Assembly (NCBI RefSeq): GCF_041261205.1
Contig: NZ_JBGCCH010000008.1
Location: 1-64,000 of the forward strand
DNA: 64,000 bases
Reading direction: 5' to 3'
Origin: Catenulispora sp. MAP5-51
Lineage (GTDB): Bacteria > Actinomycetota > Actinomycetes > Streptomycetales > Catenulisporaceae
The notes beneath the pieces were generated by a model that ran no database searches, was not told where the DNA came from, and worked only from the letters and a program-made list of their open reading frames with translations. Both the position numbers and the translations under genes were made by a program. Shown here piece by piece: positions 1-64,000 of this stretch (positions are counted from its first letter, which is position 1; the number at the start of each line of letters is the position of its first letter).

Positions 1-88
1 TGACCAGAACGACAAGAGCCGTGTAACGGGAGACTGTTACGCACGGTTCTGTGGGAGCCCCGGGCTGAGACGCCCGGGGCGACCCGAC
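1..88 (+). mobile_element. 3' end of a group II intron (domains V and VI)
   Basis: Positions 16-49 form a 34-nt domain V. GAGCCGTG (16-23) pairs with CACGGTTC (42-49), then TAACGG pairs with CTGTTA around a GAGA tetraloop, with a 2-nt CG bulge on the 3' strand. This is the textbook catalytic hairpin, including the AGC triad. Positions 52-85 fold as domain VI: GGG and GCCCCGGGC pair with GCCCGGGGC and CCC, leaving A82 unpaired. A82 lies seven nucleotides from an intron end at 88 (ending in AC), the usual place of the branch-point A. Any intron-encoded reverse transcriptase would lie to the left, outside the window. The exact 3' boundary is inferred from the AY rule. Confidence 0.85.
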
Positions 89-464
89 TCGCGCAGGTGT
101 TGCTGGTTCGGGGTTCGGTGGCGGCGGCCTGGTGTGTCGGCTGCCGGTTGCGTTGTTCACGGGCCCGTGGTTGGTTCAGGATCCTCCCTCGGCCACTGGC
201 TTGGGGCTGCCCAAGACCGTCGAGGACCGCTCGACCGGCGGCCGATCCCGCCGACTCGCGCCCTCGTGACCCCGATCCAGCAACCCCCTGCGGCGAAGCC
301 GTAAAGAAACGCCTGTAAACCCACGCCCGAACCGCAACCCAACAACCTCCCCCCGCCACCACACCTTCATCCCACCGAGTGAACACCCCGGCGCGTCGCG
401 CCGACCGTGGTCGATACTGGCGGTGGAACACCGTCAACCACCGGTAACCGAAAGGTCACACCCC
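89..464. other. non-coding stretch between intron and hisG
   Basis: I see no convincing gene here; the short open frames in all directions have no family resemblance or ribosome-binding site. Positions 293-318 carry a 26-bp sequence that recurs with one mismatch at 26182-26207 in the same orientation, with weaker similarity upstream of both copies. Positions 320-375 are strongly C/A-biased on this strand. The hisG promoter should lie near 400-440, but no clear -35/-10 pair stands out. Confidence 0.5.
293..318 (+). repeat. dispersed 26-bp repeat, copy 1
   Basis: This sequence begins GCGAAGCCGT and ends CGCCTGTAA, and matches 26182-26207 at 25 of 26 positions. The upstream 25 bp (GATCC...CAACC...TGCG) are also recognisably similar. 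Read in frame it would encode EAVKKRL followed by a stop, so it may be the 3' remnant of a repeated gene or part of an intergenic repeat family. Confidence 0.5.
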
Positions 465-1328
465 ATGCTGCGCATCGCACTGCCGAACAAGGGATCGCTC
501 TCGGAGGCGGCCACGGCGATGCTTCATGAGGCGGGCTACCGGCGGCGCAAGGACGGCAAGGAACTGATGGTCGTTGACGCGGCCAACAATGCCGAGCTCT
601 TCTTCCTGCGGCCGCGTGACATCGCCACGTATGTCGGGGCCGGGCGTCTGGATGTCGGGATCACTGGTCGTGACCTGCTGCTGGATTCCGGTGCCTCGGC
701 CGAGCCGATCATGGATCTGGGCTTCGCGCGCTCGACCTTCCGCTTCGCCGCGTTGCCGGCGACGGCGGAGCAGGTGGCGAAGGTGGGCGGGGTTGCCGGG
801 CTCGCGGGGCTGCGGATCGCCTCGGCGTACCCGGGTGTGGTGCGCGAGTACCTGGCCGCCGCCGGGGTGTCGGCCGATGTGGTGAAGCTGGACGGTGCTG
901 TCGAGGTGTCGATCGCGCTGGGCGTCGCCGACGTGGTGGCCGACGTCGTGGAGACCGGGACCACGCTGCGGCACGCCGGGCTGGAGGTGTTCGGCGACCC
1001 GATCCTGACCTCCGAGGCGCAGCTGATCCGGCGGGTCGGGGCCGAGGAGAGCCCTGCGGTCGAGCAGTTCCTGCGGCGGCTCAAGGGTGTGATCACGGCG
1101 CGTGAGTACGTGCTGATGGACTACGACATCCGGGCCGAGAACGTGGACCGAGCGGTCCAGGTCACCCCGGGCATCGAGTCGCCGACCGTGTCGCCGCTGC
1201 ATGACAAGGGCTGGGTCGCCGTGCGTTCGATGGTCCAGCGCAGCGAGGCCCAGCGGATGATGGACGACTTGTGGGATCTGGGTGCGAGGGGAATCCTCGT
1301 CACCGATATCCTCGCGTGTCGGCTATAG
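465..1328 (+). CDS. hisG: ATP phosphoribosyltransferase HisG
   Basis: This enzyme condenses ATP with PRPP in the first, feedback-controlled step of histidine biosynthesis. The 287-residue protein opens with the HisG signature MLRIALPNKGSLSEAA. It has the phosphate-binding loop ETGTTL near residue 165 and a C-terminal segment of about 75 residues, fitting the long form with an ACT-like regulatory domain. An in-frame GTG at 423 would add 14 residues. I prefer ATG 465 because it matches the family N-terminus and has AAAGGT (451-456) at good spacing. The next gene, a PH-domain protein, follows after 24 bp and probably shares the transcript, an arrangement also seen downstream of hisG in mycobacteria. 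Confidence 0.97.
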   Translation: MLRIALPNKGSLSEAATAMLHEAGYRRRKDGKELMVVDAANNAELFFLRPRDIATYVGAGRLDVGITGRDLLLDSGASAEPIMDLGFARSTFRFAALPATAEQVAKVGGVAGLAGLRIASAYPGVVREYLAAAGVSADVVKLDGAVEVSIALGVADVVADVVETGTTLRHAGLEVFGDPILTSEAQLIRRVGAEESPAVEQFLRRLKGVITAREYVLMDYDIRAENVDRAVQVTPGIESPTVSPLHDKGWVAVRSMVQRSEAQRMMDDLWDLGARGILVTDILACRL

Positions 1329-1352
1329 ACGTCAGGGTTCGGCGAGCCCGGG

Positions 1353-1898
1353 ATGGAACGGACCAGCGTGCAGGTGACGGACAATCACGATCACGACCGC
1401 CAGACCCCCGGCCCGCTCGACCCCTACAACCTCCCGGTTCCCGATCACGTCCCGCCGCTGCCGGCGACGTTCCGGCCGCGGCGCACCCGCGTGGCGGTCG
1501 TGGCGGTGTCCACGGCGCTGATCGTGACCCTGGTCGTGGTCTCGCTGATACTGCCCGACACCGGCTCCACCGCCTGGTCGGTCCCCGAGCGGGTGGGCTT
1601 CGCGGCCATCGGCCCGATCATCTCCGCGGGCCTGTACCTGCTGGCGCGCCCGAAGATCGTCGCGGATGAGACGGGCCTGACGGTGGTCAACACCGTGCGC
1701 ACGCAGCATCTGGAGTGGGCCGAGATCGTGCGGGTGAACATGCGGCCCGGCGACCCGTGGGTCCTGCTGGACCTGGACAGCGGCGAGGTGCTGCCGGCGA
1801 TGGGGATCCAGGCCTCCGGCGGGAAGGCGGCGCGCAAGGCCGCCGGGGAGCTGCGGGCGCTGGTGGACGAGCACACGGTGACCGAGCGGGACGACTAG
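1353..1898 (+). CDS. PH-domain membrane protein
   Basis: The 181-residue protein has a charged N-terminus and two hydrophobic segments: roughly residues 47-66 (VAVVAVSTALIVTLVVVSLI) and 78-95. A bacterial PH-like domain follows, with V-A-D-E-T-G-L-T-V-V-N and a W-A-E-I-V strand near residues 105-150. This matches the small two-helix PH proteins commonly found directly downstream of hisG in actinobacteria. The biochemical role is unknown; such proteins are thought to sit in the membrane with the PH domain in the cytoplasm. It probably forms an operon with hisG and is followed by a short tandem repeat and a strong terminator. Confidence 0.8.
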   Translation: MERTSVQVTDNHDHDRQTPGPLDPYNLPVPDHVPPLPATFRPRRTRVAVVAVSTALIVTLVVVSLILPDTGSTAWSVPERVGFAAIGPIISAGLYLLARPKIVADETGLTVVNTVRTQHLEWAEIVRVNMRPGDPWVLLDLDSGEVLPAMGIQASGGKAARKAAGELRALVDEHTVTERDD

Positions 1899-1916
1899 CC
1901 GGCGACCGACGCCCAG

Positions 1917-2006
1917 CGGAAACGACTGAGGCGCCGGAAACGACTGAAGCGCCAGAACCAACGGAAACGACTGAAGCGCCGGAACCGCCAGAAACGACGG
2001 AAACAC
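1917..2006. repeat. degenerate tandem repeat of GGAAACGACTGAAGCGCC type
   Basis: Four imperfect units built on GGAAACGACTGA[AG]GCGCC lie between the stop of the PH protein and the terminator, separated by 9-10 bp variants (AGAACCAAC, GGAACCGCCA). The unit ends in GCGCC, which is also the core of the terminator arm that follows. In one frame the run would read as Thr/Glu/Pro repeats, but that frame is not connected to the PH gene, so I take it as non-coding. Confidence 0.6.
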
Positions 2007-2039
2007 AAGAGCGCCGCAGCGACAGGCTGCGGCGCTCTT
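2007..2039. terminator. bidirectional rho-independent-type terminator
   Basis: AAGAGCGCCGCAG (2007-2019) and CTGCGGCGCTCTT (2027-2039) form a perfect 13-bp stem with a 7-nt loop. It separates the hisG operon from the convergent lysE-type gene and has A/T flanks on both sides, so it can serve both strands. Confidence 0.85.
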
Positions 2040-2067
2040 CCTATTTGCTGAGCGGAGCGGAGCGACG

Positions 2068-2745
2068 CTAAGCCGCGCCCAGCGAAGCCGTCGCCAGCTT
2101 CAGCGCGAACCCCAGGAACAGCGACCCGATCCCGCCGGTCATCGACGCCGCCAGCCGCTTGCGCCGTCGGAACGCGGTCGCGAGCCGGTGGCCGGTGAAG
2201 ATCAGCACGCTCAGATACCCGGCCGAGAACAGCATCACTATCGTCGACAGCAGCGCGAAGGCCTCCGTCGGGTGTGCCGCGTGCGGGCTCACGAACTGGG
2301 TCAGGAACGCCAGGTCGAACAGGATCGCCTTCGGGTTCAGCAGGCTGACCACCAGCGCGCGCCGGAACGGCCGCTCGGCGGCCTCCACCGCCTCGGCCAT
2401 CGCGGCGGCCTCGGCCGCGTCGGCGGCCGGGGCCGCGGCGCGCTGCCGCCAGGCCTTCCAGGCCGCGCGCAGCATTCCGAAGCCGAGCCAGGCCAGGTAG
2501 CCCGCGCCGAGGAACTTCACCACGTCGAACGTCGCTGGGGAGCGCTTCAGCATCGACGCCGCGCCGGCGGCGGTCAGGGTCAGGAGCACCGCGTCGCCGA
2601 GGAACACGCCGGAGGCGGCGCGATAGCCGGTGCGCACTCCCTTGCGCGCGCCGACGGTCAGCACGTACAGCGAGTTGGGCCCCGGCAGCAGCACTATCAG
2701 CAGGGCGCCGAGCACGAAGGTCGGCAGATCAACAGTCCCGAGCAT
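2068..2745 (-). CDS. LysE/LeuE-family amino acid exporter
   Basis: This 225-residue integral membrane protein is of the LysE/RhtB superfamily, which exports amino acids or small metabolites. The N-terminus has the family signature L-L-P-G-P-N-S-L-Y-V-L near residues 19-29, then G-x-R-A-A-S-G-V-F-L-G-D. L-L-N-P-K-A-I-L-F (about residues 135-143) marks the second half of the inverted repeat. About six hydrophobic helices are visible. A cytoplasmic Ala-rich loop (residues 100-125) is longer than usual. LeuE-like exporters have this spacing, but the substrate cannot be read from sequence. The gene stands alone, convergent with the hisG operon. Confidence 0.85.
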   Translation of the reverse strand: MLGTVDLPTFVLGALLIVLLPGPNSLYVLTVGARKGVRTGYRAASGVFLGDAVLLTLTAAGAASMLKRSPATFDVVKFLGAGYLAWLGFGMLRAAWKAWRQRAAAPAADAAEAAAMAEAVEAAERPFRRALVVSLLNPKAILFDLAFLTQFVSPHAAHPTEAFALLSTIVMLFSAGYLSVLIFTGHRLATAFRRRKRLAASMTGGIGSLFLGFALKLATASLGAA

Positions 2746-2814
2746 GCCGAGACTGTCTCATACGGCACCCACGTTCTGTACAGGGGTGTCACTGCTCGGA
2801 CCGCGCTGCGCCTA

Positions 2815-4596
2815 TTACCGCTTGTAGTTCGCGAACGGATCCTGCCCCGGCGCCTCGCCGCCGTCCTCGGGATGCTCCGCCGCGTGCTCCTCCCGCAGCA
2901 CCCGCCGCAGGACCTTGCCGATCATGTTGCGCGGCAGGTCGTCGCGGAAGGAGATGAGCTTGGGCACCTTGTAGGGCGCCAGGTGCTGGTGCGCGAAGAC
3001 GTCGAGTTCCTCGGCGGTGGCCGACATCCCCTCCGCGAGCTGGATCACCGCCTTCACCGTCTCCCCGCGGTACGGGTCCGGGACGCCGATCACCGCCGCG
3101 TCGTAGACGGCCGGGTGCTCGCGCAGCACGTCCTCGATCTCCGAGGGGTAGATGGAGAAGCCGGAGGCGATGACCACGTCGCGCTTGCGGTCGATCAGCG
3201 TCACGTAGCCGTCCGGCGACATCACCCCGATGTCGCCGGTGTACAGCCAGCCGTTGCGCAGCGCCAGCCTGGTCTCGTCCTCCTGGTTCCAGTAGCCCTG
3301 GAACAGCTGCGGCCCGTACACCACCAGCTCCCCGGCCGCGCCGATCGGCAGCACGCGGTCCTGGCGGAACTCGTCGACGATCTTCACGTGGGTGTTCGGC
3401 AGCGGCAGCCCGATGGTGCCGGGCCGGGAGTTGGCGTTCAGCGGGTTGGCCAGGGTCACCGGGGAGGACTCGGTCATGCCGTAGCCCTCGGCGAGCCGGC
3501 CGCCGGTCGCCTTCTGGAAGGCGTCGATCGTGTCCACCGGCAGCCGCATGGCCCCGGAGATGCAGGTCCGGATCGAGCGCAGGTCGTACTTGCCGATCTT
3601 GGGGTGCTCCAGCAGCTTGGAATAGATCGGCGGCACGCCGGGGAACACAGTGGGCCGCTCGTGCTTGACCGCGTCCAGCACCAGCTCCGGGTCGAACGTC
3701 GGCAGCAGGACCAGTGTCCCGGCCAGCAGCACGCCGGTGACCACGCACAGCATCAGCCCGTAGACGTGGAACAGCGGCAGCACGCACAGCACCGACTCCC
3801 GGCCCACCTGCGCGCCCTGGTCCCAGGCCTGCACCTGGTGCGAGTTGGCGACCAGGTTGCGGTGGGTGAGCATGGCGCCCTTGGGCCGTCCGGTGGTGCC
3901 GCCGGTGTACTGCAGCACCGCCAGATCGGTCGCCGGATCCACCGGTTCCTGCCCGACCGGGCCCGGCGAGGTCTCCATCAGCTCGGTGTACGGCACCGCG
4001 CGCGCCCCCGGCGGCAGCGGCGTGATCAGCCGCTCGCGCTTCTCCCGGGCCGCGCCCAGTGGCAAGTCCAGAAGCTTGCGCTTGAGCGAGGGCAGGAAGT
4101 CGGCCAGGCAGACCGAGACCACGTGCTCCACCGCGGTGCCCGGCCGCGCGGCGTCCAGGGTGGCGTAGGCGCCGTCGAAGACGATCGCCACCTTCGCGCC
4201 GGAGTCGGTGAGCTGGTGCCGCAGCTCGGAGTCGGTGTACAGCGGGTTGCAGGCGACCATCACCGCGCCGAGGCGGGTGATCGCGAAGAAGGCGGTGACG
4301 GCGGCCGGGCAGTTCGGCAGCACCAGCGCGACCCGGTCGCCCTTGGCCACGCCCATCGCCCGCAGCGCGCCGGCCAGCCGGTCGACGTCCCGGCGCAGCT
4401 GCTTGTAGCTGGTCTTGCGGCCGAAGAAGACCAGGGCGGCGCGGTCCGGGAAGGCGTCGGCGGCGTCGTCGAGGAGCCTGGTCACCGGGACGTCGGGGAC
4501 GGTGACGTCGGTGGGCACACCCGCTGCGTAGAACCGCAGCCATGGCCGTTCCGCATAGGGATCGGGCACGGCGGTAGACGGGTCGGTCTGGCTCAC
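2815..4596 (-). CDS. long-chain fatty-acid--CoA ligase
   Basis: This is an AMP-forming acyl-CoA synthetase of about 593 residues. It activates fatty acids to acyl-CoA via acyl-adenylate. Adenylate-forming motifs are in order: Y-T-G-G-T-T-G-R-P-K-G-A (P-loop), L-P-L-F-H-V-Y-G, Y-G-M-T-E-S-S-P-V, Y-T-G-D-I-G and the C-terminal I-D-R-K-R-D and G-K-V-L-R-R lysine. I place the start at GTG 4596 (VSQTDPS), because a -10-like AATACA lies just upstream, which would make it leaderless. An in-frame GTG at 4647 would add 17 residues with no family resemblance. It is divergently transcribed from the ketopantoate reductase gene. Confidence 0.92.
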   Translation of the reverse strand: MSQTDPSTAVPDPYAERPWLRFYAAGVPTDVTVPDVPVTRLLDDAADAFPDRAALVFFGRKTSYKQLRRDVDRLAGALRAMGVAKGDRVALVLPNCPAAVTAFFAITRLGAVMVACNPLYTDSELRHQLTDSGAKVAIVFDGAYATLDAARPGTAVEHVVSVCLADFLPSLKRKLLDLPLGAAREKRERLITPLPPGARAVPYTELMETSPGPVGQEPVDPATDLAVLQYTGGTTGRPKGAMLTHRNLVANSHQVQAWDQGAQVGRESVLCVLPLFHVYGLMLCVVTGVLLAGTLVLLPTFDPELVLDAVKHERPTVFPGVPPIYSKLLEHPKIGKYDLRSIRTCISGAMRLPVDTIDAFQKATGGRLAEGYGMTESSPVTLANPLNANSRPGTIGLPLPNTHVKIVDEFRQDRVLPIGAAGELVVYGPQLFQGYWNQEDETRLALRNGWLYTGDIGVMSPDGYVTLIDRKRDVVIASGFSIYPSEIEDVLREHPAVYDAAVIGVPDPYRGETVKAVIQLAEGMSATAEELDVFAHQHLAPYKVPKLISFRDDLPRNMIGKVLRRVLREEHAAEHPEDGGEAPGQDPFANYKR

Positions 4597-4723
4597 AAGC
4601 GGAGTCAAACATGTATTGAGATGGTTGTCAGTAGAAGCTTTGGACACAAGATCGCAAAATCACTTGTTCACGAACTTCTTTTCGACTCTTCATCCGGGGG
4701 GTGCGAGCGCTACAGTCCGAAGG

Positions 4724-5743
4724 ATGCGCTACATCATCATCGGCGCCGGCGCGGTCGGCGGCAGCATCGGCGGCCGCCTGGCCGAATCGGGGCGGGACGT
4801 GGTCCTGGTCGCGCGGGGGGCGCACCTGGAGGCCTTGAAGCGGGACGGGCTGCGGCTGCTCACCCCGGACGCCGACCTGCGGCTGCCGATCCCGGCCGTC
4901 TCCGGTCCGGAGGAGCTCGGCGAGCTGCGGCGCGACGATGTGCTCGTGCTGTGCGTGAAGTCGCAGGACACCGCGAGCACCCTGAATCTGTGGGCGCGCT
5001 CCCCGGTCGCCGGCGGCGGCACGGCCGCCGAGTTGCTGCCCGTGGTCTGCGCGCAGAACGGCGTCGAGAACGAGCGCACGGCGCTGCGCCTGTTCCAGAA
5101 CGTGTACGGGCTCTGCGTGTGGCTGCCCTCGGTGCACCTGGAGCCCGGGGTGGTCGCGGCCAACTGCGCGCCGCAGTCCGGCATCCTCACCGTCGGCCGC
5201 TACCCCGACGGCGTCGACGACGTCATCAAGCAGATCGGCCACGACCTCGGCGAGAGCCGCTTCGACGCGCCGGTGGTCGACGACGTGATGCGCTGGAAGT
5301 ACGGCAAGCTGCTGAACAACCTGGGCAACGCCTTCGACGCGGTCGGCGACCTGAGCGCGGACGAGCCGCTGGCCGAGCGCCTGGTCGCGACCGCGCGCGA
5401 GGAGGGCATCAGGGCCCTGAACGCCGCCGGCATCCCCTTCGTCGGCACGGCCGAGCGCCGCGCGGTCCAGGGCGGGCGCATGGACTTCGCCGAGGTCCCC
5501 GGCGCGCCGCGCGGCGGCGGCTCCAGCTGGCAGAGCCTGGCCCGCGGCACCGGCTCGATCGAGACGGACTATCTGTCCGGCGAGATCTCGCTGATCGGCC
5601 GCATGCACGGCGTCCCCACGCCGGTCAACGCGCTGATGCAGCGGCTGAGCGCGCGCTTCGCCGCGGAGGGGCGGGCTCCGGGGAGCCTGCCGATCGCGGA
5701 GCTGGCGGAACTGGTGGAGCAGGCGCTGGAGTCCGCGGGCTGA
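4724..5743 (+). CDS. panE: 2-dehydropantoate 2-reductase (ketopantoate reductase family)
   Basis: This 339-residue NADPH-dependent reductase is of the ApbA/PanE family, which forms pantoate for coenzyme A synthesis. The start MRYIIIGAGAVGGSIGGRLA is a Rossmann GxGxxG dinucleotide-binding loop. V-K-S-Q-D-T (about residue 85) and the C-terminal domain with R-W-K-Y-G-K-L-L-N-N-L-G-N (about residue 190) carry the catalytic Lys and substrate-binding Asn. ATG 4724 begins directly at the Rossmann fold. TACAGT at 4711-4716 could be a -10 element, leaving almost no leader. Paralogues in this family act on other 2-oxo acids, so the specific substrate is an inference. Confidence 0.85.
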   Translation: MRYIIIGAGAVGGSIGGRLAESGRDVVLVARGAHLEALKRDGLRLLTPDADLRLPIPAVSGPEELGELRRDDVLVLCVKSQDTASTLNLWARSPVAGGGTAAELLPVVCAQNGVENERTALRLFQNVYGLCVWLPSVHLEPGVVAANCAPQSGILTVGRYPDGVDDVIKQIGHDLGESRFDAPVVDDVMRWKYGKLLNNLGNAFDAVGDLSADEPLAERLVATAREEGIRALNAAGIPFVGTAERRAVQGGRMDFAEVPGAPRGGGSSWQSLARGTGSIETDYLSGEISLIGRMHGVPTPVNALMQRLSARFAAEGRAPGSLPIAELAELVEQALESAG

Positions 5744-5752
5744 CCGTCGTCG

Positions 5753-5779
5753 GGTGGGGCGGGCTACTTCCGCCCCACC
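5753..5779. terminator. bidirectional terminator hairpin
   Basis: GGTGGGGCGG (5753-5762) and CCGCCCCACC (5770-5779) make a perfect 10-bp stem with a 7-nt loop. It lies between the convergent panE and thiolase genes and overlaps the last codons of the thiolase gene. Confidence 0.7.
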
Positions 5780-6975
5780 ACGATCGCCGACCCGTGTCCG
5801 AACAATCCCTGATTCACGGCGACCCCGACCCGGGCCCGCTCCACCTGCCGCGCGCCGGCATCGCCGCGCAGCTGCCAGGTCAGCTCGCAGACCTGCGCGA
5901 TGGCCTGTGCCGGAATCGCTTCACCGAACGAGCTCAGGCCGCCGCTGGTGTTGACCGGGACGCGGCCGCCGAGCGCGGTCGCGCCCTCGTGCAGCAGCTT
6001 CTCGGCGTCGCCGGGGGCGCACAGGCCGATCTCCTCGTACCAGTCCAGCTCCATCGCGGTCGTCAGGTCGTAGACCTCCGCGAGGTCCACGTCCTCTGGA
6101 CCGATGCCCGCCGCCTCGTACGCGGCGTGCGCCAGCGACTCGCGGAAGGTGCGGGTCGCGGGTGCGGCGGTCGCCGTGGAGTTAGAGGCCATGGAGTCGG
6201 AGGCCAGATACGGGAAGTCCGGGACGGTTCGCGGGTAGGTTGGCGTGGGTGCCGAGACGGCGCGGATGCGCACCGCGTCCTTGTTCAGGCGGCGGGCGTA
6301 GTCCTCGGACGTCAACACGACCGCCGCGGCGCCGTCACTGGTGGCGCAGATTTGCAGCAGGCGCAGGGGGTCGCTGACCATCGGGGAGTTCAGGACCGTC
6401 TCGGCGTCGACCTCCGCGCGGAAGCGCGCGTTCGGGTTCAGGGCGCCGGCGCGGGCGTTCTTCACCTTCACCGCCGCGAAGTCGGCCTCGGTCGAGCCGC
6501 GCAGGGCCATGCGGCGGCGGGCGTAGAGGCCGAAGTACGCCGGGTTCGTCGCGCCGAGCAGGCGGAAGCGGAGCCAGTCCGGGTCGTCGGGGCGCTCGCC
6601 CCCGACCGGGGCGAAGAAACCCTTGGGGGTGGTGTCCGCGCCGACCACCAGGACCACGTCGGCCAGGCCGGCCAGGATGTGCGCGCGGGCGGTGGACAGC
6701 GCCTGCGCGCCGGTCGCGCACGCCGCGTAGCAGCTCGCCACCGGTGCGCCGTGCCAGCCCAGGGCCTGGGACAGGGCCGAGCCGGCGACGAAGCCCGGGT
6801 AGCCGTTGCGGATCGTCTCGCCGCCGACCACCAGCTGGACGTCGCGCCAGCCGATACCGGCGTCGGCCAGGGCGGCGCGCGCCGCGGCCGAGCCGTATCC
6901 GATGAAGGGTTTCCCCCAGGCGCCCCAGGGGTGCATGCCGACGCCGGCCACGGCGACGGAGTCGGTGCGGCTCAT
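5764..6975 (-). CDS. thiolase / lipid-transfer-type acetyl-CoA acetyltransferase
   Basis: This 403-residue thiolase-superfamily protein is of the SCP-x/Ltp type. The nucleophile motif V-A-S-C-Y-A-A-C-A-T-G is near residues 80-90. H- and G-containing C-terminal loops (V-N-T-S-G-G-L-S-S-F-G, and G-L-F-G-H-G-S at the end) replace the canonical thiolase C-x-G, as in Ltp2-like aldol/retro-aldol enzymes of sterol side-chain breakdown. It starts with ATG overlapping the stop of the DUF35 gene (ATGA, 6972-6975), so the two are translationally coupled. DUF35 Zn-ribbon/OB partners are known to form a complex with such thiolases. The substrate is unknown. Confidence 0.85.
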   Translation of the reverse strand: MSRTDSVAVAGVGMHPWGAWGKPFIGYGSAAARAALADAGIGWRDVQLVVGGETIRNGYPGFVAGSALSQALGWHGAPVASCYAACATGAQALSTARAHILAGLADVVLVVGADTTPKGFFAPVGGERPDDPDWLRFRLLGATNPAYFGLYARRRMALRGSTEADFAAVKVKNARAGALNPNARFRAEVDAETVLNSPMVSDPLRLLQICATSDGAAAVVLTSEDYARRLNKDAVRIRAVSAPTPTYPRTVPDFPYLASDSMASNSTATAAPATRTFRESLAHAAYEAAGIGPEDVDLAEVYDLTTAMELDWYEEIGLCAPGDAEKLLHEGATALGGRVPVNTSGGLSSFGEAIPAQAIAQVCELTWQLRGDAGARQVERARVGVAVNQGLFGHGSAIVVGRK

Positions 6976-7451
6976 GCCTGTGCCTCCCCGGTGTATGCCT
7001 CATAGTTCGGGGCGGGTCGAAAATTCCAGACCCTTTCCTCAACGCCCGCAGAGGAACGGAGGGTTCCGGGGGTCAGTTCCATGGTCATTCCGACCTGGAG
7101 CGCCCCGGTGGGGACGCCCGGGGCGACCTGTCCGAGCACGATCATGCGTTCGGCGGCCAGTTCGACGGCGGCCAGCGCGTAGGGCTCGAACTCGGTGCCG
7201 GGGGGCCGCGGGTAGGGCGGCGGGGGAGCGTACCGGGCGTCGGTGTACGACCAGAGGGTCCCGGTGGTGGACAGCGGTTCCGGGCTCTGTTCCAGACCCT
7301 CGCAGCCGGGGTCGGGGCAGCCGGGGACGGTCCGCGGGGGGAAGCTCAGGGCGCCGCACGCGGTGCAGCGGCCGGCCAGCAGGGCGAAGCCGTCCGGACC
7401 CTCGCGGAACCATCCTTCGGTTCCCGGAGCGGCCGGTATGCCGTCAGTCAT
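6972..7451 (-). CDS. DUF35 Zn-ribbon / OB-fold acyl-CoA-associated protein
   Basis: This 159-residue protein has a rubredoxin-like zinc ribbon, C-T-A-C-G (about residues 32-36) with C-P-D-P-G-C-E (45-51). An OB-fold follows with G-T-L-W-S-Y-T and Y-A-L-A-A-V-E-L. In known ChsH2-Ltp2 pairs such proteins scaffold the thiolase and bind acyl-CoA. Its stop overlaps the thiolase start by four bases, supporting a two-gene operon in which both proteins act together in the cytoplasm. The upstream side (7452-7596) is short and shared with the end of the MarR gene. Confidence 0.85.
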   Translation of the reverse strand: MTDGIPAAPGTEGWFREGPDGFALLAGRCTACGALSFPPRTVPGCPDPGCEGLEQSPEPLSTTGTLWSYTDARYAPPPPYPRPPGTEFEPYALAAVELAAERMIVLGQVAPGVPTGALQVGMTMELTPGTLRSSAGVEERVWNFRPAPNYEAYTGEAQA

Positions 7452-7596
7452 GGATCTGACGGTATATCAGATTGGCCGCTCCGGGAACGCCGGCCCGCGG
7501 TGGATCAGTGATCAGTACGGAACCCGGCGCCGTCCACAGTGAAAGAGACGGTGGGGTGGCGCCGGTGAAGAGAAGGTGGCGTTCTCGCGGTGTGCG

Positions 7597-8172
7597 TCAG
7601 TCGTCGGCGCGACGACGGCTTCCGCGCTGGTCGTCGAGCCGGCCGAGCACGCCCGGCAGACGCTCCAGCAGCCCGACGAGCTGGTCGAACTCCTCGTCGG
7701 TGTACGAGCGGCGCAGCGAGCGGTCCAGGGCCCGCACCCGGCGCTTGGCGGCCTCGTAGGCCTCCTTGCCGCGTGCGGTGACCTCCGCGTCGATGACGCG
7801 GCCGGCCCCACGGCCGAACTCGCGGGTGATGTAGCCCTTGCGCTCCAGCGCGGCCACCAGCCCGACCATGGCCTGCGGCGTCACCGAGACCGAGCGGGCC
7901 AGCGTCGCCGAGGAGGCGCGGCGCAGGTGGACCAGTGCCTGCAGGACGCCGTACTGGGCCTCGGTGAGGTCGAGTTCGGCGAGCAGGCGTGTCATGTGCC
8001 GGGCGAGCTCACGGTCGCACATGGTGAGCAGCCACGGCAGATAGCCCGTGGAGGGCCGGTAACGGACCGGGCGATGGCCTCGGCCGGCGAGCGATCCGCC
8101 GGTCGCCGGGACCAGTTCCTGCTCGTCCTCGTCCTCGTGCTCGGCGGTGTGTACAGATGTGTGTTCTGACAC
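7597..8172 (-). CDS. MarR-family transcriptional regulator
   Basis: This is a winged-helix repressor/activator of the MarR family, about 191 residues. The N-terminal 55 residues are acidic (EHEDEDEQE). The wHTH follows: L-T-E-A-Q-Y-G-V-L-Q-A-L-V-H-L, A-S-S-A-T-L-A-R-S-V-S-V-T-P-Q-A-M-V recognition helix, L-E-R-K-G-Y-I-T-R wing. I take GTG 8172 as start because GGGGGGAAG sits seven bases upstream. An in-frame start at 8289 would add 39 unrelated residues. TATGAT on this strand near 8279-8284 may be its -10 element. Targets are unknown. Confidence 0.85.
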   Translation of the reverse strand: MSEHTSVHTAEHEDEDEQELVPATGGSLAGRGHRPVRYRPSTGYLPWLLTMCDRELARHMTRLLAELDLTEAQYGVLQALVHLRRASSATLARSVSVTPQAMVGLVAALERKGYITREFGRGAGRVIDAEVTARGKEAYEAAKRRVRALDRSLRRSYTDEEFDQLVGLLERLPGVLGRLDDQRGSRRRADD

Positions 8173-8792
8173 AGCGGGTCTTCCCCCCTTGCGTGTTGGT
8201 GCCACCCACTGCCGCGTTCCCGCCAACGCGGTGACAGCGCTCTTTTGCGTGTCGAGTGGAATGGACTTGTTCAAGCCCATCATATTCACGGAAAGGGCAC
8301 TCCGACAGCGGGTCTGCGCTGTAGATCTGTGTACGTAGATTTACGGATGTTGAGTTCAGCCGATTGAGGCTATACGCGCAGGCACGCCGAAGCCGCCGTT
8401 ACCGGCGGGTAGCCGGCAGCGGCGCAGCGCGAAACAGTGCTCTGAGGTGCACTCGGACCGTTTCCGGGCTCCAGTGCGGGGGGTGCGGAGTCCGGCGAAG
8501 GGGGGGTGTTCGGTTGTCTGCAGGCCTAAGACTGAGCGCTCCACCCGCGCTGCCGGATCACCTGGGGGGAGAGGGAGACAGGGCGCGGGTGGAGCGGTTT
8601 CGTACTCGGCGACACCGTGCGGGCTGGTGCGGTGGGTCGGCCGGTCCTGCATCACGAAGGCTACCGCTTGGACACGCTGAGTTGATGATCATGGCGTACT
8701 TCTTGAACCAGACTTTGCCGTTTCTTGGCACAACCCCTGGCGGACGTGTACCAATGCCCAGGCCCAGCCGCTGATCGCCTAATGTTCTCTGT
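8173..8792. other. 620-bp non-coding region with an inverted repeat
   Basis: No gene is supported. A perfect 14-bp inverted repeat, CGCTCCACCCGCGC (8537-8550) and GCGCGGGTGGAGCG (8583-8596), encloses a purine-rich 32-nt loop. The 8360-8690 stretch has several other short GC hairpins and may be a long structured leader or a small RNA upstream of the phosphatidyltransferase gene. It does not match any riboswitch consensus I know (no TPP, cobalamin or ydaO signature). Confidence 0.4.
8780..8785 (+). promoter_or_regulatory. -10 element for a leaderless CDP-alcohol phosphatidyltransferase mRNA
   Basis: TAATGT fits the actinobacterial TANNNT -10. Its 3' end is seven bases before the GTG at 8793, and there is no ribosome-binding site. 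This implies that transcription starts at or next to the start codon. No good -35 is visible. Confidence 0.5.
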
Positions 8793-9704
8793 GTGAATCC
8801 AGGCAGGGCGGGCGACTACGACGACGGGTACGGCTACGAGCGCGACCCGTACCAGGCCGGCTACGGTTCCCCGGACGACGACGCCACGGTCAACGTCCAC
8901 GACTACCAGGGCGAGTACGGCGACGGCTCCTACGACGACGGCGGCGGCTCCTACGACGACGGCGGCTACCGGGACGGCGGGTACCAGGACGACGGCTACG
9001 GCGACGACGGGTATGACGACGGCGGCCACGGCGATCACGGCGATCACGGAGACCACGGCGGCGCCGCCTACGACGGGTACGACGACGGCGACGGCGAGGA
9101 CGACCTCCCGGTCTCCAACCGCGTCTTCACCATCCCGAACCTGATCAGCCTGGCCCGGCTGGCCGGCGTCCCGCTGTTCCTGGGCCTGATCCTGTCGCCG
9201 TACTACGGCGGTCCGAAGTACGACGTCTGGGCGCTGGTCATCCTGGCGCTGTCCGGGTTCTCCGACTGGCTCGACGGCAAGCTGGCCCGGCGCTGGAACC
9301 AGATGACCAAGTTCGGCGCCATGATCGACCCGCTGGCCGACCGGCTGTACATCCTGGCCACCCTGGTCGGGCTGACCATACGGGGGATCATCCCGATCTG
9401 GCTGCCGATCCTGCTGGTCGGGCGGGACGTGGCGATGCTGGTGCTGATCTCGCCGAAGCTGCGCAAGGCCGGCTACGGCGTGGCGCTGCCGGTGCACTTC
9501 CTGGGCAAGGCCGCGACCTTCAACCTGCTGTATGCCTTCCCGTTGCTGCTGCTGGGGCAGATCAGCGAGAAGCCCAACCACCTGACGGACATCGCCAACA
9601 TCTTCGGGTGGGCGTTCGTCGGGTGGGGGACCGCGCTGTACCTGTTGGCCGGCGGCATGTACTTCGTGCAGGCCCGGCAGCTCACGCGCGGCACCGGGCG
9701 CTGA
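8793..9704 (+). CDS. CDP-alcohol phosphatidyltransferase (PgsA2-like) with D/G/Y-rich N-terminus
   Basis: This 303-residue membrane enzyme transfers a phosphatidyl group from CDP-diacylglycerol to an alcohol. The catalytic CDP-AP signature D-W-L-D-G-K-L-A-R-R...F-G-A-M-I-D-P-L-A-D-R lies at about residues 162-190, followed by four to five more hydrophobic helices. The first ~105 residues are a low-complexity tail of Asp, Gly, Tyr and His (repeats such as GDHGDHGDHG), likely cytoplasmic and disordered. It heads the block DUF881 / small basic protein / DUF881 / gcvH / FHA / MerR / nuclease / MerR, matching the position of pgsA2 (Rv1822). The lipid product is not determinable. Confidence 0.88.
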   Translation: MNPGRAGDYDDGYGYERDPYQAGYGSPDDDATVNVHDYQGEYGDGSYDDGGGSYDDGGYRDGGYQDDGYGDDGYDDGGHGDHGDHGDHGGAAYDGYDDGDGEDDLPVSNRVFTIPNLISLARLAGVPLFLGLILSPYYGGPKYDVWALVILALSGFSDWLDGKLARRWNQMTKFGAMIDPLADRLYILATLVGLTIRGIIPIWLPILLVGRDVAMLVLISPKLRKAGYGVALPVHFLGKAATFNLLYAFPLLLLGQISEKPNHLTDIANIFGWAFVGWGTALYLLAGGMYFVQARQLTRGTGR

Positions 9705-9735
9705 CGGCGCACGCCGCTGGCCGGGACGTGTCAAG

Positions 9736-10614
9736 ATGGCGTCCATGCCCACGCCGCCCGACGTCCGGAGCGCCCCGCGCCGTGACGCCTCGATGTCGTT
9801 GCTCACCAACCTGCTCAACGACACGTTGGACCCCGGGTACGCCGAGACCGCGGCGCGGCGCAAGGCCCTCGGCGAGGCCGATGCCGGCACCAGTCACTGG
9901 ACCAGGCGCATGTCGCCGACCGTGCTGCTCGGCGTGGCGGCGGTCGGGTTGGTGCTCGTGATCGCGGCGATCCAGACCCACCGCGAGGCCCCGACCGTGG
10001 AGCGGGAGCGGCAGCAGCTGATCTCGCGGGTGCAGGAGGGCGAGCGCAAGAACTCGGCCGACGAGTCCATGATCTCCACGCTGCGCGGGCAGCTGCAGGC
10101 CGCGCAGGCCGAGGCGCTGGGACCGGAGCAGGGCAAGGCGTTCACCGAGATGGCGGTGGCCACCGGCGCCTCGCCGGTGACCGGGCCCGGGCTGGAGGTC
10201 GTGCTCAACGACGCCGCCGGGGCCGACTCCACCGCCAGCAGCGACCCGCGCCAGACCGGCAACAGCGCGAGCCGGGTGCTGGACGTGGACCTGCAGCACG
10301 CGGCGAACGGGCTGTGGGCGGCCGGCGCGGAGGCGATCGCGATCAACGGCCAGCGGCTCACCGCGCTGTCGGCGATCCGCACCGCGGGCTCGGCGATCAT
10401 GGTGGACTTCCGCCCGCTGTCCCCGCCGTACACGATCCAGGCGATCGGCGACCCCAAGTCGATGGCGGCCAAGTTCGCCGACGGGGCCGACGGCCGCTAC
10501 CTGTTCGCGCTGAAGTCGCAGTACGGCATCGGCTTCACCACGAACACCAAGGACAAGCTGAACCTGCCGGCGGCCACGCAGCTGACGCTCAGCGACGCGG
10601 TGCCGGTGCCTTGA
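9736..10614 (+). CDS. DUF881 membrane protein (first of two)
   Basis: This 292-residue protein has one transmembrane helix (about residues 61-80, V-L-L-G-V-A-A-V-G-L-V-L-V-I-A). An extracytoplasmic coiled-coil stretch (Q-Q-L-I-S-R-V-Q-E-G) and the DUF881 domain follow. The domain is recognisable by V-T-G-P-G-L-E-V-V-L-N-D-A, D-L-Q-H-A-A-N-G-L-W-A-A-G-A-E-A-I-A-I-N and P-P-Y-T-I-Q-A-I-G-D-P. It corresponds in position to Rv1823. The family is membrane anchored and conserved in Gram-positives, with a suspected role at the cell envelope or division site. An alternative start at 9745 is possible. Confidence 0.85.
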   Translation: MASMPTPPDVRSAPRRDASMSLLTNLLNDTLDPGYAETAARRKALGEADAGTSHWTRRMSPTVLLGVAAVGLVLVIAAIQTHREAPTVERERQQLISRVQEGERKNSADESMISTLRGQLQAAQAEALGPEQGKAFTEMAVATGASPVTGPGLEVVLNDAAGADSTASSDPRQTGNSASRVLDVDLQHAANGLWAAGAEAIAINGQRLTALSAIRTAGSAIMVDFRPLSPPYTIQAIGDPKSMAAKFADGADGRYLFALKSQYGIGFTTNTKDKLNLPAATQLTLSDAVPVP

Positions 10615-10812
10615 GCCCCACCGAGGGTTCGGTACGGTGGCCCCAGCAGTTTTCGCCGAACCGGGACGCCGTGGCGGATCAGGCCGCGAGGCCCTCGGCG
10701 CCCGAGACGACCATCCCTGGCCCGGGCCGGGATCGACTGTGACTGAGACCGAGATGACCGAGATGGCCGGGACGACCGGGATGACGATGGCCGAGATGAT
10801 TTGGAGGGCGCC
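10615..10812 (+). other. short spacer with GACCGAGATG-type repeats
   Basis: This 198-bp spacer inside the block has a run of degenerate 9-10-bp units (GACCGAGATG, GACCGGGATG) from about 10744 to 10797, ending at the ribosome-binding site GGAGGG (10803-10808). No gene is visible. Confidence 0.4.
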
Positions 10813-11145
10813 GTGATCGCGGCGATCGGATTGGTGATCGGCGTGATCGCGGGGGTGGTCTTCCACCCGACCGTGCCGGCGGGGCTGGCGCCCTACCTGC
10901 CGATCGCCGTGGTGGCGGCCCTGGACGCGGTGTTCGGCGGCCTGCGCGCCCTGCTGGACGGGATCTTCGACGACAAGGTCTTCGTGGTCTCCTTCGTCTC
11001 CAACGTCCTGGTGGCGGCGCTCATCGTGTACCTGGGCGACCAACTCGGCGTCGGCTCCCAGCTGACCACGGGCGTCGTGGTGGTGCTGGGCATCCGCATC
11101 TTCTCCAACGCCGCGGCCATCCGCCGCCACATCTTCCACGCCTGA
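10813..11145 (+). CDS. small basic family protein (Sbp, DUF1290)
   Basis: This 110-residue polytopic membrane protein has three to four hydrophobic helices and the highly conserved centre Y-L-P-I-A-V-V-A-A-L-D-A-V-F-G-G-L-R-A. V-V-S-F-V-S-N-V-L-V-A-A-L-I-V-Y-L-G-D-Q-L-G-V-G follows. This is nearly the family consensus seen in Rv1824. I choose GTG 10813 because GGAGGG precedes it and the product then begins MIAAIGLVIGV as in relatives. TTG 10801 would lie within the ribosome-binding site. It always sits between two DUF881 genes, suggesting the three form a membrane complex. Confidence 0.9.
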   Translation: MIAAIGLVIGVIAGVVFHPTVPAGLAPYLPIAVVAALDAVFGGLRALLDGIFDDKVFVVSFVSNVLVAALIVYLGDQLGVGSQLTTGVVVVLGIRIFSNAAAIRRHIFHA

Positions 11146-11158
11146 GAAGGAGCGCTGG

Positions 11159-12991
11159 GTGCAGACGCGGCCGGGGAACGAGCCGGAGCGGGAGCCGGAA
11201 TCGGCGGACGGGGACCACGAGCGGGACCCGTTCACGCCGAAGGTGCGTCCCGAGACGGAGGACGCCGAGGGGCCGGAGGCCGAGTCGCCGGAGCCTGAGG
11301 CGCCGGAGGCTGAGGCTGAGGGCGAGCCTGGAGCCGAGGCGGCGGCTGAGGAGCCGGGCGCCGGGGAGCCGGGTGTCGAGGAGCCGGGTGTCGAGGCGGA
11401 TCTGGCCGAGACGATGGATCTGCGGAGCCTTGAGGCGGAGAAGCCCAAGGCCGAGCGGAAGAAGCATCGCGGCCAGATGTCCCCCGAGACGCTGAAGGCG
11501 CAGGAGTCGGCTGCCGAGGGCGGCGGCGAGGCCGGCCAATCGGGGTCTGGCGGCGAGAGCGAGTCCGCGGAGTCGGAAACGGCTGCTGAGAGCGAGTCCG
11601 CGGAGTCGGAAACGGCTGCTGAGAGCGGATCTGCTCGCGCTGACAAGCCTGCCGAGGGCGAGCCTGCTCGCGCCGATACGGCGGCCGAGGGTAAGTCGGC
11701 TCGGCCGGAGGAGCCTGCCGAGGCTGCCGCCGCTGGCGAGCCTGAGCCTCCCGCCGACGCCCCGGACCTGTCCGAGACCGTGAACCTCCGCGACCTGCTC
11801 CCCGAAGAGGCGGCCGCTGAGAAGCCAGACACTCAGAAGCCGGCCGCTGAGAAGTCGCCTGCTGACAAGCCGTCTGCTGAGAAGTCGGCCGCCGAAACCG
11901 CCGAAACCGTCAACCTCCGCGGCCTGCTCCCTGAGGACTCCGCCAAGGAATCCCCCAAAGAACCCCCCAAGGGCCCCGAAAGCGAGCCCCCGCTCCGCCG
12001 CCGCACGCCCGGCGAGCCGCCCCGCCGTCGTCCGGCGCCCGGGCCCGGCGGGCAGCCTCCGCGGCGTCCCGCGCCGGGGCAGGATCCGCGGCGTGCCGGG
12101 CATCCGCAGCCGAATGAGCCCGGTCCGCGGCGTCGGCCGGGTGCCGAGCCGCGTCCGGGGGTGGCGCCGGTCAGTCCGGCCGCTGCCGCTGTGGCGGCCT
12201 CGGCCGCGTCTGGTCCCGGTGCGTCCGGTGCGCCTGGCAAGCCCGCCAAGCCCGCCGCGGCGCCGTCGGTGTCGCTCGGGCGGCGGCGGTTGTTCGCCGC
12301 GCTGTGGCCGCCGCGGCTGTCGCGCAATCAGGCGGTGGTCGGTGTGCTGCTGGCGGCGCTGGGTGCGGCGTTGGCGATCCAGGTGCGGGCCACCAACACC
12401 TCCGACGAGATTCTGCGGGGTGCGCGGGCCGACGACTTGGTGAACATCCTCGATGAGGTGACCTCCCGGGGGCAGAGTCTGGATGCCGAGCTGCGGACTC
12501 TGGAGACGCAGAACGCGGCGATCCAGGACAGCGCGGACAAGGCGCAGGCGGCGTTGGCGCAGGCTCAGCAGAAGGCCAAGGACCTGCAGATCCTCGCCGG
12601 GACGGTGAAGGCCAAGGGGTCCGGGATCACCATGTCCATCACCGATCCGCAGGGGCAGCTCAAATCGGCGACGTTGCTCAACGCGCTGGAGGAGCTGCGG
12701 GCGGCCGGGGCCGAGGTGGTGCAGGTGGACGACGTGCGCGTGGTGGTCTCCTCGTCGTTCGTCGACACCCCCGACGGCGGGATCGCGCTGGACGGGCACG
12801 AGCTGGCCAAGCCCTACGTCTACAAGGTGATCGGCGACCCGAACACCCTCGGGCCGGCCATGCAGATCCCCGGTGGGGTGGTGGCGACCGTGAAGACCCA
12901 GCCCGGGGCCAACGCGACGATCACGCCCGGCCAGGTGCTCGTGGACGCCCTGGCGCCGGCGCCGAGTCCGGACTACGCCAAGGCCGGGTGA
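11159..12991 (+). CDS. DUF881 membrane protein with long acidic tail and repeated SETV motif
   Basis: This 610-residue protein is the positional homologue of Rv1825 but much longer. Residues 1 to about 385 are a Glu/Ala/Pro-rich, probably disordered cytoplasmic tail, then one membrane helix (A-V-V-G-V-L-L-A-A-L-G-A-A-L-A-I) and a C-terminal DUF881 domain (G-S-G-I-T-M-S-I-T-D-P, V-V-S-S-S-F-V-D-T, K-P-Y-V-Y-K-V-I-G-D-P). The tail holds three copies of a motif, DLAETMDLRSL (81-91), DLSETVNLRDLL (203-214) and ETAETVNLRGLL (246-257), and a perfect 33-bp DNA duplication (11555-11587 and 11588-11620). GTG 11159 has AAGGAG upstream. The motif resembles Thr-kinase/FHA sites and recurs in EccE. Confidence 0.85.
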   Translation: MQTRPGNEPEREPESADGDHERDPFTPKVRPETEDAEGPEAESPEPEAPEAEAEGEPGAEAAAEEPGAGEPGVEEPGVEADLAETMDLRSLEAEKPKAERKKHRGQMSPETLKAQESAAEGGGEAGQSGSGGESESAESETAAESESAESETAAESGSARADKPAEGEPARADTAAEGKSARPEEPAEAAAAGEPEPPADAPDLSETVNLRDLLPEEAAAEKPDTQKPAAEKSPADKPSAEKSAAETAETVNLRGLLPEDSAKESPKEPPKGPESEPPLRRRTPGEPPRRRPAPGPGGQPPRRPAPGQDPRRAGHPQPNEPGPRRRPGAEPRPGVAPVSPAAAAVAASAASGPGASGAPGKPAKPAAAPSVSLGRRRLFAALWPPRLSRNQAVVGVLLAALGAALAIQVRATNTSDEILRGARADDLVNILDEVTSRGQSLDAELRTLETQNAAIQDSADKAQAALAQAQQKAKDLQILAGTVKAKGSGITMSITDPQGQLKSATLLNALEELRAAGAEVVQVDDVRVVVSSSFVDTPDGGIALDGHELAKPYVYKVIGDPNTLGPAMQIPGGVVATVKTQPGANATITPGQVLVDALAPAPSPDYAKAG

Positions 12992-13119
12992 GCTCAAGCC
13001 ACCTCGGGGCCGGTGCGACGGGGGCTCGTCCATGGTCCAGAATATGACCGCGGGCCCAGCAGCCCGTGGCGGCCGCCGCGCCGTCGAAACCGTGTGAGGA
13101 AAGGGCGGCAAAGAAGCCG

Positions 13120-13500
13120 ATGACCCCCGAAGAGCTGAAGTACACCGCCGAGCACGAGTGGGTCCGCTCCGGCGACGCCGACAGCGTCCGCGTCGGGATC
13201 ACCGACTACGCCCAGGAGCAGTTGGGCGACATCGTCTTCGTGCAGCTGCCGGAGGTCGGCTCGAAGATCACCGCCGGCGAGCCGTGCGGCGAGCTGGAGT
13301 CCACCAAGAGCGTCAGCGACCTGTACGCCCCGCTGACCGGCACCGTCAAGGCCGTGAACGCCGAGCTGGACTCCTCGCCGGAGCTGGTGAACTCCGACCC
13401 CTACGGCGAGGGCTGGATCTTCGACGTCGAGCCCGACGACGCCTCCGAGGTCGAGGCCCTGCTGGACGCCAAGGGCTACGAGGCTTCCATCGCGGAGTAG
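13120..13500 (+). CDS. gcvH: glycine cleavage system H protein
   Basis: This 126-residue lipoyl carrier shuttles the aminomethyl group between the P, T and L proteins of the glycine cleavage system. It starts MTPEELKYTAEHEWV and has the lipoylation site E-L-E-S-T-K-S-V-S-D-L (Lys about residue 64). G-E-G-W-I-F-D-V-E and the small C-terminal helix are typical. ATG 13120 is chosen over an upstream in-frame start at 13066, whose 18 extra residues have no counterpart. No gcvT or gcvP is nearby; the gene's place here is the conserved actinobacterial context (Rv1826). A strong terminator follows. Confidence 0.96.
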   Translation: MTPEELKYTAEHEWVRSGDADSVRVGITDYAQEQLGDIVFVQLPEVGSKITAGEPCGELESTKSVSDLYAPLTGTVKAVNAELDSSPELVNSDPYGEGWIFDVEPDDASEVEALLDAKGYEASIAE

Positions 13501-13509
13501 ATCCGCGTC

Positions 13510-13556
13510 GGCGGAGGTTCGGGACCGGTGCGAACGGGTCCCGGACCTCCGCCTTT
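13510..13556 (+). terminator. rho-independent terminator after gcvH
   Basis: GGCGGAGGTTCGGGACC (13510-13526) pairs with GGTCCCGGACCTCCGCC (13537-13553) over 17 positions with a single G-U, followed by TTT. It ends the pgsA2-like to gcvH transcript. Confidence 0.85.
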
Positions 13557-13672
13557 CACTCTCCGGCGGTGCTCAGGTTCGTCTTAGCTGATTCGAGGCC
13601 TGAGACGTCGTAATCTGGGCATCAGGTAGGGATGTCAGTCAACTAAAGAGGCGGCATCTCGGCGCGTTCCGG

Positions 13673-13702
13673 TTGACCTCGACGAGAGCCGCCCCATAAG
13701 TT
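13673..13702 (+). promoter_or_regulatory. promoter for the FHA gene
   Basis: TTGACC (13673-13678) and TAAGTT (13697-13702) with an 18-bp spacer form a good housekeeping-type promoter. It starts transcription about 50 bases before the ATG at 13762, just after the gcvH terminator. Confidence 0.6.
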
Positions 13703-13761
13703 GCGACCAACGCAGGCGGTGAGCCACTACCGCCACAGGAATACTCCGGGAGGCCCACGAC

Positions 13762-14307
13762 ATGCCGTTCTGCACCAGGTGCGGGAACGCCAACCAAGCG
13801 GGGAGCCGCTTCTGCTCGCACTGCGGCACCGCCTTGGCCGAGTCCCCGCTTCCGGGTGACCCCTTGGTGCCCGAGGGTGCTGCGGAGCGGACCTCGACGA
13901 TGTCCCTGGTCGGCGTCGAGACGGCCGCCGAGGCGGAGGTCGGCGGCGCGGAGGACACCGAGCGGATGGGCGGGCTGGGCCCGGCCGACCGGGAGGCGCT
14001 GGCCGCGCTTCCGGCCGGTTCGGCGCTGCTGGTCGTGCGCCGCGGGCCGAACGCCGGCAGCCGGTTCCTGCTGGACGCCGACGTCACCACGGTCGGCCGC
14101 AGCCCGGACAGCGACATCTTCCTGGACGACGTCACCGTCTCCCGCCGCCACGCCGAGTTCGTGCGCAGCGCACAGGGTTTCCTGGTGCGCGACGTCGGCA
14201 GCCTCAACGGCACCTACGTCGATCGCAACCTGATCCAGGAGGCGCTGTTGCGCGACGGCGACGAGGTGCAGGTCGGCAAGTACCGCCTGGTGTTCCACGC
14301 GGGCTGA
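13762..14307 (+). CDS. garA: zinc-ribbon plus FHA-domain protein (GarA-like)
   Basis: This 181-residue protein has an N-terminal zinc ribbon (C4, C7, C18, C21), a Thr/Ser-containing linker (E-R-T-S-T-M-S-L, residues 42-49) and an FHA domain (about 85-181). FHA hallmarks are G-R-S (112-114), S-R-R-H (127-130) and G-S-L-N-G-T-Y. The domain is very close to mycobacterial GarA (Rv1827), which binds phosphothreonine and controls 2-oxoglutarate metabolism. The zinc ribbon replaces GarA's short N-terminus. The linker may be the kinase-phosphorylated segment that turns the FHA on itself (inference). GGGAGG lies eight bases before ATG. Confidence 0.88.
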   Translation: MPFCTRCGNANQAGSRFCSHCGTALAESPLPGDPLVPEGAAERTSTMSLVGVETAAEAEVGGAEDTERMGGLGPADREALAALPAGSALLVVRRGPNAGSRFLLDADVTTVGRSPDSDIFLDDVTVSRRHAEFVRSAQGFLVRDVGSLNGTYVDRNLIQEALLRDGDEVQVGKYRLVFHAG

Positions 14308-14389
14308 CCCGGCGCCGGCCGCGCCCCGCGGCCTGGCGGCGGGCCGGCGTCCAGTGAGGGGGGCCCGGCAGGAGAGGCAGGAGAGCGGC

Positions 14390-15583
14390 GTGTCCGGCGA
14401 GGCGCTCACCATCGGCGAAGTCATCGGCCGGCTGGCCGCCGACTTCCCGGACTTGACCGTGTCCAAGATCCGCTACCTGGAGAGCGGCGGGCTGATCAGC
14501 CCGGGGCGGACCCCGGCGGGCTACCGGCGCTTCACCGAGGAGGACGTGGAGAAGCTGCGCTGGGTGCTGGCCGCCCAGCGCGACCAGTACCTGCCGCTGA
14601 AGGTGATCCGGCAGCACCTGGCGGCCGACGGGCCCCGGGTGACGGTCGGCGACGCCGACGCGATAGTGGCCGCGCTGACCTCCGGGGCCGACCCGGCCGC
14701 CGCGGCGGACCCGGACTTCGAGGCCCTTTCGGGCCGGCCCGACCCGGCGCTGCCTCCCCCCTCCGCCCTGACCCCGCCGCTGCCGCCGCTCCCGCAGCCG
14801 ATGAACCGGGCCGCCACCGTCGCCGATCCGGCGTTCTACGGGGCCGCCCGGTCCGACGTCGGCGAGCTCCACCTGAGCCGCGACGGCCTGGCCCGCACCG
14901 CGGGTGTGTCCGGGTCCTTCGTCGCCGACCTGATCGCCTACGGCCTGCTGCCGAACGCCGAGGACTTTGGCGGCGACGCGGTGCTCATCGCGCGCGCGGC
15001 CTCGGCGCTGACCGAATACGGGCTCGAACCCCGGCATCTGCGCCCGCTGCTGACCGGCGCGCGCAACACCGCGGGACTGCTCGGCACCCTGCTGCCGACC
15101 CGGCGCCACGACGGCGTCACCGGCTCCGGGCGCCAGGCGGCGGCCTCCCGGGCGGCCTCGCGCACCGCGGAGGCCTCAGCGGCGGCTGTGAAGCTCTACG
15201 CGGCGCTGCTGCGGGCCGAGCTGGCCGGCGGCGCGGCTTCGGCGGCACCGGCCCCGCAGGGCCCGCACAGCGGCGAAGCCCGGGCCGCGGCTGAGATCGC
15301 CGCCCCGGTATCGGCCGGGATCCGCGTCACGAGCGCGACTGCGATCGCCACGGGTCCGAACACGGTTTCGGCCGCGGCACTGGTGCCGGAGCAGGCTCTG
15401 CCGCCTAGAACGCCCGCGGCGCCCGCCATGCCCGCCGCGGCTCCACCAGCCGCCGCGGCCCCCATGACCACCGCGATCGGCACCCCGCCGCCCGCGGCCC
15501 AGACCTCATCGGCCCCATCCGCACCGGCATCGCGGGCATCTTCCCCGAACCCCGGCATGCCCGGCGGGCCCGCGGCGCGATAG
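14390..15583 (+). CDS. MerR-family regulator (Rv1828-like) with long Ala/Pro tail
   Basis: This 397-residue regulator has an N-terminal MerR winged helix: L-T-I-G-E-V-I-G-R-L, V-S-K-I-R-Y-L-E-S-G-G-L-I, P-A-G-Y-R-R-F. A second conserved helical domain follows (D-G-L-A-R-T-A-G-V-S-G-S-F-V-A-D-L-I-A-Y-G-L-L), and then about 130 residues of Ala/Pro-rich tail that is probably disordered. GTG 14390 is preceded by GGAGAG (14379-14384); the in-frame GTG at 14354 lacks a site and adds 12 residues. The position after the FHA gene matches Rv1828. The tail is longer than in mycobacterial homologues. Confidence 0.85.
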   Translation: MSGEALTIGEVIGRLAADFPDLTVSKIRYLESGGLISPGRTPAGYRRFTEEDVEKLRWVLAAQRDQYLPLKVIRQHLAADGPRVTVGDADAIVAALTSGADPAAAADPDFEALSGRPDPALPPPSALTPPLPPLPQPMNRAATVADPAFYGAARSDVGELHLSRDGLARTAGVSGSFVADLIAYGLLPNAEDFGGDAVLIARAASALTEYGLEPRHLRPLLTGARNTAGLLGTLLPTRRHDGVTGSGRQAAASRAASRTAEASAAAVKLYAALLRAELAGGAASAAPAPQGPHSGEARAAAEIAAPVSAGIRVTSATAIATGPNTVSAAALVPEQALPPRTPAAPAMPAAAPPAAAAPMTTAIGTPPPAAQTSSAPSAPASRASSPNPGMPGGPAAR

Positions 15584-15593
15584 GGTGGACACC

Positions 15594-16064
15594 GTGAACG
15601 AACTCGACGTCGTCGGCGTCCGCGTCGAGATGCCGTCCAACCAGACGATCGTCCTGCTGCGCGAGGTGAGCGGCGAGCGGTATCTGCCGATCTGGATCGG
15701 GGCCAACGAGGCCTCGGCCATCGCGCTGGCCCAGCAGGGCGTCACCCCGCCGCGCCCGCTGACCCACGACCTGTTCCGGGACGTGCTGGCCGCCTTCGGC
15801 AGGCAGCTGCTGGAGGTCCGCATCACGGCGATGCGCGACATGGTCTTCTACGCCGAACTGGTTTTCGACGGCGGCCTTCAGGTGAGCGCGCGCCCCTCGG
15901 ACGCGATCGCGCTCGCGCTGCGCACCGGCGCGACCATCTACGGGGCCGAGGAAGTGCTCGCCGAGAGCAGCATCCTGATTCCGGACGAGCAGGAGGACGA
16001 GGTCGAAGTGGAGCGCTTCCGCGAGTTCCTCGACCAGGTCTCGCCGGAGGACTTCGGCGCCTGA
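15594..16064 (+). CDS. bifunctional nuclease family protein (DUF151)
   Basis: This 156-residue protein carries the DUF151/BFN signatures: L-L-R-E-V-S-G-E-R-Y-L-P-I-W-I-G, E-A-S-A-I-A-L-A-Q-Q-G-V, P-R-P-L-T-H-D-L and S-A-R-P-S-D-A-I-A-L-A-L-R. Members have nuclease activity or fold in plants and bacteria. Its actinobacterial copy (Rv1829) always lies between two MerR genes. GTG 15594 is chosen because AGGGTGG lies five bases upstream; the start at 15585 would fall inside that site. A Glu/Asp-rich C-terminal tail (E-Q-E-D-E-V-E-V-E) is present. Confidence 0.88.
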   Translation: MNELDVVGVRVEMPSNQTIVLLREVSGERYLPIWIGANEASAIALAQQGVTPPRPLTHDLFRDVLAAFGRQLLEVRITAMRDMVFYAELVFDGGLQVSARPSDAIALALRTGATIYGAEEVLAESSILIPDEQEDEVEVERFREFLDQVSPEDFGA

Positions 16065-16185
16065 GCACGGCCGGGCCGCCGTGCGGTGGCCGGCCGATCC
16101 GGTACGGCACGCCGCCGCGCGGGTGCCGTGAAGGTCGGATAGTCCGATTCACGAAGACACGCCCGATGCCTCCCGGGCGATGTCG

Positions 16186-16215
16186 TTGACCGGTGCCCCG
16201 TGCCGCGCATACGGT
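16186..16215 (+). promoter_or_regulatory. promoter upstream of the second MerR gene
   Basis: TTGACC (16186-16191), an 18-bp spacer and TACGGT (16210-16215) form a plausible sigma-A/HrdB-type promoter. Transcription would begin near 16222, giving a leader of about 210 nt that contains a small open frame. Confidence 0.55.
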
Positions 16216-16237
16216 CGAAGACAGCTAGAGGCAGGAC

Positions 16238-16438
16238 GTGACTGGAGGGGTGAAGCCGAGACCGTGGCCCGGACGGCCTACGCCGGCCGTCGAGGCCGCC
16301 GGGGCCGATCGCGGACCCCGCCGGGGTTTGCGGAGACTGATCGACGTCAAGGAATCCGGGCGAGGGATCTTTCCCGACAAGACGGATCGGCGTGGGTTCC
16401 CTCACTGGGGCTCTTCAAGCGGAAGGCCAAGCACATGA
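16238..16438 (+). CDS. possible 66-codon upstream ORF overlapping merR
   Basis: This GTG-initiated frame starts about 16 bases after the inferred transcription start and has AGGCAGG just upstream. Its stop TGA overlaps the ATG of the MerR gene (ATGA, 16435-16438), the geometry of translational coupling. The product is basic and Pro/Gly-rich with no recognisable domain. It may be a leader peptide or just an open frame in GC-rich sequence. Confidence 0.3.
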   Translation: MTGGVKPRPWPGRPTPAVEAAGADRGPRRGLRRLIDVKESGRGIFPDKTDRRGFPHWGSSSGRPST

Positions 16439-17112
16439 CCGGGACGGGCGCATTGGGCGGGAGCGGGTTCCCGCGCGCGGTCGGACCGGGCGACCTGCCG
16501 GCCGGCGCGGCGGCGCGGCCGCAGAATTCCCAGACCTCCCAGGGCTCCCCGGCCTCGCAGGCCGGCTACCGCGGGCCGACGGCCTGCGCGGCGGCCGGGA
16601 TCACCTACCGGCAACTGGACTACTGGGCCCGGACCGGCCTGGTCGAGCCGTCGATCCGGTCCGCCTCCGGCTCCGGGTCGCAGCGGCTGTACAGCTTCCG
16701 GGACATCATCGCGCTGAAGATCGTCAAGCGGCTGCTCGACACCGGCGTCTCGCTGCAGAACATCCGGATCGCGGTCGGCTACCTGCGCGCCCGCGGCGCG
16801 GCGGACCTGGCCGGCGTCACCCTGATGAGTGACGGCGCGAGCGTGTACGAGTGCACGTCCCCGGACGAGGTGTTCGACCTGGTGCAGGGCGGCCAGGGCG
16901 TGTTCGGGATCGCCGTGGACGCGGTCTGCCGCGAGGTCGAGGGGACGCTGAAGCAGTTCCCCGGCGCCGGCGAGGGCGGCGAGGTCCCCACCGGATCCGC
17001 CGCGGCCGGCCAGAGCGCCGGAAGCGGCTCCGGCAACGGTTCCGGCGAGGAGCCGGAGGCGGGCGCGGGCGTGGACGAGTTGGCGCGCCGGCGGCGGATA
17101 AGAGCGGTCTGA
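16435..17112 (+). CDS. MerR-family regulator (Rv1830-like)
   Basis: This 225-residue regulator has its MerR DNA-binding domain at about residues 45-115: Y-R-G-P-T-A-C-A-A-A-G-I-T-Y-R-Q-L-D-Y-W-A-R-T-G-L-V, then Q-R-L-Y-S-F-R-D-I-I-A-L-K-I-V-K-R-L. Y-E-C-T-S-P-D-E-V-F-D-L-V and G-V-F-G-I-A-V-D belong to the conserved C-terminal part of the Rv1830 family, which in mycobacteria influences division and is a Ser/Thr-kinase target. The N-terminal 40 residues and the Gly/Ser/Glu tail are low complexity. ATG 16435 has GGAAGG upstream. Confidence 0.88.
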   Translation: MTGTGALGGSGFPRAVGPGDLPAGAAARPQNSQTSQGSPASQAGYRGPTACAAAGITYRQLDYWARTGLVEPSIRSASGSGSQRLYSFRDIIALKIVKRLLDTGVSLQNIRIAVGYLRARGAADLAGVTLMSDGASVYECTSPDEVFDLVQGGQGVFGIAVDAVCREVEGTLKQFPGAGEGGEVPTGSAAAGQSAGSGSGNGSGEEPEAGAGVDELARRRRIRAV

Positions 17113-17152
17113 GCGGTCTGAGGCCCTGGGCGGTCTGAGTGCTCTGAGGCCT

Positions 17153-17947
17153 GTGAACGGTCGCGCGAGGGAACCACGACCCCCTGCTCCGCGTCTCCCG
17201 AACGTGACCGAAATCGCGCAGCGCCGGTGGCCGTCCCGCCTGGTGCCCCGGACCCGCAAGAGCCAGCGCCGGCTGTATCAGGCCGCGGCGCTCGTGGTGG
17301 CGCTGGCCTTCGTGCCGGTGACGGCCGTGCGGGCGTACGCGTCCCCCTATCAGCGCAGCGCGGCCTCGGTGCCGTACGAGCCGGTCGCGATCGTGTTCGG
17401 CGCCGGAGCCCCCGGCGGCAAGCCGACGCCGTACCTGGCACGGCGCCTCGACGTGGCCCTGGATCTGTACCGGCGCGGCAAGGTGACCGTCGTCCTGGTG
17501 ACCGGCGACAACTCCCGGCCGGACTACGACGAGCCGACCGTCATGCGCGACTACCTCGTGAACCACGGCGTCCCGGCCGCGCGCATCGTCCGCGACTTCG
17601 CGGGCTTCGACACCTGGGCCTCGTGCGCGCGGGCCAAGAAGATCTTCGGGGTCGACCACGCCACGCTGGTCACCCAGGACTTCCACCTCCCGCGTGCCCT
17701 GCTGCTGTGCCGCGCCGCGGGTATCGACGGGTACGGAGTCGCCGACACCGGGGAGTCGGTGGACGGGGAGAACGAGCTGGTCCACGACTCCGCGCGCGAG
17801 GTGCTGGCCGGGATCAAGGCCTGGGGCCAGGCGGCGTTCCAGCCGGATCCGGTGCTCGGGAAGAAGGAGACCAGCGTGACGACCGCGCTCGCGGCGGCCA
17901 GGGCCGCGGGCTCGCGCTCGCATGCCGGCTCGGCTTCTGGCTCTTAA
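17153..17947 (+). CDS. YdcF/SanA-like DUF218 membrane protein
   Basis: This 264-residue protein has one membrane helix (about residues 43-60, A-A-L-V-V-A-L-A-F-V-P-V) and an extracytoplasmic DUF218 domain. V-A-I-V-F-G-A-G, L-V-T-G-D-N, V-M-R-D-Y-L-V-N-H-G-V-P, T-W-A-S-C-A-R-A and L-V-T-Q-D-F-H-L-P-R-A are the family blocks. SanA-type members affect envelope permeability and vancomycin sensitivity; the chemistry is unknown. GTG 17153 may be replaced by GTG 17203. The gene ends tail to tail with the decayed methyltransferase, the stops overlapping by two bases. Confidence 0.85.
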   Translation: MNGRAREPRPPAPRLPNVTEIAQRRWPSRLVPRTRKSQRRLYQAAALVVALAFVPVTAVRAYASPYQRSAASVPYEPVAIVFGAGAPGGKPTPYLARRLDVALDLYRRGKVTVVLVTGDNSRPDYDEPTVMRDYLVNHGVPAARIVRDFAGFDTWASCARAKKIFGVDHATLVTQDFHLPRALLLCRAAGIDGYGVADTGESVDGENELVHDSAREVLAGIKAWGQAAFQPDPVLGKKETSVTTALAAARAAGSRSHAGSASGS

Positions 17948-18392
17948 CCCAGCCGCGCCGTCGCGATGTGGACGCGGAAGGCGAACGGGATGGTGCCGTT
18001 CGCCGAGGCGGTCTCGCGCGTCTCGGCGATGAAGGATGCGCGCAGCCGTTCCATGACCGCGGCGTCGAGCGGATCGAAGGTGTACAGACCGGTGAGGCCG
18101 CTCCAGACTTCTTCCACCGGAGCACTCGCCGCGCCAGGTCCAGCGACTGTTCGGACAGGTCCACTCCGGCGAGCCGCCTCCCGCGGCCCTGCTCGGCCAG
18201 CAGCTCCAGCAGCAGGCCGTCGCCGCAGCCCAGGTCCAGCACGCGCTCGCGCCCGGCGACCCGGTCGCGCAGCAGCTCGTAGCTGGAGCGGCCGTCGGGG
18301 GCGTGGCCGTGGCCCAGCAGGTCGGAGGTCACCGCGGGGTGTTCGGCGTGGAAGGCTTGCAGGAACGCCTCTTGAGCTGCGGCAGTCGTCAT
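17944..18392 (-). pseudogene. SAM-dependent methyltransferase remnant with internal deletion
   Basis: Two parts of one methyltransferase lie in different frames. The N-terminal part (18392 down to about 18120) contains the SAM-binding loop V-L-D-L-G-C-G-D-G and G-V-D-L-S-E-Q-S. The C-terminal part (about 18115 to 17944) reads V-E-E-V-W-S-G-L-T-G-L-Y-T-F-D-P-L-D-A-A-V-M and ends ATARLG-stop, in a shifted frame. The middle of the fold, roughly 110-130 residues including the catalytic region, is missing. A single deletion that also changed frame explains the arrangement. The open frame that runs past the junction to 17814 is an artefact. Confidence 0.8.
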
Positions 18393-18442
18393 ACCGGCAG
18401 CCTAGGGATGCCGCCGCGTCAAGGCCGGACTAGCGTCGAGGG

Positions 18443-18793
18443 ATGATCACCGGCACCCACGCGATCCTGTACAGCACCGATGCGGACGCCGACCGGGCGT
18501 TCCTGCGCGACGTGCTGGAGTTCCCGCACGTCGACGCGGGCGGCGGATGGCTCATCTTCCAGCTGCCGCCGGCCGAGCTCGGCGTGCACCCCGCCGACGG
18601 CGCGCCGTCCAGCGAGCTCTACCTGATGTGCGACGACCTGGACGCGACACTGGCCGTGCTGGCGTCCAAGGGCGTGCACACGGTGGGGGAGCGGTCGGAG
18701 GCGCGCTGGGGCGTGCGGGCGTGGATCCCGCTGCCGAGCGGCGCCACGCTCGGGTTGTACGAGCCGCGGCATCCGGTCGCGCGGGATCTGTGA
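18443..18793 (+). CDS. VOC (glyoxalase/bleomycin-resistance) family protein
   Basis: This 116-residue single-domain VOC protein reads M-I-T-G-T-H-A-I-L-Y-S-T-D-A-D-A-D-R-A-F-L-R-D-V-L, then L-G-V-H-P, S-S-E-L-Y-L-M-C-D-D-L and L-G-L-Y-E-P. His and Glu residues at the usual metal positions (H6, H49-like, E-P near the C-terminus) are present. Activity could be metal-dependent lyase, dioxygenase or ligand binding; nothing in the context decides. GAGGG sits just before the ATG. It converges on the phosphatase gene with only 5 bp between stops. Confidence 0.8.
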   Translation: MITGTHAILYSTDADADRAFLRDVLEFPHVDAGGGWLIFQLPPAELGVHPADGAPSSELYLMCDDLDATLAVLASKGVHTVGERSEARWGVRAWIPLPSGATLGLYEPRHPVARDL

Positions 18794-18798
18794 GCCGA

Positions 18799-19305
18799 CT
18801 AGCCCTTGTTCTTCAGGCCGTGCCGGATCTCGTCCAGGATCCCCGGCACCGCGCGCTCGATCAGGTCCATGACGTGCTCGAAGGCTTCGTCGTCGTAGTA
18901 CGGGTCCGGGACGTCCAGATCCGGGCCGGCCGAGGGGTCGAAGGAGCGCAGCAGCCTGATTTTGTCTCGGTCCGCGTCGGTGCGTGCCAAGGCCCGCAGC
19001 TCCCGCAGGTGGCCGGCGTCCAGCGCGATGACGAGGTCGTAGTCGTCGAACCAGTTCCGCTGGAACTTGCGGGCGGCGTGGTCGGAGGTGAAGCCGTGGC
19101 GCTTCAGGGCGCGGACCGTGCGGTGGTCGGCCGCGTCGCCGGCGTGCCAGCCGCCGGTGCCCGAGCTGTCCACGACGACGTCGCCGGCCAGGCCCTCGTC
19201 CTGGACGTACTTGCGCAGCACGTGCTCGGCCATGGGGGAGCGGCAGATGTTGCCGGTGCAGACGAAGGTCACGCGGTACGGGGCGCGGGTGGAGGCATCG
19301 GACAT
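18799..19305 (-). CDS. low-molecular-weight protein-tyrosine phosphatase
   Basis: This 168-residue LMW-PTP has the P-loop V-C-T-G-N-I-C-R-S at about residues 15-23 and the general-acid loop D-P-Y-Y near residue 135. It removes phosphate from tyrosine in proteins and in actinobacteria is linked to kinase signalling and development. The neighbouring reductase gene upstream on the same strand lies 28 bp away, so the two could be co-transcribed. It resembles PtpA-type enzymes in length and motifs. Confidence 0.93.
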   Translation of the reverse strand: MSDASTRAPYRVTFVCTGNICRSPMAEHVLRKYVQDEGLAGDVVVDSSGTGGWHAGDAADHRTVRALKRHGFTSDHAARKFQRNWFDDYDLVIALDAGHLRELRALARTDADRDKIRLLRSFDPSAGPDLDVPDPYYDDEAFEHVMDLIERAVPGILDEIRHGLKNKG

Positions 19306-19332
19306 GTGATCGATTATCCCCGGCCGCGAGCC

Positions 19333-20079
19333 CTACCGGGGCATCCTCCGCCACACCGCCTGCGGCACCAGCCGGGCCACGAAGTACGCCGGCCGCAGCG
19401 CACCGGGCACCCAGACCCGGATCCGGCGCTTGCGCAGCGCCTTGACCACCGCGTCGGCGACCTGGTCCGGGGTGCTGGACAGCGGCGCCGGGCTCATGCC
19501 CTCGGTCATCCGGCCGATGACGAAGCCGGAGCGGACCAGCAGCAGGTGGACGCCGGTGCCGTGGAGCCGGTCGCCGAGGCCGCTGGCGAAGCCGTCCAGA
19601 CCGGCCTTGGCCGAGCCGTAGACGTAGTTGGCGCGGCGGACGCGCAGGCCCGCGACCGAGGAGAAGACCACCAGGTCGCCGCGGCCCTGGGCCTGCAACA
19701 GGGGCGCCAGGACGGTCAGGACGCTGATCTGCGCCACGTAGTCGGTGTGCACGACCTGCACGGCGTGCGCCGGGTCCCGTTCGGCGAGCTCCTGGTCGCC
19801 CAGGATGCCGAAGGCCACGACCACCACGGCGACCCCGGCGGGACCGGCGTCGGCGAAGAGCTTGGCCATCAGTTCGGGATGCGCTGCCACCTCGTCGGCG
19901 TCGAACTCGACGCACCGCACGTCGGCGGCCCCGGCCGCCCTCACCAGCGCCGTCTCGGCTTCCAGCTCGTCGCTGCGCCGCGCGGCCAGGACCACGGTCC
20001 GCCCGGCGGCCAGCCGCTCGGCGACCTTCAGCCCGATCTCGCTGCGCCCGCCGAGCAGGAGCACGGCGCCTTCCGTCAT
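19333..20079 (-). CDS. SDR-family reductase, DprE2-like
   Basis: This 248-residue short-chain dehydrogenase/reductase has an unusual nucleotide loop, L-L-L-G-G-R-S-E-I-G. F-S-S-V-A-G (catalytic Ser) and Y-V-Y-G-S-A-K-A-G (catalytic Tyr/Lys) follow. The closest family I recognise is decaprenyl-phosphoryl-2-keto-ribose reductase (DprE2), which makes the arabinose donor of mycobacterial walls. No dprE1 partner is in the window, so the substrate is uncertain. I use ATG 20079; an in-frame GTG at 20094 would add five residues. A basic C-terminus (R-R-M-P-R) suggests membrane association, as in DprE2. Confidence 0.8.
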   Translation of the reverse strand: MTEGAVLLLGGRSEIGLKVAERLAAGRTVVLAARRSDELEAETALVRAAGAADVRCVEFDADEVAAHPELMAKLFADAGPAGVAVVVVAFGILGDQELAERDPAHAVQVVHTDYVAQISVLTVLAPLLQAQGRGDLVVFSSVAGLRVRRANYVYGSAKAGLDGFASGLGDRLHGTGVHLLLVRSGFVIGRMTEGMSPAPLSSTPDQVADAVVKALRKRRIRVWVPGALRPAYFVARLVPQAVWRRMPR

Positions 20080-20240
20080 CGCACCCGGTTTCACGATCGC
20101 TCAGTCTGCCAGCTTCCGGCGGCGCATCCGAAAGAAGTTCCGAGCCGGTGTCGGATCCGGCCGGCGGTGTTCGTGGTAAGGGTGAGCGGCAGCCCGACGG
20201 GGGCGCCGGCGAGGTACCGACGTACAGGAGATGGTTCGAG

Positions 20241-20567
20241 ATGCAGTATCTGTTTTCCGTGCTCCACGAAGGCCCCGCGATGGCGTCCGCCGAGGAGGAG
20301 GCGGCGATCGACGTGTTCAACGAGAAGCTCATCGCGGAGGGACACTGGGTCTTCGCCGGAGGTCTCGGCGAGACGGCCAACGCCACGGTGATCGACAACC
20401 GGGGCGCCGGCGAGCCGATCTTCACGGACGGGCCCTACGTGGAGTCCAAGGAGTACCTGGTCGGGTTCTGGGTGATCGAGGCCGCCGATCTGGACGTGGC
20501 GCTCAAGCTGGCCGCCGAGGGGTCGCACGCCTGCAACCGCCGGGTCGAGGTGCGGCCGTTCCTGTGA
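20241..20567 (+). CDS. YCII/DGPF-domain protein
   Basis: This 108-residue single-domain YCII-like protein has the D-G-P-Y motif (F-T-D-G-P-Y-V-E-S-K-E) and the conserved G-F-W-V-I-E strand. DGPF proteins are the regular partners of ECF42-type sigma factors and are thought to be part of their sensing or output. The stop overlaps the GTG of the sigma gene (GTGA, 20564-20567). ATG 20241 is preceded by GGAG at longer spacing. Confidence 0.88.
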   Translation: MQYLFSVLHEGPAMASAEEEAAIDVFNEKLIAEGHWVFAGGLGETANATVIDNRGAGEPIFTDGPYVESKEYLVGFWVIEAADLDVALKLAAEGSHACNRRVEVRPFL

Positions 20568-21832
20568 AGGACACCGGGGCGCAGGCCCGCACCGGGGCTG
20601 AGGCCGCCGCCGCGGTCACCCGCGCGCACCGCGAGGAGTGGGCGCGGGTGGTCGCCACCCTGACCAGGCGCTTCGGCGACCTCGACATCGCCGAGGAGGC
20701 GGCCGCGGAGGCCTTCGCCGCGGCCGTCGAGCACTGGCCGGCCGAGGGCGTGCCGCCCAACCCCGGCGGCTGGCTGACCACGACCGCGCACCGCAAGGCC
20801 ATCGACCGCGTCCGGCGCGAGGCCAAGCGCGGCGACAAGCACCAGGAGGCTCAGGTGCTCCAGCACGACGACCCGCCCGAGCCGGTCGGCGCCATCGAGG
20901 ACGAGCGGCTGCGGCTGGTCTTCACCTGCTGCCACCCGGCCCTGGCGATGGAGAGCCGGGTCGCGCTGACGCTGCGCATGCTCGGCGGCCTGACCGTCCC
21001 CGAGATCGCCCGCGCCTTCCTGGTCCAGGAGACCGCGGTCGGCCGGCGCATCACCCGCGCGAAGGCCAAGATCAAAGCGGCCGGCATCCCCTACCGCGTC
21101 CCGGCGGCCGAGGACCTGCCGGCCCGCGTGGCCGGCGTGCTGACGGTCCTGTTCCTGGTCTTCAACGAGGGCTACCTGGCCACCGGCCCCGACACCGACC
21201 CGATCCGCCAGGACCTGACCGCCGAGGCGATCCGCCTGACCCGCCTGATCCGCACCCTGCTGCCCGCCGACGGCGAGACCGCGGGCCTGCTGGCCCTGAT
21301 GCTCCTGATCGAGGCCCGCCGCCCGGCCCGCGTCTCGGCCGCCGGCGAACTTGTCGCGCTGGACGACCAGGACCGCGGCTCCTGGGACAGGGCCCTGATC
21401 GCCGAAGGCCACCGCCTGGTCCGCGAACGCCTGGCCGCCGGCGTTCCCCCGGGCCGCTACCAGATCCTCGCGGCGATCAACGCGGTCCACACGTCCGCCC
21501 CCGACGCCCGCGACACGGACTGGTCGCAGGTGGTCGCGCTGTACGACCAGCTGGTCCGCATCGACCCCTCACCGATCGTCGCCCTGAACCGCGCCATCGC
21601 CGTGGCGGAGCTGGACGGGCCGCAGGTGGCGCTCGCCGAGGTCGACCGCCTCACGGACCCGCTGGACGGCTACCACGCGTTCCACGCGGCGCGCGCCGAC
21701 CTGCTGCGCAGGACGGGGCAGAGCGGGCAAGCGCGGGCGGCGTACGACCGCGCGATCGAGCTCGCGGGGAACTCGGGGGAGCGGACGCATTTGGTGCGGC
21801 GGCGGGATCAGCTGGGGCGTGGGGCCGGGTGA
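20564..21832 (+). CDS. ECF sigma factor, ECF42 type, with C-terminal TPR-like extension
   Basis: This 422-residue sigma factor has region 2 (I-A-E-E-A-A-A-E-A-F-A-A-A-V-E-H-W-P, W-L-T-T-T-A-H-R-K-A-I-D) and region 4 (E-S-R-V-A-L-T-L-R-M-L-G-G-L-T-V-P-E-I-A-R-A-F-L). A helical C-terminal domain of about 240 residues with F-N-E-G-Y, N-R-A-I-A-V-A-E and A-F-H-A-A-R-A-D-L-L-R-R follows, as in the ECF42 group. There is no anti-sigma gene; control is thought to run through the C-terminal domain and the coupled DGPF protein. Start GTG 20564 overlaps the upstream stop by four bases. Confidence 0.9.
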   Translation: MKDTGAQARTGAEAAAAVTRAHREEWARVVATLTRRFGDLDIAEEAAAEAFAAAVEHWPAEGVPPNPGGWLTTTAHRKAIDRVRREAKRGDKHQEAQVLQHDDPPEPVGAIEDERLRLVFTCCHPALAMESRVALTLRMLGGLTVPEIARAFLVQETAVGRRITRAKAKIKAAGIPYRVPAAEDLPARVAGVLTVLFLVFNEGYLATGPDTDPIRQDLTAEAIRLTRLIRTLLPADGETAGLLALMLLIEARRPARVSAAGELVALDDQDRGSWDRALIAEGHRLVRERLAAGVPPGRYQILAAINAVHTSAPDARDTDWSQVVALYDQLVRIDPSPIVALNRAIAVAELDGPQVALAEVDRLTDPLDGYHAFHAARADLLRRTGQSGQARAAYDRAIELAGNSGERTHLVRRRDQLGRGAG

Positions 21833-22467
21833 GACGGGTCGGCCCACCCTCTCCCCAGCGCGAGCCGCCCCTCCCGATGCGCCTCCCGCTGCTCGACCGC
21901 CCACCGCGCGACCGACTCCGCGCTCTCCTCCAACGTCCGCCCGGTCGTGTCGATCACCGGGCTCTGCCAGCGCGGGTCCTCCGAGGCCCAGCCGGTCCAC
22001 CGGTCCCAGACCATGGCCGGCCAGCTGCCCTCCACGATCACCTCGGGCCGGCGGCGCGGGTCCCGGGCGTGCTCCCGGTGCCAGGCCGCCCAGCCGCAGA
22101 AGGCGTCCAGCGTCTTGTCGTCCCAGCGTCCGCCGTCGCGCGCGGCGAGGCGGGCACGGCGGTCCCGGTCGGCGACGTCGATCAGGCAAACTGCGATGCC
22201 GTCCAGCAGCGGGGCCGACGGCGCGGCCAGGATCTCGCCCAGCGGCGAGTTCCCCGACAGCAGCAGGTCCACGCCCCGGTCCTGATACTCCAGCGCGCGC
22301 CGCACCCAGTGCTCGGTCATCTCGTTGCGCCAGTGCGGCGGGATCGGCGGGTCCGGGACGCCGACCTCGTCGAACTCGTGCACCGCCGTGCCCGGCAGGC
22401 GGCCGGCCACCGCGAAGGAGAGCGTGGTCTTGCCCCCGCCGCTGGAGCCGGTCAGTTTGAGCAGCAT
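21808..22467 (-). CDS. P-loop kinase-like ATPase
   Basis: This 219-residue protein starts with a Walker A motif, L-T-G-S-S-G-G-G-K-T-T (residues 5-15). V-H-E-F-D-E-V-G-V-P follows, with a Walker-B-like V-C-L-I-D-V-A-D and an R-R-A-R-L-A-A-R-D lid-like segment. It looks like a small AAA_18/zeta-type nucleoside or sugar kinase, and the substrate is unknown. Its ATG overlaps the stop of the sigma gene (TGATG), so the two are co-translated. Its last codons overlap the convergent ECF42 gene by 25 bp. Confidence 0.75.
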   Translation of the reverse strand: MLLKLTGSSGGGKTTLSFAVAGRLPGTAVHEFDEVGVPDPPIPPHWRNEMTEHWVRRALEYQDRGVDLLLSGNSPLGEILAAPSAPLLDGIAVCLIDVADRDRRARLAARDGGRWDDKTLDAFCGWAAWHREHARDPRRRPEVIVEGSWPAMVWDRWTGWASEDPRWQSPVIDTTGRTLEESAESVARWAVEQREAHREGRLALGRGWADPSHPAPRPS

Positions 22468-23555
22468 CAGGCCTCGAGCTCCATCGCCGTTTCCTTCTCC
22501 ATCCCCGTCTCCATCCCCGTCTCCATCGCCGTCTCCATCGCGAATCCCGCCACCGCGACCAGGCCCGGCGTCCGGAACGTCGTCACCCGCGCGATCCGGC
22601 CGCCGCGCAGCGTCAGGACCTGGACCGATTCCGCCGCCAGCAGCCGGTCGTCGTCGCCGGAGTAGACGGCGAAAGCGGGCTGGCCGTTGGCGGTCATCGG
22701 GATCATCCGGCGGTGCTTGCCGTGCATGCCCAGGCGGAACGCCAGCAGCCGCCGGAGCATCGGCGCGCCCCGGAACCACATCGGCTGCGGCGGCATCTCG
22801 TAGACCGCGTCCTCGGTCAGCAGCTCCATCAGGGTGTCGACGTCGGCCTCCACGAAGGCCTTCGCCCAGCGGTCCAGGATCTCGCGCTGCTCGGCCTGCG
22901 TGGGCTCGGCGACCTGCTCGGCGTCCGGGGCGACGTCCGCCAGGCGCGCGCGGGCGCGCTTGAGCAGGCTGTTGACGGCGGTCACCGTCAGATCCAGCAG
23001 GGTGGCGACCTCCGCGGCCCGCCAGCCGAGCACGTCGCGCAGGATCAGCACCGCGCGCTGCCGGGGCGGCAGATACTGCAGGGCCGCGACCAGGGCCAGG
23101 CGCAGGCCGGAGCGGGCGGCGACCACCGAGGCCGGGTCCGCGCCCACCGCGCCGGCCACCCCGGCGGGCTCGGCCGCGAGCAAGGCGTCCGGGAACGGCT
23201 GCAGCCACGTGATCTCCGGCGGGATGGCGCTCAGGTCGCCCTCGGGATCGGTGTGCGGGGCGCCGATGCCGGCCGGCAGCGGACGCCGGGCCCGGTGCTC
23301 CAGGGCGGTCAGGCAGGCGTTGGTGGCGATGCGGTACAGCCACGTACGCAGCGACGCGCGCCCCTCGAACCCCTCGTAGGAACGCCAGGCCCGCAGGTAC
23401 GTCTCCTGGACCAGGTCCTCGGCGTCGTGCACGGAGCCGAGCATGCGGTAGCAGTGCGCCAGGATCTCCGGCCGGAAGGGATCGGCCAGCCGGACGAAGT
23501 CGTCCTCGACCCTCATCTGGCTCCCCGCCGTCGGTTGGTTCGTCACGATGGTCAT
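22467..23555 (-). CDS. ECF sigma factor with SnoaL-like C-terminal domain
   Basis: This 362-residue sigma factor has region 2 ([27 protein letters not shown]), region 4 ([23 protein letters not shown]) and a SnoaL-like domain ([21 protein letters not shown]). That domain is a known intrinsic regulator in such ECFs. The last 23 residues are Met/Glu/Thr repeats from a 12-bp DNA repeat (about 22488-22540). ATG 23555 has GGGAG eight bases upstream. It is divergent from the MFS gene and coupled to the P-loop kinase. Confidence 0.9.
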
Positions 23556-23680
23556 CCCGCACACTCCCGGCGCCTCAAGATTGGCACGTCCGTGCCCTCG
23601 GCGGTACCGACTTGGCGAGAGCCGGAAAGTGGGCGCGGCGGCGGCGACCAGTTCGGGCGCGCCGATGGGTCAGAACAGGC

Positions 23681-25117
23681 ATGAGTACAGATCGGAAACC
23701 CCCGATGACGGCGGCCCAGCGATGGGTCCTGACCCTCACCTCCCTGGCCGCCTTCATGATCGCCCTGGACGGCACCATCGTCACCACGGCGCTGACCACC
23801 ATCCGCAAGTCGCTGAACACCTCCGTGGAAACCCTGGAGTGGACGGTCAGCGCCTACATCCTCACCTTCGCCGTCCTGATGCTCACCGGCTCGGCCCTCG
23901 GCGACCGCTTCGGCCGCCGCCGCGTGTTCGTGGCCGGCCTGACCCTGTTCACGGCCTCCTCCGCAGCCTGCGGCCTGTCCTCGACCGTCGCGGAACTGAT
24001 CGCGGCACGCGCCGTCCAGGGCATCGGCGCGGCAGTCGTCATGCCACTGGCCATCGCACAGCTCGGCGCCGCCTTCCCACCCCGCGAACGCGGCCGCGCC
24101 ATGGGCGTCTCAGCCGGCATCATCGGCCTGGCCACAGCCGGCGGCCCCTTCGTCGGCGGCGTGGTGGCCCAGGGCCTGGCCTGGCAGTGGCTGTTCTGGG
24201 TGAACGTCCCGGTGGGCGTGCTGGTCATCGCCGGAGTGCTGCTCAAGATGAGCGAGACCCACGGCCCGCAAGCCCGCCTGGACCTGGTCGGCGTGCTCCT
24301 CACCACCACCGGCGTGCTGGGCCTGGTCTGGGCACTGGTCCGAGGGAACGACGCCGGATGGCTGTCCGCCGAAACGCTGGGGGCACTGGTCATCGGAACG
24401 GTCCTGACGGTCGGCTTCGTCCTCTGGGAGCGGCGCGCCCCAGCCCCGATGGTGCCACTGCGCTTCTTCACGCACCGCGCCTTCTCAGCGGGCAACGTCG
24501 CGAGCTTCACCATGACCGGCGCGATGTACGCGCAGCTGTACTTCCTGTCGCAGTACTACCAGACCGTCCTGCACTACGGCCCATTCGGCGCGGGAGTCCG
24601 AATGATGCCGTTCACAGCGACACTACTGATCTTCGGCCCCCTCTCCGGCCGCCTCGCGGACCGACTGGGAGAGCGCCGCCTGGTGTCCGGCGGCCTCGCA
24701 ATGCAGGCACTCGGCCTGGCCGGCATCGCCCTGCTAGCAGGACGGCACGTCTCCTACCCGGCACTGATACCGGCACTGATCATCAGCGGCGTCGGCGTCT
24801 CGACGGCGATCCCACCGACGCAGAAGGCGGTGGTGAGCGCGGTACAGCCGCAGCAGATCGGGCAGGCATCAGGAGTGTTCAGCATGCTGCGACAGTTCGG
24901 CGCCCTGTTCGGCACCGCCGTCGCGGTGGCGGTCTTCGCAGCCTCCGGGAGCTACGCCACCCCGCAGAAGTTCACAGACGGCTTCAGCGCGGCGATCGGC
25001 GTCGGCGCCGGCCTGGCCGCGATCGGGGCGGCGGCCGGGCTGGTGCTGCCGAGGCTGCGGCGGGCGGGGGCTGGGCCTGCGGTATCGCCGGAGCGGGAGG
25101 CTGTGGCGGCGCGCTGA
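23681..25117 (+). CDS. MFS drug exporter, DHA2 (EmrB/QacA) family
   Basis: This 478-residue, 14-helix major facilitator has motif A, G-D-R-F-G-R-R-R-V-F, after helix 2. Motif C-like G-G-P-F-V-G-G is in helix 5, and V-Q-G-I-G-A-A-V-V-M-P is in helix 4. Helix 1 has A-L-D-G-T-I-V, the DHA2 motif D1. Proton-driven efflux of drugs or natural products is the family role. From about 24000 on, A-ending codons (GCA, CCA, TCA, GGA, ACA) are clearly more frequent than in neighbours, a hint of transfer. ATG 23681 is preferred; 23705 is possible. The region behind it is gene-free. Confidence 0.9.
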   Translation: MSTDRKPPMTAAQRWVLTLTSLAAFMIALDGTIVTTALTTIRKSLNTSVETLEWTVSAYILTFAVLMLTGSALGDRFGRRRVFVAGLTLFTASSAACGLSSTVAELIAARAVQGIGAAVVMPLAIAQLGAAFPPRERGRAMGVSAGIIGLATAGGPFVGGVVAQGLAWQWLFWVNVPVGVLVIAGVLLKMSETHGPQARLDLVGVLLTTTGVLGLVWALVRGNDAGWLSAETLGALVIGTVLTVGFVLWERRAPAPMVPLRFFTHRAFSAGNVASFTMTGAMYAQLYFLSQYYQTVLHYGPFGAGVRMMPFTATLLIFGPLSGRLADRLGERRLVSGGLAMQALGLAGIALLAGRHVSYPALIPALIISGVGVSTAIPPTQKAVVSAVQPQQIGQASGVFSMLRQFGALFGTAVAVAVFAASGSYATPQKFTDGFSAAIGVGAGLAAIGAAAGLVLPRLRRAGAGPAVSPEREAVAAR

Positions 25118-25360
25118 GACTAGGTGGTGTGCCTGGGGGCCCTCGATAGCCGAGCACCGTGTGACAGGTGGATCCCGCATCCCATAGAGGGGGTTTGTTC
25201 GGGGGACCCGGAACACTGGCGACCACAAGCAGCACCGCCACCGAACCACACAGCGCCACCACGCACGAAGACAAAGCCGAACAGTCGCGGGCCGCCGCCT
25301 TCAGGAGGTCCGCAGGGGGCGCCCCCCGCTGTAGAGCGCCCGCCGGAGGCACCTGCCTTT
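25118..25360. other. non-coding stretch after MFS gene
   Basis: No gene is supported. The sequence GGCGACCACAAGCA followed by CCGCC near 25219-25238 is a third copy of a segment found in the right arm of the large inverted repeat (25939-25961). This shows that the repeat family is scattered through the whole region. Confidence 0.4.
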
Positions 25361-25517
25361 CTACTGCGAAAATCCAAGGGCAAGGGCGGCAACTGCGAAG
25401 GTCAAGGGCAAGGTCAAGGGCTTACAGGCGCCTCCGGCGGCGCCTGCGCGGCGAGCGGCCTCGCTCCGGGGAGTGGGGGCCGCGTAGTCGGGCGGCGGTT
25501 GTTGCTTGTGGTCGCCT

Positions 25518-25682
25518 TTGTCCCGGATTCCCCGCCGCTTCGTCGCCCGGAGGGAACCATCCCGGCCTGGGCGGTGTCAAGCCGGATCACACGCTGCTGT
25601 GGTTGCGCCTCGTCCGGCTGGACACCGCCCAGTCCGGGATGGTTGTGCAAGCACCGCCGAAGCGACGGGGAATCCGGGACAA
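25518..25682. repeat. long hairpin 1 with TTGTCCCGGATTCCCCG ends
   Basis: Arms 25518-25586 and 25613-25682 are reverse complements over about 69 bp, with one short loop-out. Paired blocks include TTGTCCCGGATTCCCCG/CGGGGAATCCGGGACAA and AACCATCCCGG/CCGGGATGGTT. GGGCGGTGTC also pairs with GACACCGCCC. The loop is 25587-25612. Confidence 0.8.
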
Positions 25683-25778
25683 CCCCCACCTGTGGGAACG
25701 GTTCCGGCACCTCGCGCCAGTCATGTCACCGCCGCGTGTGCGTACCGAGTGGACCCCGTCCACACCACAGGCGGGGTT

Positions 25779-25935
25779 TGTCCCGGATTCCCCGTCGCTT
25801 CGGCGGGCGTAGCCAAGCAGGCCGGGCCGGTGGTGTCAAGTCGCTGATACCCGGCCACCAGCTGGGCGATCCGACTTGATACCACCGGACCGGTCTGCTT
25901 CCGTAAGGCGACGATGCGACGGGGAATCCGGGACA
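25779..25935. repeat. long hairpin 2 with TGTCCCGGATTCCCCG ends
   Basis: Arms 25779-25843 and 25872-25935 are reverse complements over about 64 bp, with several mismatches in the middle. The ends are the same TGTCCCGGATTCCCCG as in hairpin 1, and the inner block is CCGGTGGTGTCAAGTCG against CGACTTGATACCACCGG. The internal sequences of the two hairpins differ, so they share terminal repeats but not cores. Confidence 0.75.
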
Positions 25936-26094
25936 GAGGCGACCACAAGCAACAACCGCCGGCAGCCAGCGCGACCCCCACTCCCCGGAGCCAGGCCGCT
26001 CGCCGCGTAGGCGCCGCCGGAGGCGTCTTTAGCCCTTGACCTTGACTTTCGCAGTTCGCCTTCGCCTTCGCAGTTGCCCTTGACTGTCGCAGTA

Positions 26095-26449
26095 GACCCA
26101 ACCACCTGCCCACACCACCACCGCCCCGCGAAACCGGCACCACCCCCGGCCCGGGCCACCAACGGATCCCGCCAACCATGCGCGAAGCCGTCAAGAAACG
26201 CCTGTAAGCCACCCACCCAGCCGCACCCACACGAGGAACTGACCCACACAGAGGTCAGGAGCGCCTAAAAATGGCCTTTAAAGAACAAACCCACACCAAC
26301 CAGCCAGCCACACCAACCGCACCCACCACCCCACCAACCACCCCCAAAAAACGGTCATGACCGATCCGAACCCCCGGACCGGCCACAACCGTGGGCGCCA
26401 CCGCGATACCCGCGCGGCCCGCCCGCACAGAGGCGAGGGCGAAGCCCCC
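26095..26449. other. non-coding, C/A-biased stretch
   Basis: No gene is seen. 26182-26207 is the second copy of the 26-bp repeat at 293-318. 26270-26350 is strongly C/A-rich on this strand. A small GGGC/GCCC hairpin near 26432-26448 may help terminate the minus-strand gene that ends at 26450. Confidence 0.4.
26182..26207 (+). repeat. dispersed 26-bp repeat, copy 2
   Basis: This copy matches 293-318 at 25 of 26 positions (GCGAAGCCGT...CGCCTGTAA). It lies 88 bp beyond the nested inverted repeat, as the first copy lies about 205 bp beyond the group II intron end. Confidence 0.5.
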
Positions 26450-27484
26450 TTACTGCCCGCCGCCCTGCGCAGCCTGTGAATACCCCTCGAACTGGTTCAT
26501 CTCCCGGTCGTACCGGGTGGTCAGTCCGTGTCCGTACGCCTGCCAGAAGGTCTCGCGCTGGCCGTTGACCGTCGTGTGGGTGTTGCCGTAGATGGTCTGG
26601 TCGTAGTCGATGCGGGCGTCGTGGAAGGACTGCTGGAACTGGTCCGGGGTCATCCCCTGGAGGGTGGTCATGTTGTCCGCCGGCACCGAGTTCGCTGTGC
26701 GGGTCGGGTCGTCGCCGGTGGCCATCGAGTTCAGGATCGCGCGGGTGCCGCCGATGCCGCGCATGTGGGCGCTGGAGGCGATGGCGGCGCGGATGCCGGG
26801 GTCGGTGAAGTCCTGGGCGCCGGCCTGGTCCGCGTGCTGGTTGAGGAGGTCCGCGACGACCGCCTGTTCCTGGGGGCTGCCCTGTCCGTACTGGGCTCGG
26901 GCCGCCATGATCTGGTCGTAGCCGTTGTGGCTGCTCTGGCGGAAGCCGTAGGCCTCGGGGACGCCGCCCTGGTTGCCGCTCGCGCCTTCGGAGCGCATCA
27001 GGTTCGTGACGAAGCTGTCGGGGAGGCGGTGGGTGCCGGCCGCGGCGGCGGTGGTGGTGGCCGCGGTGGTGGCCGCCGGGGTCGCGGCCGCGGCCGGGGT
27101 CGTGGTGGCCGGGTGCTGCGCGCCGGCCTGCGCGGGGGTGGTCTGGGCGCCGTTCAGGGACAGGCTCTTGTAGCTGTCGGCGGTCTTCTGGTCCAGCGAC
27201 TCGTAGTCCTTCAGCACCGTGCTGATCGCGCCGGTGAGGGTCTCGATGAAGCTGACCACCTTGCCCAGACTGCCGGTCAGCTGGGTGTGCAGGCTGTTGT
27301 TGGCGCTGCCCACGGCCGAGCCGATGCCGGCGAAGCTCATGATGTCCAGCACCAGCGTCTCGACCTCGCCCACCGTCGAGTGGGAGGTGCCGGTCATGGA
27401 CTGGAACTGGGCCAGCGCCGTCTGCATCCCGGTGGAGGAGACGGTGAACGGCGGGAGTGTGCTGCTCCCGATCTGGGTCGACAT
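26450..27484 (-). CDS. candidate ESX effector: helical targeting domain plus lysozyme-like domain
   Basis: This 344-residue protein has an N-terminal helical region (1-100) ending in Y94-E-S-L-D98, the YxxxD export signal of type VII substrates. A Thr/Ala/Pro linker (115-150) and a C-terminal domain follow. The C-terminal domain has F-V-T-N-L-M-R-S-E166-G, Y-G-F-R-Q and D-P-G-I-R-A-A-I-A-S-S-A-H-M-R-G-I-G-G-T-R-A-I-L-N, resembling GH108/PG_binding_3-type peptidoglycan hydrolases. No signal peptide is present. It sits at the edge of the ESX locus on the same strand as the other substrates. I infer a secreted cell-wall hydrolase or antibacterial effector; the enzyme assignment is tentative. Confidence 0.6.
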   Translation of the reverse strand: MSTQIGSSTLPPFTVSSTGMQTALAQFQSMTGTSHSTVGEVETLVLDIMSFAGIGSAVGSANNSLHTQLTGSLGKVVSFIETLTGAISTVLKDYESLDQKTADSYKSLSLNGAQTTPAQAGAQHPATTTPAAAATPAATTAATTTAAAAGTHRLPDSFVTNLMRSEGASGNQGGVPEAYGFRQSSHNGYDQIMAARAQYGQGSPQEQAVVADLLNQHADQAGAQDFTDPGIRAAIASSAHMRGIGGTRAILNSMATGDDPTRTANSVPADNMTTLQGMTPDQFQQSFHDARIDYDQTIYGNTHTTVNGQRETFWQAYGHGLTTRYDREMNQFEGYSQAAQGGGQ

Positions 27485-27550
27485 GATCGCTCCCTGTCAA
27501 GGACGGTGGGACTACGGGGATAGAGGCGAGGGCTGGACTTCTTGCGGCAT

Positions 27551-27670
27551 GACCTTCGACACGAGCTGCGGGGCGACCTACGACACGACCTTCGGCGCGA
27601 CCTACGACACGACCTTCGGCACGACCTTCGACACGAGCCGTGGCACGACCTACAACACGACCACCAGCGC
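27551..27670. repeat. ten 12-bp tandem units (GACCTACGACAC type)
   Basis: Exactly ten 12-bp units run without gaps between two ESX substrate genes. GACCTACGACAC, GACCTTCGGCGC, GACCTTCGACAC and GAGCCGTGGCAC are examples; each starts GA and most end AC or GC. An open frame through it reads HDLR repeats, but it has no start context and no similarity. I treat it as a non-coding minisatellite in the leader or promoter region of the effector gene. Confidence 0.7.
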
Positions 27671-27712
27671 AGCGCCGCCTATACCCGACGCCGCGCCGCC
27701 GGCCCTACAGGC

Positions 27713-29086
27713 CTACAGATCGCCGCCGATAACACCGGGCGACACCGGAGCGCTGGCGCCCCACACATCCTCGGTCTCGACCAGCCACGCCGGGATCCGC
27801 CGGTTGGCGTCGCCCCCCATGCCGGCCCCGCCCATGCCGCTCATCGGCATCATCGGCATCATCCCGCCCCGGCTCGCCGCGGCCGCCGCCGCGCCGCCGG
27901 CGCCGAGCGCGCCGCCGCCGAAGTCGTTGGCCACTGTGCCGGCCTCCGCGGCGGTGAAGTTCTTCGCCGCGTCCGCCGCGGCCTTGGCCGCCGAGGGGTC
28001 CGCGCCGACTCCGCCGACGCCTCCGATCCCGCCGCCTCCGCCGAACTTCCCGCCGAGCTTGCTCGCCAGGAAGCGCGAGCCCAGTACGCCGGCGGCGTCC
28101 GCGGCGGCGGCCTTGTTCGCGTCGTTCTTGGTGCCGTTGGGGTTCGCGACCGGGGTCAGACGCCCGGTGATCGGCGTGTTCTGCTGGCCGGAGCCGTCGG
28201 TGCCGCCGATCGGCAGGTTGGAGCCGTTGCTCCCGCCGGTCAGGCCGGTGGCGTTGGCGAACTTCCCGCCGGCGGCCGCTGCGGCCGCCGCCAGGCCGAC
28301 CGTGAACATGTCGCCGAACAGGGACTGCGAGGCCTGGTCCGGCTGCCCGGGCGTGTTCAGCCCGCCGGGCGTCTGGTTCGTGGAGGTGTTCTGCACCAGG
28401 ACCGGGACGCCGTTGGCGTCGAGCACGACCGGTGCCCCGTCCGGGCTGAGCCCGTTGCCCGGGCCGCTGCCGTTCACCGTCGGGGTGGCCCCGCCCGGCG
28501 TCGGGGGGAAGCGGTCCTGGGCGACCACGTAGCTGTCGGCCAGCGTGCTCATCACGGCCACGGCCTGCGCGTGCGCCGCGTTGGAGGCGCTGATCGCGGA
28601 CTGCTGCGCCTGCACCGCCGCGACCGCCTTGGCCTGGTCGGACTGCATCTGCGCGGCCGCGGCCAGCGAGGTGGTGGCGTCGATCGGCAGCGGCGTGGTG
28701 GCCAGGGCCAGCGTGGTCGGCGGCACGACCGGGACGTCCACCGCGCCCGGCATCGCGGCCCGCGCCGCGACCAGCGAGTCCACGGCGTCGAAGGTCAGGT
28801 CGCGCATCTGCAGCGAGGTCTCGGCGACCTTGCGCAGGCCGCCGATCAGGTCGGTGACCATCCGCTTGTACTCGTCGGAGGCCGTGCCCTGCCACTCGCC
28901 GTCGAAGGAGCGCAGCCGGCCCTCCAGGTTCGAGGCCTGCTCGTGCAGCATCTTGCCGGTGGCGTCCCAGGTCTGGGCGGTGGTGGTGCCGGTGGCCGGG
29001 TCGCTGGCGTACAGCATCGCCGTGAGCTGGGCCAGGCTGTACTGCGAGAAGTCGGTGACCTTCTCAGGCGTCGGAGACGTGGTCAC
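27713..29086 (-). CDS. WXG/PPE-like ESX substrate
   Basis: This 457-residue protein has an N-terminal helical domain with W65-Q-G67 in the hairpin turn and a second helix pair to about residue 170. A long Gly/Ala/Asn-rich region follows, and then a conserved-looking C-terminal end R-I-P-A-W-L-V-E-T-E-D-V-W-G near the stop. The overall plan is that of EspB/PPE-like secreted proteins of actinomycete ESX systems. I use GTG 29086, nine bases after GGAGG; GTG 29092 is also possible and overlaps the upstream stop. It is co-transcribed with the gene before it. Confidence 0.7.
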   Translation of the reverse strand: MTTSPTPEKVTDFSQYSLAQLTAMLYASDPATGTTTAQTWDATGKMLHEQASNLEGRLRSFDGEWQGTASDEYKRMVTDLIGGLRKVAETSLQMRDLTFDAVDSLVAARAAMPGAVDVPVVPPTTLALATTPLPIDATTSLAAAAQMQSDQAKAVAAVQAQQSAISASNAAHAQAVAVMSTLADSYVVAQDRFPPTPGGATPTVNGSGPGNGLSPDGAPVVLDANGVPVLVQNTSTNQTPGGLNTPGQPDQASQSLFGDMFTVGLAAAAAAAGGKFANATGLTGGSNGSNLPIGGTDGSGQQNTPITGRLTPVANPNGTKNDANKAAAADAAGVLGSRFLASKLGGKFGGGGGIGGVGGVGADPSAAKAAADAAKNFTAAEAGTVANDFGGGALGAGGAAAAAASRGGMMPMMPMSGMGGAGMGGDANRRIPAWLVETEDVWGASAPVSPGVIGGDL

Positions 29087-29088
29087 GG

Positions 29089-29931
29089 TCACGAACCTCC
29101 CTGCGGATTGGCGGCGGTCCAGGGGGCGTCCTGGCCGGGGAAGACGGGGGCCGGCGCGGGAGCCGACGGCATCGCGCCGGAGCCCGGGTCCGGCGGCGGC
29201 GTCCACAGCGGCAGCGCGCCGCTCGAAGCGTTCGACGTGCTCTGGAAGTTGGCGTCGTAGGTGATGTTCGCCGAGCCGTTGCCCGGGTTGTTCGCGTTGC
29301 CGGCGTTGCCCGACGACGGCCCGGACTTGGACTTGGCCGCGCCGCCCAGCAGCGCACCGCCCAGCAGCGCGCCAGCGAGCGGCACCGCGGTCACCGCCGT
29401 CACCGGCGAGGCGAAGGGGCCGCTCGTGTTCTGGTTCGGGACCCAGGGACCGGGGGAGTTCCCCTGGCCGTTCTGGTTCCCCTGGCCGTTCTGGCCGCCC
29501 TGCCAGTTCTGGTTCTGGTCGTCCTGGCGGGCGTGGCCCGGGTTCCCGTACTGGCCGTTGTTCTGCCAGGAGCCGTTGCCGTCGCCGCCGCCGCCGTAGA
29601 CGGCTCCGGGCGGACCGCCCATGCCCCAGGCGACGCCTTCGTCGGCGTTGCGGTATCCGTCCGCGACGGTCCCGGTGACGTTCCCGGCGAACGCGATCGC
29701 CGTCTTGACCTGCCCGAGCAGGCTGAACATCTCCTCGACGGCGGCCTGTTCGCCGGCGCCCAGGGTCCAGGCCTCGTGGAAGGCGCCGTACTGCGGCGCT
29801 GTCCCGGACATGGTGGCGAGATGGTCCATCGGGGCCTGAAGGCTCTGGATCTGCGTCGTGAACTCGTCGGCGAAATCGGTCAGCGACTTCAGGTGGATGG
29901 AGAAGGACTGTTCGGGCGAGGGCTCGGACAT
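29089..29931 (-). CDS. ESX substrate with helical N-terminus and Gly/Asn/Gln-rich tail
   Basis: The 280-residue protein has a helical N-terminal 100 residues ending in Y93-R-N-A-D97, the YxxxD export motif. A low-complexity Gly, Asn, Gln and Pro tail follows with repeats such as G-Q-G-N-Q-N-G-Q-G-N. A small hydrophobic patch (A-L-L-G-G-A-L-L-G-G-A) lies near residue 190. It has no signal peptide. It lies in a run of five minus-strand substrates upstream of eccC's 3' end, so secretion by the ESX machine is the natural reading. The partner gene starts at its stop (GTGA overlap). Confidence 0.65.
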   Translation of the reverse strand: MSEPSPEQSFSIHLKSLTDFADEFTTQIQSLQAPMDHLATMSGTAPQYGAFHEAWTLGAGEQAAVEEMFSLLGQVKTAIAFAGNVTGTVADGYRNADEGVAWGMGGPPGAVYGGGGDGNGSWQNNGQYGNPGHARQDDQNQNWQGGQNGQGNQNGQGNSPGPWVPNQNTSGPFASPVTAVTAVPLAGALLGGALLGGAAKSKSGPSSGNAGNANNPGNGSANITYDANFQSTSNASSGALPLWTPPPDPGSGAMPSAPAPAPVFPGQDAPWTAANPQGGS

Positions 29932-30078
29932 CGCTCACAGCTCCTGGTGGATTTATGGTCGGGGCTGGGGTGGCCGCAGCAGGGGCCGGATGGGACACGA
30001 CCGGGGCCGTGGGCACGGCCGGCGGGAGGGGGAGTCCCGCCGGGGTTGGGGGGTGCGCCGTGCCCGACGGCGGTCCGG

Positions 30079-30381
30079 TCAGGCGAAGTAGTTCGTGTTC
30101 TGCTGCTCGAGCGCGTACTGCAGGTCGTGGGCCTCGTTGACCTTGGCCGAGAACTGGTTGATGGTCGCGATGATGTCGGAGGTCGCGGCCCGCAGCTTGG
30201 TCTCGGCCGCGTCGGCCTGGACACCGGCGGAGGAGCCGGACTCCACCCACGTCTGCTTCATCGGCTGGAGCGTGCGCAGCAGCTCCTCCAGGTACGAGGT
30301 GAGCGCGGCGGCCTTGGCGGACAGCGAGCCGGCGCTGGACTGCAGCGCGCCGAAGTTGACGCTGATCTGGTCGGCGGTCAT
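30079..30381 (-). CDS. WXG100-family protein (EsxB-like)
   Basis: This is a 100-residue, all-helical protein of the WXG100 size class. The turn contains W45-V-E-S rather than W-x-G, and the C-terminal Y-A-L-E-Q lacks an acidic residue at the YxxxD/E fourth position. It follows the other 116-residue WXG-like gene by 41 bp, so the two probably form the EsxA/EsxB-type heterodimer, the export signal coming from the partner. ATG 30381 is well placed. Confidence 0.8.
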   Translation of the reverse strand: MTADQISVNFGALQSSAGSLSAKAAALTSYLEELLRTLQPMKQTWVESGSSAGVQADAAETKLRAATSDIIATINQFSAKVNEAHDLQYALEQQNTNYFA

Positions 30382-30422
30382 TGCCTAGATCCCTTCTGGA
30401 AGTCGGTGTCGGTGGGGGTGGA

Positions 30423-30773
30423 TCAGACGCCGCCGAGGCGGGACAGCGTGGCGTTGCTGTTGCCGGCGCTGCCGGCCAGCGAACGCAGGGTGTCCGACAC
30501 CTGGGAGTCGCCCGCGCCGTAGTTCTGGAAGCTCTTGTTCACCAGGTCCGACATGACGTCGATCTCGCGCGAGGCGACCGTCATCTGCTCCTGCAGCTCG
30601 GTGTGCAGGTTCCAGAAGGCGATGGCCTGGCTGCCCTGGTACTGGGCCAGCGTCGAGGTCAGGTCGTTCTCCAGGTCGGACATGGTCTTCTTCGCGTTGA
30701 CGGCGCACTCCGTGAAGCCCTGGATCGCCTGCGTCATCGCAGCGGCGTCGCTCAAGAAACCGGGACCGGCCAC
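30423..30773 (-). CDS. WXG100-family protein (EsxA-like)
   Basis: This 116-residue, helical protein has W54-N-L at the hairpin turn and Y85-G-A-G-D89, a YxxxD export signal, after the second helix. GTG 30773 is chosen because GGAGG lies eight bases upstream; a longer frame to 30908 has no supporting features. It is the first gene of the substrate run on this strand, about 210 bp downstream of eccC's end, and pairs with the 100-residue protein. Confidence 0.78.
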   Translation of the reverse strand: MAGPGFLSDAAAMTQAIQGFTECAVNAKKTMSDLENDLTSTLAQYQGSQAIAFWNLHTELQEQMTVASREIDVMSDLVNKSFQNYGAGDSQVSDTLRSLAGSAGNSNATLSRLGGV

Positions 30774-30983
30774 GAGGGCCACCTCCTTCTGTCTGGGAAC
30801 CCATGGTTGGGGGTGGCCGGAACAGGATCTCCGGCCGATAACCGATACGTTAGGGAATCTGTGCACTACCACCACACGGCACAACTGCCGGTCGAGGCGA
30901 CGGCACAAGTACCCACGCGAGGGCCTTCATGCCGTCAGTGCTCTTATGAGCTGCCGGAATCATGCCTCTGAGCCGCCTTCCGT
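30774..30983 (-). other. spacer between eccC and the Esx pair
   Basis: This 210-bp spacer has no gene. It is comparatively A/T-containing around 30840-30900 and probably carries the promoter of the minus-strand substrate operon; I cannot assign hexamers with confidence. Confidence 0.35.
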
Positions 30984-33900
30984 TCAGTTCGCCGGCGGCG
31001 TCCAAGCCACCTGAGCCTGTCCAGGAGCCGACCGCCGGTGCACCAGCACGCCCCGGCCCGGAGGCTGCGGACCGGCCTTCACATTGCCCAGCAACGGCCC
31101 CTCGTCCTTGCTCCCGGACATCACCAGGCCCGGCGAGCCGAGCTCGCGCATCCGCTGCAGCACCGGCTCGAACAGGCCGCGTCCGGCGCCGCCGGCGCCG
31201 CGCGCGACCACCACGTGCAGCCCGATGTCCCGGGCCTGTGCCAGGTACTCCAGCAGCGGCAGCAGCGGGTTGCGGCCCGGGATGGCGACCATCTCGTAGT
31301 CGTCGACGAGCACGAACAGGTGCGGGCCCTTCCACCAGGACCGTTCGCGCAGCTGCTCGGGCGTGACCTCCGGGCCGGGCAGCCGGCGGCGCATCGCCTC
31401 GGCGCAGTCGTTGATCAGCTCCACGGTCGCCGGCTCCGCGGCGGCGTAGCCGAGCAGGTGGTCGCCGGTGACCGCGTCCAGCATCCCGCGCCGGTAGTCG
31501 ACGACCGCGATCGCGGCCTGTTCCGGCGTGTAGTCGGCCATGATGCCCGCGGCGATGGTGCGCAGCAGGCCGCTCTTGCCGCTCTCCACATCACCGAACG
31601 CGATGAAGTGCGGGTCGGCGTCGAAGTCCACGTACACCGGCTGCAGATCGGCCTCGGACAGGCCGAACGGCACCGCGCGCGACTTGGGCCGCGGCGTGGG
31701 CAGCATGGCCCGCACCTCCTCCGGCGAGACCGCCGCCGGAAGCATCCGGACCTGCGGCGAGCGCGCCCCGGTCCAGGCCTCGCCGATCCGGGCCACCAGG
31801 TCCGCCGTCCCCACGCCGACGCTCTCGGCCGAGGTCCCGCCGTCGATGCGGGGGAGCGCGGCCAGGAAGTGCAGCTTGTCCGGGGTCAGGCCGCGCCCGG
31901 GCCGGCCGGCCGGGACGTTGGCCGCCGCCCGGCGGTCCACCAGCGACTCGCCGGGGTCGCCCAGGCGCAGCTCCAGCCGGGTGCCGATGATGTCGCGCAT
32001 CGCCGGGCGCACCGTCATGGCGCGGTTGTTGGTGATCACGACGTGGATGCCGAAACCCAGGCCGCGCTGCGCCAGCGCGGTGATCGGCTCCTCCAGCGCC
32101 TCGTAGTCGGCGCGCAGCGTGGTCCAGTCGTCCACGACCAGGAACACGTCGCCGAAGGCTCGGCCGTCCTTGGCGTAGGCCGCCAGCTCGGCACGCCGGG
32201 AGCGGAACGCCGCAGCCGAGTCCACCGCGTGGTCCGCGAACAGCTGCTCGCGCTCGGCCAGCAGCGCGGTCAGCTCGCCCACGACGCGGCGCACGCGCTC
32301 CCCGTCGCGCCGGGTCGCGTACCCGCCGACGTGCGGCAGGCCGCTGACCGAGGACAGCGCGCCGCCGCCGGTGTCCAGCAGGAAGAACTGGACCTCCTCC
32401 GGGGTGTGGGTCAGCGCCAGCGAGCTGATCAGGGTCCGGACCATCGTGCTCTTGCCGCTCTGCGGGCCGCCGATCACCATCACGTGGCCCGCCGCGCCCG
32501 ACAGGTCCACCCACAGCAGGTCGCGGCGCTGCTCGAAGGGCTTGTCGACGAGTGCCAGCGGCACCGTCAGCCGGCCCAGCCCCGCCCAGCCGACCGGGCA
32601 CAGCCCGCGCAGCGGGTCCGGGGCCAGGTTGGTCAGGATCGCGTCCAGGGACACCGGCTCGTCCAGCGGCGGCAGCCAGATCTGGTGCGCCGCCGGGCCC
32701 TTGCCGACCAGCCGGGCCACCATCGCGTCCATGATGGACGGCCCGGTGCCGGCCGCCGGGGCGTTCAGCTCGGCCGGGTCCGGTTCCTCCGTGGGCGGCG
32801 GGGCCGAGGTGTCGACCACCCGCTCCAGCGTGAACGGCAGGATCCGTTGGTGCCCGGCGCCGGAGGAGCCGCGCCGGCGCGCCGGCATCGGCCCGGAGAC
32901 GTACGCCGCCTTGAACCGCAGCAGCGTCTCGGTGTCCGTCTTCAGATACGCCGACCCCGGGACCGACGGTAGGTGGTAGGCGTCCGGGACGCCCAGCACC
33001 GCACGGCTCTCGGCCGCCGAGAACGTGCGAAGCCCGACACGGTACGACAAGTGCGCGTCCAGTCCACGCAGCCGCCCCTCCTCAAGACGCTGCGATGCCA
33101 GCAGCAGGTGGATCGCCAGGGACCGGCCCAGACGGCCGATCATCACGAACAGGTCGATCATCTCCGGCCGGTTGGACAGCAGCTCGCTGAACTCGTCGAT
33201 GATGACCAGCAGCGCCGGCAGCGGCTCCAGGTCCGCGCCGCGGTCGCGGGCCCGCTCGTAGTCGCGGACCGAGGCGTAGTTCCCCTTCTCCCGAAGGAGT
33301 TCCTGACGCCGCAGCACCTCGCCGTTGATGGCGTCGGCCATGCGGTCCACCAGGGTCAGCTCCTCCGACAGGTTGGTGATGACCGCGCACACGTGCGGGA
33401 GCCCGGCCATGCCGGCGAAGGTCGCGCCGCCCTTGAAGTCCACCAGCGCCAGGTTCAGCGTCTCGGAGGAGTGGGTGGCGACCAGGCCGGCGACCAGCGT
33501 GCGCAGCAGCTCGCTCTTGCCCGAGCCGGTCGCGCCGATCACCAGGCCGTGCGGCCCCATCCCGTCCTCGGCCGCCTCCTTCAGGTCCATCTCCAGCGGC
33601 CGGCCCTGCGGGTCCAGGCCGATCGGCACCCGCAGCCGGTCCCGCGCCGAGCGCGGCAGCCAGGTGCGGGCCACGTCCAGCTCCTCGGGGTCGCCGATGC
33701 CGAGCAACTCCGGCAGGCCGAAGTTGGCCGACATCGGCGAGGCCGCGGCCGTCGGCGCCCCCTGATACGCCCCGGCCAACCGCCGGGCCAGAGCCTCGGC
33801 CGTGGCGGCGTCCATCATGTCCGGGTGGCCCAGGAACTCCAGGTGCCGGTCCTTGCCCTCGCCGACGACCATGCCCATGCGCTCGCCCGTGACGTGCAGC

Positions 33901-34991
33901 CGGCCCTGGTGCGGCCGGGCGATCGGGGACGGCTCGGGGCCGACCAGATCGATGATCGTGACCCCGTGCAGCCCGGACAGCGGTGCCAGCGTGGTGTCGC
34001 CGTAGGTGCGGCCGCCGTCCACCACCACCAGCAGGTGCGCGTTGTCGGCGCCGGCCGAGCGCCCGGCGCCGAAGGCCGGCCGGGTGCCCAGGTTGTTGCC
34101 CAGCAGCTCGGCCAGCGTGCCCAGGTCGCCGGCGGCCAGGCGGGCCGGGCCCACCGCGTCGGAGTTGCCGGGGAGGGCCTGCGCGTGCGGCAGCCACTTG
34201 GCCCAGTCCCAGGTCGGGCGCTGGTTGTCGGCCAGGCAGAACGCGATCTTCAGGTCCTCCGGCGCGTGGAACGTGGTCAGCTGCGCTATCAGGGCCCGGA
34301 CCAGCGGCAGGGTCAGCTCCCGCTCGCCGCTGACCGAGACCGAGGCGAACGCCTTCAGCGACAGCGCCACCGGCAGGTCCGGGACCGTCATGTAGGTGCG
34401 GATGAACTGCCGCAGCGAGGCCGAGGACACCGGGTCCAGGTCCTCCAGCGGCGCGGTCTGCGGGGCGCGCAGCGGGGTCGCCAGGCGCTGCGGGCCGCGG
34501 CCGACCCGGGCGTGCCCGAAGTCGTCGTCGGTGCGGCGCCGCTCCCAGGCCCGGCCCTGCGCGACCCGCAGCCACAGATCGGCCGGCTCCGGACGGGTGA
34601 TCGTCAGCGTCGCGCGCTGCGCCGCCGCCACGTCCCGGACCTGCCCGCGCAGCGCCGCCAGGTAACGGTGGTAGTCCCGGCGCTCGTTGTTGATCTGTGC
34701 TTTCTTCTGGGCGCTTCCCCTCGTCACCGACATCAGGATCATGCCGATCATGGTGCTGCCGTACAGGGCGCCGAAGACGTACGTCATCGCGCCGCCCTTG
34801 CTGCCCATGGAGTAGAAGGACATGGCGCCCATGCCCAGCATCATCGGCAGCATGAACATCAGCTGGTTGAGCCCCGCGCCCGAGCCCTTGGCCAGGACCG
34901 GCGGCGCCTGCAGCTGGATCTCCCCGTTCGGCGACCCCGCACCCCGTTGGCGGTCGGTCGCTCTGGGCGGGGTCAGGGTGGTCGGCATCAC
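30984..34991 (-). CDS. eccC: type VII secretion ATPase EccC
   Basis: This 1335-residue FtsK/SpoIIIE-type motor of the ESX system powers substrate export at the inner membrane. Two membrane helices lie at about 42-90. Three ATPase domains follow: Walker A GATGSGKS (486-493) with Walker B L-V-I-I-D-E (595-600), GGPQSGKS (841-848) with L-V-V-D-D, and GDVESGKS (1133-1140) with V-L-V-D-D. EccCa and EccCb are fused, as in most actinomycetes outside mycobacterial ESX-1. The third domain normally binds the substrate's YxxxD tail. GTG 34991 follows GGGAG; ATG 34988 is an equal alternative. Confidence 0.97.
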   Translation of the reverse strand: MMPTTLTPPRATDRQRGAGSPNGEIQLQAPPVLAKGSGAGLNQLMFMLPMMLGMGAMSFYSMGSKGGAMTYVFGALYGSTMIGMILMSVTRGSAQKKAQINNERRDYHRYLAALRGQVRDVAAAQRATLTITRPEPADLWLRVAQGRAWERRRTDDDFGHARVGRGPQRLATPLRAPQTAPLEDLDPVSSASLRQFIRTYMTVPDLPVALSLKAFASVSVSGERELTLPLVRALIAQLTTFHAPEDLKIAFCLADNQRPTWDWAKWLPHAQALPGNSDAVGPARLAAGDLGTLAELLGNNLGTRPAFGAGRSAGADNAHLLVVVDGGRTYGDTTLAPLSGLHGVTIIDLVGPEPSPIARPHQGRLHVTGERMGMVVGEGKDRHLEFLGHPDMMDAATAEALARRLAGAYQGAPTAAASPMSANFGLPELLGIGDPEELDVARTWLPRSARDRLRVPIGLDPQGRPLEMDLKEAAEDGMGPHGLVIGATGSGKSELLRTLVAGLVATHSSETLNLALVDFKGGATFAGMAGLPHVCAVITNLSEELTLVDRMADAINGEVLRRQELLREKGNYASVRDYERARDRGADLEPLPALLVIIDEFSELLSNRPEMIDLFVMIGRLGRSLAIHLLLASQRLEEGRLRGLDAHLSYRVGLRTFSAAESRAVLGVPDAYHLPSVPGSAYLKTDTETLLRFKAAYVSGPMPARRRGSSGAGHQRILPFTLERVVDTSAPPPTEEPDPAELNAPAAGTGPSIMDAMVARLVGKGPAAHQIWLPPLDEPVSLDAILTNLAPDPLRGLCPVGWAGLGRLTVPLALVDKPFEQRRDLLWVDLSGAAGHVMVIGGPQSGKSTMVRTLISSLALTHTPEEVQFFLLDTGGGALSSVSGLPHVGGYATRRDGERVRRVVGELTALLAEREQLFADHAVDSAAAFRSRRAELAAYAKDGRAFGDVFLVVDDWTTLRADYEALEEPITALAQRGLGFGIHVVITNNRAMTVRPAMRDIIGTRLELRLGDPGESLVDRRAAANVPAGRPGRGLTPDKLHFLAALPRIDGGTSAESVGVGTADLVARIGEAWTGARSPQVRMLPAAVSPEEVRAMLPTPRPKSRAVPFGLSEADLQPVYVDFDADPHFIAFGDVESGKSGLLRTIAAGIMADYTPEQAAIAVVDYRRGMLDAVTGDHLLGYAAAEPATVELINDCAEAMRRRLPGPEVTPEQLRERSWWKGPHLFVLVDDYEMVAIPGRNPLLPLLEYLAQARDIGLHVVVARGAGGAGRGLFEPVLQRMRELGSPGLVMSGSKDEGPLLGNVKAGPQPPGRGVLVHRRSAPGQAQVAWTPPAN

Positions 34992-35172
34992 CGCTTGGTC
35001 ACTCCCGCAATCCTTGTGTCCCTTTGAGTGCGGGCTTAATTTACGGCGCCGAGGGCTGAGGACAGGTGGGTACTTTTGCCGTCCACCAGCTCCGGGCGGC
35101 CGCTCTAGCCTGAAGCTCGATCATCGACGACCCTTGCGACTTCCACCCCCGACACCAGGCAGGCGGTGCGAC

Positions 35173-36480
35173 ATGGTATTTACGATACCGAACTCGAGCG
35201 CTATGGACGCTACCGCGATGGGCGGCGGCCCCGGCACCTTCGTGGCCCAGATAGCGACCGGCTCCCCGGAGAGCATCGAGAAGCTCGTCGCCCAGCGGCT
35301 CAAGCAGGCCGAGCAGTTCCTCTCGCTGATCAACCAGGCCCGCACCGCGACCCAGAACCTGGAGAAGGCCTGGGGCGGTCAGGCGTCGGAGACGGCCGTG
35401 AAGAAGTTCACGGACACCCTGAACTCCTTCGAGCAGATCGTCAAGGTCATCCAGGTCTCCTCGCAGCTGCTGACCACCTCCAGCACCCTGATCAAGGCCG
35501 CGCAGACCGGCTACACCACCGTGGTCAACGCGGTGAACCCGACGGTGCAGTCGCTGGCCTCGAACTGGTGGACCTACTGGGCCGCGGTCTCGCTGTCCAC
35601 CTCGGTCAGCGCCACGCTGCGGGCGTTCATCAACGGCATCGAGGCGATGCTCTCGGCCCTGGGCGGGGGCCAGCTGATGCAGGAGGTCACCGAGGTCATC
35701 AAGATCATCAGTGACATCGAGAAGCTGATCGGCTCCGGCTCGCACGGCAGCCAGGTGCCGCCTTCGGGCGCGTTCAACTCCCCGTCCACCACGGGCACGA
35801 ACAACCAGCTCAAGGCGCCGCCGCAGATCGCGAGCACGACCGGGCAGCAGGTGGCCAACAGCGGCGGGCAGGACGCGGCCGCGGCCCAGACGCTGAGCCA
35901 GTACCAGCAGAAGATGAACAGCGGGATCGGCACGCAGTTCCAGAACGGTGCGAACGGCGCCAACGGCATGACGACCGGTGGCCAGATGCCGGCCGGCGGC
36001 GGCGTCCCCTACACCCCGCCGGGGATGACCGTCGGCAACGGGGCCACGATCCCGGGCCAGACGACGGCGAACGGGCAGACGGGCCAGTTCCCGAACACCC
36101 AGATCCCGAACACCCAGATCCCGAACCTGCAGTACCCGAACACCCAGATCCCGGCCAACGGCCAGTACCAGTACCCGCCGGCCACGAACGTGGGCGCCCA
36201 GAACAACAGCGGCTGGACCGCGGTCAACCCGCCGGCCAACTCCGACACCCCGGTGGTGGCGCATCCGGTGACGCCGACGCCGAGCCAGCCGGTCACCCCG
36301 ACCGTGCCGACGACGCCGAGCACCCCGGCCACCCCGGCCGGCGACATCACCGTCACCACCACCTACGACGGCGTCTCGACCACCGTGACAATGCCGGTCG
36401 GAACGCAGACGGATGTCACCCTCGTCGACCCGACGAATGGCAGCCAGGTTCACGAACACATCTCGGCCGGAGTTTCCTAG
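35173..36480 (+). CDS. WXG-motif ESX-associated protein with Asn/Pro/Thr-rich tail
   Basis: The 435-residue protein has an N-terminal helical hairpin with W67-G-G69 (WXG). A second helical region runs to about residue 190, followed by a long Asn/Gly/Gln/Pro/Thr tail with repeats of NTQIP (36091-36165 in DNA). It is the first gene of the plus-strand ESX operon, divergent from eccC. ATG 35173 has AGGCAGG upstream and matches the family start. It may be a secreted substrate or a structural partner; no enzyme domain is seen. Confidence 0.7.
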   Translation: MVFTIPNSSAMDATAMGGGPGTFVAQIATGSPESIEKLVAQRLKQAEQFLSLINQARTATQNLEKAWGGQASETAVKKFTDTLNSFEQIVKVIQVSSQLLTTSSTLIKAAQTGYTTVVNAVNPTVQSLASNWWTYWAAVSLSTSVSATLRAFINGIEAMLSALGGGQLMQEVTEVIKIISDIEKLIGSGSHGSQVPPSGAFNSPSTTGTNNQLKAPPQIASTTGQQVANSGGQDAAAAQTLSQYQQKMNSGIGTQFQNGANGANGMTTGGQMPAGGGVPYTPPGMTVGNGATIPGQTTANGQTGQFPNTQIPNTQIPNLQYPNTQIPANGQYQYPPATNVGAQNNSGWTAVNPPANSDTPVVAHPVTPTPSQPVTPTVPTTPSTPATPAGDITVTTTYDGVSTTVTMPVGTQTDVTLVDPTNGSQVHEHISAGVS

Positions 36481-36512
36481 GAATCCGTGATCTAAGGCGG
36501 AGTAAATAGTCA

Positions 36513-36842
36513 ATGGAAAGCATCGACTTCTCGACGAATGTGAATGCGCTCATGGAGAGCATCCACAACCAGCAGGCGGATATCGAGCGCATTCAGCGGG
36601 AGATCGAAGCCATGGAGGTCGTCGGCGCCAGCCGGGACGACGAGGTCCGGGTCACGGTCCGCGGCAACGGCCAGGTGGTCGCCGTCGACATCGACGAGCG
36701 GGCCTACGGCGAGAACGACGCCTACGAGCTCGGCCAGCTGGTCAAGGAGGCCGTCAACGACGGCCTGCGCCGGGTGGCCGAGGCCGGCAGCGCCAAGTTC
36801 AAGCCGATGATCGACGCGGCCCAGTCCGCGCCCGGGAGCTGA
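36513..36842 (+). CDS. YbaB/EbfC-family protein (EspL-like)
   Basis: This 109-residue protein has a coiled-coil N-terminus (I-E-R-I-Q-R-E-I-E-A-M) and the YbaB fold: V-R-V-T-V-R-G-N-G-Q-V-V-A-V-D-I-D-E followed by a helix. YbaB relatives occur regularly in actinobacterial ESX loci (EspL), where they affect substrate stability or bind DNA. It lies 32 bp after the WXG gene and 2 bp before eccD, so it belongs to the operon. GGCGGAG precedes the ATG. Confidence 0.85.
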   Translation: MESIDFSTNVNALMESIHNQQADIERIQREIEAMEVVGASRDDEVRVTVRGNGQVVAVDIDERAYGENDAYELGQLVKEAVNDGLRRVAEAGSAKFKPMIDAAQSAPGS

Positions 36843-36844
36843 CC

Positions 36845-38293
36845 GTGGCGGGAAGTCACTCTTCCGGCGGCGGCGCGCTGACCATGGCCTCCGGGTCGGC
36901 GCCCGCCGAGGCGCCGAACCGCATGACCTGGGCCCGCCGGATCACCGTGGTGAGCCCCCGGGCCCGGGTCGACGTGGCGCTGCCGGTCCAGAGCACCTTC
37001 GCCGAGCTGGTCCCGGAGCTGGTGCGCCTGTCCGACGCGCAGCGGCACACCGGCCCCGGCCACACCGGCTGGGTGCTGACCCGGCTCGGCGGCGCGCCGC
37101 TGCCGTCCGAGCTCAGCGTCGCAGCCTCCGGGCTTCGTGACGGCGACGTGCTCTACCTGGTCCCGCGCGAGCGCCAGGGCGCGCCGCTGCTGTTCGACGA
37201 CGTCGTGGACGCGATCGCCAGCGCCTCGGAACGCTCCGACGGCGCCTGGCGGCCCAGCACCGCGCACCGGGTCGGCGTGGCCGGCGGCGCCGTGGCGCTG
37301 GCCGGCTCCACGATGCTGCTGTTCGCGCTGCTGTCCGGCAAGGTCGCCGCGCCCGCCGCGGTCGGCGGCGCGCTGGTCGCGCTGCTGGCCGCCGGGGGCG
37401 TGCTGGCCCGGGTGGCGCACGACCGGCGGGCCGCGATCGCGTGCGTGGCCGCCGGTCTGCCGGCCGCGGTGATGGCCGGCCTGTCGGCCGCGCCGCCGCA
37501 CAAGCTGCTGCCGCTGCACGGCGGCTCGGCGGGCCTGGGCCTGGCCGTGCTGGCCGCCTACGGCATCGCGGCGATCGTGACCGTCAAGCACTACTCGGCG
37601 TGGTTCGGCGCCCTGGCCGGCGCCGCCGTCCTGGGCGGCGGCACGGCCGCGGTGGTCGGGATGGCCGACGTCACCGCCGCGCACGCCGGCGTGGTGCTGG
37701 CGGTGTTCGCCACCGCGCTGGCCGCCGGCGCGCCGATCCTGTCGATGCGCCTGGGGCGGCTGCCGCTGCCGCGGGTGCCCTCGGACATCACGGCGTTCCG
37801 GGAGAACGAGGAGCCGACCCTGGGCCCCGACGTGCTCGACCAGACCACGACCGCGCAGCGGATGCTCACCGGCCTGCTGGCCGCGCTCGGCCTGTCGGCG
37901 GTCGCCGGCGCCGTCGCGGCGCTGAAGGCCCCGGGGACCTGGCCGGTGGTGTTCGTCAGCCTGCTGAGCGTGGTGTGGATGCTGCGCTCCCGGGCCTACA
38001 CCGACACGGTGCAGCGCGTCCTGCTGGTCGGCAGCGGCCTGGTCTCGCTGGCCTGGCTTGCCGGGTCCCTGGTGGTGCGGCACGAACAGTCGCTGCTGCT
38101 GGCCGGGGTCTCGGTGCTGGCGCTGGCGGGCCTGGGGTGCTTCGTCTACGCCCGGCACGCGGGACAGGGGCGGCACTCGCCGTACTGGACCCGGTTCATG
38201 GACGTCGCGGAGTTCCTCAGCGTGGTGGCGCTGCTGCCGATCGCCGGGGTCGCGCTCGGGGTGTACCAGCACCTGGGGCACATCAAGCACTGA
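36845..38293 (+). CDS. eccD: type VII secretion membrane protein EccD
   Basis: This 482-residue core channel component has an N-terminal ubiquitin-like domain (about 30-115: R-I-T-V-V-S-P-R-A-R-V-D-V-A-L-P...G-D-V-L-Y-L-V-P). About eleven hydrophobic helices follow from residue 145 to the end. A cytoplasmic loop with L-P-R-V-P-S-D-I-T-A-F (about 310-320) is a family marker. It starts with GTG two bases after the stop of the YbaB gene. It ends before a perfect 18-bp terminator shared with the convergent eccE. Confidence 0.95.
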   Translation: MAGSHSSGGGALTMASGSAPAEAPNRMTWARRITVVSPRARVDVALPVQSTFAELVPELVRLSDAQRHTGPGHTGWVLTRLGGAPLPSELSVAASGLRDGDVLYLVPRERQGAPLLFDDVVDAIASASERSDGAWRPSTAHRVGVAGGAVALAGSTMLLFALLSGKVAAPAAVGGALVALLAAGGVLARVAHDRRAAIACVAAGLPAAVMAGLSAAPPHKLLPLHGGSAGLGLAVLAAYGIAAIVTVKHYSAWFGALAGAAVLGGGTAAVVGMADVTAAHAGVVLAVFATALAAGAPILSMRLGRLPLPRVPSDITAFRENEEPTLGPDVLDQTTTAQRMLTGLLAALGLSAVAGAVAALKAPGTWPVVFVSLLSVVWMLRSRAYTDTVQRVLLVGSGLVSLAWLAGSLVVRHEQSLLLAGVSVLALAGLGCFVYARHAGQGRHSPYWTRFMDVAEFLSVVALLPIAGVALGVYQHLGHIKH

Positions 38294-38356
38294 ATGCACA
38301 TAAGCACTGATTGACGGGGACGGCGGCCGGGCCATTCGGGCGGTCCGGCCACCGAT

Positions 38357-38398
38357 TCGGGCCCTGACCAGGACAGCGAAGTCCTGGTCAGGGCCCGA
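38357..38398. terminator. bidirectional terminator between eccD and eccE
   Basis: TCGGGCCCTGACCAGGAC (38357-38374) and GTCCTGGTCAGGGCCCGA (38381-38398) form a perfect 18-bp stem with loop AGCGAA between the two convergent genes. Confidence 0.88.
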
Positions 38399-38419
38399 TG
38401 CTTGGGCTTGGTATCCGCC

Positions 38420-39868
38420 TCAGTGGTGGAAGGCCAGCGGCATGGTCCGCAGCACGAACTCCTGCTGGCGGCCGTTGGCGCGGACCGCGGGGAACGGCGG
38501 CCGCAGGCTCTCGGCGTCGACCCCGGCGATGCGCAGCGCGGCCTCCCCGCGGATCCGGCCCCGCGCGGTCCGGCTCAGCGTGTACGAGGCGCAGGTGAAC
38601 GCCGCGCCCGGGGTCCAGCGGCTGAGCAGCGCGGCCGGGTCCAGCGCGCGGTGCGGCTCGTAGCAGATCTGCCGCAGGCTGCCCGCCGACCAGTCGCGCC
38701 AGGTCTCCTGCAGGGCCGGCGGGGCCGGGTCGGCGCCGTGCATCGCGACCATCAGCTCCTGGCCGAGCTCGGCCTGGTCCAGCGCGTCGGCGCCGTAGCC
38801 GGCCTCGTCCAGGCGGGCCACCAGGCCCAGGGCCGCGCTGGCCACGGCCCGCGCCGAGCCCAGTTCGCCGCCGCCGCGGGCCAGGGCCGCGTACGGGGCC
38901 TGACGCGGGCGGTAGCGCAGGGCGAGCCAGGTCACGCGCATGGGGGCGAGGTGCTGGGGCTGGGAGTTCTGTATCGGTGCGGGCGCCGGCTGGTTCGGTC
39001 GCGGGAAGTCGGTCACCGCTTGCAGAGTCACCGTCTCGGACAGGTCGGGGGAGGGCATGGCGCGCAGGCTCTGGGTCTCGGACAGGTCCGGGGAGGGCAT
39101 CGTCTGCAGGCTCACGGTCTCCGACAGGTCCTGCGAGGCCAGATACAACTGCGGCTGCTGGCCCTGCTGGCCCTGCGGTTGGCCCTGCTGACTGTGCCGA
39201 CCCTGATGCGGGCCCTGCTGCTGCGGCGGCTGCGGCGGTTGCGGCAGGGCCTCCGGCGGTGCCGCCGTCCAGACCACGAGCTGCGCGCTGGCCAGCGGGA
39301 TCGTCGTGCCCGCATAGGCCTCGCGCAGCACCGCCATCAGGGCGCCGATCTGCGGTTCGGCGGTCGTGCGCAGCCGGACGGCCGCGACCCAGCCGCCGTC
39401 GGTGGCGGCCAGGCCGACGCGGTTGCCGGCCCGGTCGACGTACTCGCCCAGGCCCAGATCCGGCAGCAGGGCGGCGAGGGGTTCGGCGACGCCGCCGGAG
39501 CCGTCGCCCTTGCGGCGCGTGCTCATCCGGCGGTAGCGGTAGCGGCCCTGCGTGTCGGCCCACTGCGCCAGGTGCCGGCCGCGGAAGCGCACCGAGGTCA
39601 TGCCGACCAGCGCGCCCGCGCCGGCGTAGGCGATGCCCTCGGTCGTGGCGGAGTGGCCGTATCCGGCGGCGGCGGCCAGCGCGGCGGCTTCCCAGGCCAC
39701 CGTCTGCCAGCCGCGGACCGGGGCGATCCAGTCCAGTGCCGCCGCGCCGCGCGGCACGGTGACCGCCGCGTCGGGGGCCGCCGTGCGCTCGACCGGTATC
39801 GGGGCAGGGGCAGGGGGAGCCAGCATCTCAGCCGCCGGCGCGGCGTGACTGCTCATCGCGGACACCAT
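38420..39868 (-). CDS. eccE: type VII secretion protein EccE with triple DLSET repeat
   Basis: The 482-residue EccE-like component has two hydrophobic helices (about 55-92), then F-R-G-R-H-L-A-Q-W and a soluble domain. A Gln/Pro-rich insert (205-242) leads into three 14-residue repeats at 247-257, 261-271 and 275-285: DLSETVSLQTM, DLSETQSLRAM and DLSETVTLQAV. The end (R-T-M-P-L-A-F-H-H) is typical of the actinomycete family. ATG 39868 is used; an upstream frame to 39991 is not supported. The same motif recurs in the DUF881 protein at 11159-12991. EccE sits at the periphery of the membrane complex. Confidence 0.85.
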   Translation of the reverse strand: MVSAMSSHAAPAAEMLAPPAPAPIPVERTAAPDAAVTVPRGAAALDWIAPVRGWQTVAWEAAALAAAAGYGHSATTEGIAYAGAGALVGMTSVRFRGRHLAQWADTQGRYRYRRMSTRRKGDGSGGVAEPLAALLPDLGLGEYVDRAGNRVGLAATDGGWVAAVRLRTTAEPQIGALMAVLREAYAGTTIPLASAQLVVWTAAPPEALPQPPQPPQQQGPHQGRHSQQGQPQGQQGQQPQLYLASQDLSETVSLQTMPSPDLSETQSLRAMPSPDLSETVTLQAVTDFPRPNQPAPAPIQNSQPQHLAPMRVTWLALRYRPRQAPYAALARGGGELGSARAVASAALGLVARLDEAGYGADALDQAELGQELMVAMHGADPAPPALQETWRDWSAGSLRQICYEPHRALDPAALLSRWTPGAAFTCASYTLSRTARGRIRGEAALRIAGVDAESLRPPFPAVRANGRQQEFVLRTMPLAFHH

Positions 39869-39971
39869 GTTTCTCGAATTTTCTCGAGCCGGCGGGAACG
39901 GGCGACAATGCGCTCGCCGCGCCGCCGGCGCGCCGTGGAGGAAATCGACGCGAACCGGCCCCCGCATATGC

Positions 39972-40000
39972 TTTTGGCGCCCGCTTATCATACGTATACT
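39972..40000 (+). promoter_or_regulatory. probable eccB promoter
   Basis: TTTTGG (39972-39977), a 17-bp spacer and TATACT (39995-40000) sit inside an A/T-rich patch (TTATCATACGTATACT) that stands out in this GC-rich sequence. The predicted start is about 90 bases before the eccB GTG. Confidence 0.5.
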
Positions 40001-40098
40001 GGCTCCGGTTCGTACAGCGCCCCCGCCGCCGGAAAAGGCGGAAATCGGCGCCGAGGGCCGGACGATTTCCGATCACGAGAAATACCGGGGCGCGCGAA

Positions 40099-41568
40099 GT
40101 GTGGACTGAGCGGGACCAGATCCAGGCGTACCAGTTCCTCCGACGGCGGCTGGTGTCCGCCTTGGTCACCTCCGACCCCAACCACCCGACCTCGCCGCAC
40201 CGCCGGCTGGTGATGGGCACGGTCCTGGGCACGGTGGCCACGATGCTGACGGCCGCCGGCTTCGGCATCAGCGGCATGATGGCCCCGAGCCCGCCCCCGG
40301 ACTGGCAGCACACCGGCCTGGTGATCGTGGACTCCGACGGCGGCGGCCGTTACGTCCTGGACAACACCGGCGTGCTGCACCCGGTGACGAACCTGGCCTC
40401 GGCCCGCCTGCTGGCCAACGGCACCAAGACCGTCACGGTCACCACGGCCCTGCTGCGCAACACCCCGCGCGGGGCGACGCTCGGCATAGCCAACGCCCCC
40501 GACATGCTCCCGGACCCGGCGAACGTCATCCCCGCCCCGGACCCCGTGGCCTGCTCCCGCGCCACCTCGGACATCCCGAAGGTGACCGGCCCGGTCGGCG
40601 CGCTCCTGCTGGCGAACGCCGGCGACGCCACCTCGGCCCTGAACGGCATGGTGCCGCTGCCCGACGGCAGAGCCCTGCTGGTCCAGACCCCGAAGGGCGA
40701 GCGCTACCTGATCACCGGCGGCCTGAAGTACAAGGTCGCCGACGACGCCGTGATGACCGCCCTGGGCTACCAGGCCGCGACGATCCTCCCGGCCGCGGCG
40801 AGCTGGCTCAGCACCCTGCCCTCCGGCCGCGACCTGGCCCTGGTGACCGTCCCGAACGTCGGCGGCTCCGGCCCCCGCGTCGGCGGCACGAAGCGCAAGG
40901 TCGGCGAGGTCCTGACGGTCAACAACACGGTGACCGACAAGACGCTGTACTACCTGGTCCAAGCCGGCGGTCTGGAACAGATCCCGCAGATCGAGGCGGC
41001 CCTGATCGTGGCCGACAACGCCAACGCCGCCGCCTACACCGACGGACCGCAGCAACCGCGCGCCGTCTCAGTGTCCGACGCCACCGCCACTCCCTCCACC
41101 CCCGCCGGCGATGACACGAAGGGCTACCCGGCAGGCGTTCCCACCCCGGTCGGCGGCCTCGGCGGCGGCACGGTGGTCTGTGCCGTGGGCGACGGCACGA
41201 CCCCGGCGCAGATAGCCCTGAGCGGCACCTTCCCGCTGCCGCAGGGCGCCCGCACGGTGCCCACCGGCGCGCCCCAGGGCGGCGCCATCGCCGACGAGAT
41301 CTATCTGCCCCCGGGCACCGCCGCCCTGGCGACGATCCACACCGACGCCACCACCCAGCCCGACGGCACCCAGCAGAACGCCCCGGTCTACCTCATCACC
41401 GACGCCGGCACGAAGTACCCGCTCACCGACGGCCAGGCCCGCGCCGCGCTCGGCTACCCGAACAACACGCCCGCGACGCTGCCGACGACCGCGCTGGCGA
41501 TGCTGCCGACCGGGCCGGGGCTGGACGAGGCGGACGCGCAGAAGGCGGTGGTGGTGGTGGGGAACTGA
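40099..41568 (+). CDS. eccB: type VII secretion protein EccB
   Basis: The 489-residue core component starts in the family manner, W-T-E-R-D-Q-I-Q-A-Y-Q-F-L-R-R-R-L-V-S-A-L. One membrane helix follows (about 42-62, G-T-V-L-G-T-V-A-T-M-L-T-A-A-G-F). The large extracytoplasmic R1-R4 repeat domain has Y-V-L-D-N-T-G-V-L-H-P-V-T-N-L-A-S-A-R-L and two Cys residues (V-A-C-S and V-V-C-A) that form the known disulfide. It binds the periplasmic face of the ESX channel. It is divergent from eccE. No mycosin gene follows, unlike most ESX loci. Confidence 0.95.
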   Translation: MWTERDQIQAYQFLRRRLVSALVTSDPNHPTSPHRRLVMGTVLGTVATMLTAAGFGISGMMAPSPPPDWQHTGLVIVDSDGGGRYVLDNTGVLHPVTNLASARLLANGTKTVTVTTALLRNTPRGATLGIANAPDMLPDPANVIPAPDPVACSRATSDIPKVTGPVGALLLANAGDATSALNGMVPLPDGRALLVQTPKGERYLITGGLKYKVADDAVMTALGYQAATILPAAASWLSTLPSGRDLALVTVPNVGGSGPRVGGTKRKVGEVLTVNNTVTDKTLYYLVQAGGLEQIPQIEAALIVADNANAAAYTDGPQQPRAVSVSDATATPSTPAGDDTKGYPAGVPTPVGGLGGGTVVCAVGDGTTPAQIALSGTFPLPQGARTVPTGAPQGGAIADEIYLPPGTAALATIHTDATTQPDGTQQNAPVYLITDAGTKYPLTDGQARAALGYPNNTPATLPTTALAMLPTGPGLDEADAQKAVVVVGN

Positions 41569-41596
41569 TCAGTCCCGACTGATCAATCCCCGCTGA

Positions 41597-42463
41597 TCAA
41601 TCCCCCCGCAGCGCCCCGACCACCGAAGGCCACGCCTGCGCGCCGAGCCGCCGGTCGGCCTCCTGGCTCCCGCCGTAGTCGAACGCCTCCGAAGCCCCAT
41701 GGCCCGGCTCGCCCGGGAACAGGATCCGGTGCCCGGCATCGCCGTGGCTGATCAGCCGCACCGTGCGCCCGGCTGCCCGGCGCCGTTCGGCGAGCCGCAG
41801 CGCGTACGTCATCGACGGCCACATCCGGTCCTCGCCGCCGGCCACCAGCAGCAGCTCGGCGCGCGTCTGCTCGACCGGGATCGCGGCCGGCGCGACGCGG
41901 TCGGCGAAGGTCTTCTCGCTGAGCTCGTACAGGCCGCGGATCGGCCGGGGCCTCGGCGGGGCCGTGTCCCACCAGCCGTCGTCGTAGGGCACGAAGGGCA
42001 GCGGCTCGCCGCCCCACGTCCACGACGAGTGGTACGGCGTCAGCTCGCCGTCCGGGCCGGGCCCGACGTTGCCCCACACCTGCGCGGTCGGCGAGACCGC
42101 GACCACCACGTCGACCCGCGGGTCCCGGATCGCCGTCAGCATCGCGGCCTCGGCGCCCTTGGACGTCCCGAAGATGCCAATCCGGCGGGCGCCCCGCACG
42201 GACAGGAAGTCGACCGCGTCTGTGAACGTCTCCAGCGGCAGCTCCCAGATCCCCGTGCGCTGTCCCGGGCCGCCGAACCACCTGATCGCCAGCGCCGCCA
42301 GTCCCTGCTCGGCGAGGATGCGGGCTCGGTCGCGCAGCACCCGGCCGCTGGAGCCGGACACCACCACGACCCCGGTCTGGCTCCCGCCCTCGGGTTCGCA
42401 GAGCACGCCTTCCCAAGGCTCCGACAGCTCCCGCTCGACGACGTCCGCCCCGAAGGTGACCAT
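41597..42463 (-). CDS. alpha/beta hydrolase, BAAT/acyl-CoA thioesterase-like
   Basis: This 288-residue alpha/beta hydrolase has the nucleophile elbow I-F-G-T-S-K-G-A-E-A-A-M (Ser about residue 101), E-Q-T-R-A-E-L-L-L-V-A-G-G-E-D-R-M-W for the acid loop and G-D-A-G-H-R-I for the catalytic His. The pattern matches the C-terminal domain of bile-acid-CoA:amino acid transferase/acyl-CoA thioesterases rather than lipases. The substrate is unknown. It follows the kinase gene on the same strand with a 20-bp gap, so it may belong to that operon. Confidence 0.8.
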   Translation of the reverse strand: MVTFGADVVERELSEPWEGVLCEPEGGSQTGVVVVSGSSGRVLRDRARILAEQGLAALAIRWFGGPGQRTGIWELPLETFTDAVDFLSVRGARRIGIFGTSKGAEAAMLTAIRDPRVDVVVAVSPTAQVWGNVGPGPDGELTPYHSSWTWGGEPLPFVPYDDGWWDTAPPRPRPIRGLYELSEKTFADRVAPAAIPVEQTRAELLLVAGGEDRMWPSMTYALRLAERRRAAGRTVRLISHGDAGHRILFPGEPGHGASEAFDYGGSQEADRRLGAQAWPSVVGALRGD

Positions 42464-42483
42464 GATCGAACCTTACCGGGGCC

Positions 42484-43800
42484 TCAGCAGGGCTCGTCGC
42501 CCTCGACCGGCACCCACAGGGTCACCGACGTCCCGCTCCCGACCCGCGAGCCCACTCCCGCGTGCCCGCCGACCTCGGCCATCCGGGCGGCGATCGACTC
42601 GCTCAGCCCGAAGCCCGGCTGGTGCGCCGCCGGGTCGAAGCCCGCGCCGAAGTCGCGCACCACCAGCGTCAGCCCGTCCGGCTCGTCCCAGACCCGCACC
42701 AGCGCCTCGCTGACCCCCGAGTGCTTCAGCACGTTGCGCAGCGCCTCCCGCGCCGCCGCCAGGACCGCGGCCCGGCGCTGCGGGGTCAGCCCGTCGTCGC
42801 CGTCCACGCCCTCGGCCGCGTCCAGGCGCATCCGCAGCCCGTCGCGCGCCAGCTCGGCCCCGAGCCCGACCAGTCCCTCGACCAGTCCCTCGTCTCCCTG
42901 GTCCACGCCCGGCGTCGCGCGCGCCTCCGAGCGCCGCGACAGCTCCCGCCGCAGCGCGACCGCCTCGGCGTGCGCGATCGCGCGCACCTCCCGCAGCCGC
43001 CGTGCCGCGTTGTCCGCGTCGCCCGGCAGGGTCAGCGCGATGGCCTCAAGGGTCTGCAACACCGTGTCGTGCAGCGACCGCCGCACCCCGCTTCGCAGCC
43101 GCTCCGCGTCCCGATGCAGCACCACCAACACCCCGGCGGAAATGAGTACCCCCAGAAGTAGAGCCGTGACGTCACCAAGGAACACCGCGGTCACCGCGAC
43201 CAGGCCGTGCGTCCGTACCGCACCGGCGCCGACGATCATCGCCAGCCGCACCGCGACCCCGAGTACGGCCGCGCCCAGACCGGCCACCACACCCCGCACC
43301 AGCGTCCACAACGCGACGCATCCCGCGAAGTACTGCCACGACACCTCGACCGCGCGTGCCGAGGGCGCCGACACCGTGCTCATCGCCAGATTCCCCGCGA
43401 CCGCCAAGACGGTGTCCGCCACAAGCAGCGTCCGCGTCGTCACGGCCCGCGTCATACCGAACACGAGCGCGGCCGTCGCGGCGACCAGGAGCGCGCACAG
43501 CGCCAGCACCGGCCCGCTTCCCGAAGCCCCGGCGCTGCCCACGTACACCAGCGCGGCGGCGGGCAGGACCACGATCTGGAATGCCAGGGGGAGCGCGACT
43601 ACGTACTCGACTCCGTCGGCGTTCGCCCAGCCGCGCGCGGCCAGATCCCAGATCCGCGTGCGCGCCGCGGGGCGATCCGCGTAGTCCTCACGTTCCGCAG
43701 CCCGCGCAGCCCACGAAGCACTGACTCCCGCACGTCCTGAGCGTTCTGAACGTCCAGAACGTCCCGCAAACCTCCCCGCCGCCTGCGCGACCCTCAGCAC
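42484..43800 (-). CDS. NarL-type sensor histidine kinase
   Basis: This 438-residue membrane kinase has about six hydrophobic helices (residues 65-240), no large sensor domain, then a HisKA_3 box S-L-H-D-T-V-L-Q-T-L-E-A-I (His about 255). The HATPase domain follows with E-A-L-R-N-V-L-K-H-S, D-F-G-A-G-F-D and G-S-G-T-S-V-T-L-W-V-P. GTG 43800 overlaps the end of the response-regulator gene, so the pair is translated together. The ligand is unknown; it probably senses a membrane or cytoplasmic signal. Confidence 0.9.
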   Translation of the reverse strand: MLRVAQAAGRFAGRSGRSERSGRAGVSASWAARAAEREDYADRPAARTRIWDLAARGWANADGVEYVVALPLAFQIVVLPAAALVYVGSAGASGSGPVLALCALLVAATAALVFGMTRAVTTRTLLVADTVLAVAGNLAMSTVSAPSARAVEVSWQYFAGCVALWTLVRGVVAGLGAAVLGVAVRLAMIVGAGAVRTHGLVAVTAVFLGDVTALLLGVLISAGVLVVLHRDAERLRSGVRRSLHDTVLQTLEAIALTLPGDADNAARRLREVRAIAHAEAVALRRELSRRSEARATPGVDQGDEGLVEGLVGLGAELARDGLRMRLDAAEGVDGDDGLTPQRRAAVLAAAREALRNVLKHSGVSEALVRVWDEPDGLTLVVRDFGAGFDPAAHQPGFGLSESIAARMAEVGGHAGVGSRVGSGTSVTLWVPVEGDEPC

Positions 43801-44468
43801 GCCGCCGACTCGGCGAGCACGCCGAGCTCGATCGCCGCCCGCGTCATGTCGGCCCGGCGGCGCGCGCCGATCTTGTCCCGGATCCGGTCCAGGTACGAGC
43901 GCACGGTCCGCACACTGATCCCCATCGCCATCGCGATGTCCCGGTCCCGCTCGCCGGCCGCGACCAGCCGCAGCACCTGCTTCTCCTGCCCGGACAGCTC
44001 CAGGCGCGGGCCGGCCTGCCGGTTCTGCTCGGTGGTCAGCACGATCGAGGCCAGCGTCGGGGAGACGTAGCTGTTGCCGGCGGCTATCTCGCGCACCGCG
44101 CGCAGGATCTCGGTGCCCTCGGACTCCTTGGACAGGAACCCGCGGGCGCCGGCCGAGATCGCGCCGAGCACGTCGGACTTGGCCGCCTCGCCGGAGACCA
44201 CCAGGACCCGGTTGCCCATGCCGTTGATCTGCAGCACCGCCGCCGAGCCCTTGACGCCGGGCAGCGTCAGGTCCAGCACGACGATGCCGTCGCGGCGCGG
44301 GCGGCAGGCGACGAACTTGCCCACGCTTCCGGCGACCACGTCCACGTCCATGTCGCCGGCCTCCTCGAAGAGCCGGGTGAGCGCGTCGCGGTACAGGGGG
44401 TGATCCTCCACGACGCTGACGGGAATACGGGACGACTCCTGCTCGGGGCGGACACGGGTGGCTTCCAT
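43794..44468 (-). CDS. NarL/LuxR-type response regulator
   Basis: This 224-residue regulator has a receiver domain: V-E-D-H-P-L-Y-R-D-A-L, phospho-acceptor V-L-D-L-T-L-P, S in V-L-V-V-S-G-E, K in G-F-L-S-K-E. A LuxR helix-turn-helix follows (L-S-G-Q-E-K-Q-V-L-R-L-V-A-A-G-E, I-S-V-R-T-V-R-S-Y-L-D-R-I-R-D-K-I-G-A). ATG 44468 is used because GAGAGG precedes it; the longer frame to 44573 adds 35 residues of unrelated sequence. Its partner is the overlapping histidine kinase. Confidence 0.92.
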   Translation of the reverse strand: MEATRVRPEQESSRIPVSVVEDHPLYRDALTRLFEEAGDMDVDVVAGSVGKFVACRPRRDGIVVLDLTLPGVKGSAAVLQINGMGNRVLVVSGEAAKSDVLGAISAGARGFLSKESEGTEILRAVREIAAGNSYVSPTLASIVLTTEQNRQAGPRLELSGQEKQVLRLVAAGERDRDIAMAMGISVRTVRSYLDRIRDKIGARRRADMTRAAIELGVLAESAAC

Positions 44469-44887
44469 GGTTCGCCTCTCATGGTGCTCGGGGGCGGCCC
44501 CGCGCTCTGGCTGTGTGGACCAGAGCGCAGGTGGTGGGGGTCGTCGCCGGCGTCGGCCCGCTGTGAGGACCACGCCGACGCCGGCGCAGCACCTAGTGTC
44601 ATCACCCTGAGTCCGACGCGTCGTCGGTAAAACTACGTAACCCGCTACTACCTCTTACATCCGAGGCGCTACCTACGCCCGCCCGGCGGCACTACCTACG
44701 GGGCCGACCTGCGGGGGCGCGCACGAGCCGCAACGGGCAACCACTGGCGTCGTCGGCCATAAATAAACAGAATGAAAGGTCTCGGTCACCGGGGCTGGGT
44801 ACAGTCAACCCCATACCTGTAGGAAGTAAAAACTGCTCTGTTGTTCCCTCGGAGCGTCAGGGGTCGACCACCTTGGGGGAGGTAAGC
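44469..44887. other. divergent promoter region between response regulator and LAL gene
   Basis: About 420 bp without a gene. 44755-44785 (ATAAATAAACAGAATGAAAGG) and 44625-44670 are A/T-richer than the surroundings and likely hold the divergent promoters. The LAL ribosome-binding site GGGGGAGGT lies at 44875-44883. Confidence 0.45.
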
Positions 44888-47800
44888 GTGCTTGCCATCG
44901 GTTCGCCACAGGCCTGGCAGGCTTTGGTCGGGCGGGAAGCCCAAGCCGAGCGCATGGCCGAGGCGGTCGCGGCGCTGGCGTCGGGCCGGGGCGCGGTGCT
45001 GGAGATCGCCGGGGATCCGGGGATGGGCAAGACCCGGCTGCTGGGCCGGCTCGCGCAGCTGGCATCCGGCCACGGCGCCCGGGTCGCCCGGTCCACCGCG
45101 CTGCGCGGGAACACTATTCCCCGCCAGCTGTTCCGCGACGCCTGGGCCGACGTGCCGGCCCCCGAGGACGCCGACCACGACGACGACGAGGCCTTCCGCC
45201 GCATTCGCGCCGGCCTGTCCGCATGGGCCGCCGATCCCGTCGGCGTCGGCGGCGCCGTGGTCTTCGACGACGTCCACCTCGCCGACGAGGCCTCCACCCG
45301 GCTGCTGGCCCGGCTGATCCGCACCCCGGTGCCCGGCCCGCTGCTGATGGCCATCGGCCACTGCCCGCGCCGCACCGGCTCGGTGCTGCTGGAAGCCCTC
45401 GACGACGGCTCCCGCACCGGCACCGTGGTCCGGGTCGAGCTCGACGCCCTGGACCTGGCCGCCGTGAACCAGCTGGTGTCGGCGTGGTCCGGCAGCACCG
45501 GCCTGGATCCGGCCTACCTGGAGCAGATCCGCGCCGCCGCCGACGGCAACCCGCGCTATCTGCGGGTGCTCACGGCCGCCGGCTGGCGTCCGGAGCTGTG
45601 GCCGGACAGCCCCGGGGAGGACACCGGCGCGCTGCTGCGCGAGGGCGCCTCGATGGCCGCCGAGCTCGACGCGCTGTCCCCGGCCGAGATCTCGGTGGTC
45701 GGGGCGGCTGCGGTTCTGGGCGGCCCGTTCCGCCCTGAAGACGTCGTAGCCATCTGTACTCCCAATCCCCCCGATGCTTCCACTCCCCCCGGCATAGACC
45801 TGGCCGGCATCCTCAATGCCCTGGACGACCTGGTGCGCGCCGACGTGGTCCGGCACGTCGCCCCCGGCGCCCGCTTCGCCTTCCGGCACCCGCTGCTGGG
45901 CCACGTCGCCCACGAGCGCGCCTCGCTGCCCACCCTGCTGGCCGCCCACCAGCGCGCGCTGGACCTCCTCAAGGCCCGCGGTGCCGGCGCGGTGGACCTG
46001 GCCCGGCATGCCGAGCACCTGGTCGGCACCGACGCCGCGGCCGCCGCCCCGCTGTTGGCCCGCGGTGCCGGCGAGATCCTGCCCGACGCGCCGGAGACCG
46101 CGGTGCGCTGGCTGCGCCTGGCCTTGCAGACCCCGGTGGGGGAGCGGCCCAGCGCTGAGCGCGACGCGCTGATGCTCGAGTGCTGCCGCGCGCTGTCCGC
46201 CGCCGGCCGCTTCGAGGAGGCGCGCGCGCTGGCCCACGACGTCCTGCGCGACGACACCTGGCTCACCGGCCCGCTGCGCCAGCGCGCCTACGCGATGCGG
46301 ATCGCCGCCGAGCGCCAGCTCGGCCGCTACGACGAGGCGGCGGCCGTGGCCAGCGCCGCGATCGAGGCGCTGCCCCGGCCGTTGTCCGCCGACGCCGCCG
46401 AGCTCGCCTTCGAATACGGCGCGCTGCACCTGTACCGCGGGACCTACGCGCTGGCACGCCCGGTCGTGCAGGAGGTCGCCGCGGCGGTGAAGGCGGTCTC
46501 GGAGTCGGCGGCCGTTGCCACCGGGGAGGGCGTCGCAGCACGCGTGGACGCCCGCAGAACCGCCGCGAGCGGTCCCGCGGCCTCCGGACAGCTCGGCGCA
46601 TCCCCCGACGTCGACACCTATCTGATCGACATCCCCTCGGCCCCCGAAGCCCGCGCCGCCGCGGCGGTCCGCGTCCTGGCCGCCTTCGGCGACGCCTTCC
46701 TCGGCCAGACCGCCGACGCGATCCCCGCCCTGGTCGAGAGCGCCCGCCTGGTCGACGGCCTGCCCGACGCCACCGCCGCGCGCAACCCCGAGCTGCTGGC
46801 CATGCTCGGCTGCGGCGAGATGTTCATGGAGGGCTACACCGCCGCCGCCCGCCACCTGCGCCGCTGCCTGGCCATCGCGCGCAAGGGCGGCCCGCAGCAG
46901 ATGAAACTCAACGTCCTGCTCGGCCTGGCCTTCATCGACCAGCAGACCGGCAACCTGGCGCGCTCCGAGCAGCGCGCCGAGGAGGCCGGCCAGGTGGCCC
47001 GCGCGACCGGCGCCGGGGACGGCGTCAGCATGAGCGAGGCGCTGCGCGTGGGCGCCATGATCTGGACCCGCCCGCGCGAGGAGTCCGCGGCCGTGGTGGC
47101 CGCCGCCGAGCACGCGGTCCGCATCGCCCGCCCCGGCAACGGCTGGTGGTCCGGCTCGGCGGTGATGCAGCTGGCCCTGGTCCGCATGGTCACCGGCGAC
47201 GCCGCCGGCTGCGTGGACGCGCTGCTGGAGGGTGGCGGCGGCCCCGACCTGCGCAAGCTGCAGCCCGCCTACCGCCCGATGCTGCTGTCGATGCTGTCCT
47301 CGGCCGCCCTGCGCTGCGGCCGCCCGGAGCTGGCCCGCCAGGCCGCGCGCGACGCCGAGGCGGCCGCCGAGGCCTCGGGCCTGTCGGTGCAGCGCTCCTA
47401 CGTGGTCCGCGCCCAGGCCGCCCTGCACGCCGCCGAGGGCGACCACGCCACCGCGGCGTCGCTGTTCGAGCAGGCCGCCCTGGGCTTCCGCCGCGCCAAC
47501 CGCCCGATGCAGCATGCCTGGACCCTGATCGCCGGCAGCGCCAGCGCGAGCCTCGCGCTCGGCCCGGCGGCGGCCGGCGCCTGGCTGGACTCCGCCGAGG
47601 AAGCGGCGCGCGTCCACGGCGCGCTGCGCGTCGAGCAGGAGGCCGCGGACGTCCGCGAGCGGCTGCACGCCGCCGGTTCCGCGCGCCTTTCGATGCCCGC
47701 GGTGCCGGCAGCTGAGATGAACGTCGGAGCCGCGGTCGTTAACGATGTGAAGCAGGGCCCTGTCCCCGCTGGTGCGGGCGTTGCCGGCGGCACTGCGGTG

Positions 47801-48121
47801 GCGGCGGCAGCGGCAGCGGCGACGGGGGCAGCAGCGGCAGCAGCGGCAGCAGCGGCAGCAGCGACGGCGGCCGGCGCCGCGGCGAACCCGGCGCCGGTCC
47901 CGCTCCAGTCGGACGTCCGCGCGCTGCTGACGGCCCGCGAACAGGAGATCGCGGCGCTCGTGGCCACCGGCCGCCGCAGCCGCGCGATCGCCGACGAGCT
48001 GTTTTTGAGCCATCGCACCGTGGAGACCCACCTGGCGAGGATCTACCGCAAGTTGAACGTTTCGTCGCGCACGGCGCTGGCGCACCGTCTTCAGGGCTCT
48101 GACACCGTCGGCTCGGACTGA
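44888..48121 (+). CDS. large ATP-binding LuxR regulator (LAL family)
   Basis: This 1077-residue regulator has an N-terminal AAA/STAND ATPase with Walker A G-D-P-G-M-G-K-T (about 43-50) and Walker B A-V-V-F-D-D-V-H (about 122-129). A long TPR-like helical middle follows, then a polyalanine/Thr linker (DNA 47790-47890, GCAGCG repeats) and a C-terminal LuxR helix-turn-helix (L-T-A-R-E-Q-E-I-A-A-L-V-A-T-G-R-R-S-R-A-I-A). LALs often control antibiotic or sugar-use clusters. GTG 44888 follows GGGGGAGGT; the TTG at 44873 would lie in front of that site. Confidence 0.92.
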   Translation: MLAIGSPQAWQALVGREAQAERMAEAVAALASGRGAVLEIAGDPGMGKTRLLGRLAQLASGHGARVARSTALRGNTIPRQLFRDAWADVPAPEDADHDDDEAFRRIRAGLSAWAADPVGVGGAVVFDDVHLADEASTRLLARLIRTPVPGPLLMAIGHCPRRTGSVLLEALDDGSRTGTVVRVELDALDLAAVNQLVSAWSGSTGLDPAYLEQIRAAADGNPRYLRVLTAAGWRPELWPDSPGEDTGALLREGASMAAELDALSPAEISVVGAAAVLGGPFRPEDVVAICTPNPPDASTPPGIDLAGILNALDDLVRADVVRHVAPGARFAFRHPLLGHVAHERASLPTLLAAHQRALDLLKARGAGAVDLARHAEHLVGTDAAAAAPLLARGAGEILPDAPETAVRWLRLALQTPVGERPSAERDALMLECCRALSAAGRFEEARALAHDVLRDDTWLTGPLRQRAYAMRIAAERQLGRYDEAAAVASAAIEALPRPLSADAAELAFEYGALHLYRGTYALARPVVQEVAAAVKAVSESAAVATGEGVAARVDARRTAASGPAASGQLGASPDVDTYLIDIPSAPEARAAAAVRVLAAFGDAFLGQTADAIPALVESARLVDGLPDATAARNPELLAMLGCGEMFMEGYTAAARHLRRCLAIARKGGPQQMKLNVLLGLAFIDQQTGNLARSEQRAEEAGQVARATGAGDGVSMSEALRVGAMIWTRPREESAAVVAAAEHAVRIARPGNGWWSGSAVMQLALVRMVTGDAAGCVDALLEGGGGPDLRKLQPAYRPMLLSMLSSAALRCGRPELARQAARDAEAAAEASGLSVQRSYVVRAQAALHAAEGDHATAASLFEQAALGFRRANRPMQHAWTLIAGSASASLALGPAAAGAWLDSAEEAARVHGALRVEQEAADVRERLHAAGSARLSMPAVPAAEMNVGAAVVNDVKQGPVPAGAGVAGGTAVAAAAAAATGAAAAAAAAAAAATAAGAAANPAPVPLQSDVRALLTAREQEIAALVATGRRSRAIADELFLSHRTVETHLARIYRKLNVSSRTALAHRLQGSDTVGSD

Positions 48122-48122
48122 A

Positions 48123-48141
48123 GGCCGGTTCGGGGCCGGCC
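48123..48141. terminator. short terminator hairpin after LAL gene
   Basis: GGCCGG (48123-48128) and CCGGCC (48136-48141) form a 6-bp GC stem directly after the stop codon, between convergent genes. There is no T-run. Confidence 0.4.
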
Positions 48142-48163
48142 GGAGACGTCCCGGCGCCGGCGC

Positions 48164-49297
48164 TCACCTCGGCGACAGGCAAGCCAGTTCCCTGTCGAAG
48201 CCGACCAACAGCTGCCCGCCCGGCGCCACAGCCACCGCGCCCACCATCTCCGGGAAGAACACCGCGGGCGCCATCTCCGTGCTGGTGGCCGCCGACCACA
48301 TCCGCACGGTGCCGTCGAAGCTGCCGCTGAAGACGACCGGCCGGCCGTCGACCACCGCCGTGGTCACGGCCGTGACGCAGTCGGTGTGGCCGGTCAACGG
48401 CTCCCCGACCGGCAGGCCGGTCGCCGGGTCCCAGATCCGCACCGTCTCGTCGCCGCTGCCGGTGACGACCACCATCCGGCCCTCCACCCCGCCGTCGGCG
48501 CCGTCGGTGAGAACGACCGGGCGGCCGTCCACGACAGCGGTCGCGAGCGCATGCTGAGCCGGGAAGGAGCCCGCGCAGACGACATGCCACATCGGTTCCC
48601 CGGTGGCCAGGTCGAAGGCGCGGATCACCTTGCCGTTGCCGGCGACCGCGATCGGACGTCCTTCCACGGTCCCCGTCGCCACCGCCACGACGCCCTTGCC
48701 ATCCACGCCCGCGATGAGGATTCCGGTGCTCCGCTCGGCGGCCAGATCCCATCGCCGCACACTGCCGTCGGCGGCCCCGGAGACGGCGACCGGACGGCCG
48801 TCCAGCACGGCTGTCGTCACCGCCCACACGTCGTCCGTGTGGCCGGTCATCGGGTCGCCGACAGGCAGGCCGGTGGCCAGGTCCCACATCCGCACCGTCC
48901 CGGTCGCACTGCCGGTGACGGCGACCGGACGTCCGTCGACCACGGCCGTGGCTACGCAGGCGAGCGGGCTGGCGGGGTCGGCGATGACGAGCCGGATCCG
49001 GGGATCGAACAGAGCGCCCGTCGCCCAGTCCACGGTCCACCGCGACGGCGGCTCGCCGGCCACGTCCACGCCGGCGATCCGCGCGCCGAAGCCGGCATTG
49101 CCCAGCCGGGCGGCGTCCAGTGCGAGCACCTGGCGCCGGACACCGGCACCAAGATACTGATGCAGGGACGACGAGGCCCGGTATACGGCGGCCGCCGACA
49201 CCTCCGGACGGTCCGCCGCGCCTTCCAGCGCCGCCAGGACCTCTGCCGGGTCCGCCCGTACCAGCCATTCCGGATCATCCAACCGCCCGCCCGCCAC
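48164..49297 (-). CDS. WD40-repeat protein
   Basis: The 377-residue protein has at least five WD40-like blades from residue 110 on. Repeated V-D-G-R-P-V-A/V-x-x-G-S blocks are each followed by D-G-T/S-V-R-M/R-W-D, with G-x-P-V-G-D/E-P-x-T-G-H-T-D between blades. The N-terminal 100 residues are helical without a known domain. Such propellers act as protein-interaction scaffolds in the cytoplasm. The start GTG 49297 lacks a clear ribosome-binding site. It follows the ABC permease genes' 3' end by 10 bp on the same strand but is transcribed away from them. Confidence 0.75.
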   Translation of the reverse strand: MAGGRLDDPEWLVRADPAEVLAALEGAADRPEVSAAAVYRASSSLHQYLGAGVRRQVLALDAARLGNAGFGARIAGVDVAGEPPSRWTVDWATGALFDPRIRLVIADPASPLACVATAVVDGRPVAVTGSATGTVRMWDLATGLPVGDPMTGHTDDVWAVTTAVLDGRPVAVSGAADGSVRRWDLAAERSTGILIAGVDGKGVVAVATGTVEGRPIAVAGNGKVIRAFDLATGEPMWHVVCAGSFPAQHALATAVVDGRPVVLTDGADGGVEGRMVVVTGSGDETVRIWDPATGLPVGEPLTGHTDCVTAVTTAVVDGRPVVFSGSFDGTVRMWSAATSTEMAPAVFFPEMVGAVAVAPGGQLLVGFDRELACLSPR

Positions 49298-49307
49298 AAT
49301 CGGCAGG

Positions 49308-50162
49308 CTACTCCTTCACCCCGCTTCCCAGCGCCGCCGACGTGAAGTGCCGTTGCGCCACCAGGAACAGCGCGATCACCGGCACCGCGAGCACGCACGC
49401 CCCGGCCAGGATCACGCCGTAGGGATTGGCCGCGGTGGCCGCGTTGGTGGACACGTATTCGCCGAGCGACACCGCCAACGGCTGCATCGCGTGCTTCTTG
49501 GTGATCAGGAACGGCCACAGGAACTCGTTCCACGGCCCGATGAAGGTGATCACCGAGGCCGTCAGGATGGCCGGCTTCGTCAGCGGCGCCGCGACCAACA
49601 GCAGCGTGCGCACCTCGCCGGCGCCGTCGATGTGCGCGGCGTCGAACAGTTCGTCCGGCAGCGAGACGAAGAACTGGCGGAAGATCAGCACCGCGGTCGC
49701 GTTGACCGCGAACGGCAGGATCATCCCCAGGTAGTTGTCCGCCAGGCCGTAGTCGCGCACCACGAGGATGTACAGCGGGATCATCATCACCTGGAACGGC
49801 AGCACCAGCACCAGGATCAGCATCCCGGCCACCGCCGGCTTGCCCGGGAAGCGCAGCCGGGCCAGCGCGTAGCCGGCGGGCAGGCCGATCACGATGGTCA
49901 GGACCACCGTGCCGAGGGTGAAGACCGCCGAGTTCGCCAGCGACGGCAGCAGCGAGATCGCCCTGTTGACGTCCCGGTAGTTCTGCAGGCCGATGTTCCC
50001 CGCCTTGGGAATCAGGCCACTGAAAGCACTGTCCGCCCGCAGCTGCAGCGAGCCGACCACCATGTAGTACAACGGGAAGATGCTGGCCAGCGCCCCGAGA
50101 GTGACGAAGCCGTACGTGGCGGCGCGTTTCAGGACCCTGCGTATCGATGAGCCGTTCCTCAT
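49308..50162 (-). CDS. carbohydrate ABC transporter permease (MalG-type)
   Basis: This 284-residue permease has six helices and the EAA loop D-A-A-H-I-D-G-A-G-E-V-R-T (about residues 183-195), which contacts the ATPase. S-L-Q-L-R-A-D-S-A-F marks the periplasmic loop after helix 1. Its start overlaps the preceding permease gene's stop (ATGA, 50159-50162). No ATPase gene is present, so a shared MsiK-type ATPase encoded elsewhere is likely, as is common in actinomycetes. Confidence 0.93.
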   Translation of the reverse strand: MRNGSSIRRVLKRAATYGFVTLGALASIFPLYYMVVGSLQLRADSAFSGLIPKAGNIGLQNYRDVNRAISLLPSLANSAVFTLGTVVLTIVIGLPAGYALARLRFPGKPAVAGMLILVLVLPFQVMMIPLYILVVRDYGLADNYLGMILPFAVNATAVLIFRQFFVSLPDELFDAAHIDGAGEVRTLLLVAAPLTKPAILTASVITFIGPWNEFLWPFLITKKHAMQPLAVSLGEYVSTNAATAANPYGVILAGACVLAVPVIALFLVAQRHFTSAALGSGVKE

Positions 50163-51082
50163 GCCCTCCCTCCCTCCCGTGCCTGGGCCAGCCGGCGCGC
50201 GCCGGCGCCGAGCCCGGCGACCAGCAGCACGAACAGCGTCAGCAGGATGCCGATGGCCGCGCCGACGCCGGGCTTGCCCTGCTCGACGCCGTCCTGGTAG
50301 ATCAGCAGCGCCGGCGACATGGTCGCGCCGTTCGGGCCGCCGCCCCCGGTGAGCAGATAGGGCTCGGTGAACAGGTTGGCGCCGACGATCAGCGCCAGCG
50401 TGGTCACCAGGATGGTGATGTTGCGCAGCGCCGGGACCGTGATCGCCCGGAACTGCCGCACCACGCCGGCGCCGTCGATGCTCGCCGCCTCGTAGAGCGA
50501 ATCAGGGATCAGCAATACTCCGGCCAGGTAGAGCAGGACGTAGAAGCCGAGCTGCTTCCACGTCACCTCCAGCGCGATCACGATCATCGCCAGGTGCGAG
50601 TTGACCAGCCACGACGGGTTCGGGGCGTTCCCGCCGAGCACGTGGTTGACCAGGCCGCTCTGGCTGAACAGGAAGTACCAGACGCCGATCACGGCGATGC
50701 TGGCGGTGACGTAGGGCACGAAGAACGCCGAGCGGAAGAACGCCTTCATCCGCGTCAGCCTCGCCAGCACCGCCGCCAGCGTCATCCCCAGGATCACCGT
50801 CAGCGGCACGTTGATGACGAGGAACTCCAGGATGTTCAGGAACGAGCGGCGCAGCAGCGGATCGGACCACGCCTCGCGGTAGTTCTTCAAGCCCACGAAC
50901 GGCTGCGGCACCGAGGCCCCGGGCGCGGCGTATACGTAGTCGAGCACTGATATTCGGATGCCCTGGATGATCGGGACCGCGTAGACGATCACCAGGTATA
51001 TCGCATAGGGCGCGGCCAGCCACAGGCCGATGAGCGTCTTGGAGCGGGGTCCTCCTCGTCGTGCGCGCCTTGCGCGCGTCAT
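50159..51082 (-). CDS. carbohydrate ABC transporter permease (MalF-type)
   Basis: This 307-residue permease has six hydrophobic helices, a long N-terminal basic stretch (T-R-A-R-R-A-R-R-G-G) and the EAA loop E-A-A-S-I-D-G-A-G-V-V-R-Q (about residues 203-215). It forms a heterodimer with the next gene's product. It begins 9 bp after the stop of the solute-binding protein gene. Confidence 0.93.
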   Translation of the reverse strand: MTRARRARRGGPRSKTLIGLWLAAPYAIYLVIVYAVPIIQGIRISVLDYVYAAPGASVPQPFVGLKNYREAWSDPLLRRSFLNILEFLVINVPLTVILGMTLAAVLARLTRMKAFFRSAFFVPYVTASIAVIGVWYFLFSQSGLVNHVLGGNAPNPSWLVNSHLAMIVIALEVTWKQLGFYVLLYLAGVLLIPDSLYEAASIDGAGVVRQFRAITVPALRNITILVTTLALIVGANLFTEPYLLTGGGGPNGATMSPALLIYQDGVEQGKPGVGAAIGILLTLFVLLVAGLGAGARRLAQAREGGRA

Positions 51083-51091
51083 CGGCCCGGC

Positions 51092-52381
51092 CTACTTGGC
51101 GATGTCGGACGCGACGGTCCCGGCCGCGTCGTGCAGCCACTGGCTGGTCGCCTGCTGCCCGAAGACCACCGACTTCAGGTAGCTGTTGCGGAAGTCCTGC
51201 CACATGGTCACGCCGTTGGCCACGTTCGGGACCTCGACGGTGCGGCTCGCCTGCTGGGCGAACAGCGAGTACTCCGGGTGCGCGGTGAAGTAGGAGGCGT
51301 AGACGCTCGGCAGGTTCGTGCGCAGCGGCATCTGGCCGGTCATGCTCAGCAGCGTGCCGTCGTTGTCCTGGTCGGTGGCGAACTTCAGGAAGTCCCAGGC
51401 GGTCTGCCGGTTCTTGCAGGCGGTGAACACCGACACGGTCTTGGAGTCGGCGAAGGTGTGGATCTGGTCGGCCGGCATGCCGGAGGACGTCGGCACCGGC
51501 ACCACGCCCCAGTTCACCTTTCCGGCGTAGCTCGCGATGGCCCACGGCCCGACGATCGCCATCGCGGACTTCTTGTCCGCGAACGCGTCGCCGTTGTACT
51601 TCTCCTTCGGCGCCTGGCTCTTGGCGTAGACCCCGGCCCAGAAGTCGGCGACGGCCTGCCCGGCGGCGTCGTCGAAGGTGGCCTTGCCGCCGGTCACCAG
51701 CGGCTGGCCGCCGCTCTCGGCGATGTAGAGGGGGTAGTAGTCGAACCAGTTCTGGAAGAACTCATTGGTCGGCGCCGGCGCGATGGCGTACTGCGCGGCG
51801 CCCGAACCCACCAGCTTCTGCGCGGCGGCCTGGAAGTCGGCGTACGTCGACAACGCCGGATGGTCCGGGTCCAGCCCGGCCGCCTTGAACATGTCCTTGT
51901 TGTAGAAGATCATGACCGGATTGCTCTTCCACGGCAGCTGGTAGTACTTGCCATCAGAGCTCTTGTACTCGGCGGCCGCGGTCGCCCCGCTGCGGCCCTC
52001 GATGTAGGACACCCCGTCGGGGAAGTCGTTCAGCGGCACCAGCCCGCCCTGCTTCACCCAGCCCGAGATCGCCGACGGCGAACCGTTGAACACCAGACAC
52101 GGCGCGTTCCCGGCGGCGATGGCGGCGGTGATGACCTCCTCAGAACTGCTGCCGGCGGGGATCTCCTCCCCGCTGACCTGCTGGTCCGGATGCGTCTTGT
52201 TCCAGAGGGAAACGGTCGCCTTGCCCCAGGCGACTTCCTGGGCGTTGTTGGAGTACCAGATCTTGATCGGGCCGCTGGTCGGCTTCCCACCGCCGGAGCC
52301 CCCCGAGCCGCACCCCGCCAGGGTGAGGGCCGTGCAGGCCAGCGCCGCGATCGCGGCGGTGATGGTGCGCATCTTCGGCAT
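51092..52381 (-). CDS. extracellular sugar-binding lipoprotein (ABC importer)
   Basis: This 429-residue family-1-type solute-binding protein has a signal peptide ending in the lipobox L-T-L-A-G-C (Cys 24 anchors it). The mature domain has I-K-I-W-Y-S-N-N, G-S-P-S-A-I-S-G-W-V-K, W-K-S-N-P-V-M-I-F-Y-N-K-D-M-F and F-A-D-S-K-T-V-S-V-F. It captures an oligosaccharide or similar solute and delivers it to the two permeases. GGAGG stands seven bases before ATG 52381. A palindrome in the leader (52406-52425) may be an operator. Confidence 0.93.
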   Translation of the reverse strand: MPKMRTITAAIAALACTALTLAGCGSGGSGGGKPTSGPIKIWYSNNAQEVAWGKATVSLWNKTHPDQQVSGEEIPAGSSSEEVITAAIAAGNAPCLVFNGSPSAISGWVKQGGLVPLNDFPDGVSYIEGRSGATAAAEYKSSDGKYYQLPWKSNPVMIFYNKDMFKAAGLDPDHPALSTYADFQAAAQKLVGSGAAQYAIAPAPTNEFFQNWFDYYPLYIAESGGQPLVTGGKATFDDAAGQAVADFWAGVYAKSQAPKEKYNGDAFADKKSAMAIVGPWAIASYAGKVNWGVVPVPTSSGMPADQIHTFADSKTVSVFTACKNRQTAWDFLKFATDQDNDGTLLSMTGQMPLRTNLPSVYASYFTAHPEYSLFAQQASRTVEVPNVANGVTMWQDFRNSYLKSVVFGQQATSQWLHDAAGTVASDIAK

Positions 52382-52405
52382 GGCTGATCCTCCCGAATAT
52401 GGCGT

Positions 52406-52425
52406 AAGGGGTTCCAAAACCCCTT
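52406..52425. promoter_or_regulatory. perfect palindrome upstream of the ABC operon
   Basis: AAGGGGTTCCAAAACCCCTT has 8-bp arms around CCAA, 25-44 bases before the start of the solute-binding gene. This is the usual place for a sugar-repressor operator or a leader hairpin. No matching regulator gene is adjacent. Confidence 0.5.
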
Positions 52426-52480
52426 CCCAGGATCAAGGGAATCAAAGCTCGAATTCGTGTCCAGTCGGTATTCGCGCACC

Positions 52481-52522
52481 GTCGGACTGTGGCGGCGAAA
52501 TCAGTTCGCCGCCACAGCCGAC
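52481..52522. terminator. strong hairpin upstream of Y-like RNA 1
   Basis: GTCGG and CTGTGGCGGCGAA (52481-52499) pair with TTCGCCGCCACAG and CCGAC (52505-52522), leaving only A52486 unpaired: 18 bp with loop ATCAG. No T-run follows. It may insulate the divergent ABC operon from the RNA gene beginning at about 52542. Confidence 0.55.
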
Positions 52523-52541
52523 GTCCGGCTACTGTTGACCA

Positions 52542-52700
52542 CGGCGCCCGGTGCGCAGGCAGCGGTTACTTCTGGATCCAAGGGTTGCCGGTTCGAGTCC
52601 GGCTCGTCTCCCTCGCGGGCGGCGGTAGCTCAATGGGCAGAGCATTGGGACCGGCTTCGGCCGGGTCTCCGCAGCCGACTTGATCTCGGGCGCCTTATTC
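52542..52700 (+). ncRNA. Y-like RNA 1 with permuted tRNA mimic (YrlA-type)
   Basis: The ends pair perfectly: GGCGCCCG (52543-52550) with CGGGCGCC (52687-52694), followed by TTATT. GGTGCGCAGG...TACTTC (52550-52572) and GACTTGATCT (52677-52686) resemble the two strands of the Ro-binding helix of Y RNAs. Inside, in order: GGATCCAA (52574-52581), T arm GCCGG-TTCGAGT-CCGGC (52587-52603), acceptor-like stem 52604-52625 capped by a loop, D arm GCTC-AATGGGCA-GAGC (52628-52643) and TTGGGACC (52645-52652), which pairs back with 52574-52581. A CCGGC-TTCG-GCCGG hairpin (52651-52664) follows. U8/A9, G18G19 and TTCGA positions are all tRNA-like. TACTGT (52530-52535) is a candidate -10. Confidence 0.78.
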
Positions 52701-52713
52701 GTTCCCTGTTTCG

Positions 52714-53292
52714 CTATGCCTCGCGCACCACCTCGTAAGCGACGAAGAGGATGCCCTCGCCGACGGTTCGAGTGCCGATGAGCCGCAGCGGCTTGATCGT
52801 GCCGCTCGGGCCGAACAGGCGCACGCCGTCTCCCACCGCGACCGGCATCACCATGATGCGGACCTCGTCGACGAGGTCGTGCTCGATGAGCGCGTGGACG
52901 AGCTGGAAGCTGGCGTACACCAGGATCTCGCCGTCGATCTCGCGCTTGAGCCTGGCGACCTCGGCGGGCAGGTCGCCGGTGACGACCGTGCCGTTGGACC
53001 ACGCGGTGTGCTCCAGGGTCCCGGAAACGACGTACTTGGGCATCGTGTTCAGCTTGTCCGCCCACGTCCCGGTGCGGCCGAGCCAGCGCGAGGCGAACCA
53101 CTCGTCGCTCGTGCGCCCCAGCAGCAACGCCTCGGCGGCCGTGGCCTCCTTCTCGAACTCCGCGGCCCAGGCGGCCCGGTCGTCGCGGATGGCCAGCTCG
53201 AACCAGCCGCCGAGCGCGAAGCCCTCCTTGCCCTCCGGGTCCTGCACGACGCCGTCGAGCGAGGCGTTGGTGCTGACGATGATCTTTCCCAT
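52714..53292 (-). CDS. dihydrofolate-reductase-like (RibD C-terminal family) protein
   Basis: This 192-residue protein is of the DHFR/RibD-C superfamily. M-G-K-I-I-V-S-T-N-A-S-L-D-G-V-V is the first strand/loop; L-L-L-G-R-T-S-D-E-W, P-K-Y-V-V-S-G-T-L and L-V-D-E-V-R-I-M-V-M-P-V-A-V-G-D-G follow. It binds NADPH in relatives; the physiological substrate is unknown. ATG 53292 has GGAAGGA upstream. The gene is divergent from an ECF sigma gene across a 14-bp inverted repeat, a pairing often seen for this family. Confidence 0.88.
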   Translation of the reverse strand: MGKIIVSTNASLDGVVQDPEGKEGFALGGWFELAIRDDRAAWAAEFEKEATAAEALLLGRTSDEWFASRWLGRTGTWADKLNTMPKYVVSGTLEHTAWSNGTVVTGDLPAEVARLKREIDGEILVYASFQLVHALIEHDLVDEVRIMVMPVAVGDGVRLFGPSGTIKPLRLIGTRTVGEGILFVAYEVVREA

Positions 53293-53350
53293 GGCGGGTC
53301 CTTCCCTCGGTGCCGTTGTGGCTGTCGCCGATGCAGACACCGCGGCTCGG

Positions 53351-53385
53351 CGCGGATTGGGCGCCGGCGGAGCGCCCAATCCGCG
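53351..53385. promoter_or_regulatory. perfect 14-bp inverted repeat between divergent genes
   Basis: CGCGGATTGGGCGC (53351-53364) and GCGCCCAATCCGCG (53372-53385) are perfect inverted copies around CGGCGGA. The position midway between two divergent starts suits an operator for both genes, or a bidirectional attenuator. TATACA at 53428-53433 may be the -10 of the sigma gene. Confidence 0.5.
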
Positions 53386-53462
53386 ATCCGGCAGGTGTCT
53401 GCCTGGGGAGAGACGTGCCGAGTGCGATATACACCTGTTTGCGTGACCATGGAGGCGACGAG

Positions 53463-54476
53463 ATGAGCGCGATGACCACCGAACCGACACCGTTGATGCA
53501 GCAGGCCAAGTCCGGCGACGGCGCGGCGTTCGACGAACTGGTCGCCCCCTACCGGCGCGAACTCCAGGTCCACTGCTACCGGATGCTGGGCTCGTTCCAG
53601 GACGCCGAGGACGCACTCCAGGACACGCTCCTCAGCGCCTGGCAGGCACTCCCCGGCTTCGAAGGGCGCTCGTCGGTCCGCACCTGGCTCTACCGCATCG
53701 CCACCAACCGCTGCCTGAACGCCCGCCGCTCAGCCAGCCGCCGCAGCGCGAAGGAGTGGAACGTCCCCGGCGTGGAGCCGCCGGCGCCGACGAGGATGGG
53801 CGAGGTGTTCTGGCTGGAACCGTTCCCCGATGCCCTGCTGGAAGGAGTTCTGGACGCATCCCCGCCCGGACCCGAAGCGAGGTACGAGCAGAGCGAGGCC
53901 GTGTCACTGGCCTTCGTCACCGCCCTCCAGGTGCTGCCGCCCCGCCAGGTGGCGGTCCTGCTCCTGCGCGACGTCCTCGGCTACCACGCCGCCGAGGTCG
54001 CCGAGATGCTGGACACCACCGCGGAGTCGGTGAGCAGCGCCCTGAAACGGGCCCGCGCCGGCCTGGAGCGCCGCCGCCCCGCCACGACCCGCGCGTCCAC
54101 GCAGGCGAACGCCCTGGCCGCCAAGTTCGCCACCGCTTATGAGGCCGCCGACATCGAAGCCGTGATCGCTCTCCTCACCGACGACGTCATCACATCGATG
54201 CCCCCGATGCCCTTCGAATACCAGGGAAGCGCGGCCACGAAGGCCTTCCTGAGCAGCATCCTGGATTCCGGACGCCGCCACCGCCTGGTGCCCACGCGCG
54301 CCAACGGGCAGCCCGCCTTCGGCGCCTACCTGCGGGGGAGCGGCGACGTCAGCCACGGCGTGGGGCTGTTCGTGATCGAAGCCGGCACCGACGGGATCAG
54401 CGCCCTGACGCGTTTCGAGAGTGGAGTGCTGCCGTGGTTCGGCCTGCCGCGGTCGATTCCCGAACAGGTGCGGTAA
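53463..54476 (+). CDS. ECF sigma factor with SnoaL-like C-terminal domain
   Basis: This 337-residue sigma factor has region 2 ([24 protein letters not shown]), region 4 (L-P-P-R-Q-V-A-V-L-L-L-R-D-V-L-G-Y-H-A-A-E-V-A-E-M-L) and a C-terminal SnoaL-like domain (F-A-T-A-Y-E-A-A-D-I-E-A-V-I-A-L-L-T-D-D). It is similar in plan to the sigma factor at 22467-23555. ATG 53463 follows GGAGGCGACGAG. No anti-sigma gene is present; control by the C-terminal domain is expected. Confidence 0.92.
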   Translation: MSAMTTEPTPLMQQAKSGDGAAFDELVAPYRRELQVHCYRMLGSFQDAEDALQDTLLSAWQALPGFEGRSSVRTWLYRIATNRCLNARRSASRRSAKEWNVPGVEPPAPTRMGEVFWLEPFPDALLEGVLDASPPGPEARYEQSEAVSLAFVTALQVLPPRQVAVLLLRDVLGYHAAEVAEMLDTTAESVSSALKRARAGLERRRPATTRASTQANALAAKFATAYEAADIEAVIALLTDDVITSMPPMPFEYQGSAATKAFLSSILDSGRRHRLVPTRANGQPAFGAYLRGSGDVSHGVGLFVIEAGTDGISALTRFESGVLPWFGLPRSIPEQVR

Positions 54477-54479
54477 GCC

Positions 54480-54517
54480 GAAGGCGGCGCCGCCCCACCG
54501 GGGACGACGCCGCCTTC
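54480..54517. terminator. bidirectional terminator after ECF gene
   Basis: GAAGGCGGCG (54480-54489) and CGCCGCCTTC (54508-54517) form a perfect 10-bp stem around an 18-nt loop just after the sigma gene stop. Confidence 0.7.
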
Positions 54518-54531
54518 TGAGCCGAATTCCC

Positions 54532-55299
54532 TTACTGCAAAGCGAAAGCCAGCACATCCGCGCCCTTCTCAGGCGCCGCCGGCAGCACGATCAGCCGGTC
54601 CCCGGCCACGTAGGCCGCCGCGGCGGGCCCGCTCCAATCCGTCCCGAGCGTGCCGGCGATCCCGGACGCCGTCGGCGCGCCGCCCTTCGTCGCGAAAGCC
54701 AGCAGCCGCGCGGGGGTGCCCGCCGAGCCGCCGTCGAAGACCGTCAAGTCGGCGAGCGCGAGGGTGCGCTCGGCCGCGTCGATGAGTTCTGCGTAGGTCA
54801 TGACCTCGATGCGGGTCAGTTCAGCGTTGTAGGTCCGAAGCGCAGTTCGCCGCCTGCGTCATGGCTTCGTGGACGACAGAGCCGACAGTGCAGTGCGAGC
54901 GCGGCCTGATGACAAGGTGGGGCTGGTTCGCCTTCTTCAGCTCGACCACGTGGAAGGAACCGTCGCCGCGTATCAGGGGGATGTCCAGCTCATCGTGCAG
55001 GGTGAGCTGACGGCGGTCGTGCTCCCGGACATAGCCGCCGCCGAAGATCCATGTCTGCTGCTTCAGCTCGGCGTGGATGTCCGCTCAGCGGCGTTCCGGG
55101 GCAGCTTGACCCGCGGAAGTCGTTCCTCGCCGACGGTCCAAGCTTCGATTGCCCGTGCTACGCGAACGAGCCACTGGTGCACTTCCAGGCCGCCGGCGTC
55201 GAGCATCGAAGGGCTCGCACCTGGTGTGCGGAGGTTCTTTGGGGACGTCCCCGTCCTCGGCGACGTGATCCTGAACGGCCCGGAAGCCGTCTGGCTCAA
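54532..55299 (-). pseudogene. decayed Shedu (DUF4263) defence nuclease
   Basis: Pieces of one DUF4263 protein lie in three frames. One runs from about 55299 to 55075 (V-H-Q-W-L-V-R-V-A-R-A-I-E-A-W...R-N-A-A-E). After a frame change, 55075 to about 54840 reads H-A-E-L-K-Q-Q-T-W-I-F-G-G-G-Y-V, L-D-I-P-L-I-R-G-D-G-S-F-H-V-V-E-L-K-K-A-N and V-H-E-A-M-T-Q-A-A-N, the PD-(D/E)xK core with D...ExK. A further jump gives R-T-Y-N-A-E-L-T-R-I-E-V-M-T-Y-A-E-L-I-D-A-A-E-R-T-L-A-L-A (54838 to 54750), the family's C-terminal end. About 45 residues between the last two pieces are missing. The tail to 54532 appears to come from another protein. Intact Shedu defends against phage. Confidence 0.7.
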
Positions 55300-55336
55300 G
55301 GCGTGCCTGACCGCCAGCGGCGGCCTGGAGTAGCCC

Positions 55337-56650
55337 CTACTTCAACCCGCCCCGCAGCGCGTCGACCCGCCCCACCGCGGCATCGAACCCGCTGCGGCTC
55401 AGCGTCCCGTTATTCACCCCGGCCACGATCGCCGAGGCGGCGGCGTCGCCCTGTGCCGGGTCGCCCGAGGAGCACAGCAGCAGGTCCATGCCTGCCTCGG
55501 CCGCCGACAGGGCCCGGTTTCCCGCGCTTCCGTATGCCTGGAGCGCGCCGGCCTCCAGGGCGTCCGTGATCGTCACGCCCTTGAAGCCGATGCGGCCGCG
55601 CAGTTCGTTCTGTACCACCGCCGAGGACATGCCGGCCGGGTGGTTCGGGTCGAGGGCCGGGTACACCGCCCAGGACATCATCACCAGCTTCACGCCGTTC
55701 TGGACCGCTGCCACGTAGGGCAGTTCGTCGATGGTGCGCAGGTTGTTCAGTGACACGTCCAGGGTCACCGGCTTCTCGTCGGTGTTCGCGCCGTTCGGTG
55801 CTGAGCCGAGGCCGGGGAAGTGCTTGCCGGTGGCCGCCACGCCGGTGTTCTGCTGCGCGACGATGAAGGCGGAGCCCAGTTGGGAGACCGTGAGCGGGTT
55901 CTGGCTGAAGGAGCGCTGGGCTGCGTCGAGGAAGTTGCCGGGGGTGCGGTAGACGTCCAGGACCGGGGCCAGGTTCAGGTTCATGCCCACGCTGGACATG
56001 TTCTGGCCGGCCGCGGCGCCTTGGGCGGTGGCCGCGGCGACGGGGTTCGCGCTCTCGCCGACCTGCTTGGCCGAGTCGAACGGGGGGCCGGGGAGGCGCT
56101 TGACGATGCCGCCCTCCTGGTCGGTCATCAGCAGCAGCGGCAGGTGGACCGGGCTGGCGGCCTGGGCCTGGCGGAGTTGGGTGATCACGCCGGCGATCTG
56201 GGACTCGCTGGAGATGTTGCCGCCGAAGAAGATGACGCCCGCCGCGTCGCCCTGGCGGATCAGGTCGAACAGGTGCTGCGGCGGGGTCAGGCCCTGGTAG
56301 GAGTAGATGATCCGCTGGCCGGCCTCCTGCTGGAGGGTCAGGCCTCCGGGGACCGCCGGGGCGCTCGACGTGGTCGCCGGGGGCTTGGGGGTCGTCGTGG
56401 TCGGCGGCGGGGTGGTGGTCGTGGTGGTCGGCGGCGGCGTCGTGCTGGTGGTGGACGGCGGCGTGGAGGTGCTGGTCGGCGGCGTGGTGGTCGTCGTGGT
56501 GGAGGACGACGTGGTGCTCCCGTTCGCCGCCGCCTTCGACCCGCTGCTGGAGCACGCGCCGCTCAGCAGCCCGACCGCCGCGATCAGCGTCACCGCCGCC
56601 ACGCCGCCGGTCCTCTTGCGCAGTCCGTTCCGCATCCCAGCATCAACCAT
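55337..56650 (-). CDS. glycoside hydrolase family 3 lipoprotein (NagZ-like)
   Basis: This is a 437-residue secreted lipoprotein. The signal peptide ends L-L-S-G-A-C, then a Thr/Pro/Ser linker of about 60 residues leads to a GH3 domain. Y-Q-G-L-T-P, G-V-I-F-F-G-G-N, L-L-L-M-T-D-Q-E-G-G, G-K-H-F-P-G-L-G (His of the NagZ catalytic loop) and G-V-T-I-T-D-A-L-E-A-G-A (Asp nucleophile) are all present. It probably removes beta-N-acetylglucosamine from cell-wall material outside the membrane. The start is uncertain among 56662, 56650 and 56635; GGAG lies before 56650. Confidence 0.88.
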   Translation of the reverse strand: MVDAGMRNGLRKRTGGVAAVTLIAAVGLLSGACSSSGSKAAANGSTTSSSTTTTTTPPTSTSTPPSTTSTTPPPTTTTTTPPPTTTTPKPPATTSSAPAVPGGLTLQQEAGQRIIYSYQGLTPPQHLFDLIRQGDAAGVIFFGGNISSESQIAGVITQLRQAQAASPVHLPLLLMTDQEGGIVKRLPGPPFDSAKQVGESANPVAAATAQGAAAGQNMSSVGMNLNLAPVLDVYRTPGNFLDAAQRSFSQNPLTVSQLGSAFIVAQQNTGVAATGKHFPGLGSAPNGANTDEKPVTLDVSLNNLRTIDELPYVAAVQNGVKLVMMSWAVYPALDPNHPAGMSSAVVQNELRGRIGFKGVTITDALEAGALQAYGSAGNRALSAAEAGMDLLLCSSGDPAQGDAAASAIVAGVNNGTLSRSGFDAAVGRVDALRGGLK

Positions 56651-56721
56651 GCACTCCACCATGGCTAAAGCGGGCGCGAGATGCCAGCCGGCTAGGCCGT
56701 ACCGGTGCGTCGGCGCCCGCG

Positions 56722-57723
56722 CTACGACGCCTGCAAAGCCTGCGCGACCGGTGCCGGCACCAGCTCCACCGCCCGGATCCGCTCGGCCCGGTTCGGGGAG
56801 GCCGGGGCCAGGATCACCTCGTCCGCGACCGTGCGTTCGGCCAGCCGCTCGATGTAGTCCACGGCCTGCTTCGGCGTCCCGACCGCTGTGACCCGCATCA
56901 TGCCCTTCACGTGCTCCCCGCCCGGCGTCGCGAGCACCTGGTCCAGCTCATCGTCGCTGAGCTCGGCGTCCCCGCTCCCGCGCCGGACCAGGAACCGCTT
57001 CGCCCGCCACCGCAGCGCGGCCTGGTACTGGAGCTCGGCCTCCTCCTCGGTGTCGGCCGCTATCAGGTTCGCCGCCACGATCAGGTACGGCTCCGGGTGC
57101 CCCGGGCTCGGCCGGAACTCCGAGCGGTAGATCTCGGTGGCCGCGGCCAGCGCGTCCGGGGCGAAGTGCGAGGCGAACGCGTACGGCAGGCCCAGCGCCG
57201 CGGCCAGCTGCGCCCCGAACAGCGAGGAGCCCAGGATGTACAGCGGCACGTTCGAGCCGTCGCCGGGCGTGGCCCGCACGCCCGGGATTCGGGTGTCGCC
57301 GGACAGGAAGCCCTGCAGCTCCAGCACGTCCTGCGGGAAGCTGTCCGCCGAGTCCGGGCTGCGCCGCAGCGCCCGCATCGTGGCCTGGTCCGAGCCCGGC
57401 GCGCGCCCCAGTCCCAGGTCGATCCGGCCCGGGTGCAGCGCCGCGAGCGTCCCGAACTGCTCGGCGATGACCAGCGGCGAGTGGTTCGGCAGCATGACGC
57501 CGCCGGCCCCCAGCCGGATCCGCTCGGTGTTCGCCGCGACATGCGCGATCAGCACGCTCGTGGCCGCAGAGGCGATCGCCGGCATGTTGTGGTGCTCGGC
57601 GTACCAGACGCGCTCGTAGCCGCCGCGCTCGGCGGTCCGCGCCAGCGGCACCGCCCCGTGCAGCGCCTCGCCCGGGTGCTCGCCGGGCGCGACCGCGGCG
57701 ACGTCGAGCAGGGAGTACTTCAT
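56722..57723 (-). CDS. luciferase-like flavin-dependent oxidoreductase (LLM)
   Basis: This 333-residue TIM-barrel monooxygenase of the LLM class reads [38 protein letters not shown] and L-G-L-G-R-A-P-G, the signature of the YhbW-type subgroup using FMN. C-terminal [14 protein letters not shown] is conserved. The substrate is unknown. Six 9-bp repeats lie 50-110 bases upstream of its ATG. Confidence 0.92.
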
Positions 57724-57773
57724 CGGTCCTCGTCTCCCGGAGCGCCGGACACGTGCTGGCGTGCTTTGCCCCG

Positions 57774-57835
57774 TGCGAACTGTGCGATCTGTGCGAACTA
57801 TGCGAACTATGCGATCAGTGCGAATCTGCGGTGTG
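57774..57835. repeat. six to seven 9-bp tandem units TGCGAWCTR
   Basis: TGCGAACTG, TGCGATCTG, TGCGAACTA, TGCGAACTA, TGCGATCAG and TGCGAATC follow each other with 9-bp spacing. They lie between the oxygenase 3' end and the LLM start, in the LLM promoter region. They could be direct-repeat binding sites or a simple repeat. Confidence 0.65.
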
Positions 57836-57885
57836 CGACGAGGGGCAACGCGCAGGGGACAAGGGGCATTCCCGGGCGGCGTCTG

Positions 57886-58926
57886 CTACGTGGCCGCCAA
57901 GTCCGCGTGGAACTTCTTGGTGACCTCCGGATGCGCCCGCAGATACCCCTTCAGCTCGTTCCGCCCGAACTCCGCGTACAGCGGGTTCGACGGGTCGTTG
58001 TCGGCGCCGGGCGCATGGTGCGAGTGCGGGAACTCCAGCGGCTCGATGTGCGCGTCCAGCCGCGGGTTGTAGAAGAACGGCACCGAGAACCGCTCCTGCC
58101 GCGGACTGACCACCCGGTGGCTCGTCGCCTTCAGATACCCGTCGGTGGCCACCTCCAGCAGCTCGCCGAGGTTCACCACGAACGCCCCCGGCATCGGCGG
58201 CACGTCCAGGAACGACCCGTCCGGCCGCGCCACCTGCAGCCCGCCGACCGAGTCCTGCAGCAGCAGCGTGATGAAGCCGTAGTCCTTGTGCGTCCCGACG
58301 CCCTGCGCCGCGCCGTCCGGGGCCTCGCCGGGGTAGCGGACCAGCTTCAGCCGCAGGTGCGGATGCCCGGCGAAGGCGTCGTCGTAGAAGTCCGGGCGCG
58401 CGCCGATCGAGGCCAGCAGCTCGTGCAGCAGCCGCTGGGAGATGGCGCTGAGCTTGTCGATCCAGGCCAGCGTCGCCACCCGCAGCTGCGGCAGCTGCTC
58501 CGGCCACTGGTTGGGCCCCTGAAGCCACCAGTACGCCGGCTCCCCGGCCCCCGGCACGTGCGGCGGCAGCTCCAGCCCGATGTCCATCTGGTCGCGCCAG
58601 TCCCGCGTGCCGCCGGTGTGCTCCTCGCCGGTACTGGTGTAGCCGCGGAAATGCGGCGAGTTGAGGTTGCTGACCGCCAGCCGGTCGGCCCGCGGCAGCG
58701 CGAAGAACGAGCGCATCGCATCGGTGAGCGCGGTGCTCTCGGTCTCGGTGACGCCGTGCCCGACCAGCTGGAAGAAGCCGACCTCGGTGGCCGCCGCGCG
58801 CAGTGTCGCGCGCAGCGCGGCCCGGTCCTGGTCGGATCCGTCGGCCATCGACAGGTCGACGACCGGGAGGGCGGAGTCGGCGGAGTCAGTGGGGGCGGCG
58901 GAGTCGGCGGAGTCGGGAAGCGTCAC
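57886..58926 (-). CDS. isopenicillin-N-synthase-like 2OG/Fe(II) oxygenase
   Basis: This 346-residue non-haem iron oxygenase has the N-terminal DIOX_N part V-G-F-F-Q-L-V-G-H-G-V, R-G-Y and the catalytic double-stranded beta-helix with iron ligands H-x-D in G-T-H-K-D-Y-G-F and H in S-H-R-V-V-S. R-F-S-V-P-F-F carries the R-x-S co-substrate site. Members hydroxylate or cyclise small molecules; the substrate is unknown. The N-terminus has short D-S-A-D-S repeats. It is not clearly in an operon; the upstream side holds Y-like RNA 2 on the other strand. Confidence 0.92.
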   Translation of the reverse strand: MTLPDSADSAAPTDSADSALPVVDLSMADGSDQDRAALRATLRAAATEVGFFQLVGHGVTETESTALTDAMRSFFALPRADRLAVSNLNSPHFRGYTSTGEEHTGGTRDWRDQMDIGLELPPHVPGAGEPAYWWLQGPNQWPEQLPQLRVATLAWIDKLSAISQRLLHELLASIGARPDFYDDAFAGHPHLRLKLVRYPGEAPDGAAQGVGTHKDYGFITLLLQDSVGGLQVARPDGSFLDVPPMPGAFVVNLGELLEVATDGYLKATSHRVVSPRQERFSVPFFYNPRLDAHIEPLEFPHSHHAPGADNDPSNPLYAEFGRNELKGYLRAHPEVTKKFHADLAAT

Positions 58927-59012
58927 CGTTCCACGGTAATACGCCCCGGTTTGTCCGGCCGATCAAGGAATCCGCTGGCCAGGTGACGCCGCGATCTGCC
59001 AAGCTGGCGCGC

Positions 59013-59201
59013 AGCGCCTCCCGGTGCGCAGGAAACGGATACTTCGTAACTATAACGTCCCTAAGGTAGGGCAGTATCGGACGGCTTCGGCCCTCTGATC
59101 AGGCCTGAGAGCTTCGGCTCGTGCTAACCAGGCGAAAGCCCAGGAGCGGAATCCGTCGCCGACCGTCCGCTCGCGGACATGATCTCGGGTGGCGTTTTTT
59201 C
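59013..59201 (+). ncRNA. Y-like RNA 2 with 23S rRNA helix-69 mimic
   Basis: The ends pair: CGCC-T-CCCG (59015-59023) with CGGG-T-GGCG (59086-59094 plus 100, i.e. 59186-59194), followed by TTTTTT (59195-59200). GGTGCGCAGG...TACTTC (59023-59045) matches RNA 1 at 20 of 23 positions, and GACATGATCTCGGG (59176-59189) matches it at 13 of 14. Instead of the tRNA mimic, 59045-59069 reads CGTAACTATAACG, two bases, CCTAAGGTAG. This equals the universally conserved helix-69 loop region of 23S rRNA at 23 of 25 positions. It is followed by hairpins with TTCG loops (59083-59092, 59109-59120) and a GGC-GAAA-GCC hairpin (59131-59140). No open frame crosses it convincingly. Confidence 0.75.
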
Positions 59202-59252
59202 ATGCCCCGACGACCATGCCCCGACGTGCTTCGTAGCCGGCGCATGGTCGGC

Positions 59253-61610
<2,358 letters not shown>

Positions 61611-61665
61611 GCTGCGTCTCCTCGGTCGGGCGGGGCGATGGGGCGTGGAACAACCAGTGGTGCCG

Positions 61666-62076
61666 CTACTTCGTCTGCTGGATCCGGATCAGGTTCCCGG
61701 CCGGATCCCGGAAGGCGCAGTCCCGCACCCCGTACGGCTGATCCGTCGGCTCCTGCACGACTTCCGCGTCGTGCGCCTGCACCTGGTCGAACGTCCCGTC
61801 CACATCACTGGTGGCCAGCAGGATCACAGCGTACGTCCCCTTGGCCATCATCTCGGCGACGGTCTGCCGCTCGGCCTCGGTCACGCCCGGATCGGCGCTC
61901 GGCGGGTACAGCACGACCGAGGTCCCCGGCTGCCCGGCCGGCCCGACAGTGATCCACCGCATCCCGTTGAACCCGACGTCCTTGCGCATTTCGAACCCGA
62001 GCACGTCCCGGTAGAAGGCGACCGACTCGTCGGGGTCGGAGTGCGGCAGGAAACTGGCGTGAATGGTGAGGTCCAT
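61666..62076 (-). CDS. VOC-family protein (glyoxalase-like)
   Basis: This 136-residue VOC protein reads M-D-L-T-I-H-A-S-F-L-P-H-S-D-P-D-E-S-V-A-F-Y-R-D-V-L-G-F-E, then W-I-T-V-G-P, T-S-V-V-L-Y-P-P and the end C-A-F-R-D-P-A-G-N-L-I-R-I. This is the N-terminal half-motif and D-P-x-G-N end of many antibiotic-resistance/glyoxalase relatives. ATG 62076 is used; a GTG at 62085 is possible. It is 10 bp behind the AraC regulator gene on the same strand and is likely controlled by it. Confidence 0.88.
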   Translation of the reverse strand: MDLTIHASFLPHSDPDESVAFYRDVLGFEMRKDVGFNGMRWITVGPAGQPGTSVVLYPPSADPGVTEAERQTVAEMMAKGTYAVILLATSDVDGTFDQVQAHDAEVVQEPTDQPYGVRDCAFRDPAGNLIRIQQTK

Positions 62077-62086
62077 GCACTTCACC

Positions 62087-62530
<444 letters not shown>

Positions 62531-62657
62531 GCGGTTGATCGTAGAGGACGGGGGTGACACGCACGGCTTCACCTGGACGGACGGCTTTCAGCCCATGTCC
62601 GCCGCCGCTCCGGGTAGCTTCCGATAACGGAACCGAACCGCGCCGGAAGGACCCCTC

Positions 62658-62987
62658 ATGCCCACAGCGATCCGCAGCCAAGTCATCCCGGTCTCCGACC
62701 TGGCGGCCGCCAAGGCGATCTACACCGGCCTGCTCGGCGACCCGCACACCGACACGCCCTACTACGTCGGCTACAACGTCGACGGCTTCGAGGTCGCGCT
62801 GACGCCGGGCGACGTCTCCGGCGGGCCGGTGGCCTACGCCGACGTCGACGACCTGGACACGACCCGGGACGGGCTGCTCGCCGCCGGCGCCACCGAGCGG
62901 GACTCGCCGCGGCAGGTGGCGCCGGAGGCGCGGGTGTGCGTGCTGCTGGACAAGGACGGCAACGCGATCGGGCTGCGGGGCAAGTAG
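62658..62987 (+). CDS. VOC-family protein
   Basis: This 109-residue VOC protein reads I-P-V-S-D-L-A-A-A-K-A-I-Y-T-G-L-L-G-D-P-H-T-D, Y-Y-V-G-Y-N-V-D-G, V-A-Y-A-D-V-D-D-L and the end L-D-K-D-G-N-A-I-G-L-R. GGAAGGA precedes the ATG. It is divergent from the AraC gene, so the AraC product may control both sides. Metal ligands are not fully conserved, so binding rather than catalysis is possible. Confidence 0.87.
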   Translation: MPTAIRSQVIPVSDLAAAKAIYTGLLGDPHTDTPYYVGYNVDGFEVALTPGDVSGGPVAYADVDDLDTTRDGLLAAGATERDSPRQVAPEARVCVLLDKDGNAIGLRGK

Positions 62988-63007
62988 CGGGCCCGGTCAG
63001 GCCGTTC

Positions 63008-63517
63008 TCAGTTTGCGATGTTCAAGAAGGTGACCTTCACCGTGTAGCTCCGCGCGGTGGGACTCGTCGGCTCCGGCACGAACGTCATCGCGCCGGAGCC
63101 GCCGCACGGCACCAGCCACGTCGTGGGGATCGCGGCAGGGGCGAAGTACGAGCTGAACACGATGCTCTGTGACGCCGCCGAGGCGGAGGTGAAGCCGGCG
63201 ACGATCTGGCGTCCTTGACTTCCGGTGAAGCCGGACGGCGTCACCGGCGGCACGATGCTGCGCACCTCCGCGGTCTGGCCCTGGATCGGGTGCCCGACCG
63301 AGGTCGAGGTGACCGGCCCCGGGCACACGACGGTCACGACCGCGTCCGCGGTCTTGCCGTTGACCAGGCCGACGAAGGCCGTGTTCGGGGTGATCGGGAT
63401 GGGGTCCTGGGCCACGGCGGTCGCGGCGGTGGCGGCGGTCAGGGCAGGTACGACGGCCGCGCCGAGCGCGAGCGTGGCCGCGACCGCGAGGCGGCGCGCG
63501 GCGGGGGAGTGGGGCAT
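63008..63517 (-). CDS. secreted protein of unknown function
   Basis: The 169-residue protein has a Sec/Tat-like signal peptide (R-R-L-A-V-A-A-T-L-A-L-G-A-A-V-V-P-A-L, cleavage near A-V-A-Q). A small beta-rich domain of about 130 residues follows, with two cysteines (V-V-C-P-G-P and V-P-C-G-G-S) likely forming a disulfide. The same plan is common among actinomycete exported proteins of unknown role. ATG 63517 follows GGAGG; an upstream frame to 63577 is not supported. Confidence 0.8.
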   Translation of the reverse strand: MPHSPAARRLAVAATLALGAAVVPALTAATAATAVAQDPIPITPNTAFVGLVNGKTADAVVTVVCPGPVTSTSVGHPIQGQTAEVRSIVPPVTPSGFTGSQGRQIVAGFTSASAASQSIVFSSYFAPAAIPTTWLVPCGGSGAMTFVPEPTSPTARSYTVKVTFLNIAN

Positions 63518-63654
63518 GTGGGCCTCCTGAATCAGAACGCTGAGACTGTGGGGGGCGGTTCGGCGAGAAGGCAGCACGGAAGCTAGGACCGGCGCGCGGG
63601 GCCGTCAACGTCAACTGGCCGGTGAGCGCGGCAGTGTCGGTGTCCCGCCACCGG

Positions 63655-63711
63655 CCGCGTGTTCAGATACAGACCGCGTGTTCAGATACAGACCGCGTGT
63701 CCAGCCACAGA
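63655..63711. repeat. three 19-bp tandem units
   Basis: CCGCGTGTTCAGATACAGA occurs twice without a gap (63655-63673, 63674-63692), followed by a third, diverged unit (63693-63711). The array sits 28 bp upstream of the LLM start and may carry binding sites. Confidence 0.7.
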
Positions 63712-63738
63712 CGCGGCGGGCTCCCTAGGCTCTCCGCC

Positions 63739-64000
63739 ATGCACATCGGATTCGCGCCCCACCGCCTGTGGCCCACCGATCCCGCCGACCTCGCCGCCGT
63801 CCTGGAGACCGCCCGGCTGATCGAACATCTCGGCTTCGACCACGTCATCGCGGGCACCCACCTGCTCGCCGGCGATCTGGGGCTGTCCCCGGACCCGCTG
63901 GTGATGCTGTCGGCGGTGGCCGGCGCCACCAGCCGCATCCGCGTGATCAGCAGCATCCTGATCGCCCCGCTCTACGAGCCGCTCGTCGTCGCGCACCAGG
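63739..64000 (+). CDS. luciferase-like oxidoreductase, 5' part
   Basis: This open frame runs off the window end after 87 codons. It begins MHIGFAPHRLWPTDPADLA and has L-I-E-H-L-G-F-D-H-V-I-A-G-T-H-L, D-P-L-V-M-L-S-A-V-A-G-A-T-S-R-I-R-V and P-L-V-V-A-H-Q, the first part of an F420- or FMN-dependent LLM TIM barrel. TAGGCT (63726-63731) seven bases upstream may be a -10, making it leaderless. The three 19-bp repeats lie just before it. Confidence 0.85.
   Translation, partial: MHIGFAPHRLWPTDPADLAAVLETARLIEHLGFDHVIAGTHLLAGDLGLSPDPLVMLSAVAGATSRIRVISSILIAPLYEPLVVAHQ

What the first reader, a model, noticed from the sequence alone, without database searches (positions are those of the whole stretch)
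52542..52700. YrlA-type RNA with tRNA parts in permuted order
A T arm (52587-52603), a capped acceptor-like stem (52604-52625) and a D arm (52628-52643) follow each other. The anticodon-stem position (GGATCCAA/TTGGGACC) opens outward into a helix whose strands resemble vertebrate and bacterial Y RNAs (GGTGCGCAGG...TTACTT and GACTTGATCT). This is the architecture described for YrlA, in which the Ro-bound stem replaces the anticodon arm. Unpaired tRNA identity positions are kept.
Basis: partly seen in the sequence, partly recalled or inferred. Interest (0 to 1): 0.8.

Follow-up and report, generated by a model that had tools for sequence, protein, structure and literature searches.

The report
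A tRNA-mimicking bacterial Y RNA
This soil bacterium appears to make a small RNA that copies part of a transfer RNA in shuffled order on a handle like those that fit Ro60-type RNA-quality-control proteins, and it belongs to a set of such RNAs in which one handle carries different modules.

Summary
Window 52543-52694 (+) encodes a YrlA-type bacterial Y RNA: a Y stem made from both ends carries a circularly permuted tRNA body (T arm, capped acceptor stem, D arm). Rfam's YrlA model sees it weakly (30.2 bits, threshold 69); a model built only from other genera finds it at 96.7 bits, the best place in the genome. Stems covary, including tRNA tertiary pair 15-48 (94 of 96 rsr-linked relatives; shuffles average 49). 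The genome has two Ro60-type (TROVE) genes, each with a Y RNA 11-20 nt upstream. In 60 genomes Y RNAs occur in 35 of 36 with TROVE and 0 of 24 without. The window copy is unusual: unlinked to rsr, with its own -10-like site and a genus-specific UUCG hairpin. It is one of five Y RNAs found in this genome. In related actinobacteria up to five sit in tandem before rsr: bare stems, T-arm-only forms, and tRNA mimics with several kinds of D arm. A second Y RNA in this window (59014-59196) carries a 23S rRNA helix 69-71-like block. Transcription, Rsr binding, modification and function are inferred.

The parts
52543..52694 (+). YrlA-type Y RNA (whole predicted RNA body)
   Evidence: R2 96.7 bits, E 8e-22 in the window; R1 66.6 bits (the window is in R1's training set); Rfam YrlA 30.2 bits, below threshold
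52530..52535 (+). -10-like hexamer TACTGT, 7 nt before the predicted 5' end; TAC(T/C)GT in orthologues L007-L012, TACGGT in L014, not at this place in L013
   Evidence: a consensus match only, transcription not shown
52543..52551 (+). outer Y helix, 5' strand (pairs with 52685-52694)
   Evidence: 6 of 9 pairs with double changes on 24 sequences;
52558..52565 (+). inner Y helix, 5' strand GGC-A-GCGG (pairs with 52669-52676)
   Evidence: 100% of cells paired on 24 sequences, 5 of 7 pairs with double changes
52566..52572 (+). conserved unpaired TTACTTC after the inner Y helix
   Evidence: largely invariant in A1, A2 and A6
52577..52581 (+). anticodon-stem position, 5' strand (pairs with 52645-52649)
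   Evidence: 4 of 5 pairs with double changes, 91.6% of cells paired; only 74.9% paired in the wider set A6
52582..52586 (+). variable-loop equivalent; U52586 = position 48 of the 15-48 tertiary pair with A52633
   Evidence: 24 of 24 in A2, 94 of 96 in the rsr-linked set
52587..52603 (+). T arm
   Evidence: 100% of cells paired
52604..52625 (+). capped acceptor-like hairpin (7 tRNA-equivalent positions plus 2, one mismatch 52609/52620, TCGC loop)
   Evidence: 5 of 7 pairs with double changes
52626..52643 (+). U8, A9 and D arm
   Evidence: the D stem does not vary in A2 and covaries in the wider set A6
52645..52649 (+). anticodon-stem position, 3' strand
52649..52667 (+). extra UUCG-capped hairpin at the junction, seen in the same-genus orthologues (altered loop in L012) and in none of the other rows of A2
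   Evidence: its first base overlaps the anticodon-like stem
52669..52676 (+). inner Y helix, 3' strand CCGC-A-GCC
52677..52694 (+). GACTTGATCT element and outer Y helix 3' strand CGGGCGCC
59014..59196 (+). second Y RNA of the window: same Y stem, non-tRNA module with a 23S rRNA helix 69-71-like block at 59046-59069
   Evidence: R1 39.3 bits, E 1.3e-6 (not in R1's training set), R2 32.1 bits; 23S match score 18 against a maximum of 14 in 150 Markov versions; found in 6 of 10 Catenulispora genomes

Best explanation
The locus is an independent gene for a YrlA-type Y RNA in a Catenulispora. SHOWN: paired ends forming a covarying Y stem; a permuted tRNA body under tRNA-like secondary and 15-48 tertiary constraint; co-occurrence of such RNAs with TROVE/Rsr genes; Y RNA genes directly upstream of both TROVE genes of this genome; conservation of the window gene in 8 of 9 other genomes of the genus. 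INFERRED: the RNA is transcribed from the site at 52530, its stem binds the outside of the Rsr ring, and its tRNA-like body, projecting away, is treated as tRNA by modifying enzymes (TruB, Dus) and serves as the adaptor that brings PNPase or tRNA-like substrates to Rsr, as described for RYPER in Deinococcus. In Catenulispora this adaptor is supplied in trans: in 6 of 10 genomes the Y RNA beside the main rsr gene is a bare stem, while the window locus carries the full tRNA mimic. My odds: identity as a YrlA-type Y RNA about 0.93; Rsr binding about 0.85; RYPER-like adaptor function about 0.5.
For: R2 (no Catenulispora in it) 96.7 bits, first in the genome. Covariation against shuffles and slid partners. 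15-48: 94 of 96 (shuffle mean 49, maximum 67 in 2000). Two TROVE genes with Y RNAs ending 20 and 11 nt before their likely ATG. 35 of 36 TROVE+ and 0 of 24 TROVE- genomes (29 of the 35 had given R1 a training sequence, the other 6 had not). 200 Y RNAs in 79 of 80 rsr loci, all upstream of rsr on its strand. Rsr model: all 13 PDB matches at E <= 1e-3 are Ro60, Rsr or TROVE. Orthologues 82-100% identical; each of the 8 keeps at least one neighbouring gene.
Against: Rfam YrlA score 30.2 is below the curated 69. Single-sequence folding gives another structure. No expression, binding or modification data. One TROVE+ genome (G012) has no Y RNA by R1, and one of 80 rsr loci (L302) none. No -35 element is recognisable; a -35/-10 pattern fitted to the window matched 2 of 79 array leaders and, of the 8 orthologues, L007 and L009.
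Confidence: 0.85

Rival explanations
1. The RNA is a YrlA-type Y RNA but works as a decoy: its tRNA body competes with tRNAs for a nuclease or modifying enzyme (for example an anticodon nuclease), and Rsr merely stabilises it.
For: PMC7790460 (passages) suggests that the YrlA tRNA-like domain could be a competitive inhibitor of the anticodon nuclease. D arms of several kinds would suit several decoys.
Against: The anticodon loop is replaced by the Y stem, so an anticodon nuclease would lack its cut site. No nuclease or RNA-repair gene was looked for here.
Confidence: 0.25
2. Remnant of adjacent tRNA genes or of an attachment site: the 3' half of one tRNA followed by the 5' half of the next.
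For: The order T arm-acceptor-D arm arises at any tandem tRNA junction; R2 also gives a partial hit inside the tRNA cluster at G000:C6:235124 (36.5 bits, model 42-109).
Against: Covarying pairs link the two halves (acceptor stem, anticodon stem, 15-48) and a covarying Y stem encloses them; the element is 82-100% conserved in the genus.
Confidence: 0.02
3. A permuted tRNA gene that matures into a functional tRNA.
For: The order of parts matches circularly permuted tRNA.
Against: No anticodon loop; the anticodon-stem position leads into the Y stem; the acceptor is closed by a tetraloop with no CCA end; ARAGORN none.
Confidence: 0.02
4. A pseudogene: a dispersed Y RNA copy no longer bound by Rsr.
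For: It lies away from both TROVE genes; one acceptor mismatch.
Against: 8 of 9 other genomes of the genus keep it, with pair-keeping changes in its stems (L008-L014) and TAC(T/C)GT upstream in 6 of 8 orthologues.
Confidence: 0.05

Closest known systems
YrlA (Y RNA-like A), Rfam RF02553; Salmonella YrlA, PDB 6CU1
   Same: Y stem from 5' and 3' ends plus D, T and acceptor arms in circularly permuted order (PMC8394870 and PMC11472068, passages); alignment to the whole Rfam model
   Different: 30.2 bits against a threshold of 69; not beside rsr; extra UUCG hairpin; one of five Y RNAs of different kinds found in the genome
D. radiodurans Y RNA with Rsr and PNPase (RYPER)
   Same: Rsr-type protein and Y stem (PMC4726728, PMC8058203, PMC7790460, passages)
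   Different: A link to PNPase was not tested here; arrays and dispersed sets of Y RNAs here
M. smegmatis Yrl RNA and YrlA predicted in other mycobacteria
   Same: Actinobacterial Y RNA, in M. smegmatis bound by Rsr (PMC4726728, passage); predictions in mycobacteria and one prophage (PMC9569102, PMC8190616, passages)
   Different: Sequences not compared; the primary papers (Chen 2013, 2014; Wang 2018; Sim and Wolin 2018) were not held or not looked up
The window's own second Y RNA (59014-59196)
   Same: Y stem
   Different: Module has a 23S rRNA helix 69-71-like block, no tRNA body

Membership tests
YrlA-type bacterial Y RNA (architecture) | 5' and 3' ends pair into a Y stem of the Ro-binding type | tested here: met
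   Covarying outer and inner helices; actual Rsr binding is a separate row
YrlA-type bacterial Y RNA (architecture) | tRNA-like domain with T arm, acceptor stem and D arm in permuted order | tested here: met
   15-48 pair 94 of 96 in relatives
YrlA-type bacterial Y RNA (architecture) | Encoded in a genome with an Rsr/TROVE protein | tested here: met
   Two TROVE genes; 35 of 36 against 0 of 24 genomes
YrlA-type bacterial Y RNA (architecture) | Bound by Rsr in the cell | not testable with these tools
   Needs a pull-down or CLIP
YrlA-type bacterial Y RNA (architecture) | Modified by TruB and DusA in the T and D loops | not testable with these tools
   TTCGA and the D-loop GG are present; modification cannot be measured here
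Rfam RF02553 (YrlA covariance model) | Score at or above the gathering threshold of 69 bits | tested here: not met
   30.2 bits, so it is not filed under RF02553 as drawn. None of the 49 rsr-linked Y RNAs in 19 loci reaches the threshold either; at E <= 0.05 the same model hits 9 places in 7 loci with 30.9-48.2 bits
Functional tRNA / permuted tRNA gene | Anticodon loop and CCA-bearing 3' acceptor end | tested here: not met
   Replaced by the Y stem and a TCGC cap; ARAGORN none
RYPER adaptor (Rsr-Y RNA-PNPase) | Domain outside the Y stem contacts PNPase | not testable with these tools
   Studied only in Deinococcus as of PMC7790460 (2020; passage)

The most novel reading that the evidence does not exclude
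The Y stem is a general Rsr handle onto which actinobacteria graft interchangeable RNA mimics. One genome holds several Y RNAs whose modules copy different RNAs: tRNAs of distinct kinds (class-I-like, Leu-, Glu-, Gln- and initiator-Met-like D arms, the first four with variable-loop bases to match), half tRNAs, nothing, or a 23S rRNA helix 69-71-like block. Each would bring Rsr and its nuclease, or a modifying enzyme, to a different class of structured RNA, and the window RNA is the trans-acting tRNA member of that set.
Probability: 0.35. Interest if true: 0.85.

Novelty: new variant of a known kind. Interest (0 to 1): 0.6.

Why it matters
Functions of bacterial Ro60 proteins and Y RNAs had, according to PMC7790460 (2020, passage), been studied only in Deinococcus. 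Catenulispora and Streptomyces relatives offer natural module swaps on one Y stem, so the question 'what does the tRNA mimic do?' becomes testable by comparing bare, half and full Y RNAs in one cell. The Rfam model, at its curated threshold, also misses the actinobacterial Y RNAs examined here.

Tried and rejected
Rejected: tRNA-junction or att remnant, and functional permuted tRNA (see rivals). Rejected: that the window module was copied whole from one tRNA gene of this genome. Its D arm is nearest tRNA-Asn/Lys (17 of 19 points) but its T side is nearest tRNA-Met (16 of 22), so there is no single donor.

Tests that did not help: single-sequence folding; a variable-arm hairpin test meant to separate Leu-like modules was positive in 53 of 76 ordinary ones too, so it does not discriminate; a -35/-10 pattern found in the window matched only 2 of 79 array leaders. 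TAnnnT alone occurs 44 times at 2-8 nt before the first Y RNA of 79 arrays and 8 times before 121 internal ones (occurrences summed by hand from the printed distances; internal leaders are mostly another Y RNA, so this is not a neutral control). Alignment A7 mixes strands and was not used. Primary papers on bacterial Y RNAs were not held (one search asked for a wrong number).

Selections before counts: A1 (37) and A2 (24) were picked by me from the Y RNAs extracted. The 96 'full' Y RNAs leave out 104 of 200 that have no T arm or a D-arm score under 11 of 19. The search for related loci kept the best 80 of 511 relatives, and at least 10 of these 80 are contigs of the 60 genomes searched before, by equal contig length. 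A6 takes 45 of the 83 non-Catenulispora full forms of 130-156 nt, leaving out near-duplicates, the Leu-like ones and two of the 47 diverse ones. 29 of the 35 Y-positive genomes had given R1 a training sequence; G031, G037, G042, G050, G052 and G056 had not.

Full report
OBSERVATION. The RNA body is 52543-52694 (+). It lies between a sugar-binding-protein gene and a RibD/DHFR-like gene, both on the minus strand (ORFs; the names are my reading of the translations). ARAGORN finds no tRNA. Rfam at its gathering thresholds finds only a group II intron match at 14-88. With a loose threshold its YrlA model aligns end to end at 52559-52678 with 30.2 bits, E 2.3e-4 in 901 nt, against a threshold of 69. 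Single-sequence folding is unremarkable.

A RO60-TYPE PROTEIN IS PRESENT. The genome (10.9 Mb, 87 contigs) has two TROVE matches over Pfam's cut-off. Searching the genome with the window RNA finds a second copy of its 5' part, 82% identical, at C7:158039-158103. That copy is part of a Y RNA that ends 20 nt before the likely ATG of the C7 TROVE gene. A Y-stem model, R1, was built from 37 Y RNAs, this window's and the C7 one included. It finds five Y RNAs in the genome: C8:52541 and C8:59014 (both in this window), C7:157964, C5:313232 and C2:686047; the last three listed sites other than C7, and 59014, were not in its training set. The C2 one is a bare stem that ends 11 nt before the likely ATG of the second TROVE gene. 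The modelled protein is the C. rubra Rsr (L228, 86% identical to this genome's by tblastn). Its AlphaFold model (pLDDT 83.7) has 13 PDB matches at E <= 1e-3, all Ro60, Rsr or TROVE, including D. radiodurans Rsr 2NVO, Ro with RNAs 1YVP, and a Ro60 from Thermus phage phiLo. By sequence alone only 9kop and 9l5y are found.

CONSERVATION. The genus is Catenulispora: contig lengths of three relatives (59581, 55222 and 63438 bases) equal those of named C. rubra, C. pinistramenti and C. pinisilvae contigs. Full-length orthologues occur in 8 of 9 other genomes of the genus, 82-100% identical; the ninth, G003, is an 81%-complete assembly. Each of the 8 keeps at least one of the window's neighbouring genes. 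On 24 sequences (A2, the window included) the named structure has 96.9% of cells paired (shuffles 80.6), 23 of 38 pairs with double changes (14.2) and 139 double-change cells (43.7); no shuffle of 500 reaches these, and slid versions reach 35-48%. On 45 sequences from other genera (A6) it is 92.4% against 74.6 and 285 double-change cells against 81; the D stem also covaries there, while the anticodon-stem position is the weakest helix (74.9% paired). R2, built from A6 alone, finds the window RNA at 96.7 bits, E 8e-22, the best place in the genome, followed by C7 (88.8) and C5 (61.7). E-values of R1 and R2 rest on a short calibration and are rough.

tRNA TERTIARY PAIR. In tRNA, positions 15 and 48 form a cross-loop pair, G15-C48 or A15-U48 (recalled). 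Here the two lie in permuted halves. In A2 all 24 keep it (13 U-A, 11 C-G). In 96 rsr-linked full Y RNAs 55 are G-C, 39 A-U and 2 neither; shuffling gives a mean of 49 and a maximum of 67 in 2000 trials. 25 of the 58 loci with full forms hold both kinds. Related sequences are not independent, but that mixture within loci argues for repeated change.

CO-OCCURRENCE. Of 60 genomes (this one, its genus, family and order), 36 have TROVE. R1 at E <= 1e-3 finds Y RNAs in 35 of those 36 (not in G012) and in 0 of the 24 without TROVE (that run used stricter filters, which lose weak matches). 29 of the 35 had contributed to R1; the other 6 were found all the same. Around 80 named rsr genes (best 80 of 511 relatives; Streptomyces, Kitasatospora, Nonomuraea, Planomonospora, Actinomadura and others; at least 10 are contigs of the same 60 genomes) R1 finds 200 Y RNAs in 79 loci, every one upstream of rsr and on its strand; L302 has none. 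There are 1 to 5 per locus, 113 of 121 gaps between neighbours are 3-20 nt, and 2 of the 200 are partial hits under 60 nt.

MODULES. By simple rules the 200 are 96 full permuted tRNAs, 55 bare stems, 37 with a T arm but no clear D arm, and 12 others, the 2 partial hits among them. D arms of the 96 fall into TRGCTCA 76, Glu-like 8, Gln-like 7 and Leu-like 5, and the three variable-loop bases before the T stem go with the D-arm class (TRGCTCA: GTC, GTT or GCC in 69 of 76; Glu-like NAC 8 of 8; Gln-like NGT/NGC 7 of 7; Leu-like CGT/CAT 5 of 5). The 'Gln-like' name is my reading; the scorer put those nearest an odd tRNA-Ala of this genome. All scoring used this Catenulispora's tRNAs only. One genome of the Streptomyces-like genus (L026) has an initiator-Met-like D arm (15 of 19, next isotype 10). 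In Catenulispora the Y RNA beside the main rsr gene is bare in 6 of 10 genomes (G001, G002, G004, G006, G008, G009) and carries a T arm in the other 4. The window gene is thus, in most of the genus, a tRNA-mimic Y RNA encoded away from rsr. In this genome the C7 copy also matches the whole of R2 (88.8 bits), with a D arm unlike any tRNA here (best score 8 of 19).

SECOND Y RNA OF THE WINDOW. 59014-59196 scores 39.3 bits with R1 and 32.1 with R2. Its module begins GTAACTATAACGTCCCTAAGGTAG (59046-59069); this genome's own 23S rRNA (L205) has GTAACTATAACCATCCTAAGGTAG, 21 of 24 identical, at what I recall as helices 69-71. Ungapped score 18 against 23S sense; 11 against antisense; maximum 14 in 150 Markov versions. 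A plain search of the whole genome ranks that 23S match only at E 0.93. The RNA is found in 6 of 10 Catenulispora genomes; G005 differs in the loop and G007 lacks the first block. Rfam has no match better than E 6.

MECHANISM. Shown: the RNA's fold by covariation, its company with Rsr, its conservation. Inferred: transcription from TACTGT at 52530-52535, a hexamer kept in most orthologues; Rsr binding by the Y stem; tRNA-enzyme recognition of the body; adaptor function. Papers read in passages describe YrlA as D, T and acceptor arms on a basal stem that tethers Rsr, modified by DusA and TruB, with PNPase at the tRNA-like domain (PMC8394870), a circular permutation of tRNA in 3D (PMC11472068), and a possible decoy role (PMC7790460).

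NOVELTY. The kind is known. In the listings of the searches made here (open-licence library only) I saw no paper on tandem Y RNA arrays, Y RNA modules of several tRNA kinds, or an rRNA-like Y RNA. The primary Y RNA papers that I asked for are not in that library, so this is not a claim that none of it is in print. 0 of 49 Y RNAs in 19 rsr loci reach Rfam's YrlA threshold.

Noticed in passing
window 59014-59196 (+): Second Y RNA in the window; its module holds a near-copy of this genome's 23S rRNA helix 69-71 sequence (59046-59069) on a Y stem; found in 6 of 10 Catenulispora genomes. In G007 it lies 10 nt from a tRNA-type Y RNA.
   Followed up: partly
G000:C22:84699-85039 (-), loci L308/L309: A ~340-nt element with two tandem permuted-tRNA modules but no recognisable Y stem; 87-97% conserved in 8 of 9 other Catenulispora genomes; R2 47.9 and 27.5 bits, Rfam YrlA 35.4 and 19.8 bits (the second at E 0.86), ARAGORN nothing.
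   Followed up: partly
L228-L307, upstream of rsr: Tandem arrays of up to five Y RNAs before rsr in Streptomyces, Planomonospora and other actinobacteria, mixing bare, T-arm-only and full tRNA-mimic forms.
   Followed up: partly
L067, L080 (G002 C326, G009 C83): Unlinked Y RNAs whose long module has no T arm and resembles nothing I recognised.
   Followed up: no
G000:C5:313232-313342 (-), L151, L152, L158: Unlinked Y RNA with a T arm and an acceptor hairpin but no D arm; in G002, G008 and G009 it follows closely on a Y RNA with a Glu-like D arm.
   Followed up: partly
window 52487-52517: A 13-bp perfect inverted repeat CTGTGGCGGCGAA/TTCGCCGCCACAG just upstream of the -10-like site; perhaps an upstream terminator or an operator.
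   Followed up: no
G012 (same family, other genus): The one TROVE-positive genome of 36 with no Y RNA found by R1.
   Followed up: no
window 14-88 (+): Group II intron match, 59.8 bits.
   Followed up: no
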